64,000 nt of DNA from Thermoanaerobaculia bacterium (lineage in GTDB: Bacteria > Acidobacteriota > Thermoanaerobaculia > Multivoradales > J023). Below the pieces are notes generated by a model that was not told the DNA's origin, did no database searches, and saw only the letters and a list, made by a program, of their open reading frames with translations. The stretch covers positions 186,001 to 250,000 of the forward strand of contig JAUIJL010000004.1 of NCBI GenBank assembly GCA_030431255.1. The letters run 5' to 3'. Positions within the stretch are counted from its first letter, which is position 1. Every line of letters starts with the position of its first letter. The position numbers and the translations under genes are program-made. This document shows, in pieces, positions 1 through 64,000 of this stretch.

Positions 1-145
1 GGCGGCAATGCTTTGATAGTCGCCGCACACTAACAGCTCGCCGGACCCACGGTCACGACCTACGGTTTTCGAGCCCCTTTGACGCGTCGATCAGAGGGAG
101 ATCCATCGGCTGATAAGCTCAGATCATGGTTCCCTATCGCACCTC

Positions 146-212
146 GCAACCCCCGGTTGCCACGTCTTGCAACCCTAGGTTGCCACGTCCCGCAACCCCT
201 GGTTGCCAGCTC
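146..212. repeat. three tandem 21-bp palindromic repeats, 23-bp period
   Basis: Three copies at 146-166, 169-189 and 192-212 share GCAACCC..GGTTGCC, each with perfect 6-bp inverted arms (GCAACC / GGTTGC) around a 3-base centre. The centre varies between copies while the arms do not, which suggests that the palindrome is what is selected. The array ends about 25 bp before the GTG start at 238, so it lies in the promoter or 5' leader of the following gene. It could be a tandem operator, a leader RNA structure or a simple repeat expansion. The first 145 bases of the window hold nothing else that I can support. Confidence 0.75.
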
Positions 213-237
213 TTTCCACCAGGCCAGGAGATTTCGC

Positions 238-783
238 GTGAGCCACCCGAAGCTTTTCATTCCTTTCATCGCTCTCTGCGCGCTTTTGGCGGCAGGCGGA
301 CTCACCGCCGCCGAGCCTGAGGCGCCAGAATCTACCCAAGAATTCACCCATGAATCCCCCCATGAATCCAAAGGTGCCGACCTCCATTCGGACCATGCTG
401 CTACCGCGAGCTCTGCCATGTCCGGCTCGGTGATCGCTTGGGATCCGGAGCTGCGGGTGTTCCAAACCCCCGCAAAGGACCAAATGAGCCGACTCGCCGA
501 AGATCTTCGGGCCGCCTTGCTCCAAATGCCGATCGCAGCCACAAAAGCCGAGAAGGTGCGGGTCCGAGACGGCGTCTACCGGATGGGTTTGGGGGTTGAA
601 GGCATGAGCATCTCCACCCATCGGGTCGACGCCGACGGCAATCCCGTCGCCGCCTGCGTCCAAGTCGGCAGCCTGCTACCTGAAGCCCAGACCCTGCCGG
701 AGGCCCCGGCTTCGATCACCCAAACCCCGACTCCCGAGCGTCCTCGATCCCTGCCGGCCACGGAAGGCTGGGTGGAGCAATGA
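238..783 (+). CDS. small exported protein of unknown function
   Basis: A 181-residue protein starting at GTG 238, chosen because AGGAG lies 8-10 bases upstream and the start gives a clean signal peptide: short basic N-terminus, hydrophobic run to about residue 22, and an AA-E cleavage context. An in-frame ATG further upstream has no such support. The mature part is acidic at first, then holds a block beginning W-D-P-E-L-R (about residues 67-74) and ending V-R-D-G-V-Y-R..H-R-V-D-A-D-G-N-P. This resembles short exported proteins that I associate with acidobacterial secreted hydrolases, but I cannot name a family. Its stop overlaps the next start (ATGA), so the pair is translationally coupled. 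Confidence 0.7.
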   Translation: MSHPKLFIPFIALCALLAAGGLTAAEPEAPESTQEFTHESPHESKGADLHSDHAATASSAMSGSVIAWDPELRVFQTPAKDQMSRLAEDLRAALLQMPIAATKAEKVRVRDGVYRMGLGVEGMSISTHRVDADGNPVAACVQVGSLLPEAQTLPEAPASITQTPTPERPRSLPATEGWVEQ

Positions 784-2567
784 GCCGCGTGAGCCAATTG
801 AGTCGGGCAGCTCGAGTATCGGCCCTGGTGCTCGTCACCAGCCTTTGGATGACCGCCGGCGCCAGCGCCCAGGTCACGGGCACCATCGGCCTCGACGAAA
901 GCCGTCGACCCGGCCTGAGCGACGACGGCAAGCCGCTGATGTACGCCCCAAATCCCTACGAGGGGGGATCCTCTGTCTCCCATTGGGACGTCACCGCCTC
1001 CCCCAACCTGCTCATGGAGCCGTCGATCAATCCGGATCTGCCCCTTCTCCAGGTGGACCTCACCGACGAGGTCTTTCAGGATTTGGGCTGGTCCGTGGCC
1101 GAGACCCTGCAACCCGGCCAGCCTCTAGCCAAGACCGCGAGCTTCAATATTTGGCGAACGGACAACGGTTTCTTGGACCCGACCCCATTCTCGGGTGCTC
1201 CGGGCAATAGCGCCACCACTCTGGGTGAGGCCCGGCTCAACGTGGTCGGCACGGTGCTCGCCCGCTGGGGCCAGATTCTCAACAGCACCATACCCATCGA
1301 CGTCGTCGTGAGCTGGTTGTCCTTGCCCTGTGACCAATTTGGAGCGGCGCTGGCCGCCGCCGGACCGAGGTTCGTGATCTACAGCGACACCAACGAGCTG
1401 CCCCTCAACGAGACGTGGTACCACGCGGCCCACGCCGAGTCCCTATTGCTCGACGACATCACCGGCCCACCGGACGACCCGATCAGCCCGGGCGGTGACA
1501 TCTCCGTGGCCGTCAATGTGGATATCGACAGCGGCTGTTTGGGAGCCGGCACGAGCTTCTACTACGGACTCGACGGTAATGCCCCCGCCAACCAGATCGA
1601 TCTGGCGGTGGTTATGTTGCACGAGCTGGGCCACGGTCTGGGCTTTTCCACCGTAACCAACGGCCAGAACGGTGTGTTCAACTCTGGCATGCCCGCGGCT
1701 TTCGACCACTTTCTCTACGACCTGGATCTCGGCAAAACTTGGGCCGAGATGACCACGAGCGAACGAGCCGCGTCCGCCACCAGCGTGAATCGATTGGCGT
1801 GGAGCGGCATCGAAGCGTCCGCTGCTGCCCAGGATTATCTGGATCCCGGCGTGCCTTCCCTCACCCTCAGCGGGGCCGGATCTCTCGACGGCGTCTACGA
1901 CGTGGGCACCGCCAACTTCGGAGCCGAGGTTTCAGGGTCCTTGAGTGGTGAGATCGCCTGTTACGAAGACGGCGAGGGCGCCCCCTTCGACGCGTGTAGC
2001 GCGGCCACCAACGCCGGCGAGCTGGCGGGCAAGATCGCGCTCATCGACCGCGGCATCTGCGATTTCGACGTCAAAGCGGCCAATGCCCAAGTAGCGGGCG
2101 CCGCCGCCGTGGTGATCGCCAACAACGCGGGTGACCAGCTGATTCAAATGACCGGCGACGACCCGTCGATCACCATCCCGGTGGTCAGCGTCGGCCAGAG
2201 CGTCGGCTCGCAGATCCGCGGCGTCGCCTGCGCCGACAGCAACTCGGTGCTGCTGCGCGGTGACCGCTTCGAGGTCTCCACGGATTGGAACGACGGCACG
2301 ACCATGACCGCCGCCGGACCCGTAAAGCTGACGGAAGATACGGCGTATTTCTGGTTCTTCGACCCGAACAACGTCGAGGTGGTGGTCAAGGTGCTCGACG
2401 GTTGCGCCATCAACAATCACTATTGGGTCTTCGCTTCCGGCCTGACCAACGTGGGCGTGGAAGTGAACGTCACCGACCTGCAAAGCGGCTCGTCGAAAAG
2501 CTACCAAAACGCCTTGAATCAAGACTTCGTGCTGATCAAGGATATTGAAGCCTTCGACTGCCCTTAG
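780..2567 (+). CDS. secreted PA-domain protein with metallopeptidase-like HExxH motif
   Basis: 595 residues with a signal peptide ending near residue 31 (A-S-A-Q). The catalytic-looking region has H-E-L-G-H-G-L-G-F at 281-289, a zincin HExxH core. The metzincin third ligand expected at +10 (His or Asp) is Thr291, so the third zinc ligand must lie elsewhere or the site is altered. A protease-associated (PA) insert follows, recognisable from I-D-R-G-I-C-D-F and A-A-A-V-V-I-A-N-N (about residues 420-450). The last 100 residues form a separate module with a Y-F-W-F-F-D-P core and C-x-I-N-N-H-Y-W-V-F. I have the impression that this module is common at the ends of secreted acidobacterial proteins. 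Probable secreted endopeptidase; substrate unknown. Confidence 0.8.
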   Translation: MSRVSQLSRAARVSALVLVTSLWMTAGASAQVTGTIGLDESRRPGLSDDGKPLMYAPNPYEGGSSVSHWDVTASPNLLMEPSINPDLPLLQVDLTDEVFQDLGWSVAETLQPGQPLAKTASFNIWRTDNGFLDPTPFSGAPGNSATTLGEARLNVVGTVLARWGQILNSTIPIDVVVSWLSLPCDQFGAALAAAGPRFVIYSDTNELPLNETWYHAAHAESLLLDDITGPPDDPISPGGDISVAVNVDIDSGCLGAGTSFYYGLDGNAPANQIDLAVVMLHELGHGLGFSTVTNGQNGVFNSGMPAAFDHFLYDLDLGKTWAEMTTSERAASATSVNRLAWSGIEASAAAQDYLDPGVPSLTLSGAGSLDGVYDVGTANFGAEVSGSLSGEIACYEDGEGAPFDACSAATNAGELAGKIALIDRGICDFDVKAANAQVAGAAAVVIANNAGDQLIQMTGDDPSITIPVVSVGQSVGSQIRGVACADSNSVLLRGDRFEVSTDWNDGTTMTAAGPVKLTEDTAYFWFFDPNNVEVVVKVLDGCAINNHYWVFASGLTNVGVEVNVTDLQSGSSKSYQNALNQDFVLIKDIEAFDCP

Positions 2568-2580
2568 TCGACGTCCCCTT

Positions 2581-2614
2581 CTGCGGCCCGCTGTCGAGCG
2601 ACAGCGGGCCGCAG
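2581..2614 (+). terminator. strong hairpin after the PA-domain gene
   Basis: A perfect inverted repeat with 14-16 bp GC-rich arms (CTGCGGCCCGCTGT and its complement) and a tiny loop lies 14 bp after the stop codon at 2567. There is no clear T-run, so it may act as a rho-assisted or weak intrinsic terminator, or as a 3' stabiliser of the mRNA. Confidence 0.65.
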
Positions 2615-2639
2615 ACTCGAATTTCAACGGAGACCCGCC

Positions 2640-4109
2640 GTGTTGTGGATGACCTGGACCTTGCTCGCCTTGTTGGCAGCGCTGCTCGTTTACGATTTGG
2701 TGCAGCGAAAACACGCCATCCTGAGGAATTTCCCCCTCATCGGCCACCTCCGATACCTCTTGGAAGCGTTTGGACCCGAGCTGCGTCAATACATCGTCAC
2801 CGGCAACGACGAAGAGCGTCCCTTCAACCGGGATCAGCGCCGTTGGGTGTACGCCTCCTCCAAGCAACAGAACAACTATTTCGGCTTCGGCACCGACACC
2901 GAGCAAGAGCAAGTCGAAAACTTCCTGATCATCAAACACAGCGCCTTCCCCCTGCACAGCCCGTTCAAGGGAGAAGAGGGCTACGATCCGAAATACGAGA
3001 TCTCGTGCGCCAAGGTGCTGGGTGAGTTTCGCCAACGCCGTCTCGCGTTCCGGCCGAGCTCGGTGGTCAATATTTCCGGCATGAGCTACGGCTCGTTGTC
3101 CTCGAACGCGGTGGAGGCCATCAATCGGGGCTCCGCTATCGCCGGCTGCCTGCACAACACCGGTGAGGGCGGGGTGTCCGATCACCACCGCCACGGCGGT
3201 GAGCTGATCTGGCAAATCGGCACGGGTTATTTCGGCTGCCGGGCGGCGGACGGGAGCTTCGATCTCGAAAGGCTCAAGGACACCGTGCAATCCGCGAAAA
3301 TTCGGGCGCTTGAGATCAAGCTCAGCCAGGGGGCCAAACCCGGCCTGGGCGGCGTGCTGCCCGCGGCCAAGATCTCCCCGGAAATCGCTTCCATCCGGGG
3401 CATTGCCCGCGGCAAAGACTGCATCAGCCCGGCCGTGCACAAAGCGTTCAGGGACGCCTCCGAGCTATTGGACTTCGCCGAGCATCTGGCGGAAGAAACC
3501 GGCCTGCCCGTCGGCATCAAATCCGCCGTCGGTCAGGAAGGCTTTTGGATGGAGCTGGCGGATCTGATGGTGCGAGACAGCGGCCGGGCTGTGGACTTCA
3601 TCTCGATCGACGGCGGCGAGGGCGGCACCGGCGCGGCTCCTTTAGCTTTCAGCGACCACGTTTCCTTTCCGTTCAAACAAGGGTTTGCCAAGGTCTACCA
3701 AATCTTCCACCAGCGGGGTGTCGCCGAGCGGGTGGTTTGGAACGGCTCGGGAAAGCTGGGATTTCCTCAGTCCGCCCTGCTCGCTTTCGGGCTCGGGTGC
3801 GATTTGATTTCCGTCGCCCGCGAGCCCATGCTGGCGATCGGCTGCATTCAGGCCCAGCGCTGCCACTCCGGTCATTGCCCCACCGGTGTCGCGACCCAGA
3901 ACAAGTGGCTGGTGCGCGGTCTCGACCCGACCCACAAAGCCGCCCGACTGGCCAATTACGTGATGACCCTGCGCAAGGAGCTGCTCGGCCTTTCCCGCGC
4001 TTGCGGTGTGCTTCATCCGTCCGACATCACCCTCGATCACCTGGAAATCCTCAACGGAGAGCTCGGCTCGAGGAGCGCACGAGAGACATTCGGCTATCCA
4101 GAAGCTTAG
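2640..4109 (+). CDS. FMN-binding glutamate synthase family protein, membrane anchored
   Basis: 489 residues from GTG 2640, with GGAG about 7 bases upstream; ATG 2649 is an alternative. A short N-terminal hydrophobic segment (residues 4-19) should anchor it in the membrane. The rest matches the FMN/synthase domain of large-subunit glutamate synthase: the N-I-S-G-M-S-Y-G-S-L-S region, S-I-D-G-G-E-G-G-T-G-A near residues 321-331, and a cysteine cluster C-x5-C-x4-C-P-T-G (nt 3840-3890) typical of the [3Fe-4S] site. It lacks the N-terminal glutaminase and the C-terminal GXGXG domain, so it is a stand-alone synthase-like oxidoreductase whose donor is unknown. It stands alone between the hairpin upstream and the kinase gene. 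Confidence 0.85.
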   Translation: MLWMTWTLLALLAALLVYDLVQRKHAILRNFPLIGHLRYLLEAFGPELRQYIVTGNDEERPFNRDQRRWVYASSKQQNNYFGFGTDTEQEQVENFLIIKHSAFPLHSPFKGEEGYDPKYEISCAKVLGEFRQRRLAFRPSSVVNISGMSYGSLSSNAVEAINRGSAIAGCLHNTGEGGVSDHHRHGGELIWQIGTGYFGCRAADGSFDLERLKDTVQSAKIRALEIKLSQGAKPGLGGVLPAAKISPEIASIRGIARGKDCISPAVHKAFRDASELLDFAEHLAEETGLPVGIKSAVGQEGFWMELADLMVRDSGRAVDFISIDGGEGGTGAAPLAFSDHVSFPFKQGFAKVYQIFHQRGVAERVVWNGSGKLGFPQSALLAFGLGCDLISVAREPMLAIGCIQAQRCHSGHCPTGVATQNKWLVRGLDPTHKAARLANYVMTLRKELLGLSRACGVLHPSDITLDHLEILNGELGSRSARETFGYPEA

Positions 4110-4254
4110 CCGGCGATGGTATCCTCAGATGGCCGGAACCGGTGGCATCGACCGTCGGCTCCGGTAATCACCCGATCCCCCCTGGGCCCTTTCCCTGAAT
4201 GCTCCCAATGTTCCCCCACCCGATATTCTCGGCCATGCTCTCGAGACCCACAGC

Positions 4255-6987
4255 TTGAAGCTCATCGTCAACACCGGCATGCGGGTCGCGGACCGATTCA
4301 CCGTCCTGCGATTTATCGCCGAAGGTGGCATGGGAGAGGTCTACGAGGCCCGCGACGAGGTCCTCGGCGAGCGGGTGGCGCTCAAATTCCTCAGCCACCG
4401 CAACCTCGGTGACGAAAACGTCACCCGACGCTTCCGTCGCGAGATCCAGCTCGCGCGCAAGGTCACCCACCCCAACGTGTGCCGGGTGTACGACGTCTAC
4501 CAGCACCACGCCCAAGTGCCCGGCACACAGCAGAGTGTTCCGGTGGCTTTCGTCACCATGGAGCTGCTCAGCGGCGAAACGCTGGAAGACCGCATTCAAA
4601 AGGGCGGAAAGCTGTCGGAAACCGAAGCCATGCCGGTGATCGTGCAGATGTGCCGGGCGCTGCAAGCGGCCCACGAGGCCGGCATCATCCACCGCGATTT
4701 CAAGAGCAACAACGTCATGTTGGTGCCCGGACGCGACGAAGGACGCCAACGGGTGGTGGTCACCGATTTCGGTCTCGCCCGGTCCATGGTGCCCAACGAT
4801 CCGTCTCGCACGCCGTTGACCGCCGACTCCTTGATTCTCGGCACCGCCGACTACATGTCACCGGAGCAGATCCGCGGGGATCCGGTCAGCCCGAAGAGCG
4901 ATCTCTACTCCCTCGGTGTGGTGATGTTCGAGATGCTGACCGGCGGCAAGCCGTATAACGCACCGAATCCCATGCAGCTGTTGGTCAAGCGAGTGAGCGA
5001 GCCACCGGCTCGACCCAGCGAGCTCACCCCCGGCATTTCCCCGGCCTGGGAAGCGGTGATCATGTCCTGCTTGGCGGAGGATCCGGGGGAACGGCCGGCT
5101 TCCGCCGAGGACGTCGTGCAGAGCTTGGAGATCACCGAGGAGCTCAGCGCGCTCTATCCGCCGGTCCGGCGGGACCCACCGGTCCAAGATACCTCCGAGA
5201 TTCCCCTGCCCGAGGAGGAATCGAAGAAGACCCGCCCCGGCTGGCCCGCGCTGGCGGTGCTCGTCGCGTTGGCGGCGCTCGCTTGGTGGGGCTCTCGGGA
5301 CGCCGGCGACGCCGATCGGCCGGCGCGTTTCAATCCCAAACGGTTGTCGTCCGCGCCCGGGGTGGAGCTCGACCCGGAGATCTCCCCGGACGGTCAACGG
5401 ATCGTCTACAGCGCCGAGCAAGACGACGGTGGCTTTCGACTGGTCGTACAAGGGCTGAGCGAGGGTGCGGTGCCCGAGGTGCTCGACATCGGCGAAGGTC
5501 AGGCTTTCGAGCCCATCTGGTCTCCCGACGGCAGCTCGATTCTCTTCCATCGACGACCGGACCAGGGTATCTGGCAGATCCCAGCCGGAGGTGGCCGGCC
5601 TACTCGATGGGTAGAGCACGGGAGCCGCCCCTCGTTCTCGGCCGAGGGTGATCGACTGGTCTTTCAAACCGGATCCTCGCCCCTTTTCTCCGACACCACG
5701 GTCCCGGCTTTTCCTCCTTCAGTGATCGCTCTGCTCGACGTCGAGAGTCGATCCCAGGAGCTGTTGACGGAGCCCAACGAGCCCGACGGCGGCCACGGCG
5801 CTCCCCTTTTCTCGCCCAATGGACGCTTTGTGGTCTTTGCCGCCTCCCGGCGCTCGATCTCCGAGCTGTGGGCGGTGGAGATCGACACCAAACGTTTGAT
5901 CCCCATCTTGCGGGTTCCCGCGGCGTACGATCCCGCGATCTCGGCCGATGGTCGGTCCCTCTTCTTCGTGTCCCGCCAACGGGAGGTCAAAGGTCTGTGG
6001 CGGGTCGAGATCGACCCGAGCACCATGGAGCCCGTTTCCGTGCCCCACGAGGTCGCCGGTGTCGGCCTTTCCAGCGTTCGCCAACCGAGCCTCGGGCCCG
6101 ACGGCAAGCTGGTCTTTGCCGCTTATTTGACCCGCAGCAATTTGTGGAGCGTTTCGGTGGACGCCGACGGCTCGACCACGGCGCCCCCACGGGCGTTGAC
6201 GGTCGGCAACGACCGCTACAACCGCCCGGCCTTTTCCCCGGACGGACGCTTTTTGGCCTTCGACCATTGGAAGCTCGGCATCGACATCGATGTTTTCCAG
6301 CTGAATCTCGAAACCGGTGAGCGGCGCCCTCTGACCCGCGGCAACCTCACCAACAGCCACGCCAGCTGGCTGCCGGACGGCCGAATCGTCTATTCCAAAA
6401 TCGACTCCACGGGCAAAACCACCGTCCAACGCCTCGATCCGGTCACGGACGAGGAAGAGATGCTTTTCCAATTGGAGAAGGGAAACGATTGGGTGAAGGT
6501 CTCACCCGACGGTCGGCAAGCCGCCTTCCATTCCTCCCGGGGCGGCGAGGATCTGGACATCTGGATTCGTGACCTCGAGCGAGGGCCTTCGTGGCGATTG
6601 ACCTTCCATGCCGAGCAGGCGGGATTCCCCGCGTGGTCCAGCCGCAGCGACGCGGTGGCCTATCACGTCCGGGTCAAGGACGGCACCCAGCTCTGGCTGG
6701 CGCCGCTGAAAGCGGGAGAGCCCCGCATGTTGGTCGACGCCCCCGGAGACAATTGGCCGTTCGGCTTTTCCGACGACGGCAAGAAGGTCGTATTCGCCGG
6801 ACGCCGCGACGGCCGGTGGAATATTTATTGGGTGTCGATCGAAGACGGCGAGATCCGAGCGCTCACCGACTCCCCGAGCCTCACCGGCTACCTGCGCTAC
6901 CCCACTTGGTCCCCCAACGGCGACCAAGTGGTCTACGAAAAATCAGAAACCACCAGCGACCTCTTCCTGGTGGAGGATTTTCGCTAG
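4255..6987 (+). CDS. Ser/Thr protein kinase with C-terminal PD40/TolB-like propeller
   Basis: About 910 residues from TTG 4255. ATG 4279 is equally plausible because neither has a convincing ribosome site. The kinase domain spans about residues 13-290: glycine loop G-E-G-G-M-G-E-V-Y, Lys44 (V-A-L-K), H-R-D at 146-148, D-F-G at 171-173, and S-P-E-Q in place of APE. All catalytic residues are present. A Pro/Glu-rich linker leads to one transmembrane helix (about 326-345). The rest is extracytoplasmic and carries repeated S-P-D-G-x motifs of PD40/TolB beta-propeller blades. This arrangement is typical of acidobacterial receptor kinases; the ligand is unknown. The 145 bp upstream holds no recognisable gene. 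Its stop lies 2 bp from that of the convergent gdhA. Confidence 0.88.
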   Translation: MKLIVNTGMRVADRFTVLRFIAEGGMGEVYEARDEVLGERVALKFLSHRNLGDENVTRRFRREIQLARKVTHPNVCRVYDVYQHHAQVPGTQQSVPVAFVTMELLSGETLEDRIQKGGKLSETEAMPVIVQMCRALQAAHEAGIIHRDFKSNNVMLVPGRDEGRQRVVVTDFGLARSMVPNDPSRTPLTADSLILGTADYMSPEQIRGDPVSPKSDLYSLGVVMFEMLTGGKPYNAPNPMQLLVKRVSEPPARPSELTPGISPAWEAVIMSCLAEDPGERPASAEDVVQSLEITEELSALYPPVRRDPPVQDTSEIPLPEEESKKTRPGWPALAVLVALAALAWWGSRDAGDADRPARFNPKRLSSAPGVELDPEISPDGQRIVYSAEQDDGGFRLVVQGLSEGAVPEVLDIGEGQAFEPIWSPDGSSILFHRRPDQGIWQIPAGGGRPTRWVEHGSRPSFSAEGDRLVFQTGSSPLFSDTTVPAFPPSVIALLDVESRSQELLTEPNEPDGGHGAPLFSPNGRFVVFAASRRSISELWAVEIDTKRLIPILRVPAAYDPAISADGRSLFFVSRQREVKGLWRVEIDPSTMEPVSVPHEVAGVGLSSVRQPSLGPDGKLVFAAYLTRSNLWSVSVDADGSTTAPPRALTVGNDRYNRPAFSPDGRFLAFDHWKLGIDIDVFQLNLETGERRPLTRGNLTNSHASWLPDGRIVYSKIDSTGKTTVQRLDPVTDEEEMLFQLEKGNDWVKVSPDGRQAAFHSSRGGEDLDIWIRDLERGPSWRLTFHAEQAGFPAWSSRSDAVAYHVRVKDGTQLWLAPLKAGEPRMLVDAPGDNWPFGFSDDGKKVVFAGRRDGRWNIYWVSIEDGEIRALTDSPSLTGYLRYPTWSPNGDQVVYEKSETTSDLFLVEDFR

Positions 6988-6989
6988 GG

Positions 6990-8339
6990 TCAAACCACGC
7001 CGTAAGACAACATCGCCTCCGCGACTTTGACGAATCCGGCGATATTGGCGCCCTTGACGTAGTTGGTCCAGCCATTGCCGTTGGAACCGTATTCCGTGCA
7101 GCGCTCGTGGATGTCTTTCATGATGCCCTGCAGGCGCTCGTCCACTTCTTGTCGGCTCCACGATATGCGCAGGGCATTCTGGCTTTGCTCCAAACCGGAC
7201 ACCGCCACCCCGCCGGCATTGGCGGCTTTGCCCGGTCCAAATAGGACCTTGGCCTCGAGAAAGGTGTGCACGGCGTCGCTGGTGCTGGGCATGTTGGCGC
7301 CTTCACAGACCCCGATCACTCCGTTCTTGACCAGCGTCTTCGCGTCGTCTCCGTCCAGCTCGTTTTGGGTCGCGCTGGGGAAGGCGAGATCCACGTCCAC
7401 ACCCCAGGGCCGCTTGTCCTCGTGAAAGCTCGCGGACTTGAATTTGTCGGCGTATTCGTGGATACGACCCCGTCGGTTCTCCTTGAGATCCTTGAGGAAC
7501 GCCAGCTTTTCCGGATCAAAGCCATCGGGATCGTGCACGAAACCTGAAGAATCCGACGCGGTGACCACCTTGGCGCCGAGCTCCACCAGCTTCTCAATGG
7601 TGTAGGTCGCCACATTGCCGGAGCCGGATACCGCGCAGGTCTTACCCTCCACCGAGTCGCCCCGCTCCTTGAGCATGTTTTGCATGAAGTAAACGGAGCC
7701 GTAACCGGTCGCTTCGGTGCGGATCAAGCTGCCACCGAAGCTCAGGCCCTTGCCCGTCAAGATGCCGGCGAAGCGATTCTCCATGCGCTTGTACATGCCG
7801 AAGAGGTAGCTGATCTCTCGCCGACCGACCCCGATATCGCCGGCGGGAACATCCGTGTCCTCGCCGATGTGGCGGTGCAGCTCCACCATCATGGATTGGC
7901 AAAAACGCATCACCTCATGATCGCTCTTGCCCCGCGGATTGAAGTTGGAGCCCCCCTTGGCACCTCCCATGGGCAAACCGGTCAGCGAGTTCTTGAAGAC
8001 CTGCTCGAAACCGAGGAATTTGAGCACCGACAGATTGACGTCGGGATGGAAGCGAAGGCCTCCCTTGTAGGGACCGATGGAGTTGTTGAATTGAACCCGC
8101 CAAGCTCGATTCGCCCGAATATTGCCGTCATCGTCCTCCCAGGTGACCCGGAAGATCACGATCCGATCAGGCTCGGTCATCCGTTCCAAAATCTGCGCTT
8201 GTTGATACGAAGGGTGGTCCAAGTAGAACGGCATCACCGTTTCCACCACCTCTTGGACCGCTTGCTGGAACTCCGGCTCGCCGGGATTTCGCTTTTCCAG
8301 GCCCGCCATAAACTTCTGGATTTCCGTTTCGATGCCCAC
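6990..8339 (-). CDS. gdhA: NADP-type glutamate dehydrogenase
   Basis: Catalyses reductive amination of 2-oxoglutarate with ammonia to glutamate in the cytoplasm. The protein follows E. coli GdhA nearly end to end: substrate loop G-P-Y-K-G-G-L-R-F-H, L-P-M-G-G-A-K-G-G, catalytic region D-T-D-V-P-A-G-D-I-G-V-G, dinucleotide-binding G-S-G-N-V-A, and A-P/G-P-G-K-A-A-N-A-G-G-V near the C-terminus. I place the start at GTG 8339, with AAGGGAG 7 bases upstream, giving 449 residues, close to the family length. An in-frame ATG at 8363 would add eight residues without a ribosome site. Monocistronic by appearance, divergent from the SGNH gene. Confidence 0.95.
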   Translation of the reverse strand: MGIETEIQKFMAGLEKRNPGEPEFQQAVQEVVETVMPFYLDHPSYQQAQILERMTEPDRIVIFRVTWEDDDGNIRANRAWRVQFNNSIGPYKGGLRFHPDVNLSVLKFLGFEQVFKNSLTGLPMGGAKGGSNFNPRGKSDHEVMRFCQSMMVELHRHIGEDTDVPAGDIGVGRREISYLFGMYKRMENRFAGILTGKGLSFGGSLIRTEATGYGSVYFMQNMLKERGDSVEGKTCAVSGSGNVATYTIEKLVELGAKVVTASDSSGFVHDPDGFDPEKLAFLKDLKENRRGRIHEYADKFKSASFHEDKRPWGVDVDLAFPSATQNELDGDDAKTLVKNGVIGVCEGANMPSTSDAVHTFLEAKVLFGPGKAANAGGVAVSGLEQSQNALRISWSRQEVDERLQGIMKDIHERCTEYGSNGNGWTNYVKGANIAGFVKVAEAMLSYGVV

Positions 8340-8581
8340 AATAAAGCTCCCTTTTCGGGTCATCCAAAAACACGTCGACGCGTCGCCGTCTCCTCAGCTG
8401 GAGATCCCGGTTTGGCGTCGTCGCTAGAAGAGCGAATGAGATTCGCCATACTCATAGATCTTTCCTAGCACTTTCAAACGCCCAGGTCTATCGTTAAGAC
8501 ACCGGAGCTCGTCGGGGTCTGCCGAGCAGTACCCATTCCTGGTACCATCCGGCCCTCGCGTTCCGTTTCCCAAGCTGATCC

Positions 8582-9613
8582 ATGACCACCCAAAAGACAC
8601 CCGAGCCACACCCAACGAGCCGATCCGGTGCGCGCTCCATCGCCATCAATCTGCTCGTCTTGACGGTCACGGTGGTCCTGCTCCTGGGGGTTATCGAGCT
8701 GACCTTGCGGATCACCGATTTTCGCTTTGTGCTGACCCCGTCGGACATCGAATTCGGACGCCCGGATCCGCTGATGTTGGAGATGGGATTCGAGGAAGAC
8801 GACGACCTCTTTTGGGTGCCCAAGGGCTATTGGCAAAAGATCGAGATGCTGACCGAGCAGCGACCTCCCCTGCTGCTGCTCGGCGATTCCTGCACCCATC
8901 TCGGCCGCTACGATGAGCGCCTAGCGGAGCTGACCCAAAGGACCCGCGGGGCTCCGCTCCATTTCGGCAATCTGGCGGTCGTCGGGTGGTCGTCGTACCA
9001 GGGCCGTCGGCAAATGGAGCGGGATGTGCCGGCTCTCCAACCCAAGGTGGTGACGATCTACTTCGGCTGGAACGACCACTGGATCGGTTTCGGTCTCGAG
9101 GACCGCACGGTCGCCCAGGTCAAACAGATTTTCTCCAGCCGTTGGAGCCATCTCCGAACGGTGCAGCTGCTGACCAAAGCCACGGTGGCCTATCGGGCGG
9201 GTGACACCGACTTCCCCAATCGAGTGTCCCTGGCGGACTTCGAAGACAACATGATCACCATGGTCACCAAAGCGCAGGAGATCGGAGCGATCCCGGTGGT
9301 CATCACCGCGGCGTCGAATCATGTCCGGGGCAAGGAGCCCAAAAGCCTCAAACGGCGATGGTTGCGAAACCTCGACGACCTGGTGCCACTGCACCAAAGC
9401 TATGTCGAGGTACAACGGCGGGTCGCCCAGAATACCGGGGCCGTGCTTTGTGATCTCGAGGCGGAGCTGGCGACCCTCGACGCGGAAACGCGCAAAGAGC
9501 TGTTCATGCGCGACGGCATCCACTTCCGCAAAAAGGGCCAGCGCAAGGTCGCCGAGCTGCTCGACCAATGCTTTGAGCGCGAGCAGCTGTGGCCGGTGAT
9601 TCTGGAGCCATGA
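8582..9613 (+). CDS. SGNH/GDSL-type hydrolase with N-terminal membrane anchor
   Basis: 343 residues. Residues 21-43 form a transmembrane helix, so the catalytic part is probably periplasmic. Block I is G-D-S-C-T with nucleophile Ser103. Y-F-G-W-N-D-H-W matches the Gly/Asn blocks, and M-R-D-G-I-H-F near residue 310 supplies the Asp and His. These are the SGNH signatures of lipases, esterases and carbohydrate O-acetyl-modifying enzymes. It overlaps the following GT39 gene by an ATGA junction, which suggests action on the same glycan or lipid-linked sugar. That link is inference from context only. Confidence 0.8.
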   Translation: MTTQKTPEPHPTSRSGARSIAINLLVLTVTVVLLLGVIELTLRITDFRFVLTPSDIEFGRPDPLMLEMGFEEDDDLFWVPKGYWQKIEMLTEQRPPLLLLGDSCTHLGRYDERLAELTQRTRGAPLHFGNLAVVGWSSYQGRRQMERDVPALQPKVVTIYFGWNDHWIGFGLEDRTVAQVKQIFSSRWSHLRTVQLLTKATVAYRAGDTDFPNRVSLADFEDNMITMVTKAQEIGAIPVVITAASNHVRGKEPKSLKRRWLRNLDDLVPLHQSYVEVQRRVAQNTGAVLCDLEAELATLDAETRKELFMRDGIHFRKKGQRKVAELLDQCFEREQLWPVILEP

Positions 9614-11655
9614 GCTCGCAAGAGCGGGGACTCTCCGCTGCCGAGCTCTCGCCGGAACGGCTGCTGTTGTGGGTCGGCACCCTCGCCTTGATCGTGCGCT
9701 TCGCCTTTTTCTCGGAAATGATCCAATCCGCCTTCTTCGGCGTGCCGATCCTCGACGAAGCCTTCTACGACACGGTCGCCCGCGCCCTGGCAGCGGGGCA
9801 ATCGATCTCCGAGCTCAATCCCGCCTTCCGGCCCATGCTCTACCCCGCGCTGTTGGCGGTGATCTACCAGATCGTCCCCGACTGGGGTTTCGCCCTGGCG
9901 ATCCTGATGCAACATGCCATGGGCATCGTCACCTCCATGCTCGTCGCCATGCTGGCCCGTCGGCTCTTCGGCTCTTCCATCGCCGGTCTGTGGGCGGGCG
10001 TGCTCTATGCGTTGGCCGGGCCGCCGCTCTACTTTGAGAGCCAGCTGCTCAACACCGCCCTCTTCACCCTGCTGGCAGCGATCTTCTTGACCCTACCGAC
10101 CGTCGACCGTCTCGGGCTGCCCGCCGGCTGGAGGGTTTGGGGCCTCGCTGGTCTCGTGCTGGGGGTGGCGGCGCAAGCTCGGCCGAACGTCTTGCCGGCC
10201 CTGCTGATCGGCCTGCCGATGGTGCTCTGGAATCCGTGGAAAGCGCCGCTGCCTCGTCGGCTGGGGGCCTACGGGGCGATGCTGGTCGGCACCGTCGGCA
10301 TCTTGGTGCTCGCGGCCCTCTGGCACAGTCACCATTTCGGACACTTCCACCTCCTGCCCACGTCCGGCGGTGTCAATTTCTACCTCGGCAACAAAGCCGG
10401 CGCCGACGGCATGATTCCCCGCCAGGACCGACACGCGGCCTATGGCGACGGCTACCGTGATTCGGTTCAGGTCTTCTCCGAGCAGGTGTTCATGGAGGAG
10501 ACAGGATCCACGCCGCCTTTAGATCCCGGAGCGGTGTCTCGATTTTGGTATCGGAAGACTGTCCGTGAAGCGTTGGGCGATCCGCTTCGCGTGCTCAAAT
10601 TGATGGGCCGAAAAACGTTGTTGTTGTTGTGGAACCACGAAATTCCCAACAACAAAAGCTACCAATTCATGGCCACCGAAGCGTCTCGGGTGCTTCGCCT
10701 GCTACCCGTTCGATTCGCTTTGTTGTTGGCCCTGGCCTTGGTGGGGGGATGGGTGGCCTGGAACCAGGGAGACCGACCCGGGCTCGTTTGGCTGCTGCTC
10801 TTCATCGCCACCTACGCCGGCGGGATCTTGCTCTTCTTCGTCAACGCTCGGTATCGCGTGCCCCTCTGGCCCGCCCTAGCGGTGTTGGCGGGGGGTGGCG
10901 CGGCGGCCGCCTGGACCTCCCTGCGGGATCTCTGGCACCGGCGCCGCGGACGCAACTCTAGGACCGCGCTCCACGCCCCGCCGATCGCTTGGATAGCCGC
11001 GGCCGTCTTGGCTTTGATCTCGACGGTCAATTGGCTCGGTGTCGAACCGGAAACCCCCTATCGAGACTACTTCTTCCGCTCGATCGCCCATCAGCATCGC
11101 GGAGACCTAGAGGCCGCCCGGGCAGACGCCCAACGGTCCGTGGACTTGGCCCCGGAAGATCCCGCGGCCCACTTCCAGCTCGGCACCCTCAGCCTGAGCC
11201 TGGACGATTTGGAGACCGCCGAGCGCCACTTGAGCGTGGCGACCCAATTGCTTCCCACCGAGCCCCGGGTGCTCAACAACCTCGGGATCGTGCTGGAAAA
11301 ACAGAAGGAATATTCCCGGGCCTTCTTGGCCTATGTGCGGGCTACGGAGCTGGGCCCCGACTTCTCAGCCGCCTGGGTCAACCTCGCTTTGCTCGAGCTG
11401 AGAGCCGGCGAGGTTCGGCGGGCGGCCAAGAAGATCCAACACGCGGAGAGCTTGGGGGATCGCTCCGTGCCCCTACAATGCGCTCGGGCGTTTCTGGAAA
11501 TCAAGCGGGGTCGCCTCGAAATCGGCCAAGCGATTCTCGCCGGGGCCATGAAGAGGGACCAAGAGCTGACCCAACGCTTGGTGGACGAGCATCGCAAACC
11601 CCTCGTGCTCGAGCGCAAAAGGAACAACAGCCCTGAAGATGCCGGCGGCTCATAG
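9610..11655 (+). CDS. GT39-like membrane glycosyltransferase with C-terminal TPR domain
   Basis: 681 residues from ATG 9610, which overlaps the previous stop (ATGA) and has TGGAG 5-6 bases upstream. The N-terminal two-thirds has about ten hydrophobic helices. The first periplasmic loop carries D-E-A-F-Y (about residues 49-53 from this start), the acidic pair typical of PMT/ArnT-type polyprenyl-phosphate-sugar glycosyltransferases. The last about 150 residues are soluble tetratricopeptide repeats, with A-A-H-F-Q-L-G-T-L and V-L-N-N-L-G-I-V-L-E-type helices. Likely role: transfer of a lipid-linked sugar to a protein or glycan acceptor, with the TPR part binding a partner. Its stop is 9 bp from the convergent TPR gene. 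Confidence 0.82.
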   Translation: MSSQERGLSAAELSPERLLLWVGTLALIVRFAFFSEMIQSAFFGVPILDEAFYDTVARALAAGQSISELNPAFRPMLYPALLAVIYQIVPDWGFALAILMQHAMGIVTSMLVAMLARRLFGSSIAGLWAGVLYALAGPPLYFESQLLNTALFTLLAAIFLTLPTVDRLGLPAGWRVWGLAGLVLGVAAQARPNVLPALLIGLPMVLWNPWKAPLPRRLGAYGAMLVGTVGILVLAALWHSHHFGHFHLLPTSGGVNFYLGNKAGADGMIPRQDRHAAYGDGYRDSVQVFSEQVFMEETGSTPPLDPGAVSRFWYRKTVREALGDPLRVLKLMGRKTLLLLWNHEIPNNKSYQFMATEASRVLRLLPVRFALLLALALVGGWVAWNQGDRPGLVWLLLFIATYAGGILLFFVNARYRVPLWPALAVLAGGGAAAAWTSLRDLWHRRRGRNSRTALHAPPIAWIAAAVLALISTVNWLGVEPETPYRDYFFRSIAHQHRGDLEAARADAQRSVDLAPEDPAAHFQLGTLSLSLDDLETAERHLSVATQLLPTEPRVLNNLGIVLEKQKEYSRAFLAYVRATELGPDFSAAWVNLALLELRAGEVRRAAKKIQHAESLGDRSVPLQCARAFLEIKRGRLEIGQAILAGAMKRDQELTQRLVDEHRKPLVLERKRNNSPEDAGGS

Positions 11656-11664
11656 CCCGTCCGC

Positions 11665-12030
11665 TCAATTCAAAGCGGAGAGACGATCCATGGTCCGCCG
11701 AATCCGCGCTCGATGGCCCGAGGGCGCCATTTCAAAAGCGATGCGATAGCAGTCCAGCGACTCGCCGATTTCCCCTTGCAAGGCCAGGGCCTCGGCGAGG
11801 CTATCGTGGGCATTCCACGAGGCCGGGTAGTCTTCCGCGTTCTTGCGGAATAGCGCCGTGGCCCGTTCGAGGTCGTTCTGCTGAAATAGGTAGCAATATC
11901 CGAGGGTGTTGACGTCCTGCTCAGTGCCGACCTCGAGCGCTTCTTGCTCGAGATCTCGCGCGGCCTTCGGTTGACCCAAATGATGGAGGCGGCTGGATTC
12001 CTGAATCAGCTGCCGGAATGGTCGGTCCAT
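11665..12030 (-). CDS. small TPR protein
   Basis: 121 residues from the ATG at 12030, chosen because AAGGAG lies 8 bases upstream; a longer reading begins at 12075 without one. Tetratricopeptide-like helices occupy nearly the whole protein (T-L-G-Y-C-Y-L-F-Q-Q..A-T-A-L-F-R-K and A-H-D-S-L-A-E-A-L-A-L-Q-G). There is no signal peptide or membrane segment, so it should be a cytoplasmic scaffold. It is the last gene of the minus-strand run that includes kynU, 115 bp downstream of kynU, in a gap where I see no gene or terminator. Partner unknown. Confidence 0.7.
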   Translation of the reverse strand: MDRPFRQLIQESSRLHHLGQPKAARDLEQEALEVGTEQDVNTLGYCYLFQQNDLERATALFRKNAEDYPASWNAHDSLAEALALQGEIGESLDCYRIAFEMAPSGHRARIRRTMDRLSALN

Positions 12031-12144
12031 GGAGCGGTCTCCTTGCGTGACACTGGATCGGCGTAAGCTCGACACCCAACGCGGGCTCGATGACGGAGGT
12101 CAGCTACTTGGACAAGCCAACCTCCCCACGAGTTCCCGCGGGGC

Positions 12145-13422
12145 TCAGGTCACCTTGGAGCGGACTTGGAATCGCGGTTCTAGGTAGATGCTCGATTCCA
12201 GGACTCGGCGCAGGATTTCGACCGCGTCCCACAGGTCGACATATCGTTGGTAGAGGGGGCAGAGGCCGAATCGGAGGATGTCCGGGGACCGGAAATCGCC
12301 CACCAATCGATGCTCGATCAAGGCCTGCATAACCTCGTAACCGTGTGGATGGGTCCAACAGACCTGGCTGCCCCGGAGGTCCGCGTCCGCCGGGCAAGCC
12401 GGTGAAAGCCCGAGACCGTCGCACCGTTCCGCCACTAGGCGCAGGAAAAGATCCCCGAGACGGACCGACTTTTCCCGCACCTCTTCTAGGCTGACGCCCT
12501 GCCAGACATCCAGGGCGGCGTCGAGGCTGGTCATGGCCAGGATCGGCGGGGTGCCACACATGAATCGGTCGATGCCGACCGCGGGTAGGTAGTCGCGGTT
12601 GAAAGCAAAGGGATCGCGGTGCCCGAACCAACCGGCCAGCGGGTTCACCGCTCGGCCGAGATGTCGTTCAGCCACATATAAAAACGAGGGCGCACCCGGT
12701 CCGCCATTGAGAAATTTATAACCACAGCCGACGGCGAAATCCACGTCGTGCTCGTCGAGGCGCACCGGCAGGGCACCGGCGCTGTGGGAGAGATCCCAGA
12801 GGGCGAGGGCTCCGGCGCGGTGGATCGACCGGGTGATCTCCGCCATGTCGAGCAGACGGCCCGTGCGAAAGTCCACCTGCCCCAAGCTGACCACCGCCAC
12901 GTCGCTACCGCGCTCGGGATCGAGCAGATAGTCCCGCAGCTCGTCGACCCCCACGTAGCCCACCCGATAGCCCTGGCCCCGCAGCCCGGCCAGCCCCTGG
13001 GTGATGTAAAGGTCCGTGGGAAAATGGTCCGCTTGGCAAAGCAGGGTCCGACGGCCTGGACGTAGCTCCGTGGCCGCGGCGAGCAGCTTGAAAAGATTGA
13101 CCGACACCGAATCACAGACCACCACCTGCTCGGGATCCGCGCCGATCAAGGGTGCGATCCGTCCGCCGATCCGTCGCGGCAGCTCGATCCAACCGTGGCT
13201 GTTCCACGAGCTGATCAGGTCCTCGCCCCATTGTTGATCCAACACCCGATGCAGATGCTCACGGCTCGTTTTCGGCAACGGTCCGAGGGAGTTGCCGTCA
13301 AAATAGAGCAGATCCTCAGCCAGCTGGAAGTGGTCGCGACATCGAGCCAAGGGATCCGTGCGATCCAGCTCGGCCAGCGTCTCTCGGCTCAGCGCCTTTT
13401 CGCTTTGTTCGGCCTCCGGCAT
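12145..13422 (-). CDS. kynU: kynureninase
   Basis: 425 residues. PLP enzyme that hydrolyses L-kynurenine to anthranilate and alanine (3-hydroxykynurenine to 3-hydroxyanthranilate). Family features seen: F-D-G-N-S-L-G-P-L-P at 41-50, D-S-V-S-V-N at 104-109, the W-D-L-S-H-S-A-G-A-L PLP-pocket Asp/His at 209-218, and the Schiff-base Lys236 in G-Y-K-F-L-N-G-G-P-G. Length matches the family. The start ATG lies 2 bp after the DUF58 stop, and that gene's last codons supply a GGGGAG ribosome site 7 bases upstream, so kynU is translationally coupled to the MoxR/DUF58 operon. No other kynurenine-pathway gene is visible in the window. Confidence 0.93.
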   Translation of the reverse strand: MPEAEQSEKALSRETLAELDRTDPLARCRDHFQLAEDLLYFDGNSLGPLPKTSREHLHRVLDQQWGEDLISSWNSHGWIELPRRIGGRIAPLIGADPEQVVVCDSVSVNLFKLLAAATELRPGRRTLLCQADHFPTDLYITQGLAGLRGQGYRVGYVGVDELRDYLLDPERGSDVAVVSLGQVDFRTGRLLDMAEITRSIHRAGALALWDLSHSAGALPVRLDEHDVDFAVGCGYKFLNGGPGAPSFLYVAERHLGRAVNPLAGWFGHRDPFAFNRDYLPAVGIDRFMCGTPPILAMTSLDAALDVWQGVSLEEVREKSVRLGDLFLRLVAERCDGLGLSPACPADADLRGSQVCWTHPHGYEVMQALIEHRLVGDFRSPDILRFGLCPLYQRYVDLWDAVEILRRVLESSIYLEPRFQVRSKVT

Positions 13423-13424
13423 GT

Positions 13425-14726
13425 TCAGGCTCCCCGACCGAAAAGGGTCAAATAGGCCTCCAGGGTTTCCAAGGCCAGCCGGTCCGCCGCCGTGCTCACC
13501 ACTCGAACGCCGGCGTGGCGCAAGCTCACCCCCAACGCGCGATTGGCCTGCAGGATCTCCAACGCCGCGGTTTTGGCGAAGGCACGGGGCGCGGTATCGG
13601 GCACCCCCTCGGCCAACGCCACCAGCTCGGGGTCCTGAAGATTGATCAGGATCGGCCGATGCCGTCGTTCCAGGCGCATCATGGATCGACGCAACAGCTC
13701 CGCCGAGGCCAGATCCACCACCGAGGTCAATAGGACCACCGTGGAACGTCGCGATTCCAGGGCCAAGGCGGCTTCCGCGGCCAAATCAAAGGCGGGCTCC
13801 ACCGCCCGACTTTGAAGGTCGTAGACCGAGCCGTAGGCGGCCTGCATGCTGCGCGAGCCGCCGCGCACCCTCACCTGACGATCCAGGCGATCTGAGAACG
13901 CCGCCAAGGTCACTTGGTCGCCTCGACCCACGGCGACCCGGGTCAGGGCCAATGCCGCGGCCAGGGCGTGATCGAGCTTCGAACGCTCACCGTCCAGCCC
14001 GGACATGCCGCGGGCACAATCCAAAAGCACCACCAGCCGAGCGCCCCGTTCCCAAGTGTCCTCACGGGTCACCAAACGGCCGTGACGGGCGGAGGCTTTC
14101 CAATGGATGCGGTTCAGGGCGTCCCCGGGCAAATACTCTCGCAGGGCGTAGGGCTCCGTGCCCAAACCTTGGATCCGCTGGGGGTGGCGACCCAAGGATC
14201 GACGCTGGGCGAGCAACAGCAGCTGCCCCACCTTGCCCCGCCAACGGATCTGCGGGTAGACCTGGCGCTCTTGACCGTCCAGGAGCGTCCGCTGGTGCCA
14301 GGCCAGACCCCAGGGACCGAGAGCGCGACCCACCAAAGCGCCGCAAACGTACCGGCCACGGCGTCGGGGTCGAATCCGATAGCTCCAACGCTGCCGACGC
14401 CCCGGCAACATCCCCAGCTCCGTACGGACCGGGCTCTCCGCCAGGGCGGGATGCAAAGCCTCCCTCAACCGGAGCTCGAACGCCCGCTCGCCCGCGGTTT
14501 TCAACACTACCTCGATCTCCGAAACCGCCCCTTGGGCCAAGAGCTCGGGCCAGCTCCGCTCCGCCGACACCACCAGCTTCGACGCCCTGTGATGGTCCCA
14601 AAGCACGGCAAACACCAAAACGACATCCAACGCCAAAGCCAAGTAGGCCAAGGCAGGCACCACCGCACCGACCATGCACAACACGGTGGTCAAGGCGAGC
14701 AAATAAAAAACACGCATCGAGGGCAA
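13425..14726 (-). CDS. DUF58 domain protein
   Basis: 433 residues with two hydrophobic helices in the first about 40 residues and a cytoplasmic remainder. The DUF58 signature is clear: Y-L-P-G-D-A-L-N-R-I-H-W-K-A-S-A-R-H-G, followed by L-V-V-L-L-D-C-A-R-G (a VWA-like strand with a partial MIDAS). DUF58 proteins are regular partners of MoxR AAA ATPases, and the MoxR gene lies immediately upstream (15-bp gap). The pair is thought to remodel or chaperone membrane or cell-wall-linked complexes; the client is not established. Together with DUF4350, DUF4129, SpoIIM-like and RDD genes it forms a conserved gene set. Confidence 0.88.
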   Translation of the reverse strand: MPSMRVFYLLALTTVLCMVGAVVPALAYLALALDVVLVFAVLWDHHRASKLVVSAERSWPELLAQGAVSEIEVVLKTAGERAFELRLREALHPALAESPVRTELGMLPGRRQRWSYRIRPRRRGRYVCGALVGRALGPWGLAWHQRTLLDGQERQVYPQIRWRGKVGQLLLLAQRRSLGRHPQRIQGLGTEPYALREYLPGDALNRIHWKASARHGRLVTREDTWERGARLVVLLDCARGMSGLDGERSKLDHALAAALALTRVAVGRGDQVTLAAFSDRLDRQVRVRGGSRSMQAAYGSVYDLQSRAVEPAFDLAAEAALALESRRSTVVLLTSVVDLASAELLRRSMMRLERRHRPILINLQDPELVALAEGVPDTAPRAFAKTAALEILQANRALGVSLRHAGVRVVSTAADRLALETLEAYLTLFGRGA

Positions 14727-14741
14727 GCTAATGGCTCCGGT

Positions 14742-15743
14742 TTATTTAGGCACCTCGACGGAATCCGCGAGATCTTGGAGGATGCGTCGGCTGGAGTGGC
14801 CTTCGAGCTCCGCTTCTGCGCCGAGAATCAATCGGTGCCCCCAACAGGGCTGCAAGCCTCGCTTGAAATCGTCGGGAATCACAAAGGCCCGGCCGTCCAA
14901 GATGGCGAAGGAACGGGCGACTTCCAGCAGCGCCAAGGCTCCCCGAGGGCTCACCGTCAGCTCCAGGTGGGGGGATTCCCGCACCGCGACGGCGAGGCGG
15001 CGCAGGTAGTCGAGCAGGTCCTCGGCCACCCGAACCTCACGGGAAGCGTCGCGCAAGCGGGCAGCGACGTCCGCCGTCAACACGGGATCCGGCAGCCCGC
15101 CCGGCCGCCGATCCACCTCCGGCTCCAGTGCCCGTCGATACAGCTCGAGCTCGTGATCCTCGGACGGCAACGACATCTCGATGCGCAACAGGAAGCGATC
15201 CAGCTGCGCTTCCGGCAACGGGTAGGTGCCTTCGAATTCCAACGGATTTTGGGTCGCCACCACGAAGAACGAAGGGTCCAAGCCGTGGCGCTCACCGTCG
15301 AGGGATACCTGCCCCTCTTGCATCCCTTCCAACAACGCGGCTTGGGTTTTCGGCGGGGTGCGATTGATTTCGTCCGCCATCAGAATCTGGGTGAAAATCG
15401 GACCCTGCATCCACCGGAACGCGCCCTTTTCGCGATCGTAGACGTTGGTGCCCAGGACATCTGCCGGCATCAAATCCGGGGTGAATTGCACGCGACGGAA
15501 ATCGAGCCCGAGGGAGGCGGCGAAGGAACGCGCCAAGAGAGTCTTGCCGATGCCTGGAATCCCCTCGAGCAGAGCGTGTCCGCCCGCCATGTAGGCCGCC
15601 AACAATTGCTCGGAAGCTTGCCGTTGACCCAGGACGTGGTCATCGATCGCGGCCAAGACCCGCTCGACGTCCGGCGTCCATTCCAGGCTGTCCGTTTCGG
15701 CTTCCGCCCCTGCCGCGGTTTCCACGGGGGTCTCATCGGTCAT
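14742..15743 (-). CDS. MoxR-family AAA+ ATPase
   Basis: 333 residues from the ATG at 15743, with AGGGAG 6 bases upstream; a longer frame upstream (to 15857) runs inside the DUF4350 gene and is unlikely. Walker A is G-I-P-G-I-G-K-T-L-L, Walker B is L-M-A-D-E-I-N-R-T-P-P-K-T, and sensor-1 is V-V-A-T-Q-N-P-L-E. These are diagnostic of MoxR/RavA-type ATPases. It probably acts as a chaperone-like motor on membrane or VWA-domain partners encoded in the same operon. Its start overlaps the end of the DUF4350 gene by 11 bp, and DUF58 follows 15 bp downstream. Confidence 0.93.
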   Translation of the reverse strand: MTDETPVETAAGAEAETDSLEWTPDVERVLAAIDDHVLGQRQASEQLLAAYMAGGHALLEGIPGIGKTLLARSFAASLGLDFRRVQFTPDLMPADVLGTNVYDREKGAFRWMQGPIFTQILMADEINRTPPKTQAALLEGMQEGQVSLDGERHGLDPSFFVVATQNPLEFEGTYPLPEAQLDRFLLRIEMSLPSEDHELELYRRALEPEVDRRPGGLPDPVLTADVAARLRDASREVRVAEDLLDYLRRLAVAVRESPHLELTVSPRGALALLEVARSFAILDGRAFVIPDDFKRGLQPCWGHRLILGAEAELEGHSSRRILQDLADSVEVPK

Positions 15744-16980
15744 TCGAATCTCCCTTTCTAGGATCCATTTCCTGAGCCCGGGTAGGTTCAGGTGTGCTGA
15801 GCTTTCGAGCACTGAGCTTTTGGGTGATGAATCTATGGGCACTGAGCTCTTGGGCAAGATGAATCAAGCTCGGACCGTCGGAGACCTGCTCCGCCGTCTG
15901 TCCAACATCCTCGGGCTGCGAGCCGGAACCTGCCGCCGGCTGCGATTGGGGGTAGAGCTCCGCCATGCGGGCGACCATGTGTCGGGCTGCCGATCGGTGA
16001 TGACCCAGCCGATGGTGCAGAGTGCCGAGGTTCTCCAAGAACTCCGCGGTCGAGCCGAATCGCGCTGGGCGCTCATGCCAAACCGGGCCGAATCGACGGG
16101 CCAGAGCCCACACCCCGAGACCGTAGATCAGCGCCAAATGCAGGAAGAACAAATCCCATGACACGTTGGATGCGCTGTTTTTGACCAAGTCCGGGTGCAG
16201 CATGCCGTGGTGATACTCATCCACCCACCAGCGGGTTTTGGGGCCACGGCCCTGCGACCACCGGTCCAGGAGCGCCAAATTTCCCGCGGTCAAGATTTCA
16301 GCGTTGGACCACAGCACCGCCGGTATCGCGAGCACGTGCCCGCCGAGTCGCTGATAACCGAAAATCAAGGGGATGGAGCCGTCCTCGGCCGATTCCGACC
16401 CCTCCGTTTGAATGATCGCGTCGAAGTAGATCTCCGCTTTGGACGGTGGGGCCGGGGCGACATCCAAAGCCGGAATCTCGACCCTCACGCCTGCCGATAC
16501 GTGGTCCGGATTAGGCTGCAATTCCCATCGCTCGTTCCGGTGTCGCCACCAAGCCGACGGCGACATCGGCGCCGGCTCGCGGAGACGTCTCAGGCTGCCC
16601 AGACCCAAAGACTCCAACACTGCGGCTTCGTCCACGGACCCGGAGTATCCGCTGTAGGCCACCCACACGGTGCCGCCCTTGCGCAAAAAACCGGACATCT
16701 TGTGCAGCTCGTCACGGCTCAAAGACCTTTGCCAGGGAAAGGTCACGACCCAAACGGTCTGCTCGGCCGCTCCGAGCTGTGCTTCGAGGGACTCGTCCCA
16801 AGGCTTTTTTGCAACTTCCAAAGAGATGTTGTGACGCTCCAGAGCTTGGCGGAATCCGTACCAACCGTCCTCACCCCTCGACACCACGCTGGAAATCGCT
16901 CGATTCCCTTCGGATCGAACGAGCAGGGTCAGGGTGCCGATCAAGACAAGCGCCGCCAGGAGCCAACGCCACCTATTCAT
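15733..16980 (-). CDS. DUF4350 domain membrane protein
   Basis: 415 residues from the ATG at 16980, which overlaps the previous stop at 16977 (ATGA). A transmembrane helix occupies residues 5-21. A Rossmann-like, GATase-resembling domain follows (G-W-Y-G-F-R-Q-A-L-E, then V-W-V-V-T-F-P-W and G-G-T-V-W-V-A-Y), and a second transmembrane segment lies near residue 300 (L-I-Y-G-L-G-V-W-A-L). The arrangement matches DUF4350 proteins found between DUF4129 and MoxR genes. The cytoplasmic C-terminus carries A-E-L-Y-P-Q-S, as in other family members. Function unknown; position in the operon suggests a membrane component of the MoxR system. Confidence 0.8.
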   Translation of the reverse strand: MNRWRWLLAALVLIGTLTLLVRSEGNRAISSVVSRGEDGWYGFRQALERHNISLEVAKKPWDESLEAQLGAAEQTVWVVTFPWQRSLSRDELHKMSGFLRKGGTVWVAYSGYSGSVDEAAVLESLGLGSLRRLREPAPMSPSAWWRHRNERWELQPNPDHVSAGVRVEIPALDVAPAPPSKAEIYFDAIIQTEGSESAEDGSIPLIFGYQRLGGHVLAIPAVLWSNAEILTAGNLALLDRWSQGRGPKTRWWVDEYHHGMLHPDLVKNSASNVSWDLFFLHLALIYGLGVWALARRFGPVWHERPARFGSTAEFLENLGTLHHRLGHHRSAARHMVARMAELYPQSQPAAGSGSQPEDVGQTAEQVSDGPSLIHLAQELSAHRFITQKLSARKLSTPEPTRAQEMDPRKGDSNDR

Positions 16981-17762
16981 GCCGGCTCCGGTGTAGAGCT
17001 TTCGTCGATGCCGGAGTCGGATCCACGCAATCGCTGCCACAACCCGTCGACTTCTTGGATGGAGGCGCCGCCGGTGCCGTAGGCCAAGACATCGAAAGCA
17101 CGACCGAGCGCCCTCAGATCGTTGCGACCCACGGCCCGCAACAGCTCACGGGTGGTCCACGAAGGATCGACCTCGCGGGCTTGTAAACGACAAGCCCACC
17201 ACCACCAGAGGGCCTTGAGAGCGGCAGCGGCATCACCCCGGCTCAGGCCCTCTTCTATCCGACGCTGCCAGTGGTCGACCCCGAGCTCTTCGGGCGGTGC
17301 TTCGAAAGGCTCGCTCGATGTATCCGTGGTCACTTGCCAAGGTCGATCGGCGAATCGACGCACCAGCAGGACCACCAAGAGGATGGCCGCAACAACGACC
17401 AAGAATCGGGTTCCTTGGATGATCCAACGACCGAGCTTTGGATCCAAACCGCCTATTCGAGCTGAGAGCCACGAGCTGCCGAGCTCGGAAAACCGTTGGG
17501 CAACGTCGGCAAGATAAGCCATCGGCCCCGGGCTCGTCGCCTTGGTGTCGACCCCATGGGCCTGCAAGCGGCGACGCAAGTCTTCCTTGGCTCCCTGCTC
17601 GCCGCCGGCTGTGCCGGCACCGCGCGATGGGCTCGGATCGTCGACGTCCGATGCTTGGGCATAGGCTGCAGAACCGAAACATGTGATCAGGCACACCCAA
17701 GCCGCGATCACACCGACCGCCATCACACAGACCGCGATGCCGTGGCGTCGGTTGCGGATCAC
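16977..17762 (-). CDS. DUF4129 domain protein
   Basis: 261 residues. An N-terminal signal or anchor helix (residues 9-35, ending A-A-Y-A-Q) precedes a charged periplasmic stretch. A second helix (about 120-140, L-V-V-V-A-A-I-L-L-V-V-L-L) leads to a cytoplasmic domain with the DUF4129 pattern: G-D-A-A-A-A-L-K-A-L-W-W-W-W-A-C, then W-T-T-R-E-L-L-R-A-V, and A-F-D-V-L-A-Y-G near the end. ATGA junctions on both sides couple it to its neighbours. Known only as a conserved companion of MoxR/DUF58 operons. Confidence 0.8.
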   Translation of the reverse strand: MIRNRRHGIAVCVMAVGVIAAWVCLITCFGSAAYAQASDVDDPSPSRGAGTAGGEQGAKEDLRRRLQAHGVDTKATSPGPMAYLADVAQRFSELGSSWLSARIGGLDPKLGRWIIQGTRFLVVVAAILLVVLLVRRFADRPWQVTTDTSSEPFEAPPEELGVDHWQRRIEEGLSRGDAAAALKALWWWWACRLQAREVDPSWTTRELLRAVGRNDLRALGRAFDVLAYGTGGASIQEVDGLWQRLRGSDSGIDESSTPEPA

Positions 17763-18652
17763 GACACCTCCGGCTCAGCCAAACCTAGCGAGTCTGCAGC
17801 CGTCAGCTCATCGATCGCCTGCCGCAGATCCGTCCCGTGCCGCCGGCGCTCGAATTCGAAATAAAGCATGCCGTAGCCGAAGGTCCAAAAAAACAAAGCG
17901 ACCGAGGACGCCAAGGTCGACAGCATTTGGGTCGGCACTTGGAGCCAGACTGAAGACGCCAAACCCTCCAGCTCCTCAGCTCCACCTCCGGCCGCCTCGC
18001 GCAACATCACATATTGCTGCAAGAGCGCCAAGGGAGCTTGCACCAGACCAGTCACCGCGGTGTGGATCAACCAGCCCGCCAGCATCAGCGCGCTGACCTG
18101 CAAGAAGTTGCTGTCGGCCATGCGGCCCGTGCCGTTCCACCAGGTCATTTGAGCGCTGCGTCGGATGGCGTCCGAGCCGTATTTCTCCTCGATGATCATC
18201 ACCGGCAGAGTCAAACTCAGCAGCGGCCACACCAGCAACGCCGGCACCAAACACATGACGAAGCTGATGGCGTAGAGAATAGTGCTCAGCAGAAGCGTCC
18301 AAAGCACCCGTCCCCGAAAGGACACTCGCCAGGCACGACCCATGTCGACCCCACGACCGCTCAGCGCGTCCATGGAAGCCACCGACAAAGCCGTGAACGC
18401 CAACATATTGACGATTGCGAAGACCAGGACCGCCAGAAACATGCCTGTCATGACCAGAAAAACCGCTGGGCTCGAGGGCGACGAGACCTGTGAAAACCTC
18501 GTCATCCATACGATTTGGACCAGCGCATAAACACCCCCGGCCAAGGTCAAGGTGATGCCGATCGACGGGAAGATTCGACGGAAATCCAGCCGTGCTCGAG
18601 GAACGATCTGATCCAACAAGCGACGAAACGGTGTCAGCTCATAAGTGGTCAA
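17759..18652 (-). CDS. polytopic membrane protein of unknown family
   Basis: 297 residues with about six hydrophobic helices (around residues 30-50, 65-95, 115-150, 185-205 and 245-265) and short cytoplasmic ends. The middle has D-M-G-R-A-W-R-V-S-F-R-G-R-V-L-W, an amphipathic linker between helices that recalls DUF975/glycerophosphodiester-phosphodiesterase-type membrane domains, but I cannot assign it. It overlaps DUF4129 downstream by 4 bp and the SpoIIM-like gene upstream by 14 bp, so it is made with the operon and probably works in the same membrane complex. Confidence 0.7.
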   Translation of the reverse strand: MTTYELTPFRRLLDQIVPRARLDFRRIFPSIGITLTLAGGVYALVQIVWMTRFSQVSSPSSPAVFLVMTGMFLAVLVFAIVNMLAFTALSVASMDALSGRGVDMGRAWRVSFRGRVLWTLLLSTILYAISFVMCLVPALLVWPLLSLTLPVMIIEEKYGSDAIRRSAQMTWWNGTGRMADSNFLQVSALMLAGWLIHTAVTGLVQAPLALLQQYVMLREAAGGGAEELEGLASSVWLQVPTQMLSTLASSVALFFWTFGYGMLYFEFERRRHGTDLRQAIDELTAADSLGLAEPEVS

Positions 18653-19610
18653 CGATTTCCTCCCGTCGAGAGCTCAAACACCACAGGATGAAAACCAGCT
18701 CCAAAAGCACGCCGACTCCCCATTTGGTCACGGGATTGAGCAGGGTGGAAGGGGAGACGAAGCCCTCGACGAAACCGAGGACCAGAATCCACGGCAAACA
18801 GCCCATCAGGACCACCAAGCTCTCCTTGCCCGCTTCCCGCAGGGCCACGGAGCGGGGAACGTCCGTGGCCCGCACCATCGCCGCTCCCATGTGCAGACCC
18901 GCCGCCGCCGATACCAAGATCATGGTGATTTCCAACGGGCCGTGGGCGCCGATGAACTCCAAGAGCGCATGGGACATGGAGTAGTGGGCGGTGAGCGCCA
19001 GCACCGAGCCGAGCATCAATCCATTGACGCAGATCACCCACAGGCTTCCCAGACCGGCGAGCACCCCGCCGGCCCAGGCCGTGATGGCCACGGAGAGGTT
19101 GTTGGTGGCGATTTGGCTGGAGGCCACCGCCCCCGGGGTGACGGCAAAGATCGACTCGGTCCAAAGCTCGCCCCGCTCCAGGCCGTCGATGACCGCGGGT
19201 GACATGAAATACAAACCCATGGTCGGCTCCACGGCGGCGAGGGCAAAGCCGAAAAGTGCCAGCACGGTAAAGAGAGCCGTGGTCGCCGCTAGGGCCGGTT
19301 TCAGGGCCTGGATGGTGTGCGGGAACGTGCGCAGCACAAAACGGCTGAGACTCGGCAGCCGGGCCCCGGAATCCCGCTGCAAAAAATGGGTGGCTTCGAG
19401 CACCAGATGCCGGAGACGACGGGCCACGGCGGTACCGGCAAAGCGAGACGACGCCAGGGAGTAGTCGTGTAGCACCTGCCGATAGATCACCGCCATCTCT
19501 TCCAATTGCTCATAGCTGAGGCTCTTGGGGTTCCGACGGGCCTCTGCCAACAGACCTTCCAAGCGGTCCCAAATGGGCCGACGAAGGTCCTGAAAGCTCT
19601 GATATCTCAT
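18639..19610 (-). CDS. SpoIIM-like (DUF95) membrane protein
   Basis: 323 residues. A soluble N-terminal helical part (R-R-P-I-W-D-R-L-E-G-L-L-A and Y-R-Q-V-L-H-D-Y-S-L-A) precedes five or so membrane segments, with I-C-V-N-G-L-M-L-G and E-F-I-G-A-H-G-P-L-E-I-T near residues 215-240. The H-G-x-x-E-I element is the hallmark of the stage II sporulation protein M/DUF95 family. In non-sporulating bacteria these proteins occur with RDD and MoxR genes, as here; the role is unknown. The gene lies 55 bp downstream of the RDD gene. Confidence 0.85.
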   Translation of the reverse strand: MRYQSFQDLRRPIWDRLEGLLAEARRNPKSLSYEQLEEMAVIYRQVLHDYSLASSRFAGTAVARRLRHLVLEATHFLQRDSGARLPSLSRFVLRTFPHTIQALKPALAATTALFTVLALFGFALAAVEPTMGLYFMSPAVIDGLERGELWTESIFAVTPGAVASSQIATNNLSVAITAWAGGVLAGLGSLWVICVNGLMLGSVLALTAHYSMSHALLEFIGAHGPLEITMILVSAAAGLHMGAAMVRATDVPRSVALREAGKESLVVLMGCLPWILVLGFVEGFVSPSTLLNPVTKWGVGVLLELVFILWCLSSRREEIVDHL

Positions 19611-19665
19611 CGTAGATCCCTCGACCCGCGGCGTGCCGAGGTGAGCTGCCCGCCCAAACCGACTC

Positions 19666-20505
19666 TCACGATTCGGATGCTTTCAAGTCTTTGACCGCCA
19701 GCAGGGCACACAGTCGATGGAGATTCGGAGGCACCGCCCGAGGCGGCAAAGGCTCCGCCTCAGCGAGCTCGGGAGGCAGGGGCTCCGCTCGGCGGAAAAA
19801 CTCGGGATCCTTGCGCTCGATCCAAGTCACCAATCGACCGGCCAGATCCTGGGCCACGCTGCTCTCCATGCGCACCGCCCGCCGCAGGAAGCTCTCCACC
19901 ACCATGACCTCGCGCGAGGTCCAAAAGTCCGGCACGCGGCCCAATTGAAAAGAATCCGCCGGCAGCGGCTCGGCTCGGTGCACCACCAGGGTCGAGGCCA
20001 ACATGTCACCGAGGCGCCGGCTCCGGGGGTCGATCACCATGAAAAATACGCCGAAGAGGTAGTCGACCGATCGGAGAAGGTTGCGGATCACGATGGCACC
20101 GATCGAAGGCCGGCCTCCGAGGTGGGAGACGGTTTGGATCGACAACAGCGATTTACCCGGTGTTCTGCCGCCCATCAGGATCTCGCAGACGGAAAAATAG
20201 CCCCATTGCAGCAGAAACATGCCCAATAAACCGACCGCCCAAAACCATGGAGAGCTCGGATCGTCGGCGAAATTCGTCAACACGACGATCAGCAACCACC
20301 AAGAGGTCGTCAGAGCCACCAGCACCAGGGAGTCGAAAAATATCGCCAAGGAACGGGTTCCCACACCCGCGAGGTGCAGGTCCAAGGGCACATTGTCCAG
20401 CCCAAGAATCGCCGCAGGATCCGATGCCGGCTCGGCCGGATTCGATTCCCTCGGCCTCGGATCCATGGCGGACCCAGATTTGGCGCGGTTCTCAAACATC
20501 GACAC
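19666..20505 (-). CDS. RDD family membrane protein
   Basis: 279 residues from GTG 20505, with GGGAGG 5 bases upstream (an ATG two codons later is possible). The RDD core is present: G-V-G-T-R-S-L-A-I-F-F-D-S-L (the Arg-Asp positions), two helices, then M-G-G-R-T-P-G-K-S-L-L-S-I, and I-D-P-R-S-R-R-L-G-D-M-L-A-S-T. The C-terminal about 90 residues are soluble and charged. RDD proteins are small transport-like membrane proteins of uncertain role. This one opens the conserved membrane/MoxR gene set and lies 60 bp downstream of pcm. Confidence 0.85.
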   Translation of the reverse strand: MSMFENRAKSGSAMDPRPRESNPAEPASDPAAILGLDNVPLDLHLAGVGTRSLAIFFDSLVLVALTTSWWLLIVVLTNFADDPSSPWFWAVGLLGMFLLQWGYFSVCEILMGGRTPGKSLLSIQTVSHLGGRPSIGAIVIRNLLRSVDYLFGVFFMVIDPRSRRLGDMLASTLVVHRAEPLPADSFQLGRVPDFWTSREVMVVESFLRRAVRMESSVAQDLAGRLVTWIERKDPEFFRRAEPLPPELAEAEPLPPRAVPPNLHRLCALLAVKDLKASES

Positions 20506-20565
20506 GTAGACCTCCCGACACGGAGGATACTACGGACGACACGTGGAAGGATTCGGGGACCCGAC

Positions 20566-21432
20566 TCAGTCGCCGGGCTCGCGGGTGACCTCTCCGGTCA
20601 TCGGGGTCAAGCTGATCAGGCTGACGCGTTTGCTCTCGCGGCTGTTCTTGCCCGTTCGGGTGATGACCTTGAGATCTTGATGCAGCTGATAGCCGACGGC
20701 GATCACCATGCGTCCGCCGATTTTCAGCTGTTGGAAGAGGGGCTCCGGCACGCGCTGGGGGGCGGCGGTGAGCAGGATGGCATCGAAAGGCGCCGCCTCC
20801 GGCCAACCGCGGTAACCGTCGCCGATTCTCACCTCGACGTTGTCGTAACCCAGCTCGCCCAGCTTTTTGCGGGCGTTTTCGCCCAGCTCACGGTCGATCT
20901 CCACCGTGTAGACCTTGTCGGCCAATCGCGACAGCAGGGCGGCGTCGTAACCGGAGCCGGTGCCGATTTCGAGCACGGTCTCGTCGCCGTCGAGATTCAA
21001 CAAGGAAATCATGCGGGCCGACACATAGGCCTGGGAGAGATTCTGCCCCGGAGCAAAGCTCACCGGCGCGTCTTCGTAGGCCAAACGGCCGACACTTTCC
21101 GGCACAAAACGGTGACGCGGCACCTCTTCCAAGGCCGAAAGCATGTCCCGCTCGGTGATTCCCCGTTGACGGATCTGGGTCTCCACCATCTCGCGACGCA
21201 GGCTGAAGTAGACATCCGAATCTTTGCTCGGAGTCTGGGCCTCAGTGGCTCCGGCCATCATCACCAAAGAGCCGGAGGCGATCATCATGGCGCAGAGGAC
21301 CGCCAAACGAAGCGGCTCGAAGCGGCCCCGGCGTCCCCTGGGTCCGACTCCACCGTCCACCTCGGCGGACACACCGCGGGCGCTGTTTTCGGCGATTTCC
21401 GGGTTCAGATGGGATGTGGCGGGTGCTTTCAT
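20566..21432 (-). CDS. pcm: protein-L-isoaspartate O-methyltransferase, exported form
   Basis: 288 residues from ATG 21432. TTG 21450 is an alternative with a better-placed AGGAGG. The enzyme repairs isoaspartyl residues by SAM-dependent methylation. Motifs seen: V-P-R-H-R-F-V-P, Q-N-L-S-Q-A-Y-V-S-A, SAM loop E-I-G-T-G-S-G-Y-D-A-A, V-Y-T-V-E-I-D, and L-T-A-A-P-Q-R-V-P. Unusually for a cytosolic repair enzyme, the N-terminus has a basic stretch followed by a hydrophobic helix (about residues 46-64) ending G-A-T-E-A-Q, so an exported or anchored location is likely. Gene order suggests co-transcription with RDD downstream. Confidence 0.9.
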   Translation of the reverse strand: MKAPATSHLNPEIAENSARGVSAEVDGGVGPRGRRGRFEPLRLAVLCAMMIASGSLVMMAGATEAQTPSKDSDVYFSLRREMVETQIRQRGITERDMLSALEEVPRHRFVPESVGRLAYEDAPVSFAPGQNLSQAYVSARMISLLNLDGDETVLEIGTGSGYDAALLSRLADKVYTVEIDRELGENARKKLGELGYDNVEVRIGDGYRGWPEAAPFDAILLTAAPQRVPEPLFQQLKIGGRMVIAVGYQLHQDLKVITRTGKNSRESKRVSLISLTPMTGEVTREPGD

Positions 21433-21582
21433 GGTCAAGTCTCGCTGCAACGCAGACACCTCCTCATTGTGACAGGGGGGCTGCCGACCTGACAAGACAC
21501 CTTGCAAGACGTAAGCCGGCTTCGGTGATCACCGGCCGCCTTCGAGGGTCACGTGGCCTGAAAAACCACGTAAGATTCAACC

Positions 21583-23046
21583 ATGAGCCATCAACCCAGG
21601 GATTCAGAGACAGCCGACATCGACTTCGAGATGGACCCCGAGAAGTTCCGCGAGCTGGGTTACCGATTGGTGGATGCGATGACCGAGCATCTGCGCGCGG
21701 AATCCCGGAATCCCGTGTTGTCACCGGTCAGCGGTGAGCAGAGCCGCAAGGCCTTCGATCAACCGGCTCCCCAGAGCGGACGGTCCGCGGACGAGGTCTT
21801 CGATGAGGCCATCGCCGCCCTCGGATCCTTTTCGCGCCGCAACGGCCATCCGCGATTCTTCGGCTATGTTTGCGCCTCCGCGGATCCCGTCGGCATCTTG
21901 GCGGATTTCGTGGCTTCGGCCTCCAACCAAATCCTCACCGCTTGGCGATCGGCACCCGGAGCGGTGGAGATGGAGCGTCAAGTCGTGCGTTGGCTCGACG
22001 AGCTGTTGGGATTTCAAGGCCAGGGCCATGGGCTCTTGGTGTCGGGAGGCAGCGCCGCCAACGCCCACGGTCTGGCCTGCGCCGTGGCCGCCGCCCGCGA
22101 AGCGGCGCCTGATCGGGAGCTGACCCTCTACCTTTCCCAAGAGGCCCACCTCTCCCTGCATCAAGCCGCCAAATCCCTGGGTATCGCCGATCACCGCCTT
22201 CGCCGGCTGCCGGTCGACCCGGATCGACGTTTGGTGGTCGCGGACCTGGAGCGAGCCTTGACCGACGACTTGGCGCAAGGACTCCGACCCGCCTGCGTCT
22301 GCGCCTCGGCCGGCACCGCCAACACCGGCGCCGTCGACCCCCTGGAAGCCATCGCCGGCGTCTGCCGGCGATTCAAGGTCTGGTTTCACATCGACGGTGC
22401 CTACGGCGCGCCCGCCGCCCTCACCGAATCCCACGGCCACCTGAAGAGAGGTTTTGCCCGGGCGGACTCCCTCTCCGTCGATCCCCACAAATGGCTCTTC
22501 GCCCCCTTCGACGTGGGCTGCAGCCTGGTTCGCGATCCCCAAGCCTCGCACCGAGCCTTCTCGAGGAGCAGCGAATACATCCGGGTCGAAAACCAAAACG
22601 AAAACGAACAATTCGCCTTCTTCGACCACGGCCCCGAGCTCTCCCGCCGCTTCCGCGCCCTCAAAGTCTGGGCCATCCTCAACGTGCACGGCGCCCAAGG
22701 GTTGGGCAAAGAGATCCAACGTCAGATCGACCTGCGTCGCTACCTCGATCAACGCATCGCCGAAACCCCGGAGCTCGAAGCCCTGGGCTCCGACCTCAGC
22801 ATCTCCTGCTTCCGCTATCGGCCCACGGCTGAGCCCAACGACGAGATGCTCAACCCCCTCAACCGCCACATCCTCGAAACCCTCGTCACCGAAGGAAGCT
22901 TCTTGCTCTCCCCCACCACCCTCGACGGCAAATACAGCTTGCGCATCTGCATCGTCAACTTCCGCACCCAGCGGTCGGATATGGATCTGCTAGTCGAGGA
23001 GGTGCTGAGATTGGGAAGAGGTTGGGCAGATCGATTCCCGGGGTAG
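21583..23046 (+). CDS. PLP-dependent group II amino acid decarboxylase
   Basis: 487 residues of the aromatic-L-amino-acid/tyrosine/glutamate decarboxylase family. Schiff-base Lys303 lies in V-D-P-H-K-W. F-H-I-D-G-A-Y-G-A (about 267-275) holds the PLP pyridine Asp, and G-G-S-A-A-N-A (about 157-163) the phosphate site. N-terminal L-G-Y-R-L-V-D-A and H-P-R-F-F-G-Y are typical of the aromatic decarboxylase branch. Substrate cannot be fixed from sequence alone. The last codon and stop lie inside the left arm of the inverted-repeat element at 23040-23169. Convergent with the hydroxyproline operon. Confidence 0.88.
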   Translation: MSHQPRDSETADIDFEMDPEKFRELGYRLVDAMTEHLRAESRNPVLSPVSGEQSRKAFDQPAPQSGRSADEVFDEAIAALGSFSRRNGHPRFFGYVCASADPVGILADFVASASNQILTAWRSAPGAVEMERQVVRWLDELLGFQGQGHGLLVSGGSAANAHGLACAVAAAREAAPDRELTLYLSQEAHLSLHQAAKSLGIADHRLRRLPVDPDRRLVVADLERALTDDLAQGLRPACVCASAGTANTGAVDPLEAIAGVCRRFKVWFHIDGAYGAPAALTESHGHLKRGFARADSLSVDPHKWLFAPFDVGCSLVRDPQASHRAFSRSSEYIRVENQNENEQFAFFDHGPELSRRFRALKVWAILNVHGAQGLGKEIQRQIDLRRYLDQRIAETPELEALGSDLSISCFRYRPTAEPNDEMLNPLNRHILETLVTEGSFLLSPTTLDGKYSLRICIVNFRTQRSDMDLLVEEVLRLGRGWADRFPG

Positions 23047-23169
23047 CTGCGCAACCCCGGGCTGAGGAAAACAACCGCTTCGCGGTAGCAGATGATCAAC
23101 GGATCACCTATTGCAGGAGCGTACGCCGGAGGCGTTCCTACCATTAGCCTGGGGTTGCGCAGCTACCCC
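23040..23169. repeat. 130-bp inverted-repeat (MITE-like) element
   Basis: Left arm 23040-23063 and right arm 23146-23169 are 24-bp inverted repeats with one mismatch (GGGGTAGCTGCGCAACCCCG..). The 82-bp interior has its own small inverted repeats (CCGCTTCGCGG; GTACGCC-GGAGGCGTTCC). There is no open frame of note. The element sits exactly between two convergent genes and supplies the stop codon of the decarboxylase. It has the look of a non-autonomous terminal-inverted-repeat element and could double as a bidirectional terminator. No target-site duplication is obvious, and no second copy is visible in the window. Confidence 0.75.
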
Positions 23170-23192
23170 AGGGCGACAATCGAAAACGCACC

Positions 23193-24104
23193 CTAAGCCG
23201 CGACGACGGCGGGCCGACGGGCCAGGGACTCCCGAATGGTTTCCCAGGCTTGCTCGCGGGCGACGCCTTCGAGGGGTTTTCTCGGGGCGCGGACGTTTTC
23301 GTTGCCCATGCCGACTTCTTGTTGCACCATTTTGATCAGCTGCACGAATTCCGGCACCGTGTCGAGGCGCAGGAGGGGCAGGAACCAGCTGTAGAGCTCG
23401 AAGGCTTCTTGGGTTTTACCCGCGATCGCCAGGTCGAAGAGCTCGACGGATTCCCGCGGCAGGGCGTTGACCAAACCGGCGATCCAACCCACGGCGCCGC
23501 ATTGGATGGCTTCGAAGATCACGTCGTCGAGGCCGGCGAAGAGGGCGAGGCGATCTCCCACCAGGGCGCGGATGGCGGTGATGCGACGGGCGTCGCCGCT
23601 GGATTCTTTGACCGCGCGCAGGTTTTCGTGTTTGGCCGCCAGCTCTTGGATCACCTCCGGGGAGACGTCGGTGCCGTAGGCGATGGGGTTGTTGTAGAGC
23701 ATGCAGGAGAGATCGGTGGCAGCAAAAACCGCTTCGAAGTGAGCTTGCATCTCGCTGAAGGGGCCTTTGTGCACGTAGGGCGGCAGGACCATTAAACCTT
23801 TACAACCCACCCGCTCGGCGTCGCGCGCCAGGCGCACGGCGGCGGCGGTCGACAGGGCGGCGACTCCGGGGATGACCGGCACGCGATCACCCACCGCTTC
23901 GACGCAGGTGGAGAGGATCGCCACTTTTTCGTCGTGCTCGAGGGTCGCGCCTTCGCCCAAGGAGCCCAGGGCGACGATGCCGTTGCAGCCGTTGTCGATC
24001 AACCAACGGCAATGTTTGGCCAAGAAATCGTGGTCGACGGTTTGGTCCTCGTGCAAAGGTGTGGTGATGGCGGGGATAACCCCTTTCCAAGACATTTCGG
24101 TCAT
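23193..24104 (-). CDS. DHDPS-family deaminase, probably 1-pyrroline-4-hydroxy-2-carboxylate deaminase
   Basis: 303 residues of the dihydrodipicolinate synthase/N-acetylneuraminate lyase superfamily. Schiff-base Lys166 lies in A-V-K-E-S-S-G-D, the proton-relay Tyr137 in M-L-Y-N-N-P, and the carboxylate-binding loop is G-S-L-G-E-G-A-T-L. A DapA role is possible on sequence alone, but the gene ends an operon with 4-hydroxyproline epimerase and a D-hydroxyproline dehydrogenase. The expected third enzyme of that pathway is exactly this family: it deaminates and dehydrates pyrroline-hydroxycarboxylate to 2-oxoglutarate semialdehyde. Start ATG has AGGAG 6 bases upstream and follows the previous gene by 3 bp. 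Confidence 0.85.
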   Translation of the reverse strand: MTEMSWKGVIPAITTPLHEDQTVDHDFLAKHCRWLIDNGCNGIVALGSLGEGATLEHDEKVAILSTCVEAVGDRVPVIPGVAALSTAAAVRLARDAERVGCKGLMVLPPYVHKGPFSEMQAHFEAVFAATDLSCMLYNNPIAYGTDVSPEVIQELAAKHENLRAVKESSGDARRITAIRALVGDRLALFAGLDDVIFEAIQCGAVGWIAGLVNALPRESVELFDLAIAGKTQEAFELYSWFLPLLRLDTVPEFVQLIKMVQQEVGMGNENVRAPRKPLEGVAREQAWETIRESLARRPAVVAA

Positions 24105-24107
24105 GAC

Positions 24108-25628
24108 TCACTCCTCAGGGGCATCTTCCGATGCCGGGGTTCTCTCCGAAGCGCCGGTCGGCGCCAAGGTATTTAAAGTGACGGGGAAGAAGGGTGGCCT
24201 CGGCGTTTCCGGCCGAAAACCCTTGAGAAATTCCAAGGCCCCGCCGCACACGCGACCCTGGCAGGGCCCCATGCCGCAGCGGGTTTTGAGCTTGCAGTCG
24301 CGGACGTCGTCGAACTCGCGCACGCGACCCCAGGTGACGTCCTCGCAACGACACACGATCGTGTCGGTTTCGGGCAGCGACCGCAGCTCCGATCGCAGAC
24401 GAAAAGCTTTTTCCAAAACGGCGACGAAGCGCTGCTCCCGCCGTCGGCGCCGGCTCAGGGATCTGACCTCCTCACTGCGCCCCACGGCTGCCAGGCCGGC
24501 AATGCGACCCTGGAGCAAGGCATTGTCGAGGCCGCCGATGCCCGTGGGCTCACCCGCGCAATAGACGCCGTCGACGATCGTCTGCTGGCGATCGTCCACC
24601 ACCACCCGGCCGTCCACCACGTCGCAACTCAGGGCCTGGGCGAGGGCGACGTTGGGCCTGAGACCGAAACCGCAAGCGAGCAAATCGCATTCGACGACAT
24701 TCGCCTCACCCAGAGGATTGACCAGCACCACACGCTCCAGCTGACCCTCGCCTTCGGCCCGCGCCGGCCAGGTGGCGAAACGGTAGGGCACGTTCCAAAG
24801 GCTTTGAGCGAAACCCAGGGCCTGGAGCCCCTTGGACGGGCTGCGCCACATGGATCGACCGAAGGTCATCACGGAGCTGAAGTCGGCTTGCTCCGCCAGG
24901 GCCACCACCCGTCCACCGCGCCGACGGACCAAGTCTGTGACCGCCAAGAGCAACGGTCCTGTGCCGGCGATGACGATCCTCAGACCGCGGACGTCCAAGC
25001 CGCCTTTGACCAGGGCTTGAAGAGCCCCGGCACCGAGCACCCCCGGAAGGGTCCAACCTGGGAAGGGCAAGAATCTTTCGGTGGCGCCGGTGGCGACGAT
25101 CAGTCGATGGTACGCCAGCTCCGACGTGCCCTCGGCGTCGGCCACCACGAGCCGCCCTGGCGAAGGCGTATCGATGACCGTGGCCGGGCACCTGCGCTCG
25201 ACCCCGAGCTGATCGAGCCGGCGTAACCACTTGCGGGCGCCGACGGCGGGCTCTGGTGCCGCTCCTTGACGCCAGATCTGGCCGCCCAAAGCGGGGTTGT
25301 CGTCGATCAGGGTCACCCGCGCCGTAGGATCCGCCGAAGCCGCGGTGACCGCCGCGGCTACCCCGGCCGGTCCACCGCCCACCACCACAATGTTGAGACC
25401 GGATTTTGTCTTAAATCGCTCGCCGGCAGGTCGGCCCAGCGCCCTGCGCGCGTCGCTCCGAAACTCGCGCCGCCGCTGATTCGTCGTTGCAAGTTGCTGA
25501 TGTGTAGGAAGCTCAGCCGATTCATATGCTGTACCGCTCAGACAGTCTCCGCTTTCCGTGCTCGGGTCGCTGGGCCTCCCAGATCCTCGAGGTTGTTGCT
25601 CACTGCGATCCAGATCGGGCTCAGACAT
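24108..25628 (-). CDS. FAD/NAD(P)-binding oxidoreductase subunit with BFD-like [2Fe-2S] C-terminus
   Basis: 506 residues resembling HcnB/OoxA-type subunits. A disordered, charged N-terminal extension of about 75 residues precedes the dinucleotide-binding G-G-G-P-A-G at 84-89. The second nucleotide fold lies near residues 215-245 (G-T-G-P-L-L-L). The C-terminal cysteines C-R-C-E and C-G-M-G-P-C-Q-G-R-V-C match the BFD-like [2Fe-2S] module that precedes CGMGPCQG in opine, cyanide and D-hydroxyproline oxidases. With the following 2Fe-2S and FAD subunits it should make a heteromeric D-hydroxyproline dehydrogenase. The start has GGAGGG 7 bases upstream and overlaps the small subunit by 8 bp. Confidence 0.87.
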   Translation of the reverse strand: MSEPDLDRSEQQPRGSGRPSDPSTESGDCLSGTAYESAELPTHQQLATTNQRRREFRSDARRALGRPAGERFKTKSGLNIVVVGGGPAGVAAAVTAASADPTARVTLIDDNPALGGQIWRQGAAPEPAVGARKWLRRLDQLGVERRCPATVIDTPSPGRLVVADAEGTSELAYHRLIVATGATERFLPFPGWTLPGVLGAGALQALVKGGLDVRGLRIVIAGTGPLLLAVTDLVRRRGGRVVALAEQADFSSVMTFGRSMWRSPSKGLQALGFAQSLWNVPYRFATWPARAEGEGQLERVVLVNPLGEANVVECDLLACGFGLRPNVALAQALSCDVVDGRVVVDDRQQTIVDGVYCAGEPTGIGGLDNALLQGRIAGLAAVGRSEEVRSLSRRRRREQRFVAVLEKAFRLRSELRSLPETDTIVCRCEDVTWGRVREFDDVRDCKLKTRCGMGPCQGRVCGGALEFLKGFRPETPRPPFFPVTLNTLAPTGASERTPASEDAPEE

Positions 25629-25926
25629 CGCGGGTCCCTCCAGCCGGTTCCGTGCACTCGCTCTCGGTGGCGGTCTCGATGCACATACCTTGCACGCAGG
25701 GCAACAAACAGGAGCGCCGGCCGGGCTGGCCGTCGATGGTCAGGCGGCACTCGTAGCAGATCCCCATGCCACAGAGGGGCCCGCGACCGGCGCCGGCCAC
25801 GCCGACTCGAAATCGACGGATGCCGTGATTCCACACCGCAACGGCCACGGTGGTGCCGACGGCGACCGTCACCGGCCGGCCGTCGATGGAAATCCGCACG
25901 GTGTTTTGTGCTCGTGCGTCACCCAT
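25621..25926 (-). CDS. small [2Fe-2S] ferredoxin-like subunit
   Basis: 101 residues, HcnA/OoxB-like. Plant-type ferredoxin cysteines are Cys52-x4-Cys57-x2-Cys60-x12-Cys73 in G-P-L-C-G-M-G-I-C-Y-E-C and R-S-C-L-L-P. It carries electrons between the two flavin subunits encoded on either side. It overlaps both neighbours by 8 bp, so the three are made in step. Extra cysteines at 77 and 82 (P-C-V-Q-G-M-C) lie beyond the usual four ligands. Confidence 0.88.
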   Translation of the reverse strand: MGDARAQNTVRISIDGRPVTVAVGTTVAVAVWNHGIRRFRVGVAGAGRGPLCGMGICYECRLTIDGQPGRRSCLLPCVQGMCIETATESECTEPAGGTRDV

Positions 25927-27085
25927 GGTCGGCCCCCGGACGCGACGGCAAATAGGGCGTGGGATCGATTTCCGGATCGACCCCCGACACTCGGTCGGCG
26001 ATCAATCGAGCGGTGCCCAAGGAGGTGGTGATGCCGAGACCCTCGTGCCCGGCGGCCAACAACAAGGTCTCATGGCCGGGCACCGGACCGACCAAGGGCA
26101 GGTGATCGTCGGTGGCCGGCCGAAAGCCGGCCCAAATGCGCACGGCTTGAAGCTCGCCGAGACGTGGCAGGAAGTGTCGGCCTCGATCGACCATCTTATG
26201 AACGATGTCGAGCTCGACCTCGGCGGTATCCCGACCGAATTGGCGGGACGAGCCGAGCAACATCTGCCCAGTGGCCCGGGGCTGTAAGTTAAAGGCGACC
26301 GAGCTGTCGCCGGAGCTGTGCGCACTTTTCAGGTATCCCAGCTCCACCAGCTGGTGGCGACAAAAACCTGGGCGGCGATCAGTGATCACCAAATGGCCCT
26401 TGCGCGGGCGGATGGCGTGACCCGGCAGCGCCTCCGGCAGCAGATCCAGGGCCCCTCGGCCGGCGCTGACCACCACCCAATCCCCTTCCAGGCGTCGGCC
26501 GTCCCGCAACGCGACCCAATGGGAGGACAGCCGCTCGACCGGCGTTCCACACACCAGCTCGAAGTCCACCCCGTGCTCGCGGGCGTGGCGGACCGCTTCC
26601 GACAGCATGAAGTCCACGGCGGTCGGTGGATAAACCACGCTGTCGCCGGGTACCCGTAAAGCTCCCAAGAGATCGGGCCGCAGCTCAGGCTCTGCTCGGC
26701 GGAGGGCTGGGGCGTCGAGGATCTCCACCTTGACCCCTCGCTCGGTGTAAAAGGCATGCTTGGCGTGGACCGCCGCCATCTCCTCGTCGTCTTCCGCCAC
26801 CCACAAGGTGCCGCACAGATCCCTCTCCACGGAGCCCGGCAGGCGATCCGAGAGCTCGTCCCACAGTCTTTGAGAGTAGTGACCCAAGGCGAATTGGGCT
26901 TCGGAGTCGTCCATGACCACCACATGGCCCATGCACGCGGCGGTGGCTCCGCCACCGGGTCGCCCCCCTTCGATGACGGTGATCGCGTACCCGCGCCGGG
27001 TCAGCTCGTAGGCGCAAGACGCGCCGACGATGCCGGCTCCGACGATCAGCACGCGGTCCGCCTGTGGGGTTCCATGGTGACTCAT
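25919..27085 (-). CDS. FAD-dependent D-amino-acid-oxidase-like subunit, probable D-hydroxyproline dehydrogenase
   Basis: 388 residues of the DAO/glycine-oxidase family: G-A-G-I-V-G-A-S-C-A near residue 16-25, G-G-G-A-T-A-A-C-M-G-H-V, and C-terminal G-H-E-G-L-G-I-T-T-S-L-G-T-A. It matches the catalytic subunit of heteromeric opine/cyanide/D-hydroxyproline dehydrogenases. Expected reaction: cis-4-hydroxy-D-proline to 1-pyrroline-4-hydroxy-2-carboxylate, with electrons passed through the 2Fe-2S partner. Start at 27085 overlaps the epimerase stop (ATGA). Substrate is inferred from the neighbouring epimerase. Confidence 0.87.
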   Translation of the reverse strand: MSHHGTPQADRVLIVGAGIVGASCAYELTRRGYAITVIEGGRPGGGATAACMGHVVVMDDSEAQFALGHYSQRLWDELSDRLPGSVERDLCGTLWVAEDDEEMAAVHAKHAFYTERGVKVEILDAPALRRAEPELRPDLLGALRVPGDSVVYPPTAVDFMLSEAVRHAREHGVDFELVCGTPVERLSSHWVALRDGRRLEGDWVVVSAGRGALDLLPEALPGHAIRPRKGHLVITDRRPGFCRHQLVELGYLKSAHSSGDSSVAFNLQPRATGQMLLGSSRQFGRDTAEVELDIVHKMVDRGRHFLPRLGELQAVRIWAGFRPATDDHLPLVGPVPGHETLLLAAGHEGLGITTSLGTARLIADRVSGVDPEIDPTPYLPSRPGADHG

Positions 27086-28164
27086 GGCCCGGAATCGCTG
27101 CCACGATCTTTTTCGCGACCTTCACTGGGTCCGCGACCTCCAGCGGGTCCGCGACCTTCACTGGATCCTTTGTCGTGGCCTTCATCGCCGACACCCGTGC
27201 CCGTTCCCCGGTGGATGCCGTAACGAAAGGGATCGGTGGCATCCAAGAGCAGACGGCTGTCGGACGTGATCCATGCTCGACCGCGAATGGTGGGCAGCAC
27301 CCCTTGCCGCCCTTGTTGCTCCACTCGGCGCACTTTGCCGAGGAATCGGCTGCCTAAGATGCCCTCCTGCCGCCAAACCCGATCGTCCGTGAGCAGGCCG
27401 TCGGCGGCCAAACAGGCCATCTTGGCGCTGGTGCCCGTGCCGCAGGGGCAACGGTCGTATTCCCCGCCCGGGCAGAGCACGAAATTCTTGCTGTCGGCGT
27501 CGGCTCGGGTGGCGGGGCCGAAGAGCTCCACGTGGTCGATTTCCGCGCCGTCTTCACCGGTGATGCCTTGGCGCCGTAGGGAGCTGAGGATGTCGCGGGT
27601 CAAGGCGGAAAGCTCCTCCAGGTGCTCCGAACCGAGCACCCGCCCGTGGTCGGACACTAAAAAGAACCAATTGCCGCCCCAAGCGATGTCTCCCACCAGC
27701 CGACCGTGGCGAACGGTTTCCACGGGAACTGCCGACCGATAGCGGTAGCTGAACACGTTGTCCACGGACACGGAGCCGTCGTCGTGTAGCTCGATCTCCA
27801 CGTCACCCACCGGTGACTCCAAGAGATGCCGACCGGGACCGATCCGACCGAGATGAGCCAGGGTCGCGGCCACGCCGATGGTGCCGTGTCCGCACATGAA
27901 TAGGGTGTCGGCGTTGTTGAAGAAAATCATGCCGGCCGCGGCTTCGGGCTTGCTCGGCTCCAAGAGCAAAGCCCCCACCAAGGCGTCGAATCCCCGAGGC
28001 TCGTGGATCAAGGCCGTCCGGTAGTGATCGTGCCGAAGACGAAAAACCTCCATCTGCTCGGCCAGGGTGCCGGACCCCAGATCCGGCCCCCCTTCGATCA
28101 CCACCCGCGTGGGCTCACCCTCAGTGTGGGAATCGATCACCCTCATGCTGCTCATCTCATCCAT
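27082..28164 (-). CDS. 4-hydroxyproline epimerase (proline racemase family)
   Basis: 360 residues from ATG 28164, with GGAG 6 bases upstream; an ATG at 28176 lacks a ribosome site. Both catalytic cysteines are present: Cys91 in M-C-G-H-G-T and Cys241 in C-P-C-G-T-G-T-S. A Thr at the first position would mean a 3-hydroxyproline dehydratase, so this is a racemase or epimerase. In this operon it converts trans-4-hydroxy-L-proline to cis-4-hydroxy-D-proline. Residues 321-360 are an unusual Gly/Ser/Glu/Arg tail with three hexapeptide repeats (G-S-S-E-G-R, G-P-A-G-G-R, G-P-S-E-G-R) encoded by an 18-bp DNA repeat. The rest has normal family length. First gene of the operon. Confidence 0.9.
   Translation of the reverse strand: MDEMSSMRVIDSHTEGEPTRVVIEGGPDLGSGTLAEQMEVFRLRHDHYRTALIHEPRGFDALVGALLLEPSKPEAAAGMIFFNNADTLFMCGHGTIGVAATLAHLGRIGPGRHLLESPVGDVEIELHDDGSVSVDNVFSYRYRSAVPVETVRHGRLVGDIAWGGNWFFLVSDHGRVLGSEHLEELSALTRDILSSLRRQGITGEDGAEIDHVELFGPATRADADSKNFVLCPGGEYDRCPCGTGTSAKMACLAADGLLTDDRVWRQEGILGSRFLGKVRRVEQQGRQGVLPTIRGRAWITSDSRLLLDATDPFRYGIHRGTGTGVGDEGHDKGSSEGRGPAGGRGPSEGREKDRGSDSGP
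27114..27167. repeat. 18-bp tandem repeat, three copies
   Basis: Units at 27114-27131, 27132-27149 and 27150-27167 follow CGCGACCTTCACTGGGTC with three or four differences in the middle copy. The repeat lies in the 3' end of the epimerase gene and encodes its low-complexity C-terminal hexapeptides. It looks like a slippage expansion that preserves the reading frame. Confidence 0.85.
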
Positions 28165-28447
28165 TCTCTGCTCCATCGTTGGGTTGGCACCGCGTCATTC
28201 CGCCTCATCAGACTGCACTCAGGCCAAGCTAAATAGTCAGGCGAGGCCGCCGTGTCCAACCACGGAAAAAGTACCGCCCCCGCAGGTCGTAGGCAATATC
28301 AATTTTCAATATTGTGGACAAAATCTCAAAACTTGACATTTCCGAGACAATTTTGACCGTAGACATACTTTCACTGCATTCCCATTCCGCAGGTCGCCCT
28401 TGGAAAAACCGTCATTCCAGCACAGACTTTTCATCCCCCATTCCGTC
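28165..28447. other. AT-rich divergent intergenic region upstream of the epimerase operon
   Basis: About 280 bp without a gene, much richer in A+T than the rest of the window, especially 28290-28390. It holds a 6-bp-arm inverted repeat CAATAT/ATATTG around 28299-28319 and several GACAAAAT / GACAATTTTGAC-like words between 28317 and 28359. It must contain the promoter of the hydroxyproline operon, but no convincing -35/-10 pair could be fixed. The repeated words may be sites for an activator or repressor encoded elsewhere. Confidence 0.5.
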
Positions 28448-28489
28448 TAGACAAATCCCATCGCAGGTGTTCTACTAGTGTAATACACT
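28448..28489 (+). promoter_or_regulatory. promoter and palindromic operator of the GntR-ABC operon
   Basis: A perfect palindrome AGTGTA-A-TACACT occupies 28477-28489. Directly upstream are a -10-like TCTACT (28471-28476) and, 17 bp further, a -35-like TAGACA (28448-28453). A palindrome abutting the -10 of an operon that begins with a YtrA-type GntR repressor fits autoregulation. The palindrome is seen directly; the promoter call is weaker. Confidence 0.55.
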
Positions 28490-28558
28490 GATTCGGTCGA
28501 TGTTTCGCCCATCTTCGTTCGAATCGGGCCCGTGATCGAAGCCCGCTACCGAGACCCC

Positions 28559-28954
28559 ATGCTGCATATTGACCCATCCGACGCCGTTCCCATTTGGAAA
28601 CAAATCGAGGAAGGGGTTCTCCATCTCATTGCCACGGGAACCTTGGGACCCGACGATCCGGTGGCTTCGGTCCGAGAGCTGGCTCGCAAGCTGAGGGTCA
28701 ATCCATTGACGGTTTCTAAAGCCTATCGTCGATTGGCGGATCGCGGGGTGCTGACGGTCCGACGCGGCGAAGGAACTTTCGTTTCCAGCCGTCCCCCCAA
28801 CATGAGCGACACCGAGCGTGAGGAGAAGCTGCAAGAGGCCGCCCTGCGATACGCCGGGCAAGCGAAAAATCTGAGCGCCGAAGAGCCGGAAGCCCTTTCT
28901 GCCGTGCGCCGGGCTTGGACGAAGCTGCAACCCCAAAAGAGGGAAACCCCATGA
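28559..28954 (+). CDS. GntR-family regulator, YtrA subfamily
   Basis: 131 residues from ATG 28559 (GTG 28532 would add nine). The sequence I-D-P-S-D-A-V-P-I-W-K-Q-I-E-E-G-V opens a GntR winged helix: S-V-R-E-L-A-R-K-L-R-V-N-P-L-T-V-S-K-A-Y is the recognition helix and R-R-G-E-G-T-F-V the wing. The short C-terminal part, without a large effector domain, marks the YtrA subfamily, which usually represses adjacent ABC transporter genes. The following ATPase and permease genes overlap in ATGA junctions, as in ytr operons. Ligand unknown. Confidence 0.9.
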   Translation: MLHIDPSDAVPIWKQIEEGVLHLIATGTLGPDDPVASVRELARKLRVNPLTVSKAYRRLADRGVLTVRRGEGTFVSSRPPNMSDTEREEKLQEAALRYAGQAKNLSAEEPEALSAVRRAWTKLQPQKRETP

Positions 28955-29946
28955 GCTTCGACGACCTCGACCAGGATCTCATGGGCCCGGAAGACCCCGA
29001 GACGATCGTCGCGGCCCGAGGGCTTACCGTGCGATACGGCGCCAAGACCCTTCTGCACGAGCTCGACCTCGAGGTTCGAGAAGGACAGGTCTACGCCCTC
29101 TTGGGGCGGAACGGAGCGGGCAAGTCCTCCTTGGTCCGCTGCGTTCTGGGTTTGCAACCGGTTTCCGGAGGACGGGTCGAGCTCTTCGGTCGAGACGCCT
29201 GGACCCATCGTCATCGGCTGATGGGACGCATCGGTGTGGTACCCGAAGAGAGCGATGTCCCACCGTCGATGACCGGCGCCCAGCTCTCTCGCTTCAGCTC
29301 GGGGCTCTACGACCACTGGGATCACGCCGCCTACCATTCCCGACTGGAGCGATTCGGCATCGATCCAAAACAGAGCTTCGGCAAGCTGTCGAGAGGTCAA
29401 AAGGCCCAGGTGATGCTCGCCCTCGCTCTGGCCGCTTCGCCGCGGTTGTTGGTTCTCGACGATCCCACCCTCGGCCTGGACATGGTGGCGCGCAAAGCGG
29501 TGTTCGAGGATCTCGTGGACGAGTTGGCGACCCGACCGCTGACGGTGCTGATTACCTCCCACGACTTGCCGGGCATCGAACGATTGGCCACCCACATCGC
29601 GGTGTTGCGGGATGGACGGTTGGCCATGGACGAGGAGCTGGAATCCGTGAAGCAACGGTACCGCTGGCTGGATCTGGTGGACGCGGACGACGTCCAGACC
29701 CTTTCGGAGCTCGAGCCGGTATCGGAACAAGCTCGGGGTCGGGGCTCGTCGGTGCTCGTCCAGCGCTTCGATCCCAAAAGCTTCGAAGAGCTCAGGGACG
29801 CTCTGGGAGCCCACCGAGTCAGCCTGCGGGTCCCCTCTTTGGAAGAGATCTTGTTGCTTCAGACCGAGCCGAGCCCGAGCGAGTCGAGCCCGGCCCAGGC
29901 GACGGCAACCCGAGCGTCGAGCTCCGCCGGGGAGGGCCGACCATGA
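28951..29946 (+). CDS. ABC transporter ATP-binding protein
   Basis: 331 residues from ATG 28951, overlapping the regulator stop (ATGA) with AGAGGG upstream. Walker A is G-R-N-G-A-G-K-S, the signature is K-L-S-R-G-Q-K, Walker B is L-L-V-L-D-D-P-T-L-G-L-D, and the switch His lies in I-T-S-H-D. The C-terminal about 80 residues after the ATPase core are Pro/Ser-rich at the end. Together with the next gene it should make an ABC-2-type exporter controlled by the upstream GntR repressor. Confidence 0.92.
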   Translation: MSFDDLDQDLMGPEDPETIVAARGLTVRYGAKTLLHELDLEVREGQVYALLGRNGAGKSSLVRCVLGLQPVSGGRVELFGRDAWTHRHRLMGRIGVVPEESDVPPSMTGAQLSRFSSGLYDHWDHAAYHSRLERFGIDPKQSFGKLSRGQKAQVMLALALAASPRLLVLDDPTLGLDMVARKAVFEDLVDELATRPLTVLITSHDLPGIERLATHIAVLRDGRLAMDEELESVKQRYRWLDLVDADDVQTLSELEPVSEQARGRGSSVLVQRFDPKSFEELRDALGAHRVSLRVPSLEEILLLQTEPSPSESSPAQATATRASSSAGEGRP

Positions 29947-32072
29947 AAGCCTGGCTGCAAGTGCTGCGGCGGGAGTGGATGGAATGGCGTCTGCTCGTGG
30001 CGGGCGCTTTCCTGCTCGGATGGTTCCCTTGGGCGGCTCCACTGCTGCCCGGAACCGATCACCTCGCGCCTTCGGACGTGCGTCAAGCGGCCGCCATTTT
30101 GGTTTTGGTCCTGGTCGGCGTCGGGGCGGTGGGATTTCTCGCCCCGGCTTTGCTCGCCCGTGATCTGGCCTCCCGCCGTCTTTCGTTCTTCCTCACCCGC
30201 CCTCTTTCGTCGGCCACCCTGTGGTCGGCGCGGGTCGTCGCCATCGGCTCCGTCCTGATGTTCGTCCTGCTCCTCGTGTCACTGCCCACTTTGGTCGCCG
30301 AACCGGACGTGATCCGAGCTCTGGGAAGCAGCGCCGACCAACCTGCAGCTCCGCTGTCGGCCTTGGGGGAATTTTTCAGTCTGCGGGCCCAACCGGATTT
30401 GCCCGCGGTCTTGTCGCCCGCGCTGAGGATCCCAGCCGCGGTGCTGACCCTGCTTGCGGTCTTGCTCTTGGTGCATTGGCTGAACATCGTCGTGCGTTCC
30501 CGCTCCAAGTGGTTGTTGCTCGACATGATCGGCTTGGCGGTGCTCGGCACGGTGTTGTGGTCCCTGCGGGATCAATTGCTCAGTCTGCAGGCCTTCGGTG
30601 CCATGGTTTGGATCGAGCGGTTTTGGTGTGTGGGCCTGCCGGCGGTGCTGTGGCTGGCGGGTCTGCGGCAATTGGAGCTGGGACGAATCGACCCCGTACG
30701 CGGCCATCGAGTGTATTCCCTGCACGCTTGGACCGGGCTCACGGTGTTGACCCTGGTGTCGGCCGCTTACGTCTCGTGGATCACCGGCGGCACGGTGTCG
30801 GACTTGAAAAGCTTGTCCGGGGTTTCACCCAATCCCACCGGCAGCCACATGGTTGTCGGTGGCACGCTCAAGGGTCGTGCCGGGTTGCAGGGCACGTTCA
30901 TCGTGCCCCTCGACGTCGATCCGCCTTCGAGCGTGCGCTCGGCCGGCAGCTCCGTGCCGGCTCTCTTCCACTGGAAATGGTCGGGCGACGGCAGCCGTGC
31001 CGTGTGGGCCCGTTGCAAGCGCCTGGTGCCCACCCTTTGCGAGCTGTGGACCCAGGATCTGGCGGCGGGCACCGAGCCCAGGGCCACGGGTATTGCTGTT
31101 CGCACCAACTACATCCGCTTGGCCGTATCGCACGGAGGTCAGCTGATCGCCTTGGGTCACAACAGCGGAGTCGAGGTCTACGCCACCGCCACCGGCGAGC
31201 TGATCGCGGCGGCGCGCACCCCCGACATCGTCGACTTGAGCTTCCTCTCCGCCCGTCAATTGCGGCTGGTGAGCTTCGACCCGGATGCCCACGCCTATCG
31301 GCAGGTCATTCACGTTTTCGATATCGACTCCAGAGAGTCCAAAGTGACCGGCCGAATCCCCGGCGACGTCTTCGGTCGTTTTTATACCCGCAGCCCTGAA
31401 GGCGGGCTCTTACTCTTCAACTCCCTGGTGCCACGCCGCCTCGAGCTGCGCGACGCCGTCAGCGGTGAGGTCGTGGTCGACCTGACCGAGATGATGGACC
31501 TGAACACCATCGACCTGAGCAGCGACCACGTCCTAGCCGACGCCCGATTCGTCAGAGAAGATCTTCTCGGGGTGGTTTGGGCACCGAGAAAACGCACCAG
31601 CCTAGCGGACCAACCCACCCAGGATTTCGAGGTGTTGTTGCTCGGCCTGCCCTCGGCGGTGCGCCCCCACACGGAGATCGTCACCAGGACACGGGTAGAG
31701 CAAGCCCGCGATGCTCAGCTCGGCGCCGAGCTGCGGACCGATGCCCTCACCGTGTTGGTGACCCACGGATCACCCACCGACGCGCCGGTAGATCCCCTGC
31801 TCGCCGGAGCGGGCCTAGAGCCCCTCACCGCCACCTCCACCTATTTGCTCCACCCGGGTCGCGAGCAGCTCGAGCTCGTCGCCCACGGTTATATTCCAGT
31901 CTCCGTGCATCGCCGGACCAGCTCGAATCATTCCTCCACGGCCAAGCTCTACGCCACCGGTAATCAGGCTCTCTTCACCATCAAAGACGGCAAGGCCCAG
32001 GTCGTATTCGCCGGCACGGAAAGGGACCGCTCCGAATCCGCTACCAACGACTATTTGAGCTTTCGTTTCTAG
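29943..32072 (+). CDS. ABC permease fused to a large beta-rich soluble domain
   Basis: 709 residues, start overlapping the ATPase stop (ATGA). The first about 275 residues carry six or seven hydrophobic helices (around 17-40, 48-72, 98-120, 155-180, 195-215 and 250-275) in an ABC-2-like layout. The remaining about 430 residues are soluble and beta-rich, with repeated patterns such as F-H-W-K-W-S-G-D-G-S-R-A-V-W-A and V-S-H-G-G-Q-L-I-A-L-G that read like propeller blades. A permease with such a domain is unusual among YtrA-linked transporters. The soluble part is probably outside the cytoplasm. Confidence 0.78.
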   Translation: MKAWLQVLRREWMEWRLLVAGAFLLGWFPWAAPLLPGTDHLAPSDVRQAAAILVLVLVGVGAVGFLAPALLARDLASRRLSFFLTRPLSSATLWSARVVAIGSVLMFVLLLVSLPTLVAEPDVIRALGSSADQPAAPLSALGEFFSLRAQPDLPAVLSPALRIPAAVLTLLAVLLLVHWLNIVVRSRSKWLLLDMIGLAVLGTVLWSLRDQLLSLQAFGAMVWIERFWCVGLPAVLWLAGLRQLELGRIDPVRGHRVYSLHAWTGLTVLTLVSAAYVSWITGGTVSDLKSLSGVSPNPTGSHMVVGGTLKGRAGLQGTFIVPLDVDPPSSVRSAGSSVPALFHWKWSGDGSRAVWARCKRLVPTLCELWTQDLAAGTEPRATGIAVRTNYIRLAVSHGGQLIALGHNSGVEVYATATGELIAAARTPDIVDLSFLSARQLRLVSFDPDAHAYRQVIHVFDIDSRESKVTGRIPGDVFGRFYTRSPEGGLLLFNSLVPRRLELRDAVSGEVVVDLTEMMDLNTIDLSSDHVLADARFVREDLLGVVWAPRKRTSLADQPTQDFEVLLLGLPSAVRPHTEIVTRTRVEQARDAQLGAELRTDALTVLVTHGSPTDAPVDPLLAGAGLEPLTATSTYLLHPGREQLELVAHGYIPVSVHRRTSSNHSSTAKLYATGNQALFTIKDGKAQVVFAGTERDRSESATNDYLSFRF

Positions 32073-32105
32073 GCTCCGAAGTAGGTTGATGGAATCCGCC
32101 GCTAT

Positions 32106-32135
32106 TTGGCGCTGATAAGAGCGAGGTGCGATACT
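32106..32135 (+). promoter_or_regulatory. candidate promoter of the CHAT-like gene cassette
   Basis: TTGGCG (32106-32111), an 18-bp spacer and GATACT (32130-32135) preceded by TGC, an extended -10. It lies in the 146-bp gap between the permease and the first CHAT-like gene, about 85 bp upstream of the start. Matches are moderate, so this is suggestive only. Confidence 0.35.
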
Positions 32136-32218
32136 GCTGGATAGATCTCAGCGCAAATCCGCCGGCTCTCGGGTCGCAGAGCTCGGTGACGCATCCGGAA
32201 GGAAGGAGCTCCTGACCC

Positions 32219-33700
32219 ATGCTCTCCGACCGCCACACTTTGAGCATCGGCCTCGCACGGACCGAGGGCGACGGTGAGCCGTCGCTCGAATACACTTTCC
32301 GCTGGAGCTTGCGAGCTGGGATCGAGGATCCGCTTCCCATTAGGTTGGCCGCCTCCGAGGAGGGCCTGCCCGCCAACCCGGTTTCCATTCCACAGCTCGA
32401 AGACTGGCGACCGGGAAGGCTCCCCCCGAGCTTCATCGAAGATCTGCGACGACCGCTGCTCGACGACCGACCGGATATCGTTTGGTTGGATTTCGAGCGA
32501 CCCCGCGCCCATCTCGCTTTGATCCCTTGGGAACGGCTGTTGCAGCCGATTTTCCATTGTGCCGTCGCTAGAGCACACCCGCTGAGCGACGCCATCGGAA
32601 AGCTGACCCGCGCCGACAACCCCTATCCGCCCAACCTTGCCATCTGCGCTTCCATGCCGGTGGCCAAAGCCGAATTCGATTTGGCCACCCTGGTCTGCCG
32701 GCTGACCTCGAGCTTCGCCAAAGCCGTTCCCGAGGACGGGATGGTGCATGTTTTCGTCGACAGCGGACATCGCGATACCGTCCTCTACGAGCTCGAATCC
32801 GCCGAGATTCGCGGTCCCCAGATCAAGATCCACGATGCCGGCCAGACCGGGATCTCGACCGACCGCAGCTCTACCATCGAAGATACCGGCGGAAAGATCG
32901 TCAATCCTTGGATGACCTGGATGGTGGGTGCCCTCGAAGGCCGGAGGATCGACGCCGTGGCCTTCTGCTGCCACGGTTACCATCGATACCACAAGGGTGC
33001 GCTGGCATTTGCTCGCTCACCACGGGTCAACGACGATCACGCGTGGTCGCGCTTTGTCGGTGCCGAGCAGCTGGCGGTTCTCTTGGAACGTCTGGGCTCA
33101 CGCCTGCTGCTGCTCGAATCGCCCGCCCACAACTTCAGCGCCCCGGGCCTCTTTGCGGTCGCGGAGGGAGTAGGCCAGCTTCGGCCGGGACCGGTGGCGA
33201 TCCACGACGCCTCCATGGATTCGGATTTCCGAGCGGCAAGGGGCCTGTTCGCCCAAGCCCTCGGGGATCTGGTCGACGACATTCCGGCATCGCCGGCCCT
33301 GAGCTTGAGCACGAGCCCGTTCCCTTCTCGACGTCGTCGCTTCCGTTCGGCCCGGGAGCGATTGCTCGGCGCCTCGTACGGCAGCCCGAGCCGACCAAGA
33401 GGTACCGACCACAAGCCGGCGAGCGATGTGGACCTAGGCTCCCATGAAGCGTTGGGGGAGGTGGTCGGGCCCGAGGATGTCGTGCTCGAAAGCACCGGAG
33501 GGCCGGCGAAAGCGATCCGCGCCCTCGACGACGGATCGGGCTGGATGGCGGCGAGCAAACGACGCATCGAGAGCACGTGGTCCCTGCAAGCCGGCGTCTC
33601 TTCGAGCTCCGATACCCACGAAGCCGCGAGAGCCGGCGTGGAGGAGGCCTTGGAGCTGGTCGCTCAGCTGATGGAAAAACACCGCGGAGGCGTGCCATGA
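32219..33700 (+). CDS. degenerate CHAT-like protein (His block kept, Cys lost)
   Basis: 493 residues from ATG 32219, with GGAAGGAG about 10 bases upstream. I recognise the CHAT fold pattern weakly: L-I-P-W-E-R-L at 101-107 (compare L-P-W-E-x-L in CHAT proteins), then the strand and His block V-A-F-C-C-H-G at 247-253. A second hydrophobic strand follows, L-L-L-L-E-S-P-A-H at 296-304, where active CHAT proteases have L-N-x-C. No Cys occurs there, so the protein is probably a pseudo-enzyme. Residues 360-493 are low complexity and then helical. It overlaps the next, intact CHAT gene in an ATGA junction, so a regulatory or scaffold subunit is a fair guess. Confidence 0.65.
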   Translation: MLSDRHTLSIGLARTEGDGEPSLEYTFRWSLRAGIEDPLPIRLAASEEGLPANPVSIPQLEDWRPGRLPPSFIEDLRRPLLDDRPDIVWLDFERPRAHLALIPWERLLQPIFHCAVARAHPLSDAIGKLTRADNPYPPNLAICASMPVAKAEFDLATLVCRLTSSFAKAVPEDGMVHVFVDSGHRDTVLYELESAEIRGPQIKIHDAGQTGISTDRSSTIEDTGGKIVNPWMTWMVGALEGRRIDAVAFCCHGYHRYHKGALAFARSPRVNDDHAWSRFVGAEQLAVLLERLGSRLLLLESPAHNFSAPGLFAVAEGVGQLRPGPVAIHDASMDSDFRAARGLFAQALGDLVDDIPASPALSLSTSPFPSRRRRFRSARERLLGASYGSPSRPRGTDHKPASDVDLGSHEALGEVVGPEDVVLESTGGPAKAIRALDDGSGWMAASKRRIESTWSLQAGVSSSSDTHEAARAGVEEALELVAQLMEKHRGGVP

Positions 33701-35328
33701 CCCGGGTCGTGATCCACTTCCAACCCTCCGACGACGAATCCGATCGATTCTCCCTGGCCGAGCCGCCAATCACAGTTCCAGGCATTCCGCGCGGCCTGCT
33801 CTCGCGCCTCGAGCTGCGCCACGATGTCGAGCCGTTCAGCCGGCTCGCACTCCAAGACTTACCCGCCGGCTTGGTGCGGGAGATCGGCACCGCCCTTTAT
33901 CAAGAGCTCGCTCGCCATCCGCGGGTCAAGGCGGGCCTCGAACGGGCCCGTCAAGAGGGCAGCCCTGAGGATCCGCATCCGATTTATCTCAAGGTCGACA
34001 CCGTGGTGCCTCGGCCGGACTTGCTGCCTTGGGAAACGCTGTGTCTCGAAGGCACAGGTGAGTTTTTATCCCTGGATGAAACCTCGCCGGTGGCGCGCAT
34101 CGCCGATATCGACTCGGCCGAGGATATCGAGCGCTTTGTGGACCCACCCCTGAGGATCTTGGTGGTGATCAGCGCCGCCGGAATCGACGGTGGACCCGAA
34201 TGGCGAGCGCTCTACGAGGCGTTGCAGGACACGAGCTTAGAGCTCGGATACAGCCTGCGGGTCATGGTTGCCGACCCGGCTCTCAAGGCGACCGTGGAAA
34301 GCGCCGCCGCCATGGATCCGAGCATCGAGATTGAGACCCTCTCGGACGGCAACCTTCAACGTGCCGTCGCGGATTTCCGCCCGCATATCTTGCATTTCTT
34401 CTGCCACGGCGACGTCGTCGGATCGACACCGGTCCTCGAGCTGGCCACCCGGAGCGATGTGATCCGTCAATCGCCGCGGGGCAACTTTTTTCTCGAGGAG
34501 ATGGACCTCAGAAAATTTCATCGAGCCGCCAAATCGAGCGCTTTTCTAGTGGTGCTCAACTGCTGCTTGGGCGCCGCTTCGGAAGCGGAAACAAGGTCCC
34601 TGGTCGCCGGCTGCGTCAACGCCGGATTCCCAGCCGCTATCGGCATGCGGGAGCCGATTCTCAACAACGACGCCCATCTCTTCTGCCGCCACTTCTATGG
34701 ATCCTTGCTGGCCTATCTCGATTCGGGCCTACGGGCCGAAGATTCAGCGCTCGACATCGAGCTGGCACCGCTGCTGGCGGAGGCGCGACGGCAGATGTGC
34801 AAAAAGCGGGGACGGCTATTGAGCGCCGCGGGTGATGTGAAGCAGTGGACTCTGCCCGTGCTTTATGTGCGCCCCGAGCCGAGCCGTTTGGTCCGGCCAC
34901 CCACTCAGTCGGGCATGAGCACGACGGACTTCGTGCACGCCCAGGCTGTTCTCCAAACCCTGCAGCAGGAGCGGACGGCCTTGGCTCGCAACGGTGCCCC
35001 CCAAGCCCTATTGCGAGAGCTGGATCAACACATCGTTTTGTGGCGAGCCCGACTGATGACGTCGGCCTTGCCCGACGAGCCGGCAGCCGTCGCCCCAGCG
35101 GCCGCCTTGCCCGTCCAACCCGTGGAGGTGCCGAGCGTTTGGGCGGACATGGCGGCGGTCAGCCCACCCTTCGCAGGGCCGGCTGAAGCGGCTCCCGCTG
35201 GGGCGACGGCTCCCGCTGAAGAGGCTCCCGCTGAAGAGGCTTCGGTGCCTTTCAATGAAACGGTCGACGACGCTATTGAAGAACCGTCAGCCGCGAGCGA
35301 GGGTCTATTTGAAGCAGATACTCGATAG
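33697..35328 (+). CDS. CHAT-domain protein (caspase-like, predicted active)
   Basis: 543 residues from ATG 33697 (ATGA overlap with the previous gene; the open frame extends upstream but without a ribosome site). L-L-P-W-E-T-L at 109-115, then I-L-H-F-F-C-H-G with catalytic His237, and V-V-L-N-C-C-L-G with Cys290 (or 289) at the expected distance. F-P-A-A-I-G-M-R at 311-318 and the F-C-R-H-F-Y-G-S-L region complete the CHAT pattern. The tail from about 456 is Ala/Pro/Glu-rich with A-P-A-E-E repeats and probably disordered. No TPR or effector-associated domain is fused. Likely a cysteine protease activated by partner proteins. Confidence 0.85.
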   Translation: MTRVVIHFQPSDDESDRFSLAEPPITVPGIPRGLLSRLELRHDVEPFSRLALQDLPAGLVREIGTALYQELARHPRVKAGLERARQEGSPEDPHPIYLKVDTVVPRPDLLPWETLCLEGTGEFLSLDETSPVARIADIDSAEDIERFVDPPLRILVVISAAGIDGGPEWRALYEALQDTSLELGYSLRVMVADPALKATVESAAAMDPSIEIETLSDGNLQRAVADFRPHILHFFCHGDVVGSTPVLELATRSDVIRQSPRGNFFLEEMDLRKFHRAAKSSAFLVVLNCCLGAASEAETRSLVAGCVNAGFPAAIGMREPILNNDAHLFCRHFYGSLLAYLDSGLRAEDSALDIELAPLLAEARRQMCKKRGRLLSAAGDVKQWTLPVLYVRPEPSRLVRPPTQSGMSTTDFVHAQAVLQTLQQERTALARNGAPQALLRELDQHIVLWRARLMTSALPDEPAAVAPAAALPVQPVEVPSVWADMAAVSPPFAGPAEAAPAGATAPAEEAPAEEASVPFNETVDDAIEEPSAASEGLFEADTR

Positions 35329-35352
35329 AGGTTCGAAACCACGAGGGGAGCG

Positions 35353-36813
35353 ATGATGCCTTTGGATGTCCAGCTTCAAATAAACGCCTATTCCGGGGGT
35401 GGTGCACCTCCCGAGCACGAGTCACTCGATGCCGACGCGGCTCTGCGATGGGCATTGGGGAAACCCATGCAGAAAGAGACCTTCGCACGACCACCGGCCG
35501 ACGCCGACCCCACCCATTGGTGGGATCCGCGGGTCGGCTACGGGGTCCTGCTGCCCGAAACCGACGGCCTCACCGACGAGCAGCTGAAGACCGGCAGCGA
35601 CGCACCGGAGCCTATCGTGGAGCTGTTGCGCAAACGTCCCGGCACCGCGGTGCTGCGTTACCGCCCGCAATTCGACGCCGCGCGCCGAACGATGCTTCTG
35701 CGCAACTACGCCACCCAATCCGAAACCTCCCTCGACCGACCACCGGTGGGCGTGGGCCCCAACCAGATGCCGAGCTATTTGCTGATCGTCGCGCCTCCCG
35801 GCGACGGGCCCGGCAGCATTCCATGGGATGCGCAATACCTGCTGAACGCTGAGCGTCGTGTCGGCCGGCTGGACCTCGACGAGCAAGGCCTGGGCAACTA
35901 CATCAGCCACCTGCTCGAGGGTTGGTCCGATGCCGGCTCAGACGTGAAACGCAGTGTGATCGGCGCCGTCGACCACGGCGGCACCGACATCACCAAGCTG
36001 ATGCGCCGGGCGATCGCCAAATGTGTGGCCGAAAAATTCGAGGGTGACGAAGACCTCAAGGACGGCGTCACCTACATCGACGGCTCGCGGCAGCGCCTCC
36101 GTGGGTCCGACCTCATCCAAGCGCTCAGCTCCCAGCGCCCGGCCTTCGTGCTCACCACCAGCCACGGCAACACGGAGCACGACGACGGTCCCGAGCAGCT
36201 GGCGGCCGGTCTCGGCTTGCCGATCGATCAAAGCTTTGAGGCCCTCGATCTCGAGGCCTTAGTGGATGCCTGGAAAGGCGACGGGGCGATTTGGGTTTGC
36301 CATGCTTGCTGTAGCGCCGGCAGCGACACACCGTCGATCTTCGCCCCGCTCTTCCCGTCCGGCTCCGACTTCCGCAACACCCTCGACGCCATCGCCGAGC
36401 TCGGCGCCATGACCTCACCGCTGCCCAAACGCCTGCTCGGCTCCAGCAAACCGCTGCGCGCCTTCGTCGGCCAAGTCGAGCCGACCTTCAGCTGGACCTT
36501 GCGCAACCCCTATTGCAAGGCCCATCTCACGGACCCCTTGTTGCGCGCGCTCTACAACCGTCTTTATCAGCCCGAGGGCATCGGCCTCGCCATGCGACCC
36601 TGGTATTCGGGTCTGGCCACGCTGTACACGGCATGGGACCAAGCAATGCGCCGATTCGACGCCGGTGAAGACGATGCCGGTGGAGACACCGCCGGTCAAG
36701 ACACCGCCGCTCAAGACACAGAGAAGCTGCTGCTCTATCTCCGCCTCGCCTCCCGCGACATCCAATCCACGGTCATCCTCGGCGACCCCACGGCGATCCT
36801 GCCCAGTCTTTGA
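35353..36813 (+). CDS. putative clan-CD (caspase/CHAT-like) protein, third gene of the cassette
   Basis: 486 residues from ATG 35353; the adjacent ATG 35356 is better spaced from GGGGAG. No family is recognised with certainty. I-P-W-D-A-Q at 156-161 parallels the CHAT P-W-E motif. F-V-L-T-T-S-H-G-N at 265-273 gives a hydrophobic strand ending in His271-Gly, and I-W-V-C-H-A-C-C-S-A-G-S at 313-324 gives a strand ending in Cys319/Cys320, the layout of clan-CD proteases (caspases, gingipains, CHAT). An Asp/Gly/Gln/Thr repeat lies at about 436-456. It starts 24 bp after the CHAT gene and ends 10 bp from the convergent VWA gene. Confidence 0.6.
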   Translation: MMPLDVQLQINAYSGGGAPPEHESLDADAALRWALGKPMQKETFARPPADADPTHWWDPRVGYGVLLPETDGLTDEQLKTGSDAPEPIVELLRKRPGTAVLRYRPQFDAARRTMLLRNYATQSETSLDRPPVGVGPNQMPSYLLIVAPPGDGPGSIPWDAQYLLNAERRVGRLDLDEQGLGNYISHLLEGWSDAGSDVKRSVIGAVDHGGTDITKLMRRAIAKCVAEKFEGDEDLKDGVTYIDGSRQRLRGSDLIQALSSQRPAFVLTTSHGNTEHDDGPEQLAAGLGLPIDQSFEALDLEALVDAWKGDGAIWVCHACCSAGSDTPSIFAPLFPSGSDFRNTLDAIAELGAMTSPLPKRLLGSSKPLRAFVGQVEPTFSWTLRNPYCKAHLTDPLLRALYNRLYQPEGIGLAMRPWYSGLATLYTAWDQAMRRFDAGEDDAGGDTAGQDTAAQDTEKLLLYLRLASRDIQSTVILGDPTAILPSL

Positions 36814-36823
36814 TCTATTCGAA

Positions 36824-39430
36824 TTAAGGGTAGTAGCCGCTGATGGTGCGGACGTTGGCTCCCGGGCGGTCGACTTCCACCTCGATGCGACGGAATTCCT
36901 CATCGTCGGCCGTGTTGGACGATTGGTAAGCCAACAACAGCTGGGAGCGGAGCTCGTCTTGGATGCTTTGGTACACGGGCTCGAGCTCGCTGATGTCGTT
37001 GAGGAAGAAGCTCGAGCCACCGGTTTCCTCGGCCAAGCGAGTGAGCTTGGAGCGGGCACCGAAGTCCCTCAGCCGAAGGCCGATGGTGTAGAGGGTGATG
37101 CCCGCGCGCCGGGCGTATTCCATGGTCTGCTCGAAGTCGAACCGACTGGATTCGTCTTTACCGTCGGAAAGCACCAGAATCGCCCGCTGGCCTTTGATGC
37201 CCGTGAAGTAGTAGAGGCTGAACATCACGCTGTCATAGAGGGCGGTCTGCCCTTCCGGTGACAATCCCGCCAAACCTCCACCCAACGCGGTCCGGTCACT
37301 GGTCAGCCCGACCTTGAGCTGGGGAAAGTTGTTGAAAGTCATAATCGCGGCGCGATCCTTGGGGGAAATCGCTTGATCGATGAACGACAACGCGGCGCGG
37401 CGCACGTCGGAAAGCACCCCAACCATGGAGGCCGACGTATCGATCAAGATGCCGACGTGGATCGGCAAGTCTTCCACGGTTTCAAAGCGCGCCAATTTCT
37501 GGGGCACCCCGTCTTCCAGCACCTTGAAATCGCCTTCGGCCAGACCGCTGATCGGGCGCCCTTGGCCGTCGACCACGCTGGTGTAGAGCTCGACGAATTG
37601 AACCTCCACCTCTTCGACGTAATCCGGGGCGTTGATGAACACCAAATCCTCGGTGGCGTTGCCGTCGGGCAAGTAGGCGACCGCACGCACGTAGGCGACC
37701 TCGGCGGTTCCCGGCAAGAGAATCGGCTGAACGAAAGGCTCTTGGTAGAGGGTGGCCACCCGATCCTCGTTCAAGAACAGCTCCACCCGATCCAACGTCC
37801 GGCCCTCGGGCAGCTCCACCTCCACGCGGGCTCGCAGGCTGTGGGTGTAGGTCTTGCCTTTGCGGGGCTCACGCAATTTGACGATGAAGCGATAGCCACC
37901 GCTGTTGATCAACAGATCGTCCTCGGCCACGACGCTGCCGGCGGCATTGAGCGCCTCGACCCTCAAGGATCGGAGATCGGGATAGGGCCCGAGATCGATG
38001 GAGACCTGGAAGGGCGGGCGATTCTTGGTCAGGATTCGCTTGTCGTCGAGCAGGAAGCGCACTTTGGTGATCTCGTCGCCGGACACCAACGCGTCGAAGC
38101 GGGTAAAGCCCGTGTGCAGCTCACCCTGGGGCGGCACCAGGCGGATGCTGGTTTCCCCCGCGGCGATCGACGCCGTGGCCTCGGCGAAAAGACGCTCGGT
38201 TTCCGGATCTCGAAAAGTAGCTCGCTCGATCAGGTTGTCGACCTGGGGAACCTCCACTTGCCGCTCGACCCGAAAGACTTTGGCCGAGCTCAGATCGTCG
38301 ACCCGCAGCACCACCCGATAGGTGCCGGGGCGCAGGAATCGCTGGAAAGACAAGGGCACGGTGTCGCCGACGTCCTCAGCGGCAAAACCGAATTTGTAGC
38401 GGAACGTCTCGAATAGCTCATCGTCGATCAAAATCTCGCCGTTGAGCTGAAAATCGTAGGATCGATGCCCCGCAAACTCGGTGATGCCGAGCTTGGAACG
38501 ATCCAGGCGGACCATCCCTTGCAACACGGTGCGATGCTGGTAGCGACCCGGAAAGGCGAAATCCACTTGCCCCTCGATCGGCTCAGCGCCGTCTGGCAGC
38601 TCCGTGGAGAGGGCCCGGAAGGAGTAAACCCATTCCGTGGAGCTGGGGCGAGGTTTCTTGAGGATCGCTTGGAGCTGTTGGGGATAGTCTTGGGAGCTAG
38701 AGATCAACCCGGCGAGCTGGAACATATTGGCGCCGTTGATGCAATTCTTCGACCGACGGATTTCCGCGTCGGCGGCGCTACCGGAATAACCGGGTCGCCA
38801 CAGCTGCGACCTTCCGGTTCCGGCGCGGCGGAAAAACAAGAGCGGAATGTTGACGTCCACCCAATCGGTGCCGCGGTAAATCCAAACCTCGATGGGGATC
38901 CGCTTCTTGGTGCATCGCACCTCGAAGCTTCCGGCCGGAGGCCCGTGGGTGAGGTATATGCGTGCCCGATCGTCTTCGAGACCACCGAACCGACTCTTGG
39001 CCTCGGCCACCCGAATATTCCAGCGCTCCTTCAGCTCGTTGCGGGTGGTTCTCGGGTGGGGATCGCGGACCCGCCAAAAGCTCTCGACAAAAGCTTTGCG
39101 CTGGTACTCACGTTTGAGGGATAGGAAGAGCCCTCGCTCTTGGGCGGTGATGAGAGTGCCGACCTCGTCGAGCCAACGGATCATCTCTTCGGAGAGGGGA
39201 TCGGCGTCGTCGAGAACCCCGAAGCCTTCGATGATCTCCGGCGTCAACGCTGTGGGGCTGACCACCGTGCTCGGCTCCTCCTCCGCCTGTGCCGCGCTCA
39301 CCCAGAATACCCAGCTCAAGAGCACCATCGCGGCGAGCCTGAGCACTCCTAGCCGCAACGAAGCCGGGCACCTCACGGCTCGGTAGCTGCGGCCATGAGG
39401 ACGGTGGAACGAGGTGGCGGATCGCAGCAT
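36824..39430 (-). CDS. secreted VWA protein with GWxTD-like N-terminal domain
   Basis: 868 residues from ATG 39430, which puts a signal peptide (ending W-V-S-A-A-Q-A-E) at the N-terminus; longer readings to 39655 run through the terminator of the next gene. The first domain matches GWxTD proteins (Q-E-R-G-L-F-L-S-L, F-V-E-S-F-W-R-V-R-D-P-H-P-R-T, R-I-Y-L-T-H-G-P-P), though the GWxTD tetrad itself is F-G-G-L-E-D-D here. Beta-rich Ig-like segments follow. A VWA domain (nt about 36,850-37,470) begins V-G-I-L-I-D-T-S-A-S-M, a full MIDAS DxSxS. Such proteins are common in Acidobacteriota; role probably extracytoplasmic binding or assembly. Confidence 0.85.
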   Translation of the reverse strand: MLRSATSFHRPHGRSYRAVRCPASLRLGVLRLAAMVLLSWVFWVSAAQAEEEPSTVVSPTALTPEIIEGFGVLDDADPLSEEMIRWLDEVGTLITAQERGLFLSLKREYQRKAFVESFWRVRDPHPRTTRNELKERWNIRVAEAKSRFGGLEDDRARIYLTHGPPAGSFEVRCTKKRIPIEVWIYRGTDWVDVNIPLLFFRRAGTGRSQLWRPGYSGSAADAEIRRSKNCINGANMFQLAGLISSSQDYPQQLQAILKKPRPSSTEWVYSFRALSTELPDGAEPIEGQVDFAFPGRYQHRTVLQGMVRLDRSKLGITEFAGHRSYDFQLNGEILIDDELFETFRYKFGFAAEDVGDTVPLSFQRFLRPGTYRVVLRVDDLSSAKVFRVERQVEVPQVDNLIERATFRDPETERLFAEATASIAAGETSIRLVPPQGELHTGFTRFDALVSGDEITKVRFLLDDKRILTKNRPPFQVSIDLGPYPDLRSLRVEALNAAGSVVAEDDLLINSGGYRFIVKLREPRKGKTYTHSLRARVEVELPEGRTLDRVELFLNEDRVATLYQEPFVQPILLPGTAEVAYVRAVAYLPDGNATEDLVFINAPDYVEEVEVQFVELYTSVVDGQGRPISGLAEGDFKVLEDGVPQKLARFETVEDLPIHVGILIDTSASMVGVLSDVRRAALSFIDQAISPKDRAAIMTFNNFPQLKVGLTSDRTALGGGLAGLSPEGQTALYDSVMFSLYYFTGIKGQRAILVLSDGKDESSRFDFEQTMEYARRAGITLYTIGLRLRDFGARSKLTRLAEETGGSSFFLNDISELEPVYQSIQDELRSQLLLAYQSSNTADDEEFRRIEVEVDRPGANVRTISGYYP

Positions 39431-39544
39431 AGATTCTCGATGCTCCTGGAACGGTAATCGGGACCCCGGGAAGATGGCAAGGACACCAATAGGAGTGTTC
39501 GTGCCACGGTGCAAAGCGGATGTCTGGCCGCCGAGCCCACCTCC

Positions 39545-39578
39545 AAAAAAGCGAAGGGACCGACGAGCAGTCGGTCCC
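39545..39578 (-). terminator. intrinsic terminator of the secreted-pair operon
   Basis: Read on the minus strand: a perfect 9-bp stem (GGGACCGAC / GTCGGTCCC, loop of 5) at 39578-39556, then TTCGC and a run of six T at 39550-39545. It lies about 75 bp after the stop at 39652 and within the upstream region of the VWA gene, so it also insulates that gene. Confidence 0.8.
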
Positions 39579-39651
39579 ACTATATCGTTGCCCACAGCAC
39601 GGTTTGAGACGGGTCGGCCCTGAACGGGCTCCGCCCGCCGTCCGTCGATCG

Positions 39652-41943
39652 TCATTCACCGAGCGCAAGCTCGAACGGCCTCGGCGCCTCTAGGTTTAGC
39701 GAAATGTCGAGACCTACGGTCACCCAAGGGTCGAGATACGCCGAAGCCAAATACCCGGCTTCGTGTCCGCTTTGTAGATTTCGTTCGCTGCCGACTCCTC
39801 CATGAAAAAGATCATACTCACCCGCCTCTAGTGCCAGGAGGCCCAGCCGGCCCGAGCTGTCGGTTTGGAACGGTAAGCCGAGAGCGGAGAGGTGTCGCCT
39901 CAGCACAGCTTCAGGAATGACGATGTCCCCGACTCGAAGCAGCAGGGATTGATACTGCATCATAGAGCGGTTTTCATCCTCGGTTTTGAGCTGCACCCGC
40001 AGGTTTGCGGGAATTCCGCACGAGAGTGCTAGCTCATGATCGGACTGGTGGAGCTCAACTTGGCGGGCTCCTAATGCACATCCACGGCCACCGAAGAAAA
40101 GCAGAGCCCCACCTTGACCCACCACCGCCAGCTCGAAACGCCCATTTTCGTCAGTAGTGGAGAGATCGAGCATTTTCGACAAAGAGCCGGCGGCAGGGCC
40201 GTAAACCGCTACCCACGCGTTCGGCATTGGAGCCCCGGCCAAGTCGCTCAACGTTCCGCGATATCCGGGCCTGCGATGCAGCACCAAATCTATCGACGGT
40301 GGCTCGACATCCTCTCGAACCTCGATCCGGGTCGGCTCAGAAGGCTCGTATCCGAGCCTCCGGGCCGTCATCTCAACGGTCCCGCCTCCCTTGGGAAACC
40401 GGCATCGAAATCCGCCCTCGCCGTCCTTTTCCACCTTCAAGAAACGCTTTCGAGTGCCTCTTTCCAGAATCGAAACCACGGCGGCATCGGGCAAGGGCTC
40501 CCCGTCCGCGTCGACCACCCGCCCGACAATCTGAAATGTCGACAGCTCGAAGTCGACCGACGCGTCTCCGTCGAGCTCGAGACGCCGATGATCCGCGTTC
40601 ACAAGGCGTAGGCCGTAGGTACCGCTCGCTCCAACGGTCAAAGCGTAGCGGCCGTCTTCGTCGGTTTCGGCGACATCGAGCACTTCCGGCGCGACCATGT
40701 CGCTTCCGTAAAGGGGCGTGATCTCGAGCACCTCTCCTACGGCGGGCTCGGAGCCCGCACGAACGGCCCCGGACACTCGAATCTTGCGCAGCTCTATGCG
40801 CGGATTTGCGATTTCGCTCGAACGAAGCTCGACCTCCCTTCGGGCGTCTGTCTTCAGCCCGTCGCGGGAGATCCGCAGGGAATAAAGGCCGGGCTCGAGA
40901 GTTTCGGCCCGGCAACGGCCTTTACCATCCGCCATACCGGACCAAACGGTTGTCGCGGAATGATCGACCACTTCGGTCTTTGGTTTTTGAAGCTCACAAA
41001 GCGCGCCCACGACCGGAGCCGAGGCTTCGGTCAGCTCGACATCGAGGGTTGCGCCTGGATCCAATAGAAGCTCGAAAAAATGAAACGTGCTCGGCGGTGA
41101 CGACACCGCCGGCAGGCCGCCGGCCACAAAATCCGGATGGCGGGCTGAAGCGGTGATCATGGGGCTCTCGATGCCCGAAAGCAGAAAGATTCCCCGATCT
41201 CGGGTGTCGGCTCCCTTGAAGGGTCTCTGTTTCGAATCGAGATTCGTTTCGAACCCCGCGGTCTCTTCGACATCGATCCGAGCGCCGTCGATCGGCATGA
41301 ACGAGCCGTTCGAGTCGGGTGTGACCGTGCGAAGGGCCAGAGACCAACCGTCGCGGGCGCGAAATCGATAGGTATGCTCGGCGCCAGGTGCCATCGGGAT
41401 CCACCGTAAATCCGGAGCCCAGCCCTTGAGAGTCAACGCTACTAAGTAGTCATCCGCCGGTAGATAAACCCCGCGCTCCAACTTCGAGGTCACCAGCAAG
41501 CTTTCGGTGGGATCACCGAGCTTCGTACCGAGGCTCGCGCGGTAGAAGGAAACCGTTAGCCGATCTCGCTTCCCCTCTGGAGGAAGCACTAAAACGTAGG
41601 TCTTGCGAGGGACTCTCACCGTGCAACGCCCCGCCTCTTCTTCGTCCCGCGTCGCCTTTCCGACAAAGGGTCCGTGGCGCTCCCCTTCCACTTCAATGGT
41701 CTTTCCCGGAGGCAGCTCAAGCCCCTCGAGCTGTGCCGCCGAAACTTCTCTACATCCAGCTCCGGGTAGACAGAAGCTCAGCCGCCCCTCAATCCGCACG
41801 CCTCGATCGTCCAACAGGCGTAATTTGCACGGCGCCGACCTCTCAACCTCCACCTGGGCGGATACGCCGAACGAAATGAATAACCCCCCCAAAAACCAGA
41901 CGAACACCCCCAGAGCAGAAGATCCCAGGGCATGTGGTCTCAC
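39652..41943 (-). CDS. large secreted protein with carboxypeptidase-regulatory-like repeats
   Basis: 763 residues with a signal peptide ending near residue 29 (G-V-S-A-Q). The body is a string of beta-sandwich domains with the CarboxypepD_reg pattern, for example G-R-V-V-D-A-D-G-E-P-L-P-D-A-A-V and S-G-T-Y-G-L-R-L, and again G-T-L-S-D-L-A-G-A-P-M-P-N-A-W-V. These modules are surface adhesion or structural units without catalysis. No transmembrane helix or sorting signal is evident at the C-terminus. It overlaps the small Cys-rich gene by ATGA and ends before an intrinsic terminator, so the two form an operon. Confidence 0.8.
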   Translation of the reverse strand: MRPHALGSSALGVFVWFLGGLFISFGVSAQVEVERSAPCKLRLLDDRGVRIEGRLSFCLPGAGCREVSAAQLEGLELPPGKTIEVEGERHGPFVGKATRDEEEAGRCTVRVPRKTYVLVLPPEGKRDRLTVSFYRASLGTKLGDPTESLLVTSKLERGVYLPADDYLVALTLKGWAPDLRWIPMAPGAEHTYRFRARDGWSLALRTVTPDSNGSFMPIDGARIDVEETAGFETNLDSKQRPFKGADTRDRGIFLLSGIESPMITASARHPDFVAGGLPAVSSPPSTFHFFELLLDPGATLDVELTEASAPVVGALCELQKPKTEVVDHSATTVWSGMADGKGRCRAETLEPGLYSLRISRDGLKTDARREVELRSSEIANPRIELRKIRVSGAVRAGSEPAVGEVLEITPLYGSDMVAPEVLDVAETDEDGRYALTVGASGTYGLRLVNADHRRLELDGDASVDFELSTFQIVGRVVDADGEPLPDAAVVSILERGTRKRFLKVEKDGEGGFRCRFPKGGGTVEMTARRLGYEPSEPTRIEVREDVEPPSIDLVLHRRPGYRGTLSDLAGAPMPNAWVAVYGPAAGSLSKMLDLSTTDENGRFELAVVGQGGALLFFGGRGCALGARQVELHQSDHELALSCGIPANLRVQLKTEDENRSMMQYQSLLLRVGDIVIPEAVLRRHLSALGLPFQTDSSGRLGLLALEAGEYDLFHGGVGSERNLQSGHEAGYLASAYLDPWVTVGLDISLNLEAPRPFELALGE

Positions 41944-42326
41944 GGTTTCGCCTCAGTGACCTCTACACTCTTCACCCGAAGCTTGGGGCTTTCTTCCAGG
42001 ACTAAGCTCTCGCCTTCTTTCGGCAGGTTACACAGGGCCCTAGGTGATCGTTCTTCCTCAGCTGATACCGAAGATTTCTCAGGCAGCGGAACCGGGTTCC
42101 AGTAAATACAGATGTCTTGTATGCATGTATTCGGTGAAGGTTTTATGCAGCCGATCTGCAATACATAGTAGGTATTGCATGAGGGCCCCCCTATCTCCAC
42201 CTCACACTGCCCAGGGCAGCCTGCAAAGGAAGGTCCTGTACCCAGAAATAGGAACAGCACCATCGCAAATAAGGGAATTACCGATTTCCTTGCGCAGGAC
42301 AAACCACCCGCTACTCGATTTAGCAC
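41940..42326 (-). CDS. small secreted cysteine-rich protein
   Basis: 128 residues; signal peptide about residues 1-35, ending P-S-F-A before G-C-P-G-Q-C. The mature about 93 residues hold seven cysteines, six of them in the first 45, which implies disulphides. The C-terminal half is Glu/Lys-rich without cysteines. No family recognised. Base composition is more AT-rich than the flanks. It is the first gene behind the promoter at 42371-42399 and is coupled to the large repeat protein, so the two products probably meet outside the inner membrane. Confidence 0.72.
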   Translation of the reverse strand: MLNRVAGGLSCARKSVIPLFAMVLFLFLGTGPSFAGCPGQCEVEIGGPSCNTYYVLQIGCIKPSPNTCIQDICIYWNPVPLPEKSSVSAEEERSPRALCNLPKEGESLVLEESPKLRVKSVEVTEAKP

Positions 42327-42370
42327 GACATGCTCCTGACCGACGTTGAACGAAATTTCTACTATCGATC

Positions 42371-42399
42371 AGTATAGTCCCAGCCAAAGAGAGCGTCAA
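42371..42399 (-). promoter_or_regulatory. sigma70-type promoter of the secreted-pair operon
   Basis: On the minus strand: TTGACG (42399-42394), exactly 17 bp spacer, TATACT (42376-42371), about 45 bp upstream of the ATG at 42326. This is the best housekeeping-like promoter in the window. A small inverted repeat (CGTGC..GCACG, 42402-42416) lies just upstream of the -35. Confidence 0.75.
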
Positions 42400-42473
42400 T
42401 CCGTGCGAAAAGCACGACGCAAACCAGCGTTCAAGTCTTGCTTGACGCTTCGGATCATCCCGACATGGAAGGC

Positions 42474-42491
42474 GTTGGCCCTGCGGCCAAC
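42474..42491 (-). terminator. hairpin directly after pilB
   Basis: GTTGGCC-CTGC-GGCCAAC, a perfect 7-bp stem beginning at the base after the pilB stop. No T-run follows, so it is a weak terminator or mRNA 3' structure. Confidence 0.45.
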
Positions 42492-44216
42492 TCAAAGCAC
42501 GGTTTCTTTGAGCACCTCTTCCATGCTGGTCATGCCGTCGCGGATTTTCTGCAGACCGCTGCCACGCAGGGTGATCATGCCGTTTTCAACGGCTTTGTCG
42601 CGCAGCTCGACGGAGGTGGCACCGGAGAGGATGAGGTCGCGCACGTCGTCGTCGACTTTCATCACCTCGTAGAGACCCACCCGGCCCTTGTAGCCGGTGT
42701 CGCCACAGGTTTCGCAGCCGCGACCCTTGAAGAGCTTCAGGGTGCGGGCCTCGCGCTCGGAGAAACCGACCGCCACCAGCTCCGCCGGGTTCACCTCGTA
42801 GGGCTCTTTGCAATAGGTGCAAATGCGCCGGACGAGACGTTGGGCCACCACCAGCTGCACCGAGGTCGCCACCAAGAACGGCTCAATGCCCATATTCATC
42901 AGACGGTTGATGGTGGAGGGAGCGTCGTTCGTGTGCAGGGTCGACAGCACCAAGTGACCGGTCAAGGCGGCTTTGATCGCCACCTCGGCGGTTTCAAAGT
43001 CGCGGATCTCACCCACCAGCACGATATTGGGATCTTGGCGCAGGAAGGAGCGCAGGGCGGCCGCGAAGTTGAGGCCGATCGACTCCTTCATCTGCACCTG
43101 GTTGATGCCCGCGAGGTTGAATTCCACGGGGTCTTCGGCGGTCATGATGTTGGTGTCGGGCTTGTTGACGTTGGACAACGCCGAATAAAGGGTATTGGTC
43201 TTGCCCGATCCCGTCGGTCCTGTGACCAACACCATGCCGTAGGGCTGATGGATGGCGAACTCGAATTTGCGCAGGGATTCCGGCTCGAAGCCCAGCTTGG
43301 TCATGTCGAGCATCAGCTTGTCGCTGTCGAGCAAGCGGAGCACGATTTTCTCGCCGAAGAGGGTCGGCAGAATCGACACGCGGTAGTCGAGCTCTTTTTC
43401 TTTGTTCTCGATCTTGGTTTTGATCTTGATACGGCCGTCTTGGGGCAGCCGCTTTTCCGCGATGTCGAGCTTCGACATGATCTTGATACGGCTGGTGATG
43501 GCCTCGCGCAGGCGCAGGGGCGGGTGCATCACCTCGTACAATTGGCCGTCGATCCGGTAGCGAACCCGATACTTCTTCTCGTAGGGCTCGACGTGGATGT
43601 CGGAAGCACCCCGTTTGATGGCGTCGGTGAGGATGATGTTCACCAAACGGACGACGGGCGCTTCGTCGGACTCTTCTTCGAGGGTATCGAGATCGAATTC
43701 ATCGGGCTCGTCCTCGAGCACCTCGAGATCGTCGCCCCCCAAGGGATCGTCGTCGAGCTCTTCCATCACTTTCTTGAGCTCGAGGGCGTGGCTGGCGCCG
43801 TAGTACTTCTCGATCGCCGCGCGAATGGCCGACTCGGACGCGATCACCGGCTCGACGTTGTAGCCGGTCATGAATTTGATGTCGTCCATGGCGAAGACGT
43901 TGGAGGGATCCAACATCGCGATGGTCACCTTCGCACCGGTTTTCGACACCGGCATGATGGTGTATTTGCGCGCCACGTCGGCGGGAATGATCTTCACCAC
44001 CGATTGGTCGATCTCGACCTGGGTCAAGTTGATCGCGGACACCCGGAACTGCTTAGAAAGGAACTCCACCAGCTCCGGTTCGGTGATCAGGCCCATTTTG
44101 ACCAAATTCGAGCCGAGGCGACCGCCTTCCTCTCTCTGTTTGCCCAGGGCCGTTCTTAGTTGATCCGGAGTGATTCTGCCGGCCTTGACCAGCAGGTCGC
44201 CCAATCTGTCACTCAT
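42492..44216 (-). CDS. pilB: type IV pilus assembly ATPase
   Basis: 574 residues; the GspE/PilB-type ATPase that drives pilus extension at the inner membrane. N-terminal GspE_N/MshEN-like domain: L-G-D-L-L-V-K-A-G-R-I, then L-L..A-I-N-L. Walker A G-P-T-G-S-G-K-T (about nt 43199-43222), Asp box A-S-D-I-H-V-E-P-Y, Walker B L-V-G-E-I-R-D, and His box T-G-H-L-V-L-S-T-L-H-T-N. A C-terminal C-T-Y-C..C-E-T-C zinc ribbon is intact, as is typical of PilB rather than PilT. It stands alone here, without pilC, pilT or minor pilins in the window. Confidence 0.93.
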   Translation of the reverse strand: MSDRLGDLLVKAGRITPDQLRTALGKQREEGGRLGSNLVKMGLITEPELVEFLSKQFRVSAINLTQVEIDQSVVKIIPADVARKYTIMPVSKTGAKVTIAMLDPSNVFAMDDIKFMTGYNVEPVIASESAIRAAIEKYYGASHALELKKVMEELDDDPLGGDDLEVLEDEPDEFDLDTLEEESDEAPVVRLVNIILTDAIKRGASDIHVEPYEKKYRVRYRIDGQLYEVMHPPLRLREAITSRIKIMSKLDIAEKRLPQDGRIKIKTKIENKEKELDYRVSILPTLFGEKIVLRLLDSDKLMLDMTKLGFEPESLRKFEFAIHQPYGMVLVTGPTGSGKTNTLYSALSNVNKPDTNIMTAEDPVEFNLAGINQVQMKESIGLNFAAALRSFLRQDPNIVLVGEIRDFETAEVAIKAALTGHLVLSTLHTNDAPSTINRLMNMGIEPFLVATSVQLVVAQRLVRRICTYCKEPYEVNPAELVAVGFSEREARTLKLFKGRGCETCGDTGYKGRVGLYEVMKVDDDVRDLILSGATSVELRDKAVENGMITLRGSGLQKIRDGMTSMEEVLKETVL

Positions 44217-44357
44217 TGAGACTTCCTTTCCAACGGAGAATGATCCGCGTCTGGATGAAACTGAGGGGGGAATAGCCGCGAATCGGAACGCTATTTTATA
44301 CAGCTACCGGCCAAAGGGCGGAATAGATGGACAAAACTACCTCGGATTCCCCTTTTT

Positions 44358-45524
44358 TCAGGAAACCGGAGACCCAAACCGCGAGCTTCGTCCTTCCTGG
44401 CGACGCAGGATTTCCAGGGCCTTCTCCGTCACCTGTTTCGGCGGGATCGACAGCAAACAGGCCCTCGGGCCGTCGAAACGCTTGTAGCAGTAGCTGCAAG
44501 GAAGCGGGTGAAACAGCACATGATCCAGCGCACGGTAGGGCCCGTTGCGATTGGGATCCGTCGGCCCGATGATCGACAACACCGGTGTCCCCAAGGCATG
44601 GGCGAGATGCACGGGACCGGTATCGCCACCGATCAGCAAGGAGGCGCCGCGAAGCAGGGCCGCCAGAAGATGGAAGTCCGTGGCGTCCACGGTGCGCGCC
44701 GCGCCGTCGCTCAGCTCGACGATCAGCTCGGCCCAGTGAAACTCGCCGGGGGCGCCGGGCAGCCAGACATCGAAGCCTTGCTCGTCCAGGTTGCGAGCCA
44801 CCTCCCCCCACCACTGGAGCGGATACATTTTATTGGCCCAACCGGCCCCAGCCTGGATCAAAACCAGGGGTCGACCGCTCCGGCTCTGTGCCTCGAAGAA
44901 GGCATCGGCTTCCGGAGGACGGCGGGTCAACAACTTGTGGCCCTCGAAGCTCACTTCACGGATCGCCTCATGTAGGCCGTCCTCGCCCGTCAGGCTCGCC
45001 AGGAGCGCCAAAGCCTGATCTACCGCGTGGACCCCGGGCTGGACGGCCTTCGTATCCACGGTTTCCTTCATCCAGCGGGCACTGGATCGTTCCCGTCGAC
45101 AGCTCTCCGACGCCCCGATGATGCGGTCGGCTCGGGACGCCCGGGCGAGAAATCCCCCTTTGTGGTTGCCCATCAGGTCGAAGGTCAGATCCGCTCTGAA
45201 GCTGCGGATCTCCGCAAGAGCCTGGCCGATTTCCGCTCGGATCGGCGCCGACCAAGGCTTCTTGCGCCAGGCCTTGGCGCGCACGGGAATCAGACGATGG
45301 ATGTCGGGATGACCTTCGAGTATCGGCGACCACACCTTTTCCACCACCCACCCGATCTCGGCCTTCGGCACCAGACGGCGGAGGGCGCTCAGGAAGGGAA
45401 GGCAATGCACGATGTCGCCCATGGCGCTGGTGCGAACCAGCAGGATCCGCTGGGGGGTGGCCGCACCCCACACAGTCGCCGCCGAGGAATTGCTCACGGG
45501 AGTCTCGATCGACGGTCGGCTCAA
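44358..45524 (-). CDS. glycosyltransferase family 9 (heptosyltransferase-like)
   Basis: 388 residues of the ADP-heptose:LPS heptosyltransferase family: R-I-L-L-V-R-T-S-A-M-G-D-I-V-H at the N-terminus, L-I-Q-A-G-A-G-W-A-N-K-M-Y-P in the middle, and I-G-G-D-T-G-P-V-H-L-A-H-A near residue 290. The H-x-L-P pattern after GDI favours a WaaC-type (heptosyltransferase I) role. Coupled by ATGA to rfaE2, which together with rfaE1 supplies ADP-heptose, so it likely adds heptose to the LPS inner core at the cytoplasmic face. Confidence 0.88.
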   Translation of the reverse strand: MSRPSIETPVSNSSAATVWGAATPQRILLVRTSAMGDIVHCLPFLSALRRLVPKAEIGWVVEKVWSPILEGHPDIHRLIPVRAKAWRKKPWSAPIRAEIGQALAEIRSFRADLTFDLMGNHKGGFLARASRADRIIGASESCRRERSSARWMKETVDTKAVQPGVHAVDQALALLASLTGEDGLHEAIREVSFEGHKLLTRRPPEADAFFEAQSRSGRPLVLIQAGAGWANKMYPLQWWGEVARNLDEQGFDVWLPGAPGEFHWAELIVELSDGAARTVDATDFHLLAALLRGASLLIGGDTGPVHLAHALGTPVLSIIGPTDPNRNGPYRALDHVLFHPLPCSYCYKRFDGPRACLLSIPPKQVTEKALEILRRQEGRSSRFGSPVS

Positions 45525-46000
45525 GGCAGAGCTTTGACCGTGGCGATGATGTCGCTGGTGTTGTGATCTTTGGGGTCGCCCACCAAGGCCGTCCGACCGC
45601 CGTAGGCCTTGACCACCGCGTATTCGGGCACCTGCTCCGGGGATCCGTAGTCGGGACCCTTGCAGTGGACATCCGGTTGTAGCTCCGAGAGCAGCGGCGC
45701 CGGAGAGTCACCGCTGAAGATCACCACGAAGTCCACCGGCTCCAGGGCGGCGAGCAGCTCGGCCCGCTCCGAGCCCGGCACCACCGGACGACCCGCGCCT
45801 TTCAGCTTTTCGACACTGGCGTCGTCGTTCAAGGCGACGATCAAATAGTCCCCCTGGGCCTTGGCGTCTTGCAAATAGCGGAGGTGGCCTACGTGCAGAA
45901 TGTCGAAATGGCCATTGGCGAACGCCACTGTTTCACCCGATTGCCGAATCTTCTCGACCTCGGTTTTTAGGCTGTCTTTATCGAGCACAGATCCCATCAT
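45521..46000 (-). CDS. rfaE2: D-glycero-beta-D-manno-heptose 1-phosphate adenylyltransferase
   Basis: 159 residues; cytidylyltransferase-fold enzyme that makes ADP-heptose. Nucleotide-binding motif is A-N-G-H-F-D-I-L-H-V-G-H (normally N-G-C-F-D-x-L-H-x-G-H), with V-C-K-G-P-D-Y and the C-terminal D-H-N-T-S-D-I-I-A-T (normally S-T-S-x-I). The His in place of the usual Cys in the first motif and the altered last motif are small departures. It shares a base with the end of rfaE1 and overlaps the GT9 gene, so the three act in order. Confidence 0.87.
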   Translation of the reverse strand: MMGSVLDKDSLKTEVEKIRQSGETVAFANGHFDILHVGHLRYLQDAKAQGDYLIVALNDDASVEKLKGAGRPVVPGSERAELLAALEPVDFVVIFSGDSPAPLLSELQPDVHCKGPDYGSPEQVPEYAVVKAYGGRTALVGDPKDHNTSDIIATVKALP

Positions 46001-47094
46001 CAGACTCCTTGAGGCTCGTCGAAGCTGAGGGCCTCGAGCAAGCTCGGATCCGAGGACACCGCTTCCTTGAGCTCCTCAGGGCTCAGGGTGGCCGTCCCCA
46101 TTTTCATCACCACCACGCCGCCGGCGTAATTGGCCAAACAAGCGGCTTCCAGGGGATTTGCTCCGGCTGCCAGCGCCAGGGCGAAGGTGCCGATGACCGT
46201 ATCTCCGGCGCCGGTGACATCGGCGACTTGATCGGTGCCGTGGACCGGTAGATGGGCCGCGCCCTGACTGCTGAAGAGCGTCATGCCCGAGCTGCCGCGG
46301 GTGATCAGCAGGAAATCGGCTTGCATCACCTCCAGGAGCTCGAAGCCGCCGATCAGCAGCTCCTCGGGCTCGTCGAGCGATCTGCCCAATAGATTCTCGG
46401 CCTCTTCCAAATTCGGCGTCGCCCCGGCCAGACCCACAAATTCCCCGAGCCGGTAGCGGCTGTCGCCCAGAATCGCCGGAAGGGCGGCATCGGGGCCATC
46501 CGCCGTCAACGCCTGCCGAAAGATCTCGATCATGCGGGGACGTACGGCGCCGTAGCCATAGTCGGACATCACCGCCGACCGGCTCCCCTTGCCATGGCTT
46601 CGGGCGAAGGCCAGCAGCTCGTCCACGTCTCGGTCCGTGGGATGCCATTCGTCTTCCAGGTCGTAGCGCACGATCTGCTGTTTGATGGCGTGACGTCCGC
46701 CGCCCAGCACGCGGGTTTTGGTGGGGGTTCGATAGTCGGAACGGACCAAGATCCCACCGGTATCGATGCCCCGCTGTTGGAAGATCTCGATCAGCTCACG
46801 ACCGGCGAGATCGTCACCCACGACGCCGAGAGGTTTGGCGTCGCCACCGAGGGCCGACACATTGGCCACCGCATTGGCCCCGCCGCCGGGAATCGTGGTT
46901 TCGCTGTCGAGGCTCAGGATGAGCACCGGCGCCTCGCGGCTGATACGTTTGGGGGTTCCGGAAATAAATCGGTCCGCCACCAAATCCACCAGCATCCACA
47001 CCGGACGGCCACGAAAGCGGTCGACCAGCTCGATCAGACGGTCGATGGACGGTCTCTTGAACGGACCTGAGGAGTTGGATGGGGGGGCGACCAT
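46000..47094 (-). CDS. rfaE1: D-glycero-beta-D-manno-heptose-7-phosphate kinase
   Basis: 364 residues of the PfkB/ribokinase family. R-I-S-R-E-A-P-V-L-I-L is close to the RISPEAPVPV signature of heptose-7-phosphate kinases. G-G-G-A-N-A-V-A-N-V-S-A-L-G-G and the anion hole D-V-T-G-A-G-D-T-V-I-G-T near residue 290 hold the catalytic Asp. In E. coli this kinase is fused to the adenylyltransferase (HldE); here they are separate adjacent genes. The N-terminal Asp motif reads L-V-D-L-V-A-D-R-F rather than V-G-D-V-M-L-D-R-Y. The ATG at 47094 has no clear ribosome site. Confidence 0.88.
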   Translation of the reverse strand: MVAPPSNSSGPFKRPSIDRLIELVDRFRGRPVWMLVDLVADRFISGTPKRISREAPVLILSLDSETTIPGGGANAVANVSALGGDAKPLGVVGDDLAGRELIEIFQQRGIDTGGILVRSDYRTPTKTRVLGGGRHAIKQQIVRYDLEDEWHPTDRDVDELLAFARSHGKGSRSAVMSDYGYGAVRPRMIEIFRQALTADGPDAALPAILGDSRYRLGEFVGLAGATPNLEEAENLLGRSLDEPEELLIGGFELLEVMQADFLLITRGSSGMTLFSSQGAAHLPVHGTDQVADVTGAGDTVIGTFALALAAGANPLEAACLANYAGGVVVMKMGTATLSPEELKEAVSSDPSLLEALSFDEPQGV

Positions 47095-47163
47095 GGGCCG
47101 CAGATTCTAGCAGGATCCGGCTGTCAGCCGATCAAAAGGCGAAAGGCGTCAAACCATGTCAGC

Positions 47164-48618
47164 TTATGAAGCCCCGCGACCGGTGAGCACCGCGGGAACG
47201 GTTTTGAGCAGGATCTTGAGGTCCAGCCACGGGGACCAGCTGTCGATGTATTGCAGGTCGAGCTCCATCCAACGGTCGAAATCCAGCTGGTTGCGACCGC
47301 TGACTTGCCAGAGGCAGGTGAGGCCCGGTTTCATGGACAGCCGGCGGCGCTGCCACCGCTGGTAGCGGGCGACCTCGTCGGGGATCGGTGGCCTCGGGCC
47401 CACCAGGCTCATATCACCGCGCAGGACGTTGAAGAGCTGGGGCAGTTCGTCGAGGCTGAATCGGCGCAGGAAGCGGCCCAAATTGGTGACCCGCGGGTCC
47501 TGCCTGAGCTTGAAGACCGGGCCGTCCATCTCGTTCAGATGCAGGAGATCGCCCTGATGATTCTCGGCACCCTCGACCATGGTGCGGATTTTGTACATGG
47601 TGAAGCGACGCCCGTTCAGGCCGCAGCGGGTTTGGGTGTAGAGCACCCGACCGCCTTCCGTCAGCTTGATCAAGAGCGCGATGCCGGCGATCACCGGCAA
47701 CGACAACACGATCAAGCTCGACGCCAGGATAACGTCCATGAGCCGTTTGAACGATAAAGCCGTGGGGCTTTCCGGCGCGGTAGAGAAGGTCAGCAGCGGC
47801 ACGCCGTCGAGCTCTTCCATCCTCGTTTGGGTCTTCACGTGGGGGAAGAGGTTGAGGGCGAAGCGGGTTCGGATGCCTTGCTCGTGCAGGGCCAGAAATA
47901 GATCTTCCATGCGGTCGAGCTCGCGACGGCTGACGCAGAAGAGCACGTCGTCCACTACCAAATCATCCACCAGGTTGGGGATGTCGTCGATGGTGCCCAA
48001 CAGCGGATAACGAGACGGGAACCACTCCGTAGTGGCGGTGGGATGGGACACGAAACCCAGAATCTTGAAGCCCCAGAAGCGGTGCTGCTGGATCGAATCC
48101 GCGAGGTCGATGGCGCCCGGGCTGGTGCCGACGATGAGCACCGTGCGGTAGTTGAAGCCGCGGTATCGCACGTAGCGGGAGAGGATCCGCAGAGCCAGCT
48201 TTTCGGTCAGCAGGAAGACGAAGCTCAACGCACCGACCAAGAAAATCCACAAACGGCTGAGCTCGTCGGTGCCGAGCACCATCTCGTCCAAGCGCAGCAA
48301 GAAGATGGTCAGGGCAAAGATCGCCACGCCGAGGGCGCTGACCTTCAGGATGCCCTTCGACTCTTCCACCAAGGGCACGGTCCGGTGGGATCGATATGTG
48401 TCGGAGCCGAGCAACAAGGCGCCCCAAACCAAGATCACGAACGGCAAAAGCGGGAGGTAGGTGGCGAGGGGATAGAAGGGGGCCGGAAAGGCGTCTGGAA
48501 ATACCGAAGGCAATCCCGCCGCCCGCAGCCACCATGCGCCGAGGAAGGCCGTCGCCACCAACAGCAGGTCGACGAGGAAGACGCAGGTGGCAATGAGGCG
48601 AGATTGCTCTTTTAGCAT
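47164..48618 (-). CDS. polyprenyl-phosphate glycosylphosphotransferase (exopolysaccharide initiation)
   Basis: 484 residues. Four or five N-terminal helices, then a Rossmann-like CoA_binding_3 region ([10 protein letters not shown]), a further helix near residue 290, and the C-terminal bacterial sugar transferase domain: [38 protein letters not shown] and L-V-G-P-R-P-P. It transfers a sugar-1-phosphate to undecaprenyl phosphate as the first step of O-antigen or exopolysaccharide synthesis. GAGG precedes the start. The 208-bp gap upstream holds a CTAGATCTAG palindrome (48710-48719) but no gene. Confidence 0.92.
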
Positions 48619-48826
48619 GGCTCATCCTCATGAAAATGGGGTTTCGCTCGGGCCCAAACGGATCTACTTTGTTGAATTAGCACGTGAAGAATCCTAGCCT
48701 AAACACTCTCTAGATCTAGCAGAAGTCGAATTTTGGGCGTGGGCAGAGCCCCTCTTGCGAAAATTCTAACCCAAACTGTAAAGAATGGGAATGCTTTTGA
48801 AGCATACGACATGCGATGCGCCACGC

Positions 48827-50032
48827 TCAATCGGCCATCTCCGAGAAGAGTTGCTGATACTCCTGGGTCACCGCGTCCCACGAGTAACGCTCTTGCGCCC
48901 TCTCGGCGGACCGTCGACCTCTCTCCAGCGCTTCATCGGGGTGATCGAGAACCCATTGCATCGCCTGGCTGAGGGTAGCGGGCTGTTGCGCTTGAAAGTA
49001 GATGGCGGGCTCGCCGGCCACCTCTCGGTTTTCGGGGGCGTCATTGACCAACAAACAATTGCCGTACCCCATAGCTTCGACCAGGGCCGGATGGGTGCCA
49101 CCCACTTCCGTGGCCTGGATGTACGCCAGAGCCCCCGACTGCAGCTCCCGGTATCCTTCGCCGTAAATGGCTCCCGGAAAGAGCACTCGCGAATCCGCGC
49201 GCTCGCGAAATGAGCGGATGAAGTCGTCGGCATAGGGCGCGTCACCCACCATCACCAACGGCAAGTCGCCGGAGACGTCGCGATAGGCGGTCACCAGCTT
49301 GTCCGGATTATTCTCGGGCTCGAAGCGACTGACGTAAAGAAAGAACTTTCCCGGCTCCAATCCCAGTCGATCCAGGACCCCCAGGGTCGAAGGCAGCCGC
49401 GGGTCGACGCCGTAGGTGATCATGCGTGAGTCGGCACCATAACGGCTTTGGTAATGCGCTTGGATCACGTCGGCGTCAGTGACCAAAACCGTCGGCAAAA
49501 AACACGCGAGCCGCTCCGAAAGGGCGTAGACCCAGCGACCCAGGGCTCCCCATTTGGCCCGCCGCTTCTCGATGCCGTCGACGTGTAGTGCCGTGGGAAT
49601 TCCCGTCCAACGGGTGATGGGCACGAAGAGGGCGTTGGCCGAGTTCACCACCAACACCGCGTCGTATCGAGCGAAGGCCGCGTGCAGGCTCGACAGCAGG
49701 GTGTGCACCGGGGTGTCGAGGTATTTGGTCCGGAGGGTCGGCAACACCACCAAGCGAGCCCCCAGATGCTCTCGCTCGTCGGGACGGGTGTAGTGGGAGC
49801 GACAGTACACCGTGACGTGATGGCCCAAGGCCACCAGCCGACCCGCGATCTCCTCCATGAAGGTTTCGTACCCACCATAGCGGGCGGGAATGCCTCGGCT
49901 ACCCAGGAGCGCGATCTTCAGACCACGGCGTTCCCGTCCGGGCTCTGCCGGAAGGGTTTCTTTGAGACCGGAATCCTTGGGAACGGAGGGTTCCAGCTCA
50001 GAGGGTCCCTGCTCGGATGGATTCAACGCCAT
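48827..50032 (-). CDS. DUF1972/GT4 glycosyltransferase
   Basis: 401 residues. After a hydrophilic start of about 35 residues the protein shows L-G-S-R-G-I-P-A-R-Y-G-G-Y-E-T-F, the hallmark of DUF1972 (rhamnosyltransferase-like) GT-B enzymes. The GT4 C-terminal half follows with Y-V-S-R-F-E-P-E-N-N-P-D and E-V-G-G-T-H-P-A-L-V-E-A-M-G-Y-G-N. It likely extends the glycan begun by the neighbouring glycosylphosphotransferase. The 275 bp between this start and the Spy-like gene holds a GGCGGG..CCCGCC hairpin near 50242-50255 and no gene that I can support. Confidence 0.88.
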   Translation of the reverse strand: MALNPSEQGPSELEPSVPKDSGLKETLPAEPGRERRGLKIALLGSRGIPARYGGYETFMEEIAGRLVALGHHVTVYCRSHYTRPDEREHLGARLVVLPTLRTKYLDTPVHTLLSSLHAAFARYDAVLVVNSANALFVPITRWTGIPTALHVDGIEKRRAKWGALGRWVYALSERLACFLPTVLVTDADVIQAHYQSRYGADSRMITYGVDPRLPSTLGVLDRLGLEPGKFFLYVSRFEPENNPDKLVTAYRDVSGDLPLVMVGDAPYADDFIRSFRERADSRVLFPGAIYGEGYRELQSGALAYIQATEVGGTHPALVEAMGYGNCLLVNDAPENREVAGEPAIYFQAQQPATLSQAMQWVLDHPDEALERGRRSAERAQERYSWDAVTQEYQQLFSEMAD

Positions 50033-50307
50033 GGGCTTTCTTTTTCGCAGGACCTTGAAGGACTGACAATAGGTCCGAGTGGTTTAGAGGACGGACGGCT
50101 GACGGATCCAGCCGGAGGATCCGAGGGTGGTGTGGCTATGGACTAGACGGTGAGTGACGGTGGGCCGTACACCCTTCCGAGACATGAGCAACTCAAGGTG
50201 CGGCGGCCGGGTCCAACAGGGCCCGCTGCCCCCTGCCCTTCCAAAGGCGGGCCCCCGCCGGACCGCTAGTTTCTGCCCACTTCGCCGACGATGCAAGAGA
50301 GACGAGA

Positions 50308-50955
50308 TCATCCCCTCGGCCGGCCCCGACGTGACCGTCGGCGAAAACGCTCCTCGGGCCCTTCCCCTTGCTCCATGAGCTGCCGACGTAATTTGTGAAT
50401 CCTCGCCATGAAACGGCGGAATTTGCGGTCTTGCTCCGGATCCAAGAGCTCCCGGGTGGCGAAATAGTTGGCGATGAAGGCCTGCTCAAGCTCGGATTGG
50501 CTTTGCCCCACCTCCCCGACCCAATGCTCCGCCCGACCCCGCTCCGGCGACGGGGACGTGAGCTCTCGACGAAGCCCCGCGCGAGCTGTCCTGAGCCGAT
50601 CCCTGCCTTCCACGGATCGATGGAAAAAATCCCGTTGAATCTCCAAAAAGGTATCTCGCCTGTCGTCCTTCAGCCCCAGCTCGTCCGCCATACGGTTGAC
50701 GATGCGCTCCAACCGGCGGGGCGCGATACCAAGATCCGATCGTCTTAGATCGCCCGCGACCCGATCCGCCGGATCGCTCGAGTTTCCCGCGGAGGCACCC
50801 GCCGGATCCCCTTCGGCTTGCTCCACCACGGCGGACGAACGCTCGCCTTGGGTCTTGGAGGCCAGCCATCCGGCCAACACTCCGATATTGATGCCCACCG
50901 ACAGCATCAAGACCCACATCCACCACCACCGTTTTCCCAACTGCTGGTTGCTCAC
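50308..50955 (-). CDS. Spy/CpxP-like periplasmic protein with membrane anchor
   Basis: 215 residues from GTG 50955, with AGGAG 8 bases upstream, overlapping the anti-sigma stop (GTGA). An N-terminal helix (W-M-W-V-L-M-L-S-V-G-I-N-I-G-V-L) is followed by a helical domain rich in Arg and Glu, with L-G-L-K-D-D-R-R-D-T-F and a L-D-P-E-Q-D-R-K-F-R-R-F element. These resemble the LTxxQ-type repeats of Spy/CpxP and heavy-metal sensor proteins. A very basic tail ends it. Third gene of an ECF sigma operon; probable envelope-stress sensor or chaperone. Confidence 0.7.
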   Translation of the reverse strand: MSNQQLGKRWWWMWVLMLSVGINIGVLAGWLASKTQGERSSAVVEQAEGDPAGASAGNSSDPADRVAGDLRRSDLGIAPRRLERIVNRMADELGLKDDRRDTFLEIQRDFFHRSVEGRDRLRTARAGLRRELTSPSPERGRAEHWVGEVGQSQSELEQAFIANYFATRELLDPEQDRKFRRFMARIHKLRRQLMEQGEGPEERFRRRSRRGRPRG

Positions 50956-51434
50956 GTCCCGTTCTCCTGCTCGTCGCCCAGCCCCCCACTGGAGGCTTCG
51001 AGGGCTCGCCAATACAAATCCGCCGAGGTCGGCTCCGCCGCAAGAAACAGGTCCCCGTCCGCGGACGGCTCAGAGACCTCGGGGGGAGGGCCGAACCCGG
51101 ACGTGGACACCAGCAATCCCATGACCAAACCGACCGCCAGGGACGCCAGGGATCCCGCTTTGATCCACACCGGAGCCGCAAACCAGCCGGCCACGCCCGG
51201 ATCCCGCTCCCGTCGACGCCGAATCTCCGACAGGATCCTCGAGGTCTGGTCGGGCACCTTCGGCTCCCCGATCGGCGGCGAAAGCGCCGACCATGTGGAC
51301 CGCAATTGCCGCAGGGCTGCGCGCAGCTGCTCATCCTCATCCAGTCGTTCTTTGAGCCGCCGGCGGGCCGCCTCGTCAAGCTCCCCGGCCACATAGCGCA
51401 TCAGCAACTTGATGTCTCGATCTCTAACCGCCAT
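50952..51434 (-). CDS. anti-sigma factor-like membrane protein
   Basis: 160 residues from ATG 51434, with AAGGGG 6 bases upstream. The N-terminal helical part (L-M-R-Y-V-A-G-E-L-D-E-A-A-R-R-R-L) matches the sigma-binding domain of ECF anti-sigma factors, but the H-x3-C-x2-C zinc motif is absent. A single transmembrane helix (about residues 93-113, A-S-L-A-V-G-L-V-M-G-L-L) precedes a short acidic periplasmic tail. It overlaps the sigma factor gene by 11 bp, which supports the anti-sigma role. Confidence 0.78.
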   Translation of the reverse strand: MAVRDRDIKLLMRYVAGELDEAARRRLKERLDEDEQLRAALRQLRSTWSALSPPIGEPKVPDQTSRILSEIRRRRERDPGVAGWFAAPVWIKAGSLASLAVGLVMGLLVSTSGFGPPPEVSEPSADGDLFLAAEPTSADLYWRALEASSGGLGDEQENGT

Positions 51435-52092
51435 GTCCAACCCCTTGTTGAATGCCGAGGGCTTGTAAACGCCGCATGGCGCGAACCAAGCGACTCTCCA
51501 CCGCACTTTCCGTAATGCCCAAGGTCTGGGAAATCTCTCGATAGGACAACCCTTCGAGCTTCGCCAGCACCAACACCGACCGCTGATTCAAGGGCAATCG
51601 ATCGATGGCTGCTTTGACCTGGGCCCAACGACGACGGTCCGCCAACCGCTGCTCCGCGTCCGGCCCGGAGTCGGCTGGATCCCACTCCGCGGCGGGCGCC
51701 TCACCCTGAGCTTTCGGCGCGAGCTCCGCCAACGACAAGAAGGTCGCCAGCTTGCGACGCCGCAGGCGGTTCAAACAATGGTTGACCGCGATCCGATACA
51801 ACCAGGTCGACACCTTGGCATTGGGACGAAAGGCCGAGCATCCCCGATAGGCCTTGAGAAACACTTCTTGGGTGGCCTCGCCGGCGTCCTCGGAGCTACC
51901 CAACATGCGCTCGCACAATCGCCACAACCTCGGCTGGTGGCGCTCCACGAGCACACCGAAGGACTCCACATCACCCTCGGCAACACGGAGCAAAATCGGT
52001 AGGTCGGGGTCCTGGAGGACTTCGGCAGACTGCGTCACATGTGTTGAAACACGCCGGATCTGGATTTCCTGCGGGGAATTTTCAAATTTCAC
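51424..52092 (-). CDS. ECF-type RNA polymerase sigma factor
   Basis: 222 residues. Region 2: F-G-V-L-V-E-R-H-Q-P-R-L-W-R-L, A-T-Q-E-V-F-L-K-A-Y-R-G and F-R-P-N-A-K-V-S-T-W-L-Y-R-I-A-V-N-H (the -10 recognition part). Region 4: L-P-L-N-Q-R-S-V-L-V-L-A-K-L-E-G-L-S-Y-R-E-I-S-Q-T-L-G-I-T-E-S-A-V-E (a helix-turn-helix for the -35), described here in parts. Start GTG 52092 has no strong ribosome site, and an internal GTG is possible. Operon with anti-sigma and Spy-like genes implies envelope-stress control. Confidence 0.92.
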   Translation of the reverse strand: MKFENSPQEIQIRRVSTHVTQSAEVLQDPDLPILLRVAEGDVESFGVLVERHQPRLWRLCERMLGSSEDAGEATQEVFLKAYRGCSAFRPNAKVSTWLYRIAVNHCLNRLRRRKLATFLSLAELAPKAQGEAPAAEWDPADSGPDAEQRLADRRRWAQVKAAIDRLPLNQRSVLVLAKLEGLSYREISQTLGITESAVESRLVRAMRRLQALGIQQGVGHGG

Positions 52093-52165
52093 CGAGAACC
52101 TGCGGCAAGCCCGGGGCTAAGGCTCACCCACGGGATCGGCGATGTCGCCGGTCAGGCCGGGTCGG

Positions 52166-54805
52166 TTAGACGGTGATGTCTTCCAAATCTTTCACCAGCC
52201 GCTCGGCCGACTCATAACGTTGATCCGGAGCGATTTGAAGGCATTTCAAGAGGATTTCTTCCATCTTGGGCGGGATCTCGGCCACCAAAGAGGTGGGTAC
52301 CTCGGGAGCGCCCTCCGCCATCCTGCGTCGGATCTCGTCGGAGCCGGCACCGGGATAGGGCAGCTTACCCGTCAGCATGGAGTACACCACCGCACCGAAG
52401 CTGAAGAAATCGGCGCGGGAGTCGGGCTCCCGGGCCTCCAGCTGCTCGGGGGAGAGATAACCCGGGGCTTCGATGGCCACGCCGGCGCGCACCGGCATAC
52501 CCAAGCCGAAGTCCATGATTTTCACCGTACCCAAGGTGTCGATCAGAATATTTTCGGGTTTGAGCCCGCTGTGCATCAGCTGTTGCTCATGGGCCGCAGC
52601 CAATCCTCGAGCGATTTCACGAGCGAAACGAACCCCGGCCACCACCGGCACTTGTCGCGCCTGCTCCAGCAGATAAGCCACAGTGAAGCCACGGGCGAAT
52701 TCCATCTCGATATACGGTAGACGCTCGGCCTCGCCGAAGTCCAGAACGCTCAAAACATTGGGGTGACGAATGGAACGTGCTTTGGCGACCGCCCGTTTCA
52801 GCCGCTCGAAGAGGGCGGCATCTTGCATCACCTCGGGTCGCAGCATCTTGAGACTGACGAGATCCCCCAGATCACGATCGTGGGCCTTCCACACAATGCC
52901 CATGCGCCCCGCGCCGAGCTCGTCGAGCATGTCGAAACGGCTCGCCAAAAGGACGCCGCGACGGAGGTCGGCCAGACCTCGACCCTCGCCACCGGAGCCG
53001 CCGTCGGTCAAGGCTTGGACACCGGTCATGCGACCCGCGGACTCGGAATCCACCAAATAAAGCGGCTGCGGGCTGAGGATGCCCCGTTGGCCTTTGACCT
53101 GGACCTGTGCCCGTTGAAAAAGCTGTCCGAGCTCGGAATACACCTGCTTAGAAAAGTAAAGCCCCCCGGGCGATGCCTCGCGCATCAAGCTTTCCAAGAT
53201 CTGGACGGGAACACCGGCCACCGCCGGACCGGAGGACACCGAGCCGCTGATCATCGGTCCGCTGGAAAGGGCCACCACCGGCGGGCTCGGCTCGTCGAAG
53301 ACGTTGTCCCGCTCCGAAAGGGTAAGCATCACCTCCGTCGCCGCGCAGAAGGCACGCCAGGTGCAATGCTCACCCTCGAAGGCGAGCAAAACCCGATGCC
53401 CCTGAATCGACATGACGTCACCCTTTTGGGTCCGGGTGGAGGTGGAGATCTTCTGAAGATCTCGACCCAGTCGATTGATGTTCTCTTCGGCGTCGTAGCC
53501 GATTTTGGGATCCGCGTAGCGACGCATCTCCACGCCCACCACACAAAGGTGCCCGGCCTTCGCCGCGCTCTGAGCGCTTTCTTGGGCGGGCTCGGGCAAC
53601 AATCGGGACACCCGGCCGACCACGAACTCCACCGCGGATTTCTCGCGGAGCTGAGCGAAGAGCTCACTGACGGCCTGTGAAATGCGTTTGGCGTCGCCGC
53701 TACCGGTCGGCAGCTGAACATCCCAATGCCCTTGGACCCCATGAGTCACGGCGTCGGCCAAACGGGTGAACGGGCGATACACCCAGGACGCCAAACCGAA
53801 AGCCAGCAAAGCTCCGGCCAGCAGCGCAAGCCCACCCGCCGCCAACGCCACACCGCTGATGGTGTTGAAGCTCTGGAGGGTATCCCCCAAGGAAGTCAAC
53901 GACGCGGCGGCTCCCACCGAGCCCCCCGCCGCATCCCTCAAGGGCGCCATGAACGCGGTCCAGGTCTCGCCGCCGAGCTCGATCTCCACGCGATCGACCA
54001 CCTCGCCCTCCTCCATCACCCGACCGAGGACATCCCCTTGCTTTCTCAATGCCGCCACCAGCTCCTGGGACGCGCCGTCATCGAGAGTTGAGGCTGCGGG
54101 CGCGGGTCCGACGCCGGACTCGGCGAGGAAAACGATTTCAGCGCCGCCCGTACGTTTGATTTGGGCGGCCAGGGTGTTGTTGATGGAATACGCGACGACG
54201 ATATATCCCACCAGCTCGAATTGGCGCACCAGCGGCACGGCCAAGGCGTGGTAGAGCTGATCCTGCTGTTGCCAAACCCCGGACGCCTTGCTTTCTTTCA
54301 ATGCCAGCGCCACCAGCGGAGTGGACGACAAATCCTCACCGCTGGCGCTGCGGTCGTCCGTGCGGGTCAGCACCACCCCGTTGCGATCCAGCACCACCGC
54401 CAAATCAAACGTCAGCAGATCCTGATACTCCTCGACGGACGCGAGAATCGCCGCTTCGTCTCGAGCTTGGGCCGCCGCGGCCAGGTAGGAGGTCAGGACT
54501 TGATCGGTCGAAAAAATGCGGGAAATCAAATTCAGCCGCAAATATCGCTGCTGTTGGAGAATCGAGAGCACCGCATTGCTGCCGGGAAGCACCTTATCGA
54601 TAGTGGCGCGAGCGGTTTCGGCCCGCTCCTTGGCAGTCACCAAAGCCGTGCTTCCGGCAATCACTCCGGCCACCAAGACCACCATCAGCACCAGCAAGAG
54701 CGCCAGCTTGATCGTCCCCGATCCCCCGGTCGAGCCGGCGCCTCGGGTACCGCTCTTGGCCGGCCTACCCGGTTTAAGTTTCTTTGCCTTGGGTTGCTTG
54801 GCCAT
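52166..54805 (-). CDS. Cache-HAMP-cyclase-like protein with C-terminal pseudokinase
   Basis: 879 residues from ATG 54805, with GGGGAG 8 bases upstream. Order: basic N-terminus, TM helix (32-55), large periplasmic Cache-like sensor (about 60-310), second TM (318-340), HAMP linker (341-390), a degenerate class III cyclase-like domain (about 415-590; V-G-V-E-M-R-R-Y, G-D-V-M-S-I-Q-G-H-R-V-L-L-A-F), and a kinase domain (623-879). The kinase keeps G-A-G-R-M-G, Lys653 and D-F-G (765-767), but the H-R-D triad reads H745-S-G747, so the catalytic Asp is missing, and the alpha-C Glu position appears to be Ala672. It should bind nucleotide but not phosphorylate: a sensory pseudokinase. Confidence 0.82.
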   Translation of the reverse strand: MAKQPKAKKLKPGRPAKSGTRGAGSTGGSGTIKLALLLVLMVVLVAGVIAGSTALVTAKERAETARATIDKVLPGSNAVLSILQQQRYLRLNLISRIFSTDQVLTSYLAAAAQARDEAAILASVEEYQDLLTFDLAVVLDRNGVVLTRTDDRSASGEDLSSTPLVALALKESKASGVWQQQDQLYHALAVPLVRQFELVGYIVVAYSINNTLAAQIKRTGGAEIVFLAESGVGPAPAASTLDDGASQELVAALRKQGDVLGRVMEEGEVVDRVEIELGGETWTAFMAPLRDAAGGSVGAAASLTSLGDTLQSFNTISGVALAAGGLALLAGALLAFGLASWVYRPFTRLADAVTHGVQGHWDVQLPTGSGDAKRISQAVSELFAQLREKSAVEFVVGRVSRLLPEPAQESAQSAAKAGHLCVVGVEMRRYADPKIGYDAEENINRLGRDLQKISTSTRTQKGDVMSIQGHRVLLAFEGEHCTWRAFCAATEVMLTLSERDNVFDEPSPPVVALSSGPMISGSVSSGPAVAGVPVQILESLMREASPGGLYFSKQVYSELGQLFQRAQVQVKGQRGILSPQPLYLVDSESAGRMTGVQALTDGGSGGEGRGLADLRRGVLLASRFDMLDELGAGRMGIVWKAHDRDLGDLVSLKMLRPEVMQDAALFERLKRAVAKARSIRHPNVLSVLDFGEAERLPYIEMEFARGFTVAYLLEQARQVPVVAGVRFAREIARGLAAAHEQQLMHSGLKPENILIDTLGTVKIMDFGLGMPVRAGVAIEAPGYLSPEQLEAREPDSRADFFSFGAVVYSMLTGKLPYPGAGSDEIRRRMAEGAPEVPTSLVAEIPPKMEEILLKCLQIAPDQRYESAERLVKDLEDITV

Positions 54806-55012
54806 TCCGATCACTCCCCGCCACCGCTGAGGTGGGCTGGAAACCGTGTAGATGAGGATTTCAATCCGGTGAGGCGAGACTTTATCAGACCCCAGGGCCG
54901 AAGACTGGGCGAAGAAGACCGGGCGAAGAAGACCGTGAACAACACCTGTTCAGCCGACACTCGCGCCCACCCCCCCTTGCCGTCGGCGGCTTCCAATGGT
55001 CAGATTGGCGAC

Positions 55013-56173
55013 ATGAATTCCACTCATCCCAGAGAAGGCACCAGCCCCGGACGAGTCGATCGAGAAGCGGCCGATCTGGACACGGAGTCACTCGTTCGAC
55101 GGGTGACCGCTTTCGTCGGCCAAGGTACAGGAAGCTTCGAAACGCTGGCCCGAGAAGCCTTCGACTTTCAATATCACCGCGTGGCTCCCTTCCGTCGCCT
55201 CTGCGATCATCGCGGCCTGACCCCTCAATCCCTCGATCCGTTCGATTGGACCCGCATCCCGGCGGTGCCGGTCATGGCGTTTCGCCGCCAGAAGCTACAC
55301 GCCGCCGAACCGGTGGAAATCTTTCGCTCCAGCGGCACCACCGGCGGAGCACAAGCACGCAGCGTGCACTACCATCCCTTCCCCGATCTGTACCGGCGGG
55401 TGATCGACGCGACCTTCCCCCATGCGTGTCTGCCGGCGGACTGCCCCCCCGGCCGTCGCCCCATGCTCTCCTTGGTGCCCTCGCGCTCGACGGTCCCCGA
55501 TTCCAGTCTCGGCTTCATGTGTGAGCACATCGTGAATCGCTTCGCGACCGCCGGCTCCGTGGTCGCGATGGGAGCCGATGGTCTGGACGCGGACGCGGCC
55601 AATACCTGGGTAGACGGCTTGCGAGGTAGACCCGGCACCATCCTCACCACCGCTTTCGCGCTGTCCTATTGGCTCGATGCCCTTGAGCAAGCGGGTCTGA
55701 GGAAAGAGTTGCCGAAGGGCTCGACTCTGTTTGAAACCGGCGGTTTTAAAGGCCGTGCGCGGGAGCTTGAACGCAGAGAGCTGCTCGAACGCATTGAGCG
55801 GCTCTTGGGCCTGTCCCCGCGGACCGTCGTCCGCGAATACGGCATGACCGAGCTCACCGGCCACTTCTATACCGATGTGTTGCACGGTGGGCATCCCGAT
55901 CGCTTCGTGGTGCCACCGTTCATGCGAGTCCGCATGTTGGATCCCGAATCGTTGACGGAGGTGCCTGCGGGAGAGCCCGGCCTGGTCTCGTTCTTCGACC
56001 TGAGCAACGTCGGCTCCATACTGCACGTCATCACCCAAGATCTCGGCATTTCGGAGCCCTCCGGGGCGGATACCGGGACGTCCGAATTCTGGCTCCTGGG
56101 TCGTGCCGACGACGCTCAGCTGCGAGGCTGCTCCCTGACCGCCGAGGAATTGAATAGCCCCAACATGTTATGA
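55013..56173 (+). CDS. LuxE-like acyl-protein synthetase/ligase
   Basis: 386 residues from ATG 55013; the open frame continues upstream but crosses the divergent kinase gene. LuxE/PaaK-type adenylating features: F-R-S-S-G-T-T-G-G at about 103-111 (the P-loop-like ATP site), F-E-T-G-G-F-K-G-R, and V-R-E-Y-G-M-T-E-L near residue 280. LuxE enzymes activate fatty acids in bioluminescence, but stand-alone homologues in non-luminous bacteria are annotated as acyl-protein synthetases with unknown acceptors. No lux reductase or acyl transferase gene is nearby. Confidence 0.83.
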   Translation: MNSTHPREGTSPGRVDREAADLDTESLVRRVTAFVGQGTGSFETLAREAFDFQYHRVAPFRRLCDHRGLTPQSLDPFDWTRIPAVPVMAFRRQKLHAAEPVEIFRSSGTTGGAQARSVHYHPFPDLYRRVIDATFPHACLPADCPPGRRPMLSLVPSRSTVPDSSLGFMCEHIVNRFATAGSVVAMGADGLDADAANTWVDGLRGRPGTILTTAFALSYWLDALEQAGLRKELPKGSTLFETGGFKGRARELERRELLERIERLLGLSPRTVVREYGMTELTGHFYTDVLHGGHPDRFVVPPFMRVRMLDPESLTEVPAGEPGLVSFFDLSNVGSILHVITQDLGISEPSGADTGTSEFWLLGRADDAQLRGCSLTAEELNSPNML

Positions 56174-56283
56174 TCCCGCCTCCCCCCGAGGGTCGGCGGC
56201 CCGAAGTCGGTAATCCGAATTTCACCATCCCTAAACTGTTGACGAAAGCCCAGGCCAGGGCAGCGTGAGCCAAAGGAATCGCT

Positions 56284-56634
56284 ATGGAAATCGATTTGAG
56301 GAAAGTTGAGGACGTGATCATCCTCGACATGACGGGTCGCTTGACGGCCGGTATCGGCGACATTGTGCTCCAAGAGGCGATGAACCAGCTGGTTGCCGAC
56401 GATTGGAAGAAAATCCTGCTGAACCTTTCAAAGGTGAGCAAAATCGACAGCGCCGGCATCGGTGAGCTGATGGCGTCGGTGAAGCTCGCTCGTCGTTTTG
56501 GATGCGACGCTCGGCTGTTGAATGTTCAAGGACAAGTGCTGCGCATCCTGGAGCTCTCCCAGCTTCTGCCGCTCCTGGACGTGTACCAGAGCGAAGAGGA
56601 CGCGATCACTTCGTTTGCCGCGTCGGCCGAGTAG
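56284..56634 (+). CDS. STAS-domain anti-sigma factor antagonist
   Basis: 116 residues, a single STAS domain. The phosphorylatable Ser56 lies in K-I-D-S-A-G-I-G-E-L, as in SpoIIAA/RsbV proteins, with V-I-I-L-D-M-T-G-R-L at the N-terminus. It would be switched by an RsbW-type kinase, which is not encoded in the window. Preceded by a 110-bp gap after the LuxE-like gene, with AAAGGAAT near the start. Confidence 0.92.
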   Translation: MEIDLRKVEDVIILDMTGRLTAGIGDIVLQEAMNQLVADDWKKILLNLSKVSKIDSAGIGELMASVKLARRFGCDARLLNVQGQVLRILELSQLLPLLDVYQSEEDAITSFAASAE

Positions 56635-56696
56635 TCGCAGAATCGACCCGAAGGTCGCCATAGGCCCCGTAACCGGCACGAGAGCCCTCCAACCAG

Positions 56697-57395
56697 ATGA
56701 CGGTCAAGACTTTCACTTGCAAAAGCTGCGGCGACGATTTCACCCTCAAGACCGAGGTGCTGGCCAGGTATCCCGGCTGGACCCCCTCCGTCTGCCTGAA
56801 GTGTCGGGACAAGAGCCGAGGTCCCTCGGCTAAGCGTTCCAGCTCCGGCACCAAGGGCAGACCGGCCCAGAAACGACCCCGGAGATCGTCCCGTCAAAAG
56901 GGATCCGCCAAAGAAGAGCTGCTGCCGGTGGCCGCCGTGTTGGAGAAATATTCCGAAGGCCCATTCGACGGGCTGTTTACGGATGGCGCCTGCTCGGGCA
57001 ATCCCGGGCCGGGCGGCTGGGGAGTCGTCTGGGTGCGCAACAACGAGGTGTTGCAACAGGATTACGGCCACGAGGAGCGGACCACCAACAATCGGATGGA
57101 GCTCCAGGCGCTGATCGCCGCCTATTCCATGCTGCCCAACGATGCCGAGGTCGATATCTGGAGCGATTCGAATCTCTGTGTTCGAACCGTCAACGAATGG
57201 GCCGCGGGCTGGCAGAAACGAGGTTGGCGTCGAAAGACGGGTCCCGTGGAAAACCTCGACCTGGTGAAGGAAGCCTTTCAGCTTTCTCGAAAACACCCAG
57301 GGGTCACCTTGCGCTGGATCAAGGCCCACAACGGCTCCCGTTGGAACGAATACGCCGACGCCCTGGCCACGGCCTTCCTGCGCGACGAGCTCTAG
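56697..57395 (+). CDS. rnhA: ribonuclease HI with N-terminal zinc-ribbon-like segment
   Basis: 232 residues. The C-terminal 150 form a complete RNase H1 domain with Asp96 (F-T-D-G-A-C-S-G-N-P-G-P-G-G-W-G), Glu135 (N-N-R-M-E-L), Asp157 (W-S-D-S), His211 (K-A-H-N-G) and Asp221 (E-Y-A-D-A-L-A), so it should cut RNA in RNA-DNA hybrids. The first 40 residues carry Cys8-x2-Cys11 and Cys33-x2-Cys36, a zinc-ribbon-like knuckle, then a basic linker (about 41-70) that may bind nucleic acid. This N-terminal part differs from the caulimovirus VP-type hybrid-binding domain usually fused to RNase H1. Confidence 0.9.
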   Translation: MTVKTFTCKSCGDDFTLKTEVLARYPGWTPSVCLKCRDKSRGPSAKRSSSGTKGRPAQKRPRRSSRQKGSAKEELLPVAAVLEKYSEGPFDGLFTDGACSGNPGPGGWGVVWVRNNEVLQQDYGHEERTTNNRMELQALIAAYSMLPNDAEVDIWSDSNLCVRTVNEWAAGWQKRGWRRKTGPVENLDLVKEAFQLSRKHPGVTLRWIKAHNGSRWNEYADALATAFLRDEL

Positions 57396-57402
57396 CCCGA
57401 GG

Positions 57403-59193
57403 CTAGCGACGGAGGCGAGCGCGGGGAGGAATCTCCGCCACGTCGCGGGCGGATAGCCGATCTCCGAGCTTCACCAAGCGCGAGCCTTCGATGGGCTCCA
57501 TGGGAAGTGGCTCGTCCCACCCTCGCTTCTTCGACACCGTCCTCAGCTTTCGCAGCAAGCGAGCTGTCACCTCGACCGCGGCCATACGAACCCGCCTAGA
57601 CGTGCCTTGGTGGGTGATACGCACACAGAATGCGACCCGTGCCGAGGGCAACGGCCCGAACCCGATGTAGTTGACATGGAATCCGTAGCGGGGATCCGAA
57701 GCGGTTCCCGTCTTCATGGCGACCGGGAATCCTGGGGTGCGGACCCGCATGGCAGTGCCACGTTCCACCACCGAAATCATGCTGTGGGTGAGGGCTTCGA
57801 CCATTTCGGGCTCGAGCACCTGCCGATCTCGGCCCCGCGGCAAGAGCTCAGGGTGCAGCCCCAGCTTGCCGTCCTTGGAATGTAGCAATGTCGGCTCGGG
57901 CATGACCCCTCCGTTGGCCACCGTCGCCGCCATCAACGCCGCATGCAGAGGGGTAATTTCCGTGTCTTGCAGTCCGATGGCGAGGTCCGCCAATTGTCGC
58001 TCATCACCCAGTGCCCGCAGGATCTTCCCGCCCTCGAAAGGCCCCAAAGGACGGTCGAATCCGAATCGGCGAAGCTCCTCGAGCAACCTCGGACGGCCGA
58101 TTTCCGCCGCCAGGTTAGCGAAACCCACGTTGCAAGAAACCGCCAAAGCACGATCCAAGGTCCGAAGTCTTCCAGCGATCACCGGGCAATAGAGTGGCGT
58201 CCCGTCATAAAGCTCATGACCGCGGCACTGCATATTGTGGAATGCACGATCCGGATCGAGCCCGCTCCGCATGTAGGCGGCAGTGGTAATGAGCTTGGCA
58301 ATCGACGCCGGCTCGCGCTCTTGATTGAACGCCGGCGTTCCCGGCTCCCGGCGGTGGGAGCGACGATCACTCACTGCGGCGAGAATCTCGCCGGTCATCG
58401 GATCCACCAAGACGATAGAGCCTCGGAAGCGGCCGAAGGACTCGTAAGCCAGCTTCGACAGCTCGAGATCGAGGCTGGTCCTCACCGACCCGGCCTCTGA
58501 ATAGGCTTCCACGTGCTGGGTAAGATCCTTGGGAATCCATTCTGGACGAGCCCCGTGGCTGATTTCCAGCCGGCCGCTTTCGAGCCACCCCAAGGGTCGA
58601 CCCGTACGATCACGAACCGCGACCCCTGCGGAGCTCTTCTCCAAGTGGTGGGCAACTCTCTGCACGAGAAGTCCCTGACGGCCGATTTCGCGATCCAGCC
58701 CAACATCCAGACCAGATGAGCGTAGCTTGGCGGAGGTTTCGTCGCCGTTTTCGATGTGCGCGGCCACCGTCACCCAGGGAATGGTCGGACGTCCGAGAGC
58801 CTCCGCTAGATCCGTGAGCCGCAGCACCGCCCCGAATTCAGCCCGCTCGAAAGCCGCGCGAATAATCAAGGGTAGATCAAAGCCACGGGCGTCCAGACGG
58901 GAGCGTTCTGCCGGAGTCAGAGCGCCGGCGGAATCTTCTGCAAAAGCGGAAGCGATCCGTAGACCGGCTCGGACACGGGCGCCTTCTATGGAGTGATCAC
59001 ACCAAGGCAGCAGCTTTTCTTCGGCTTGTCGGAAATCGCCCTCGGCCAACAGCTGCTCTGCCTGCTCAATGGCTGCCCTGGCCTCGAATAAACGTAGGCC
59101 CGACAGGATCCCAAAACCCACGAAGAGGGGCAGGATCCAAAGCACGAGACGGCGAAGCTTGAGGGGGGCGAGAGAGCGGTGATACATCAGCAA
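57403..59193 (-). CDS. penicillin-binding protein-type D,D-transpeptidase
   Basis: 596 residues from TTG 59193, with GGAAGG 7 bases upstream; ATG 59187 is the alternative. One N-terminal helix (about 14-33) anchors a periplasmic protein. The transpeptidase domain has S297-I-A-K300, S353-C-N355 and K494-T-G, all three active-site motifs in order. The 250 residues between anchor and catalytic domain lack the usual PBP dimerisation motifs and begin with TPR-like helices (A-A-I-E-Q-A-E-Q-L-L-A-E-G-D-F). It resembles FtsI/PBP2-class enzymes loosely, so a specialised peptidoglycan crosslinking role is likely. Convergent with rnhA, 7 bp apart. Confidence 0.85.
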   Translation of the reverse strand: MLMYHRSLAPLKLRRLVLWILPLFVGFGILSGLRLFEARAAIEQAEQLLAEGDFRQAEEKLLPWCDHSIEGARVRAGLRIASAFAEDSAGALTPAERSRLDARGFDLPLIIRAAFERAEFGAVLRLTDLAEALGRPTIPWVTVAAHIENGDETSAKLRSSGLDVGLDREIGRQGLLVQRVAHHLEKSSAGVAVRDRTGRPLGWLESGRLEISHGARPEWIPKDLTQHVEAYSEAGSVRTSLDLELSKLAYESFGRFRGSIVLVDPMTGEILAAVSDRRSHRREPGTPAFNQEREPASIAKLITTAAYMRSGLDPDRAFHNMQCRGHELYDGTPLYCPVIAGRLRTLDRALAVSCNVGFANLAAEIGRPRLLEELRRFGFDRPLGPFEGGKILRALGDERQLADLAIGLQDTEITPLHAALMAATVANGGVMPEPTLLHSKDGKLGLHPELLPRGRDRQVLEPEMVEALTHSMISVVERGTAMRVRTPGFPVAMKTGTASDPRYGFHVNYIGFGPLPSARVAFCVRITHQGTSRRVRMAAVEVTARLLRKLRTVSKKRGWDEPLPMEPIEGSRLVKLGDRLSARDVAEIPPRARLRR

Positions 59194-59330
59194 CGTTCTA
59201 CCTTCCAGTCGGAAGGCCCACTATACACAAAAGCCCAAAGCCCTTCAAATAAAGGCTTTGAGCATCTTTAGACGACCTGGAGAACGCAAAGGAGGCGACC
59301 GGGGGAACGTAACCTTCAAAGGGCCATCCA

Positions 59331-59359
59331 TGGAAAAGGCCGCCCGATGGGCGGCCTTT
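59331..59359 (-). terminator. terminator of the ribosomal/rpoA operon
   Basis: Perfect 11-bp stem AAAGGCCGCCC / GGGCGGCCTTT with loop GAT at 59335-59359, followed on the minus strand by a short T-run. It lies 36 bp after the rplQ stop and 137 bp before the transpeptidase start, and is symmetric enough to work from both sides. Confidence 0.85.
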
Positions 59360-59395
59360 CCTCGACTCGAGCTACCGACCTCGGCGACGACTAGC

Positions 59396-59779
59396 TTATT
59401 CGTCGTCGGAACTTAAGCTCGGCTCGTAGTCCACCAGCTCGAGAATCGCCATTTCCGCACCGTCTCCTTTGCGCGGACCGAGCTTGAGCACCCGGGTGTA
59501 TCCGCCGTTACGGTCTTCCATGCGAGGGGCGATGTCGTCGAAAAGCTTCTTGACCAGCTCGCGGCTGCTGATCCACTGACGCACTTGGCGCCGAGCGTGG
59601 ACTGTGCCGCGTTTTCCTTTGGTCACACACTTCTCAAAGATCGGCTGAAGCTCTTTGGCTTTGGGCAGGGTCGTTGTGATTCGACCGTGCTCTACCAGAG
59701 ACGACAGCTGGTTCCGGAAAAGGGCGCGACGATGGGCCGAGTTGCGGCCGAGTCGTCTTCCGCGAATTGAATGACGCAT
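59396..59779 (-). CDS. rplQ: 50S ribosomal protein L17
   Basis: 127 residues: M-R-H-S-I-R-G-R-R-L-G-R-N-S-A-H-R followed by R-N-Q-L-S-S-L-V-E-H-G-R-I-T-T-T and G-G-Y-T-R-V-L-K-L-G-P-R-K-G-D, all diagnostic of L17. A short acidic C-terminal extension is present. It is the last gene of the adk-to-rplQ operon, 19 bp after rpoA, as in most bacteria. Confidence 0.97.
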   Translation of the reverse strand: MRHSIRGRRLGRNSAHRRALFRNQLSSLVEHGRITTTLPKAKELQPIFEKCVTKGKRGTVHARRQVRQWISSRELVKKLFDDIAPRMEDRNGGYTRVLKLGPRKGDGAEMAILELVDYEPSLSSDDE

Positions 59780-59798
59780 TTTCCTATCTCCTCAGAGC

Positions 59799-60791
59799 TC
59801 AGACCGACATCTCGAGTCCGGCAGGCGGATGCTCGGGAACGTCCATTCCAAAGCTCAGTCCGAGCTTGCCCAGGACGTCCTGGAGCTCTTCGAGCGACTT
59901 CTTGCCGAAGTTCTTGGTTTCGAGCATCTCTTTCTCCGCCCGACGAACCAAATCCCGAAGGGTATGGATATTCGCGTTCTTCAAGCAATTGGCGGAGCGA
60001 ACCGAAAGGTCGAGCTCATCGATGGATTTGGCCAGGAGCTTGTCGAGGGTGGACAGCTCTTCGGAGTGAGCGGCCGGAGCCTCTTCCCGCATGCTCTCTT
60101 CGGCATGGGTGAAAATGCCCAATTGGTCGCGCAACAACATGGCCGCCAACGACAACGACTCCTCAGGAGCCACGGTGCCGTTGGTGTGGATGTCCAAGGA
60201 CAGCTTCTCGTAGTCCGTGGCACGACCCACACGGGCGGCCTCGACCCGGAAGTTGACTCGCTTCACCGGCGAGTGCACCGAGTCGATGGGAATCCAGCCG
60301 ATGCCCATGGTCTCGTCAAAGTTCTTGTCGGCGGTCACGTAGCCGCGACCTTGTTTCACCTGGATCTGCATCCGCATGTGTCCCTCTTCGTTGAGGGTCG
60401 CGATGGGCAGCTCAGGATCGACGATGGTGACCGAGGGATCCCCTTCGAGATCACCGGCCACGACCGCGCCGGGGCCTTTCACGTCGAGGGTCAAGAAGCG
60501 CGGCTCCTCACCTTCGAGACGAATCGGCACCTGACGCAAGTTGAGGATGATGTCGGTGACATCCTCGACCACTCCGGGAACCGACGAGAACTCGTGCAGA
60601 ACCCCTTCGATATGGATCGCCGTGACCGCCGCGCCCTCGATGGAAGACAACAGGGATCGGCGCAACGCATTGCCGACGGTAGTGGCGAAACCCCGTTCAA
60701 AGGGCTGAGCCGAGAACGTTGCAGAAGTCGGCGAGGCCGTCTCTTTGTCGATATCGACACGTTTCGGCCGTTGAAAACCTTTCCAGAGCAT
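59799..60791 (-). CDS. rpoA: RNA polymerase alpha subunit
   Basis: 330 residues from ATG 60791, with AAGGAG 5 bases upstream; an upstream in-frame ATG at 60827 is not supported. The N-terminal dimerisation domain has A-T-T-V-G-N-A-L-R-R-S-L-L-S-S and H-E-F-S-S-V-P-G-V-V-E-D. The C-terminal domain (about 250-325) has the conserved L-D-L-S-V-R-S-A-N-C-L-K and L-R-D-L-V-R-R helices, which contact DNA and activators. Normal length and operon position between rpsD and rplQ. Confidence 0.98.
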   Translation of the reverse strand: MLWKGFQRPKRVDIDKETASPTSATFSAQPFERGFATTVGNALRRSLLSSIEGAAVTAIHIEGVLHEFSSVPGVVEDVTDIILNLRQVPIRLEGEEPRFLTLDVKGPGAVVAGDLEGDPSVTIVDPELPIATLNEEGHMRMQIQVKQGRGYVTADKNFDETMGIGWIPIDSVHSPVKRVNFRVEAARVGRATDYEKLSLDIHTNGTVAPEESLSLAAMLLRDQLGIFTHAEESMREEAPAAHSEELSTLDKLLAKSIDELDLSVRSANCLKNANIHTLRDLVRRAEKEMLETKNFGKKSLEELQDVLGKLGLSFGMDVPEHPPAGLEMSV

Positions 60792-60832
60792 GGAATCTCC
60801 TTCCTGGAGCCTAGTACCAGGCCCCATTCACA

Positions 60833-61462
60833 TCAGCGGCTGTACAACTCGACGATCAGCTGCTCTTGGATCGGGATCTTGATATCTTCGCGGGTCGGCA
60901 CATTGCGGACCGTGCCCGTGAAGCTCTCAGCGTCGAGCTCGAGCCAACCGGGAATTCCTCGTCCGCGAGCGGAATCAACCGCGCCACGGATAAATTCGTT
61001 CTTGCGACTCGCCTCTTTGACGGTGATCACCTGATTCGGGTCGACCGTGAAAGACGGAATCGTCACTTTCTTACCATCGACCAGGATATGACCGTGGCGC
61101 ACCAGCTGGCGGGCCTGAGCTCGGGAGGAACCGAAACCGAGACTGTAGGCCACGTTGTCCAAACGGCGCTCCAGCAGCACCAACAAATTCTCGCCGGTAA
61201 TGCCCTTCAAGCGATCTGCTTTTTTGAAGTAGTTCCGGAACTGCCGCTCCTGAACGCCATAGATGCGCTTGACCTTCTGCTTCTCGCGCAGCTGCAAGCC
61301 GTAACCCATGGTACGGCGACCCCGCCGTTGACCGTGCTGACCCGGCGGATAGGCCCGGCGCTCGATCGCGCATTTTTCTTTAAAACAACGGTCGCCTTTG
61401 AGGAAGAGCTTCATGCGCTCCCGGCGACAGAGTCGACAGACTGCACCCGTGTATCTAGCCAA
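60833..61462 (-). CDS. rpsD: 30S ribosomal protein S4
   Basis: 209 residues: [15 protein letters not shown], then the S4 RNA-binding domain with [22 protein letters not shown] (given in parts) and H-G-H-I-L-V-D-G-K. The N-terminal C-R-L-C..C pattern with Cys31 suggests a zinc-binding (C+) S4 paralogue. A 169-bp gap without a gene separates it from rpsK upstream. Confidence 0.97.
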
Positions 61463-61631
61463 CGTTCTACTCCTTCGTTGGATGGGTTGGGTCGGCGAAA
61501 GCCGCCCGACCTTGTCCTGAAGCTACAGGACACGAATTCTTCGAGATTCCGACGACTCGACGTCCGGATGCCACAACGGCAAGCCGGAATTGCGATTCGT
61601 CCGATGGTATGGGGTTGGAGAGCCAGATCCG

Positions 61632-62030
61632 TCAAACGCGCCGACGCTTACGCGGACGGCAACCGTTGTGGGGGATCGGGGTCAAATCTTTGATCGACTG
61701 GACTTGCAAGCCACAGCCTTGAAGCGCGCGAATCGCGGACTCACGTCCACCACCGGGGCCTTTGACCATTACGTCGAGGGTTCGCACCCCGCGCTCCTTG
61801 GCGGTCATGCCCGCGTCCCTGCCGGCCATCTGGGCGGCAAAAGGCGTGCCCTTGCGAGAGCCTTTGAAGCCGGCTTTGCCGGAAGAGGCCCAAGCGATGA
61901 CGTTGCCTTCTGGATCCGCGACCGACACCAAGGTGTTGTTGAAAGTCGCTTGGATGAACGCAACGCCGTGGGGCACGACGCGGCGATCCTTCTTCTTGCC
62001 GCTACGCTTGTCTTTGTTGGTTTTTGCCAT
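61632..62030 (-). CDS. rpsK: 30S ribosomal protein S11
   Basis: 132 residues with the S11 signatures [32 protein letters not shown], and [13 protein letters not shown], ending [19 protein letters not shown] lysine-rich N-terminus is normal. It lies 15 bp after rpsM. Confidence 0.97.
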
Positions 62031-62045
62031 TTTCCTACACTACCC

Positions 62046-62426
62046 TTACTTGCGGACTTTTTTCTTACCGGTCACCTGCACACGCTTCGGTCCCTTGCGG
62101 GTCCGGGCGTTGGTGTGGGTCCGCTGTCCCCGGGTCGGCAGGCCTCGGCGATGGCGTACGCCGCGGTAGCAACCGATTTCCATCAAACGACGGATGTTCT
62201 GGTTGACTTCCTTGCGTAGGTCGCCTTCGACTCGATGGTTGTCCAAGATCTCCTGACGAATCTTACGGGCTTCATCTTCCGTCAGATCCTTCACCTTGGT
62301 CGTGGGATCGACCTCGGTGGCTTCCAGGATCTTGTAGGAAACAGTCCGGCCAATGCCGTGAATGTAGGTGAGCCCGATCCAGACCTGTTTGTTCGGTGGC
62401 AGGTCGACACCAGAAATACGTGCCAT
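62046..62426 (-). CDS. rpsM: 30S ribosomal protein S13
   Basis: 126 residues from ATG 62426 ([10 protein letters not shown]), the conserved S13 start; longer readings run into rpmJ. Features: [32 protein letters not shown] and a lysine-rich tail. The start follows the rpmJ stop by 4 bp. Confidence 0.97.
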
Positions 62427-62430
62427 CTTC

Positions 62431-62544
62431 TTAACCCTGACGCTGCTTATGCTTTGGGTTGTCACAAATTACCCGGACGACACCATGCCGCCGAATCACT
62501 TTGCACTTCGAACACATCCGTTTGACCGATGCTCGGACTTTCAT
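62431..62544 (-). CDS. rpmJ: 50S ribosomal protein L36
   Basis: 37 residues, found by reading the minus strand between infA and rpsM: M-K-V-R-A-S-V-K, then C11-x2-C14, C27, and H32, the zinc-ribbon L36 pattern, ending H-K-Q-R-Q-G. Exact position and size expected for rpmJ. Zinc-binding (C+) type. Confidence 0.97.
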
Positions 62545-62590
62545 GCTTCGGTTCCTCGCTACTAGTTCCGTTGAGGGTTCCCGTAAAGGA

Positions 62591-62812
62591 TCAACCCTTC
62601 AGCCGGTACGTGATCCTTCCGCGGCTCAAATCATAGGGCGACAATTCGACTCGCACCCGATCACCCGGCAGAATACGAATGAAATGCTTACGCATCTTTC
62701 CGGAAATGTGAGCCAAAACCTGATGCCCGTTTTCCAATTCCACACGGAACATGGCGTTGGGCAAAGTCTCACTCACCACCGCTTCGACTTCGATCGCGTC
62801 TTCCTTGGCCAA
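62591..62812 (-). CDS. infA: translation initiation factor IF-1
   Basis: 73 residues, an S1/OB-fold: [26 protein letters not shown], and [14 protein letters not shown]. Lies between map and rpmJ, as usual. Confidence 0.98.
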
Positions 62813-62833
62813 AGTTAATCCTTTTGTCGGTTT

Positions 62834-63652
62834 CTAGGCCCTGGCGGCGACGACATTGTCGTCGGCGGCCTGGAAGGTGAGAATCCGGTTGTTTTCCGCC
62901 TCATCGACGCCCAGAATCCTCGGTCCTCGCTCGGTGACAGCCACCGAGTACTCAAAATGCGCCGAAAGCGCCCCGTCTAAAGTACGGGACGTCCAACCAT
63001 CGGCGTCGGTCTTCACTTTGTGGCTGCCCGCATTGACCATCGGCTCGATGGCCAACACAAGCCCCGGGCGCAGGCGTTGGCCCTTGCCCGGTTTGCCGAA
63101 ATTTGGCACCTGAGGCTCTTCGTGTAGAGACATCCCCACCCCGTGTCCAACGAATTGCTGGACGATGGAAAAACCCCTGGCCTCAACGTGGGATTGAACA
63201 GCATGACCGATGTCCCCCAAGCGTCCGTTGGGACGAGCTTGTTGAACACCGAGCATCAGCGACTCACGGGTGACTTTCAACAGCAGAGCAGCCTCTTCGG
63301 AGATTTGCCCCACCGCATAGGTGCGAGCCGCGTCCCCGATGTACCCTTTGTATTGCACCCCGCAGTCGAATCCGATGATGTCGCCTTCCTGCAGGGGGCG
63401 GTCATCGGGAATGCCGTGAACGATCACGTCGTTCAGCGCGGTGCATAGTGTCGCAGGATAGCCCTTATAATTCAAGAACGCCGGCACACCCCCCGCTTCG
63501 CGAATGGTTTGCTCAGCCCAGCGATCCAGAGCTTTCGGCGTCACACCCGGCTCGATGCGATCCTCTAGACCCGCGAGGATCCTGTGCACAATGGCATTCG
63601 CCTCGTGCATCAGCTCGATTTCGCCCGGGGTTTTGAGGATCACTTTGCTCAC
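62834..63652 (-). CDS. map: methionine aminopeptidase type I
   Basis: 272 residues. Removes N-terminal Met from new proteins with two metal ions. Metal ligands: Asp in G-F-D-C-G-V, Asp in I-G-D-A-A-R-T-Y, His in F-V-G-H-G-V-G, Glu in A-I-E-P-M and Glu in V-T-E-R-G-P-R. Four-base overlap with adk upstream (ATGA). Confidence 0.96.
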   Translation of the reverse strand: MSKVILKTPGEIELMHEANAIVHRILAGLEDRIEPGVTPKALDRWAEQTIREAGGVPAFLNYKGYPATLCTALNDVIVHGIPDDRPLQEGDIIGFDCGVQYKGYIGDAARTYAVGQISEEAALLLKVTRESLMLGVQQARPNGRLGDIGHAVQSHVEARGFSIVQQFVGHGVGMSLHEEPQVPNFGKPGKGQRLRPGLVLAIEPMVNAGSHKVKTDADGWTSRTLDGALSAHFEYSVAVTERGPRILGVDEAENNRILTFQAADDNVVAARA

Positions 63653-64000
63653 TGGTCTTTCACCGCATCAAGAATAGCTTGCTGCACGGCGTCCATGCTT
63701 TGGTGCCCGTCGATCTCGCGCAACAGCCCGAGCCCACGGTAGTGGCCGACCAAGGGCTCGGTCTTCGAGCGATACTCTTCGAGCCGGATCTTGACCACGT
63801 CCTCCGTATCGTCTTTGCGCCCACGGCCGAGGGCTCGCTCTACGAGAACGGGCTCGGGAGCGTCGATCATGACCACGTGGTCGATCGATGCGCCGATGCT
63901 TTCGAGGATCGAATCCAAGGTCTCGACTTGCGGCAGAGTGCGGGGATAGCCGTCCAGCAGGAAACCGACTTTAGCGTCGTCTTCCGCCAGGCGAGCTTTC
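63649..64000 (-). CDS. adk: adenylate kinase, 5' part outside the window
   Basis: The visible 116 residues form the C-terminal half of adenylate kinase: G-F-L-L-D-G-Y-P-R-T-L-P-Q, V-E-R-A-L-G-R-G-R-K-D-D, and I-R-L-E-E-Y-R-S-K-T-E-P-L near the end. The LID domain looks like the short type (R-x-x-G-R-K-D-D-T-E-D) rather than the zinc-ribbon LID. Its start and the preceding secY, if present, lie beyond base 64000. Confidence 0.95.
   Translation of the reverse strand, partial: KARLAEDDAKVGFLLDGYPRTLPQVETLDSILESIGASIDHVVMIDAPEPVLVERALGRGRKDDTEDVVKIRLEEYRSKTEPLVGHYRGLGLLREIDGHQSMDAVQQAILDAVKDQ

Follow-up and report, generated by a model that had tools for sequence, protein, structure and literature searches.

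A pseudokinase is defined as a protein kinase fold in which the β3 lysine, the HRD aspartate or the DFG aspartate is missing (PMC12599244). In HER3, both the αC glutamate and the HRD aspartate are lost, and Lys, Asn and DFG are retained; the protein binds ATP together with a single Mg and acts as an allosteric activator of EGFR/HER2 (PMC4718504). The published bacterial pseudokinase families are ActPs1-3, GLW, CP1, DYD and DLHK, which have mostly lost the lysine and/or DFG. In five published families all three motifs count as degraded, CP1 of cyanobacteria and proteobacteria shows variable motif loss, and Cache, HAMP or cyclase domains are not described for any of the families (PMC12599244). 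MviN is a pseudokinase domain capable of back-to-back dimerisation (PMC12599244). In most of the described bacterial families the ATP-binding motifs have been lost and the function is not known.

Here we analysed the window, a stretch of 64,000 nucleotides from a Thermoanaerobaculia bacterium, in which the gene P0001 encodes a membrane receptor. P0001 possesses the kinase fold and has lost at least one of the three defining residues, the HRD aspartate being replaced by Gly747, and its assignment as a receptor pseudokinase is strongly supported. At one fixed locus, the sequences document the active ancestor, intermediates (HLD/HGD; αC glutamate gone) and fully altered copies alike. Each genome with an altered copy also holds an active paralogue, which offers a testable case for HER3-like allosteric pairing of receptors outside eukaryotes.

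Domain architecture of P0001

The open reading frame starts with an ATG at 54805 and runs down the minus strand to 52166, with a GTG at 54814 as an alternative start. Two transmembrane helices (residues ~32–58 and ~318–342) lie on either side of the Cache domain and are followed by a HAMP-like stretch, which is the layout of dCache/HAMP receptors (Table 1). A domain search gave no scoring match for HAMP in P0001 itself. HAMP does score in the intact relatives L048 and L053, the latter being the paralogue of P0001 in its own genome, and the corresponding stretch of P0001 aligns to it. The kinase fold is matched by PknB/Stk structures in the PDB with E values of 1e-32 to 1e-34. An earlier, sequence-only reading had proposed a transmembrane receptor with Cache and HAMP domains. 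The two helices, dCache_3 and Pkinase bear out the receptor and its Cache domain (PF14827), whereas HAMP is assigned in P0001 only by alignment to its relatives.

Table 1. Features of P0001 and of the genes around it, in window coordinates.
Feature	Coordinates	Strand	Description and evidence
Receptor pseudokinase gene (P0001)	52166..54805	minus	879 aa; TM1 - dCache_3 - TM2 - HAMP-like - cyclase-like - pseudokinase
dCache_3 extracytoplasmic sensor domain	53912..54493	minus	residues 105–298; Pfam PF14827, E 3.2e-12
Degenerate class III nucleotide-cyclase-like domain	53039..53572	minus	residues ~412–589; family profile against PDB cyclases; second metal Asp replaced by His470
Pseudokinase domain	52202..52930	minus	residues 626–868; Pfam PF00069 Pkinase, 129.9 bits (cut-off 31.7)
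β3 Lys653, kept	52847..52849	minus	sequence and alignment
αC Glu position, Ala672	52790..52792	minus	Glu in 37/37 intact relatives, 0/9 pseudokinases
HRD replaced by His745-Ser746-Gly747 (codons CAC AGC GGG)	52565..52573	minus	sequence and alignment
Catalytic-loop Asn752 (Mg ligand), kept	52550..52552	minus	sequence and alignment
DFG 765–767, kept	52505..52513	minus	sequence and alignment
ECF sigma factor	51424..52092	minus	73 bp downstream of receptor, same strand; adjoins intact and pseudokinase copies; acidic σ2.2 kept
Anti-sigma factor (soluble N-terminal part and TM)	50952..51506	minus	overlaps ECF gene; NCBIfam antisigma E 2e-11, under curated cut-off; syntenic homologues
Membrane-anchored periplasmic Metal_resist (CnrX/ZraP-like) protein	50308..51012	minus	Pfam PF13801, 29.4 bits, barely above cut-off
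LuxE-like acyl-protein synthetase gene	54983..56173	plus	divergent, conserved flanking marker; Pfam PF04443 and synteny

Kinase motif residues

That HRD has become HSG and the αC glutamate Ala672, with the glycine loop, Lys653 and DFG retained, had been read from the sequence alone, and alignment confirmed each of these at the same residue numbers; Asn752 is retained likewise. The column of Gly747 is occupied by aspartate in 37/37 intact relatives. Among the nine altered copies of the receptor, the αC glutamate column reads A, V, L, V, V, H, A, G, G and the HRD aspartate column G, G, A, G, G, D, D, R, R, the aspartate being lost in seven and kept in two. The HRD arginine is gone in all nine, the P+1 GT is mostly absent and the activation loop is shorter. 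Lys653, Asn752 and the DFG aspartate are each retained in eight of the nine copies, L024 being the exception, as are the APE glutamate in nine and the αF aspartate in eight.

Such a mixture of kept and lost residues could belong to a weak or atypical kinase, one with low-level catalysis or another acceptor despite the missing HRD aspartate and αC glutamate. The retention of Lys653, Asn752 and DFG would suit it, and HER3 autophosphorylates weakly in vitro (PMC4718504). However, the αC glutamate, the HRD arginine and aspartate and the P+1 GT are lost, the activation loop is shortened, and the HRD aspartate has turned into Gly, Ala or Arg depending on the member, with no common substitute. We regard residual catalysis as quite unlikely.

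The back-to-back dimer interface of PknB is formed by R10, L33 and D76. R623 and D689, which align to R10 and D76, are retained in 9/9 altered copies, and L646, the equivalent of L33, in just five. A parallel L750/D793 has been described in MviN, which supports this role of the three PknB residues (PMC12599244). The conservation of R623 and D689 may reflect folding as well as dimerisation.

The most eroded copy is L024, from genome G005 of the window's own family (f1), in which the β3 lysine, the asparagine and DFG are all lost while the frame is open. Nucleotide binding would thus not be essential in every genome, and L024 is probably a natural case in which it is dispensable.

Cyclase-like domain

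A Pfam search of the cyclase-like domain returned nothing usable, and the family profile of this domain matches class III adenylyl cyclases (2w01, E 3e-13). The second metal aspartate is present in 0/47 family members, with histidine at this position in 39, including His470 of P0001; of the transition-state residues, the asparagine occurs in none of the 47 and the arginine in two. The domain is homologous in fold to class III nucleotidyl cyclases and lacks their full set of two metal aspartates and transition-state Asn/Arg, so the degeneracy suspected from the sequence is confirmed by these column counts. Because receptors with an intact kinase are degenerate here too, the loss in the cyclase-like domain is older than that in the kinase and separate from it; with all 47 members affected, a joint death of cyclase and kinase is ruled out. 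The proposal of two dead enzyme folds therefore holds in that both lack catalytic residues, but the two were not lost together. Most likely, the cyclase-like domain is a relay that acts structurally or through dimerisation.

Distribution and shared origin of the loss

Whole-genome searches at E ≤ 1e-70 found full-length homologues in 39 of the 149 genomes of the class, and none outside the class in a sample of the phylum. Two receptor copies are present in all seven f1 genomes and in both genomes of family f7, and the remaining families with matches yielded one copy. Each of the nine f1/f7 genomes carries one intact and one altered copy, the intact paralogue of P0001 (L034/L053) lying at G000:C15:1141464-1144022 in its own genome. 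Same-family homologues at 48–50% identity have the same loss as P0001. A local mutation or sequencing error is ruled out by a pattern common to nine homologues.

Intact HRD motifs in orthologues had been named beforehand as the sign of a local mutation. In other families, the orthologues that occupy this locus do have an intact HRD and αC glutamate, but the change spans the whole f1/f7 lineage: aligned at residues 672 and 745–747, all the altered copies of the two families show the loss (that of the aspartate in 7/9), and the motifs are intact elsewhere.

The nine altered copies form one clade in the full-length tree (SH-aLRT 99) and also in a tree without the kinase domain (bootstrap 99, SH-aLRT 98), so that the grouping is not an artefact of common loss inside the kinase domain. 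A separate origin of the f7 pseudokinase from the f7 active copy is disfavoured, with a p-AU of 0.08 that falls short of formal rejection, and synteny agrees with a shared f1/f7 origin. Since L012 and L024 retain the HRD aspartate, this residue was probably lost at least two times, and the order suggested by these copies is that the HRD arginine and the αC glutamate went first. As a separate observation, the f4 receptors L026 and L075 are non-RD, with HGD and HLD respectively, and keep the αC glutamate and the aspartate. They may represent a first step toward the pseudokinases, beside which their placement is weakly supported.

Genomic locus

The order LuxE-receptor-ECF-anti-sigma-Metal_resist is found at intact receptors in families f2, f5, f8 and f9 and at the pseudokinases of f1 and f7; a few loci are without one marker, and at three f1 pseudokinase loci no ECF homologue was detected. 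The intact f1 and f7 paralogues lie elsewhere in the genome, without ECF or LuxE. Since sister families have the same gene order at intact receptors, the pseudokinase occupies an active-kinase locus. P0001 is best explained as the descendant of an active Ser/Thr receptor kinase with Cache, HAMP and cyclase-like domains; in the f1/f7 lineage, the copy at the LuxE/ECF locus lost its phosphotransfer residues and an active paralogue persisted elsewhere. Beyond LuxE, a STAS-domain anti-anti-sigma-like gene (56284–56634, plus strand), which adjoins LuxE in L041 (G002) too, is possibly part of the conserved neighbourhood.

A CnrYXH-type cassette combines an ECF sigma factor with an anti-sigma factor and a periplasmic protein of the Metal_resist family. 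The same make-up, with a membrane anti-sigma factor, is present here, the anti-sigma and Metal_resist scores being weak or marginal. The σ2.2 motif of the ECF factor, EDAGEATQE, is acidic, unlike that of the ECF43 type, which is marked by a non-acidic σ2.2 with a conserved threonine and by a kinase neighbour. With an acidic σ2.2 and an adjacent anti-sigma factor, direct phosphorylation of the sigma factor in the ECF43 manner is unsupported and such phospho-activation is not the expected output; for the same reasons, the ECF factor need not be governed by the receptor. A comparison by eye revealed no systematic difference in ECF or anti-sigma sequence between pseudokinase and intact loci.

This neighbourhood bears on whether P0001 needs a partner at all. 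As a homodimeric receptor, it could scaffold or gate the anti-sigma/ECF pair directly through a nucleotide- or protein-binding pseudokinase domain, the paralogue not being needed. In both f1 and f7 the pseudokinase is adjacent to and co-directional with ECF-anti-sigma-Metal_resist, as in the intact relatives; the ECF gene has been kept despite the lost catalytic residues, so that kinase activity is seemingly not required there; and MviN provides a precedent for scaffold pseudokinases (PMC12599244). However, the module's own anti-sigma factor and CnrX-like sensor can suffice, and there are the three f1 loci without a detected ECF. We give a receptor acting on its own a modest chance.

Upstream cupredoxin-like protein

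Of the 31 intact receptors whose upstream sequence could be read, 30 have a gene for a secreted cupredoxin-like protein directly upstream; none of the nine pseudokinases, the window locus included, has one. The protein carries an amicyanin/plastocyanin-like His-Cys-His-Met motif (LHN...CNVH...M) of type-1 copper ligands and a CarboxypepD_reg-like C-terminal part; examples are L050:7211-7975 and L054:7217-7951, with 28 other loci. As the pseudokinases are one clade, its absence from them counts as one coincident loss rather than nine independent ones. The protein is a candidate copper/redox input or ligand for the Cache receptor kinase. L089, which is the same gene as the f4 receptor L026, is also without the upstream cupredoxin gene and may represent an early stage of the same process.

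Selection and rarity

Between G003 and G006, dN/dS is 0.098 for the pseudokinase domain, 0.077 for its Cache region and 0.092 for the cyclase-like domain, compared with 0.027 for the kinase domain of the intact paralogue, these values being rough because synonymous divergence is high (dS ~1). The pseudokinase domain is under purifying selection, on a par with the remainder of the protein and looser than that on the active kinase. Full-length frames are open in all genomes at 34–50% identity, which together with dN/dS rules out a pseudogene. A duplicate still decaying toward that state would account for the further motif loss in L024 and for the faster evolution of the pseudokinase domain; but the open frames at such divergence, a dN/dS of ~0.1 over all domains and the selective retention of Lys, Asn and DFG make it very improbable. 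Given that the loss is common to two families, each with a working copy, P0001 is best seen as a probable partner in signalling rather than a broken gene.

Among 92 kinase domains taken as a sample of this genome, that of P0001 is the only one without the HRD aspartate, and a kinome broadly rich in dead kinases is ruled out by this sample. With at least 159 matches to Hanks-type kinase domains in 10.2 Mb, the genome has a very large kinome for a bacterium, and a further match lies inside the window at ~4300–5121 on the plus strand.

Proposed mechanism

P0001 had been proposed to be a nucleotide- or protein-binding switch and not a catalyst. This fits a kinase domain that has lost the catalytic aspartate and the αC glutamate and kept the nucleotide/Mg residues, in a loss that is old, conserved and under selection. 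Our tentative reading, to which we give somewhat less than an even chance, is that P0001 is a nucleotide-binding, non-catalytic, allosteric co-receptor at the ECF operon, perhaps working via the active paralogue, a pairing mechanism that we infer. The Cache domain would sense a periplasmic or envelope signal, which HAMP and the inert cyclase-like domain, working as a dimer switch, would relay. With Mg-ATP probably bound, the pseudokinase domain would then exert an allosteric effect by way of a PknB-type N-lobe dimer. Its likeliest partner would be the active paralogue, as EGFR/HER2 is for HER3, this being the most economical route, and the signal would likely be read out by the neighbouring ECF sigma/anti-sigma module or by the substrates of the paralogue. 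As the intact copy is the ancestral state in the class, its co-occurrence with the pseudokinase is partly trivial.

The same pairing might have the opposite sign, with P0001 as an inhibitory decoy that dampens the paralogue through a heterodimer or by competing for ligand or substrates. The identical domain layout, the pairing in 9/9 genomes and the retained dimer-face residues agree with it as well, but the sequence offers nothing to separate inhibition from activation; we consider a decoy unlikely. Within the co-receptor reading, one may go further and suppose an independently evolved kinase/pseudokinase receptor pair of the HER2/HER3 kind. The active paralogue would keep the secreted blue-copper-like protein as its dedicated input; the pseudokinase, no longer tied to that input or to catalysis, would remain coupled to the ECF operon, to which it would help convey the signal as the allosteric member of a heterodimer. 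This fuller scheme is speculative and on the doubtful side.

Comparison with known systems

Like HER3/ErbB3, P0001 has lost the αC glutamate and the HRD aspartate, keeps Lys, Asn and DFG, and is a receptor with an active paralogue in the same organism. Unlike HER3, it is of the bacterial Hanks-type Ser/Thr lineage and combines dCache, HAMP and an inert cyclase-like domain, and the likeness in residue pattern is convergent; membership of the HER/ErbB family is excluded, the best matches being bacterial Ser/Thr kinases (Stk/PknB). The active orthologues across the class (L006, L009, L011 and L034 of the same genome) share the full-length domain order, and in f2, f5, f8 and f9 the locus as well, but differ in their intact Glu, HRD and activation loop and in the secreted type-1-copper-like gene directly upstream.

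With ActPs1-3, GLW, CP1, DYD and DLHK, P0001 shares the Hanks fold; several of these are membrane-bound, and DYD is also without the αC glutamate (PMC12599244). As far as families compared by description allow, P0001 does not belong to ActPs1-3, GLW, DYD or DLHK, since Lys653 and DFG765–767 are present, and its closest relatives found are motif-intact receptors of the same class. The mycobacterial MviN domain (ActPs3) is likewise part of a bacterial membrane protein and retains PknB-like residues at the dimer face, but it has lost all motifs and binds neither ATP nor Mg. In the ECF43-kinase pairs EcfP/PknT and EcfK/PknS, an ECF sigma gene also adjoins a transmembrane Hanks-type receptor (PMC13147305), whereas the ECF factor here has an acidic σ2.2 and an anti-sigma factor, and the receptor is without catalytic residues. 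Compared with the CnrYXH-type cassette, the same three components are joined here by an extra Cache receptor upstream. Judged by its motifs, P0001 is a pseudokinase by definition and HER3-like by pattern, and stands outside both the HER family and the bacterial families that lose Lys or DFG, as these are described, CP1 being set apart from them by its variable motif loss.
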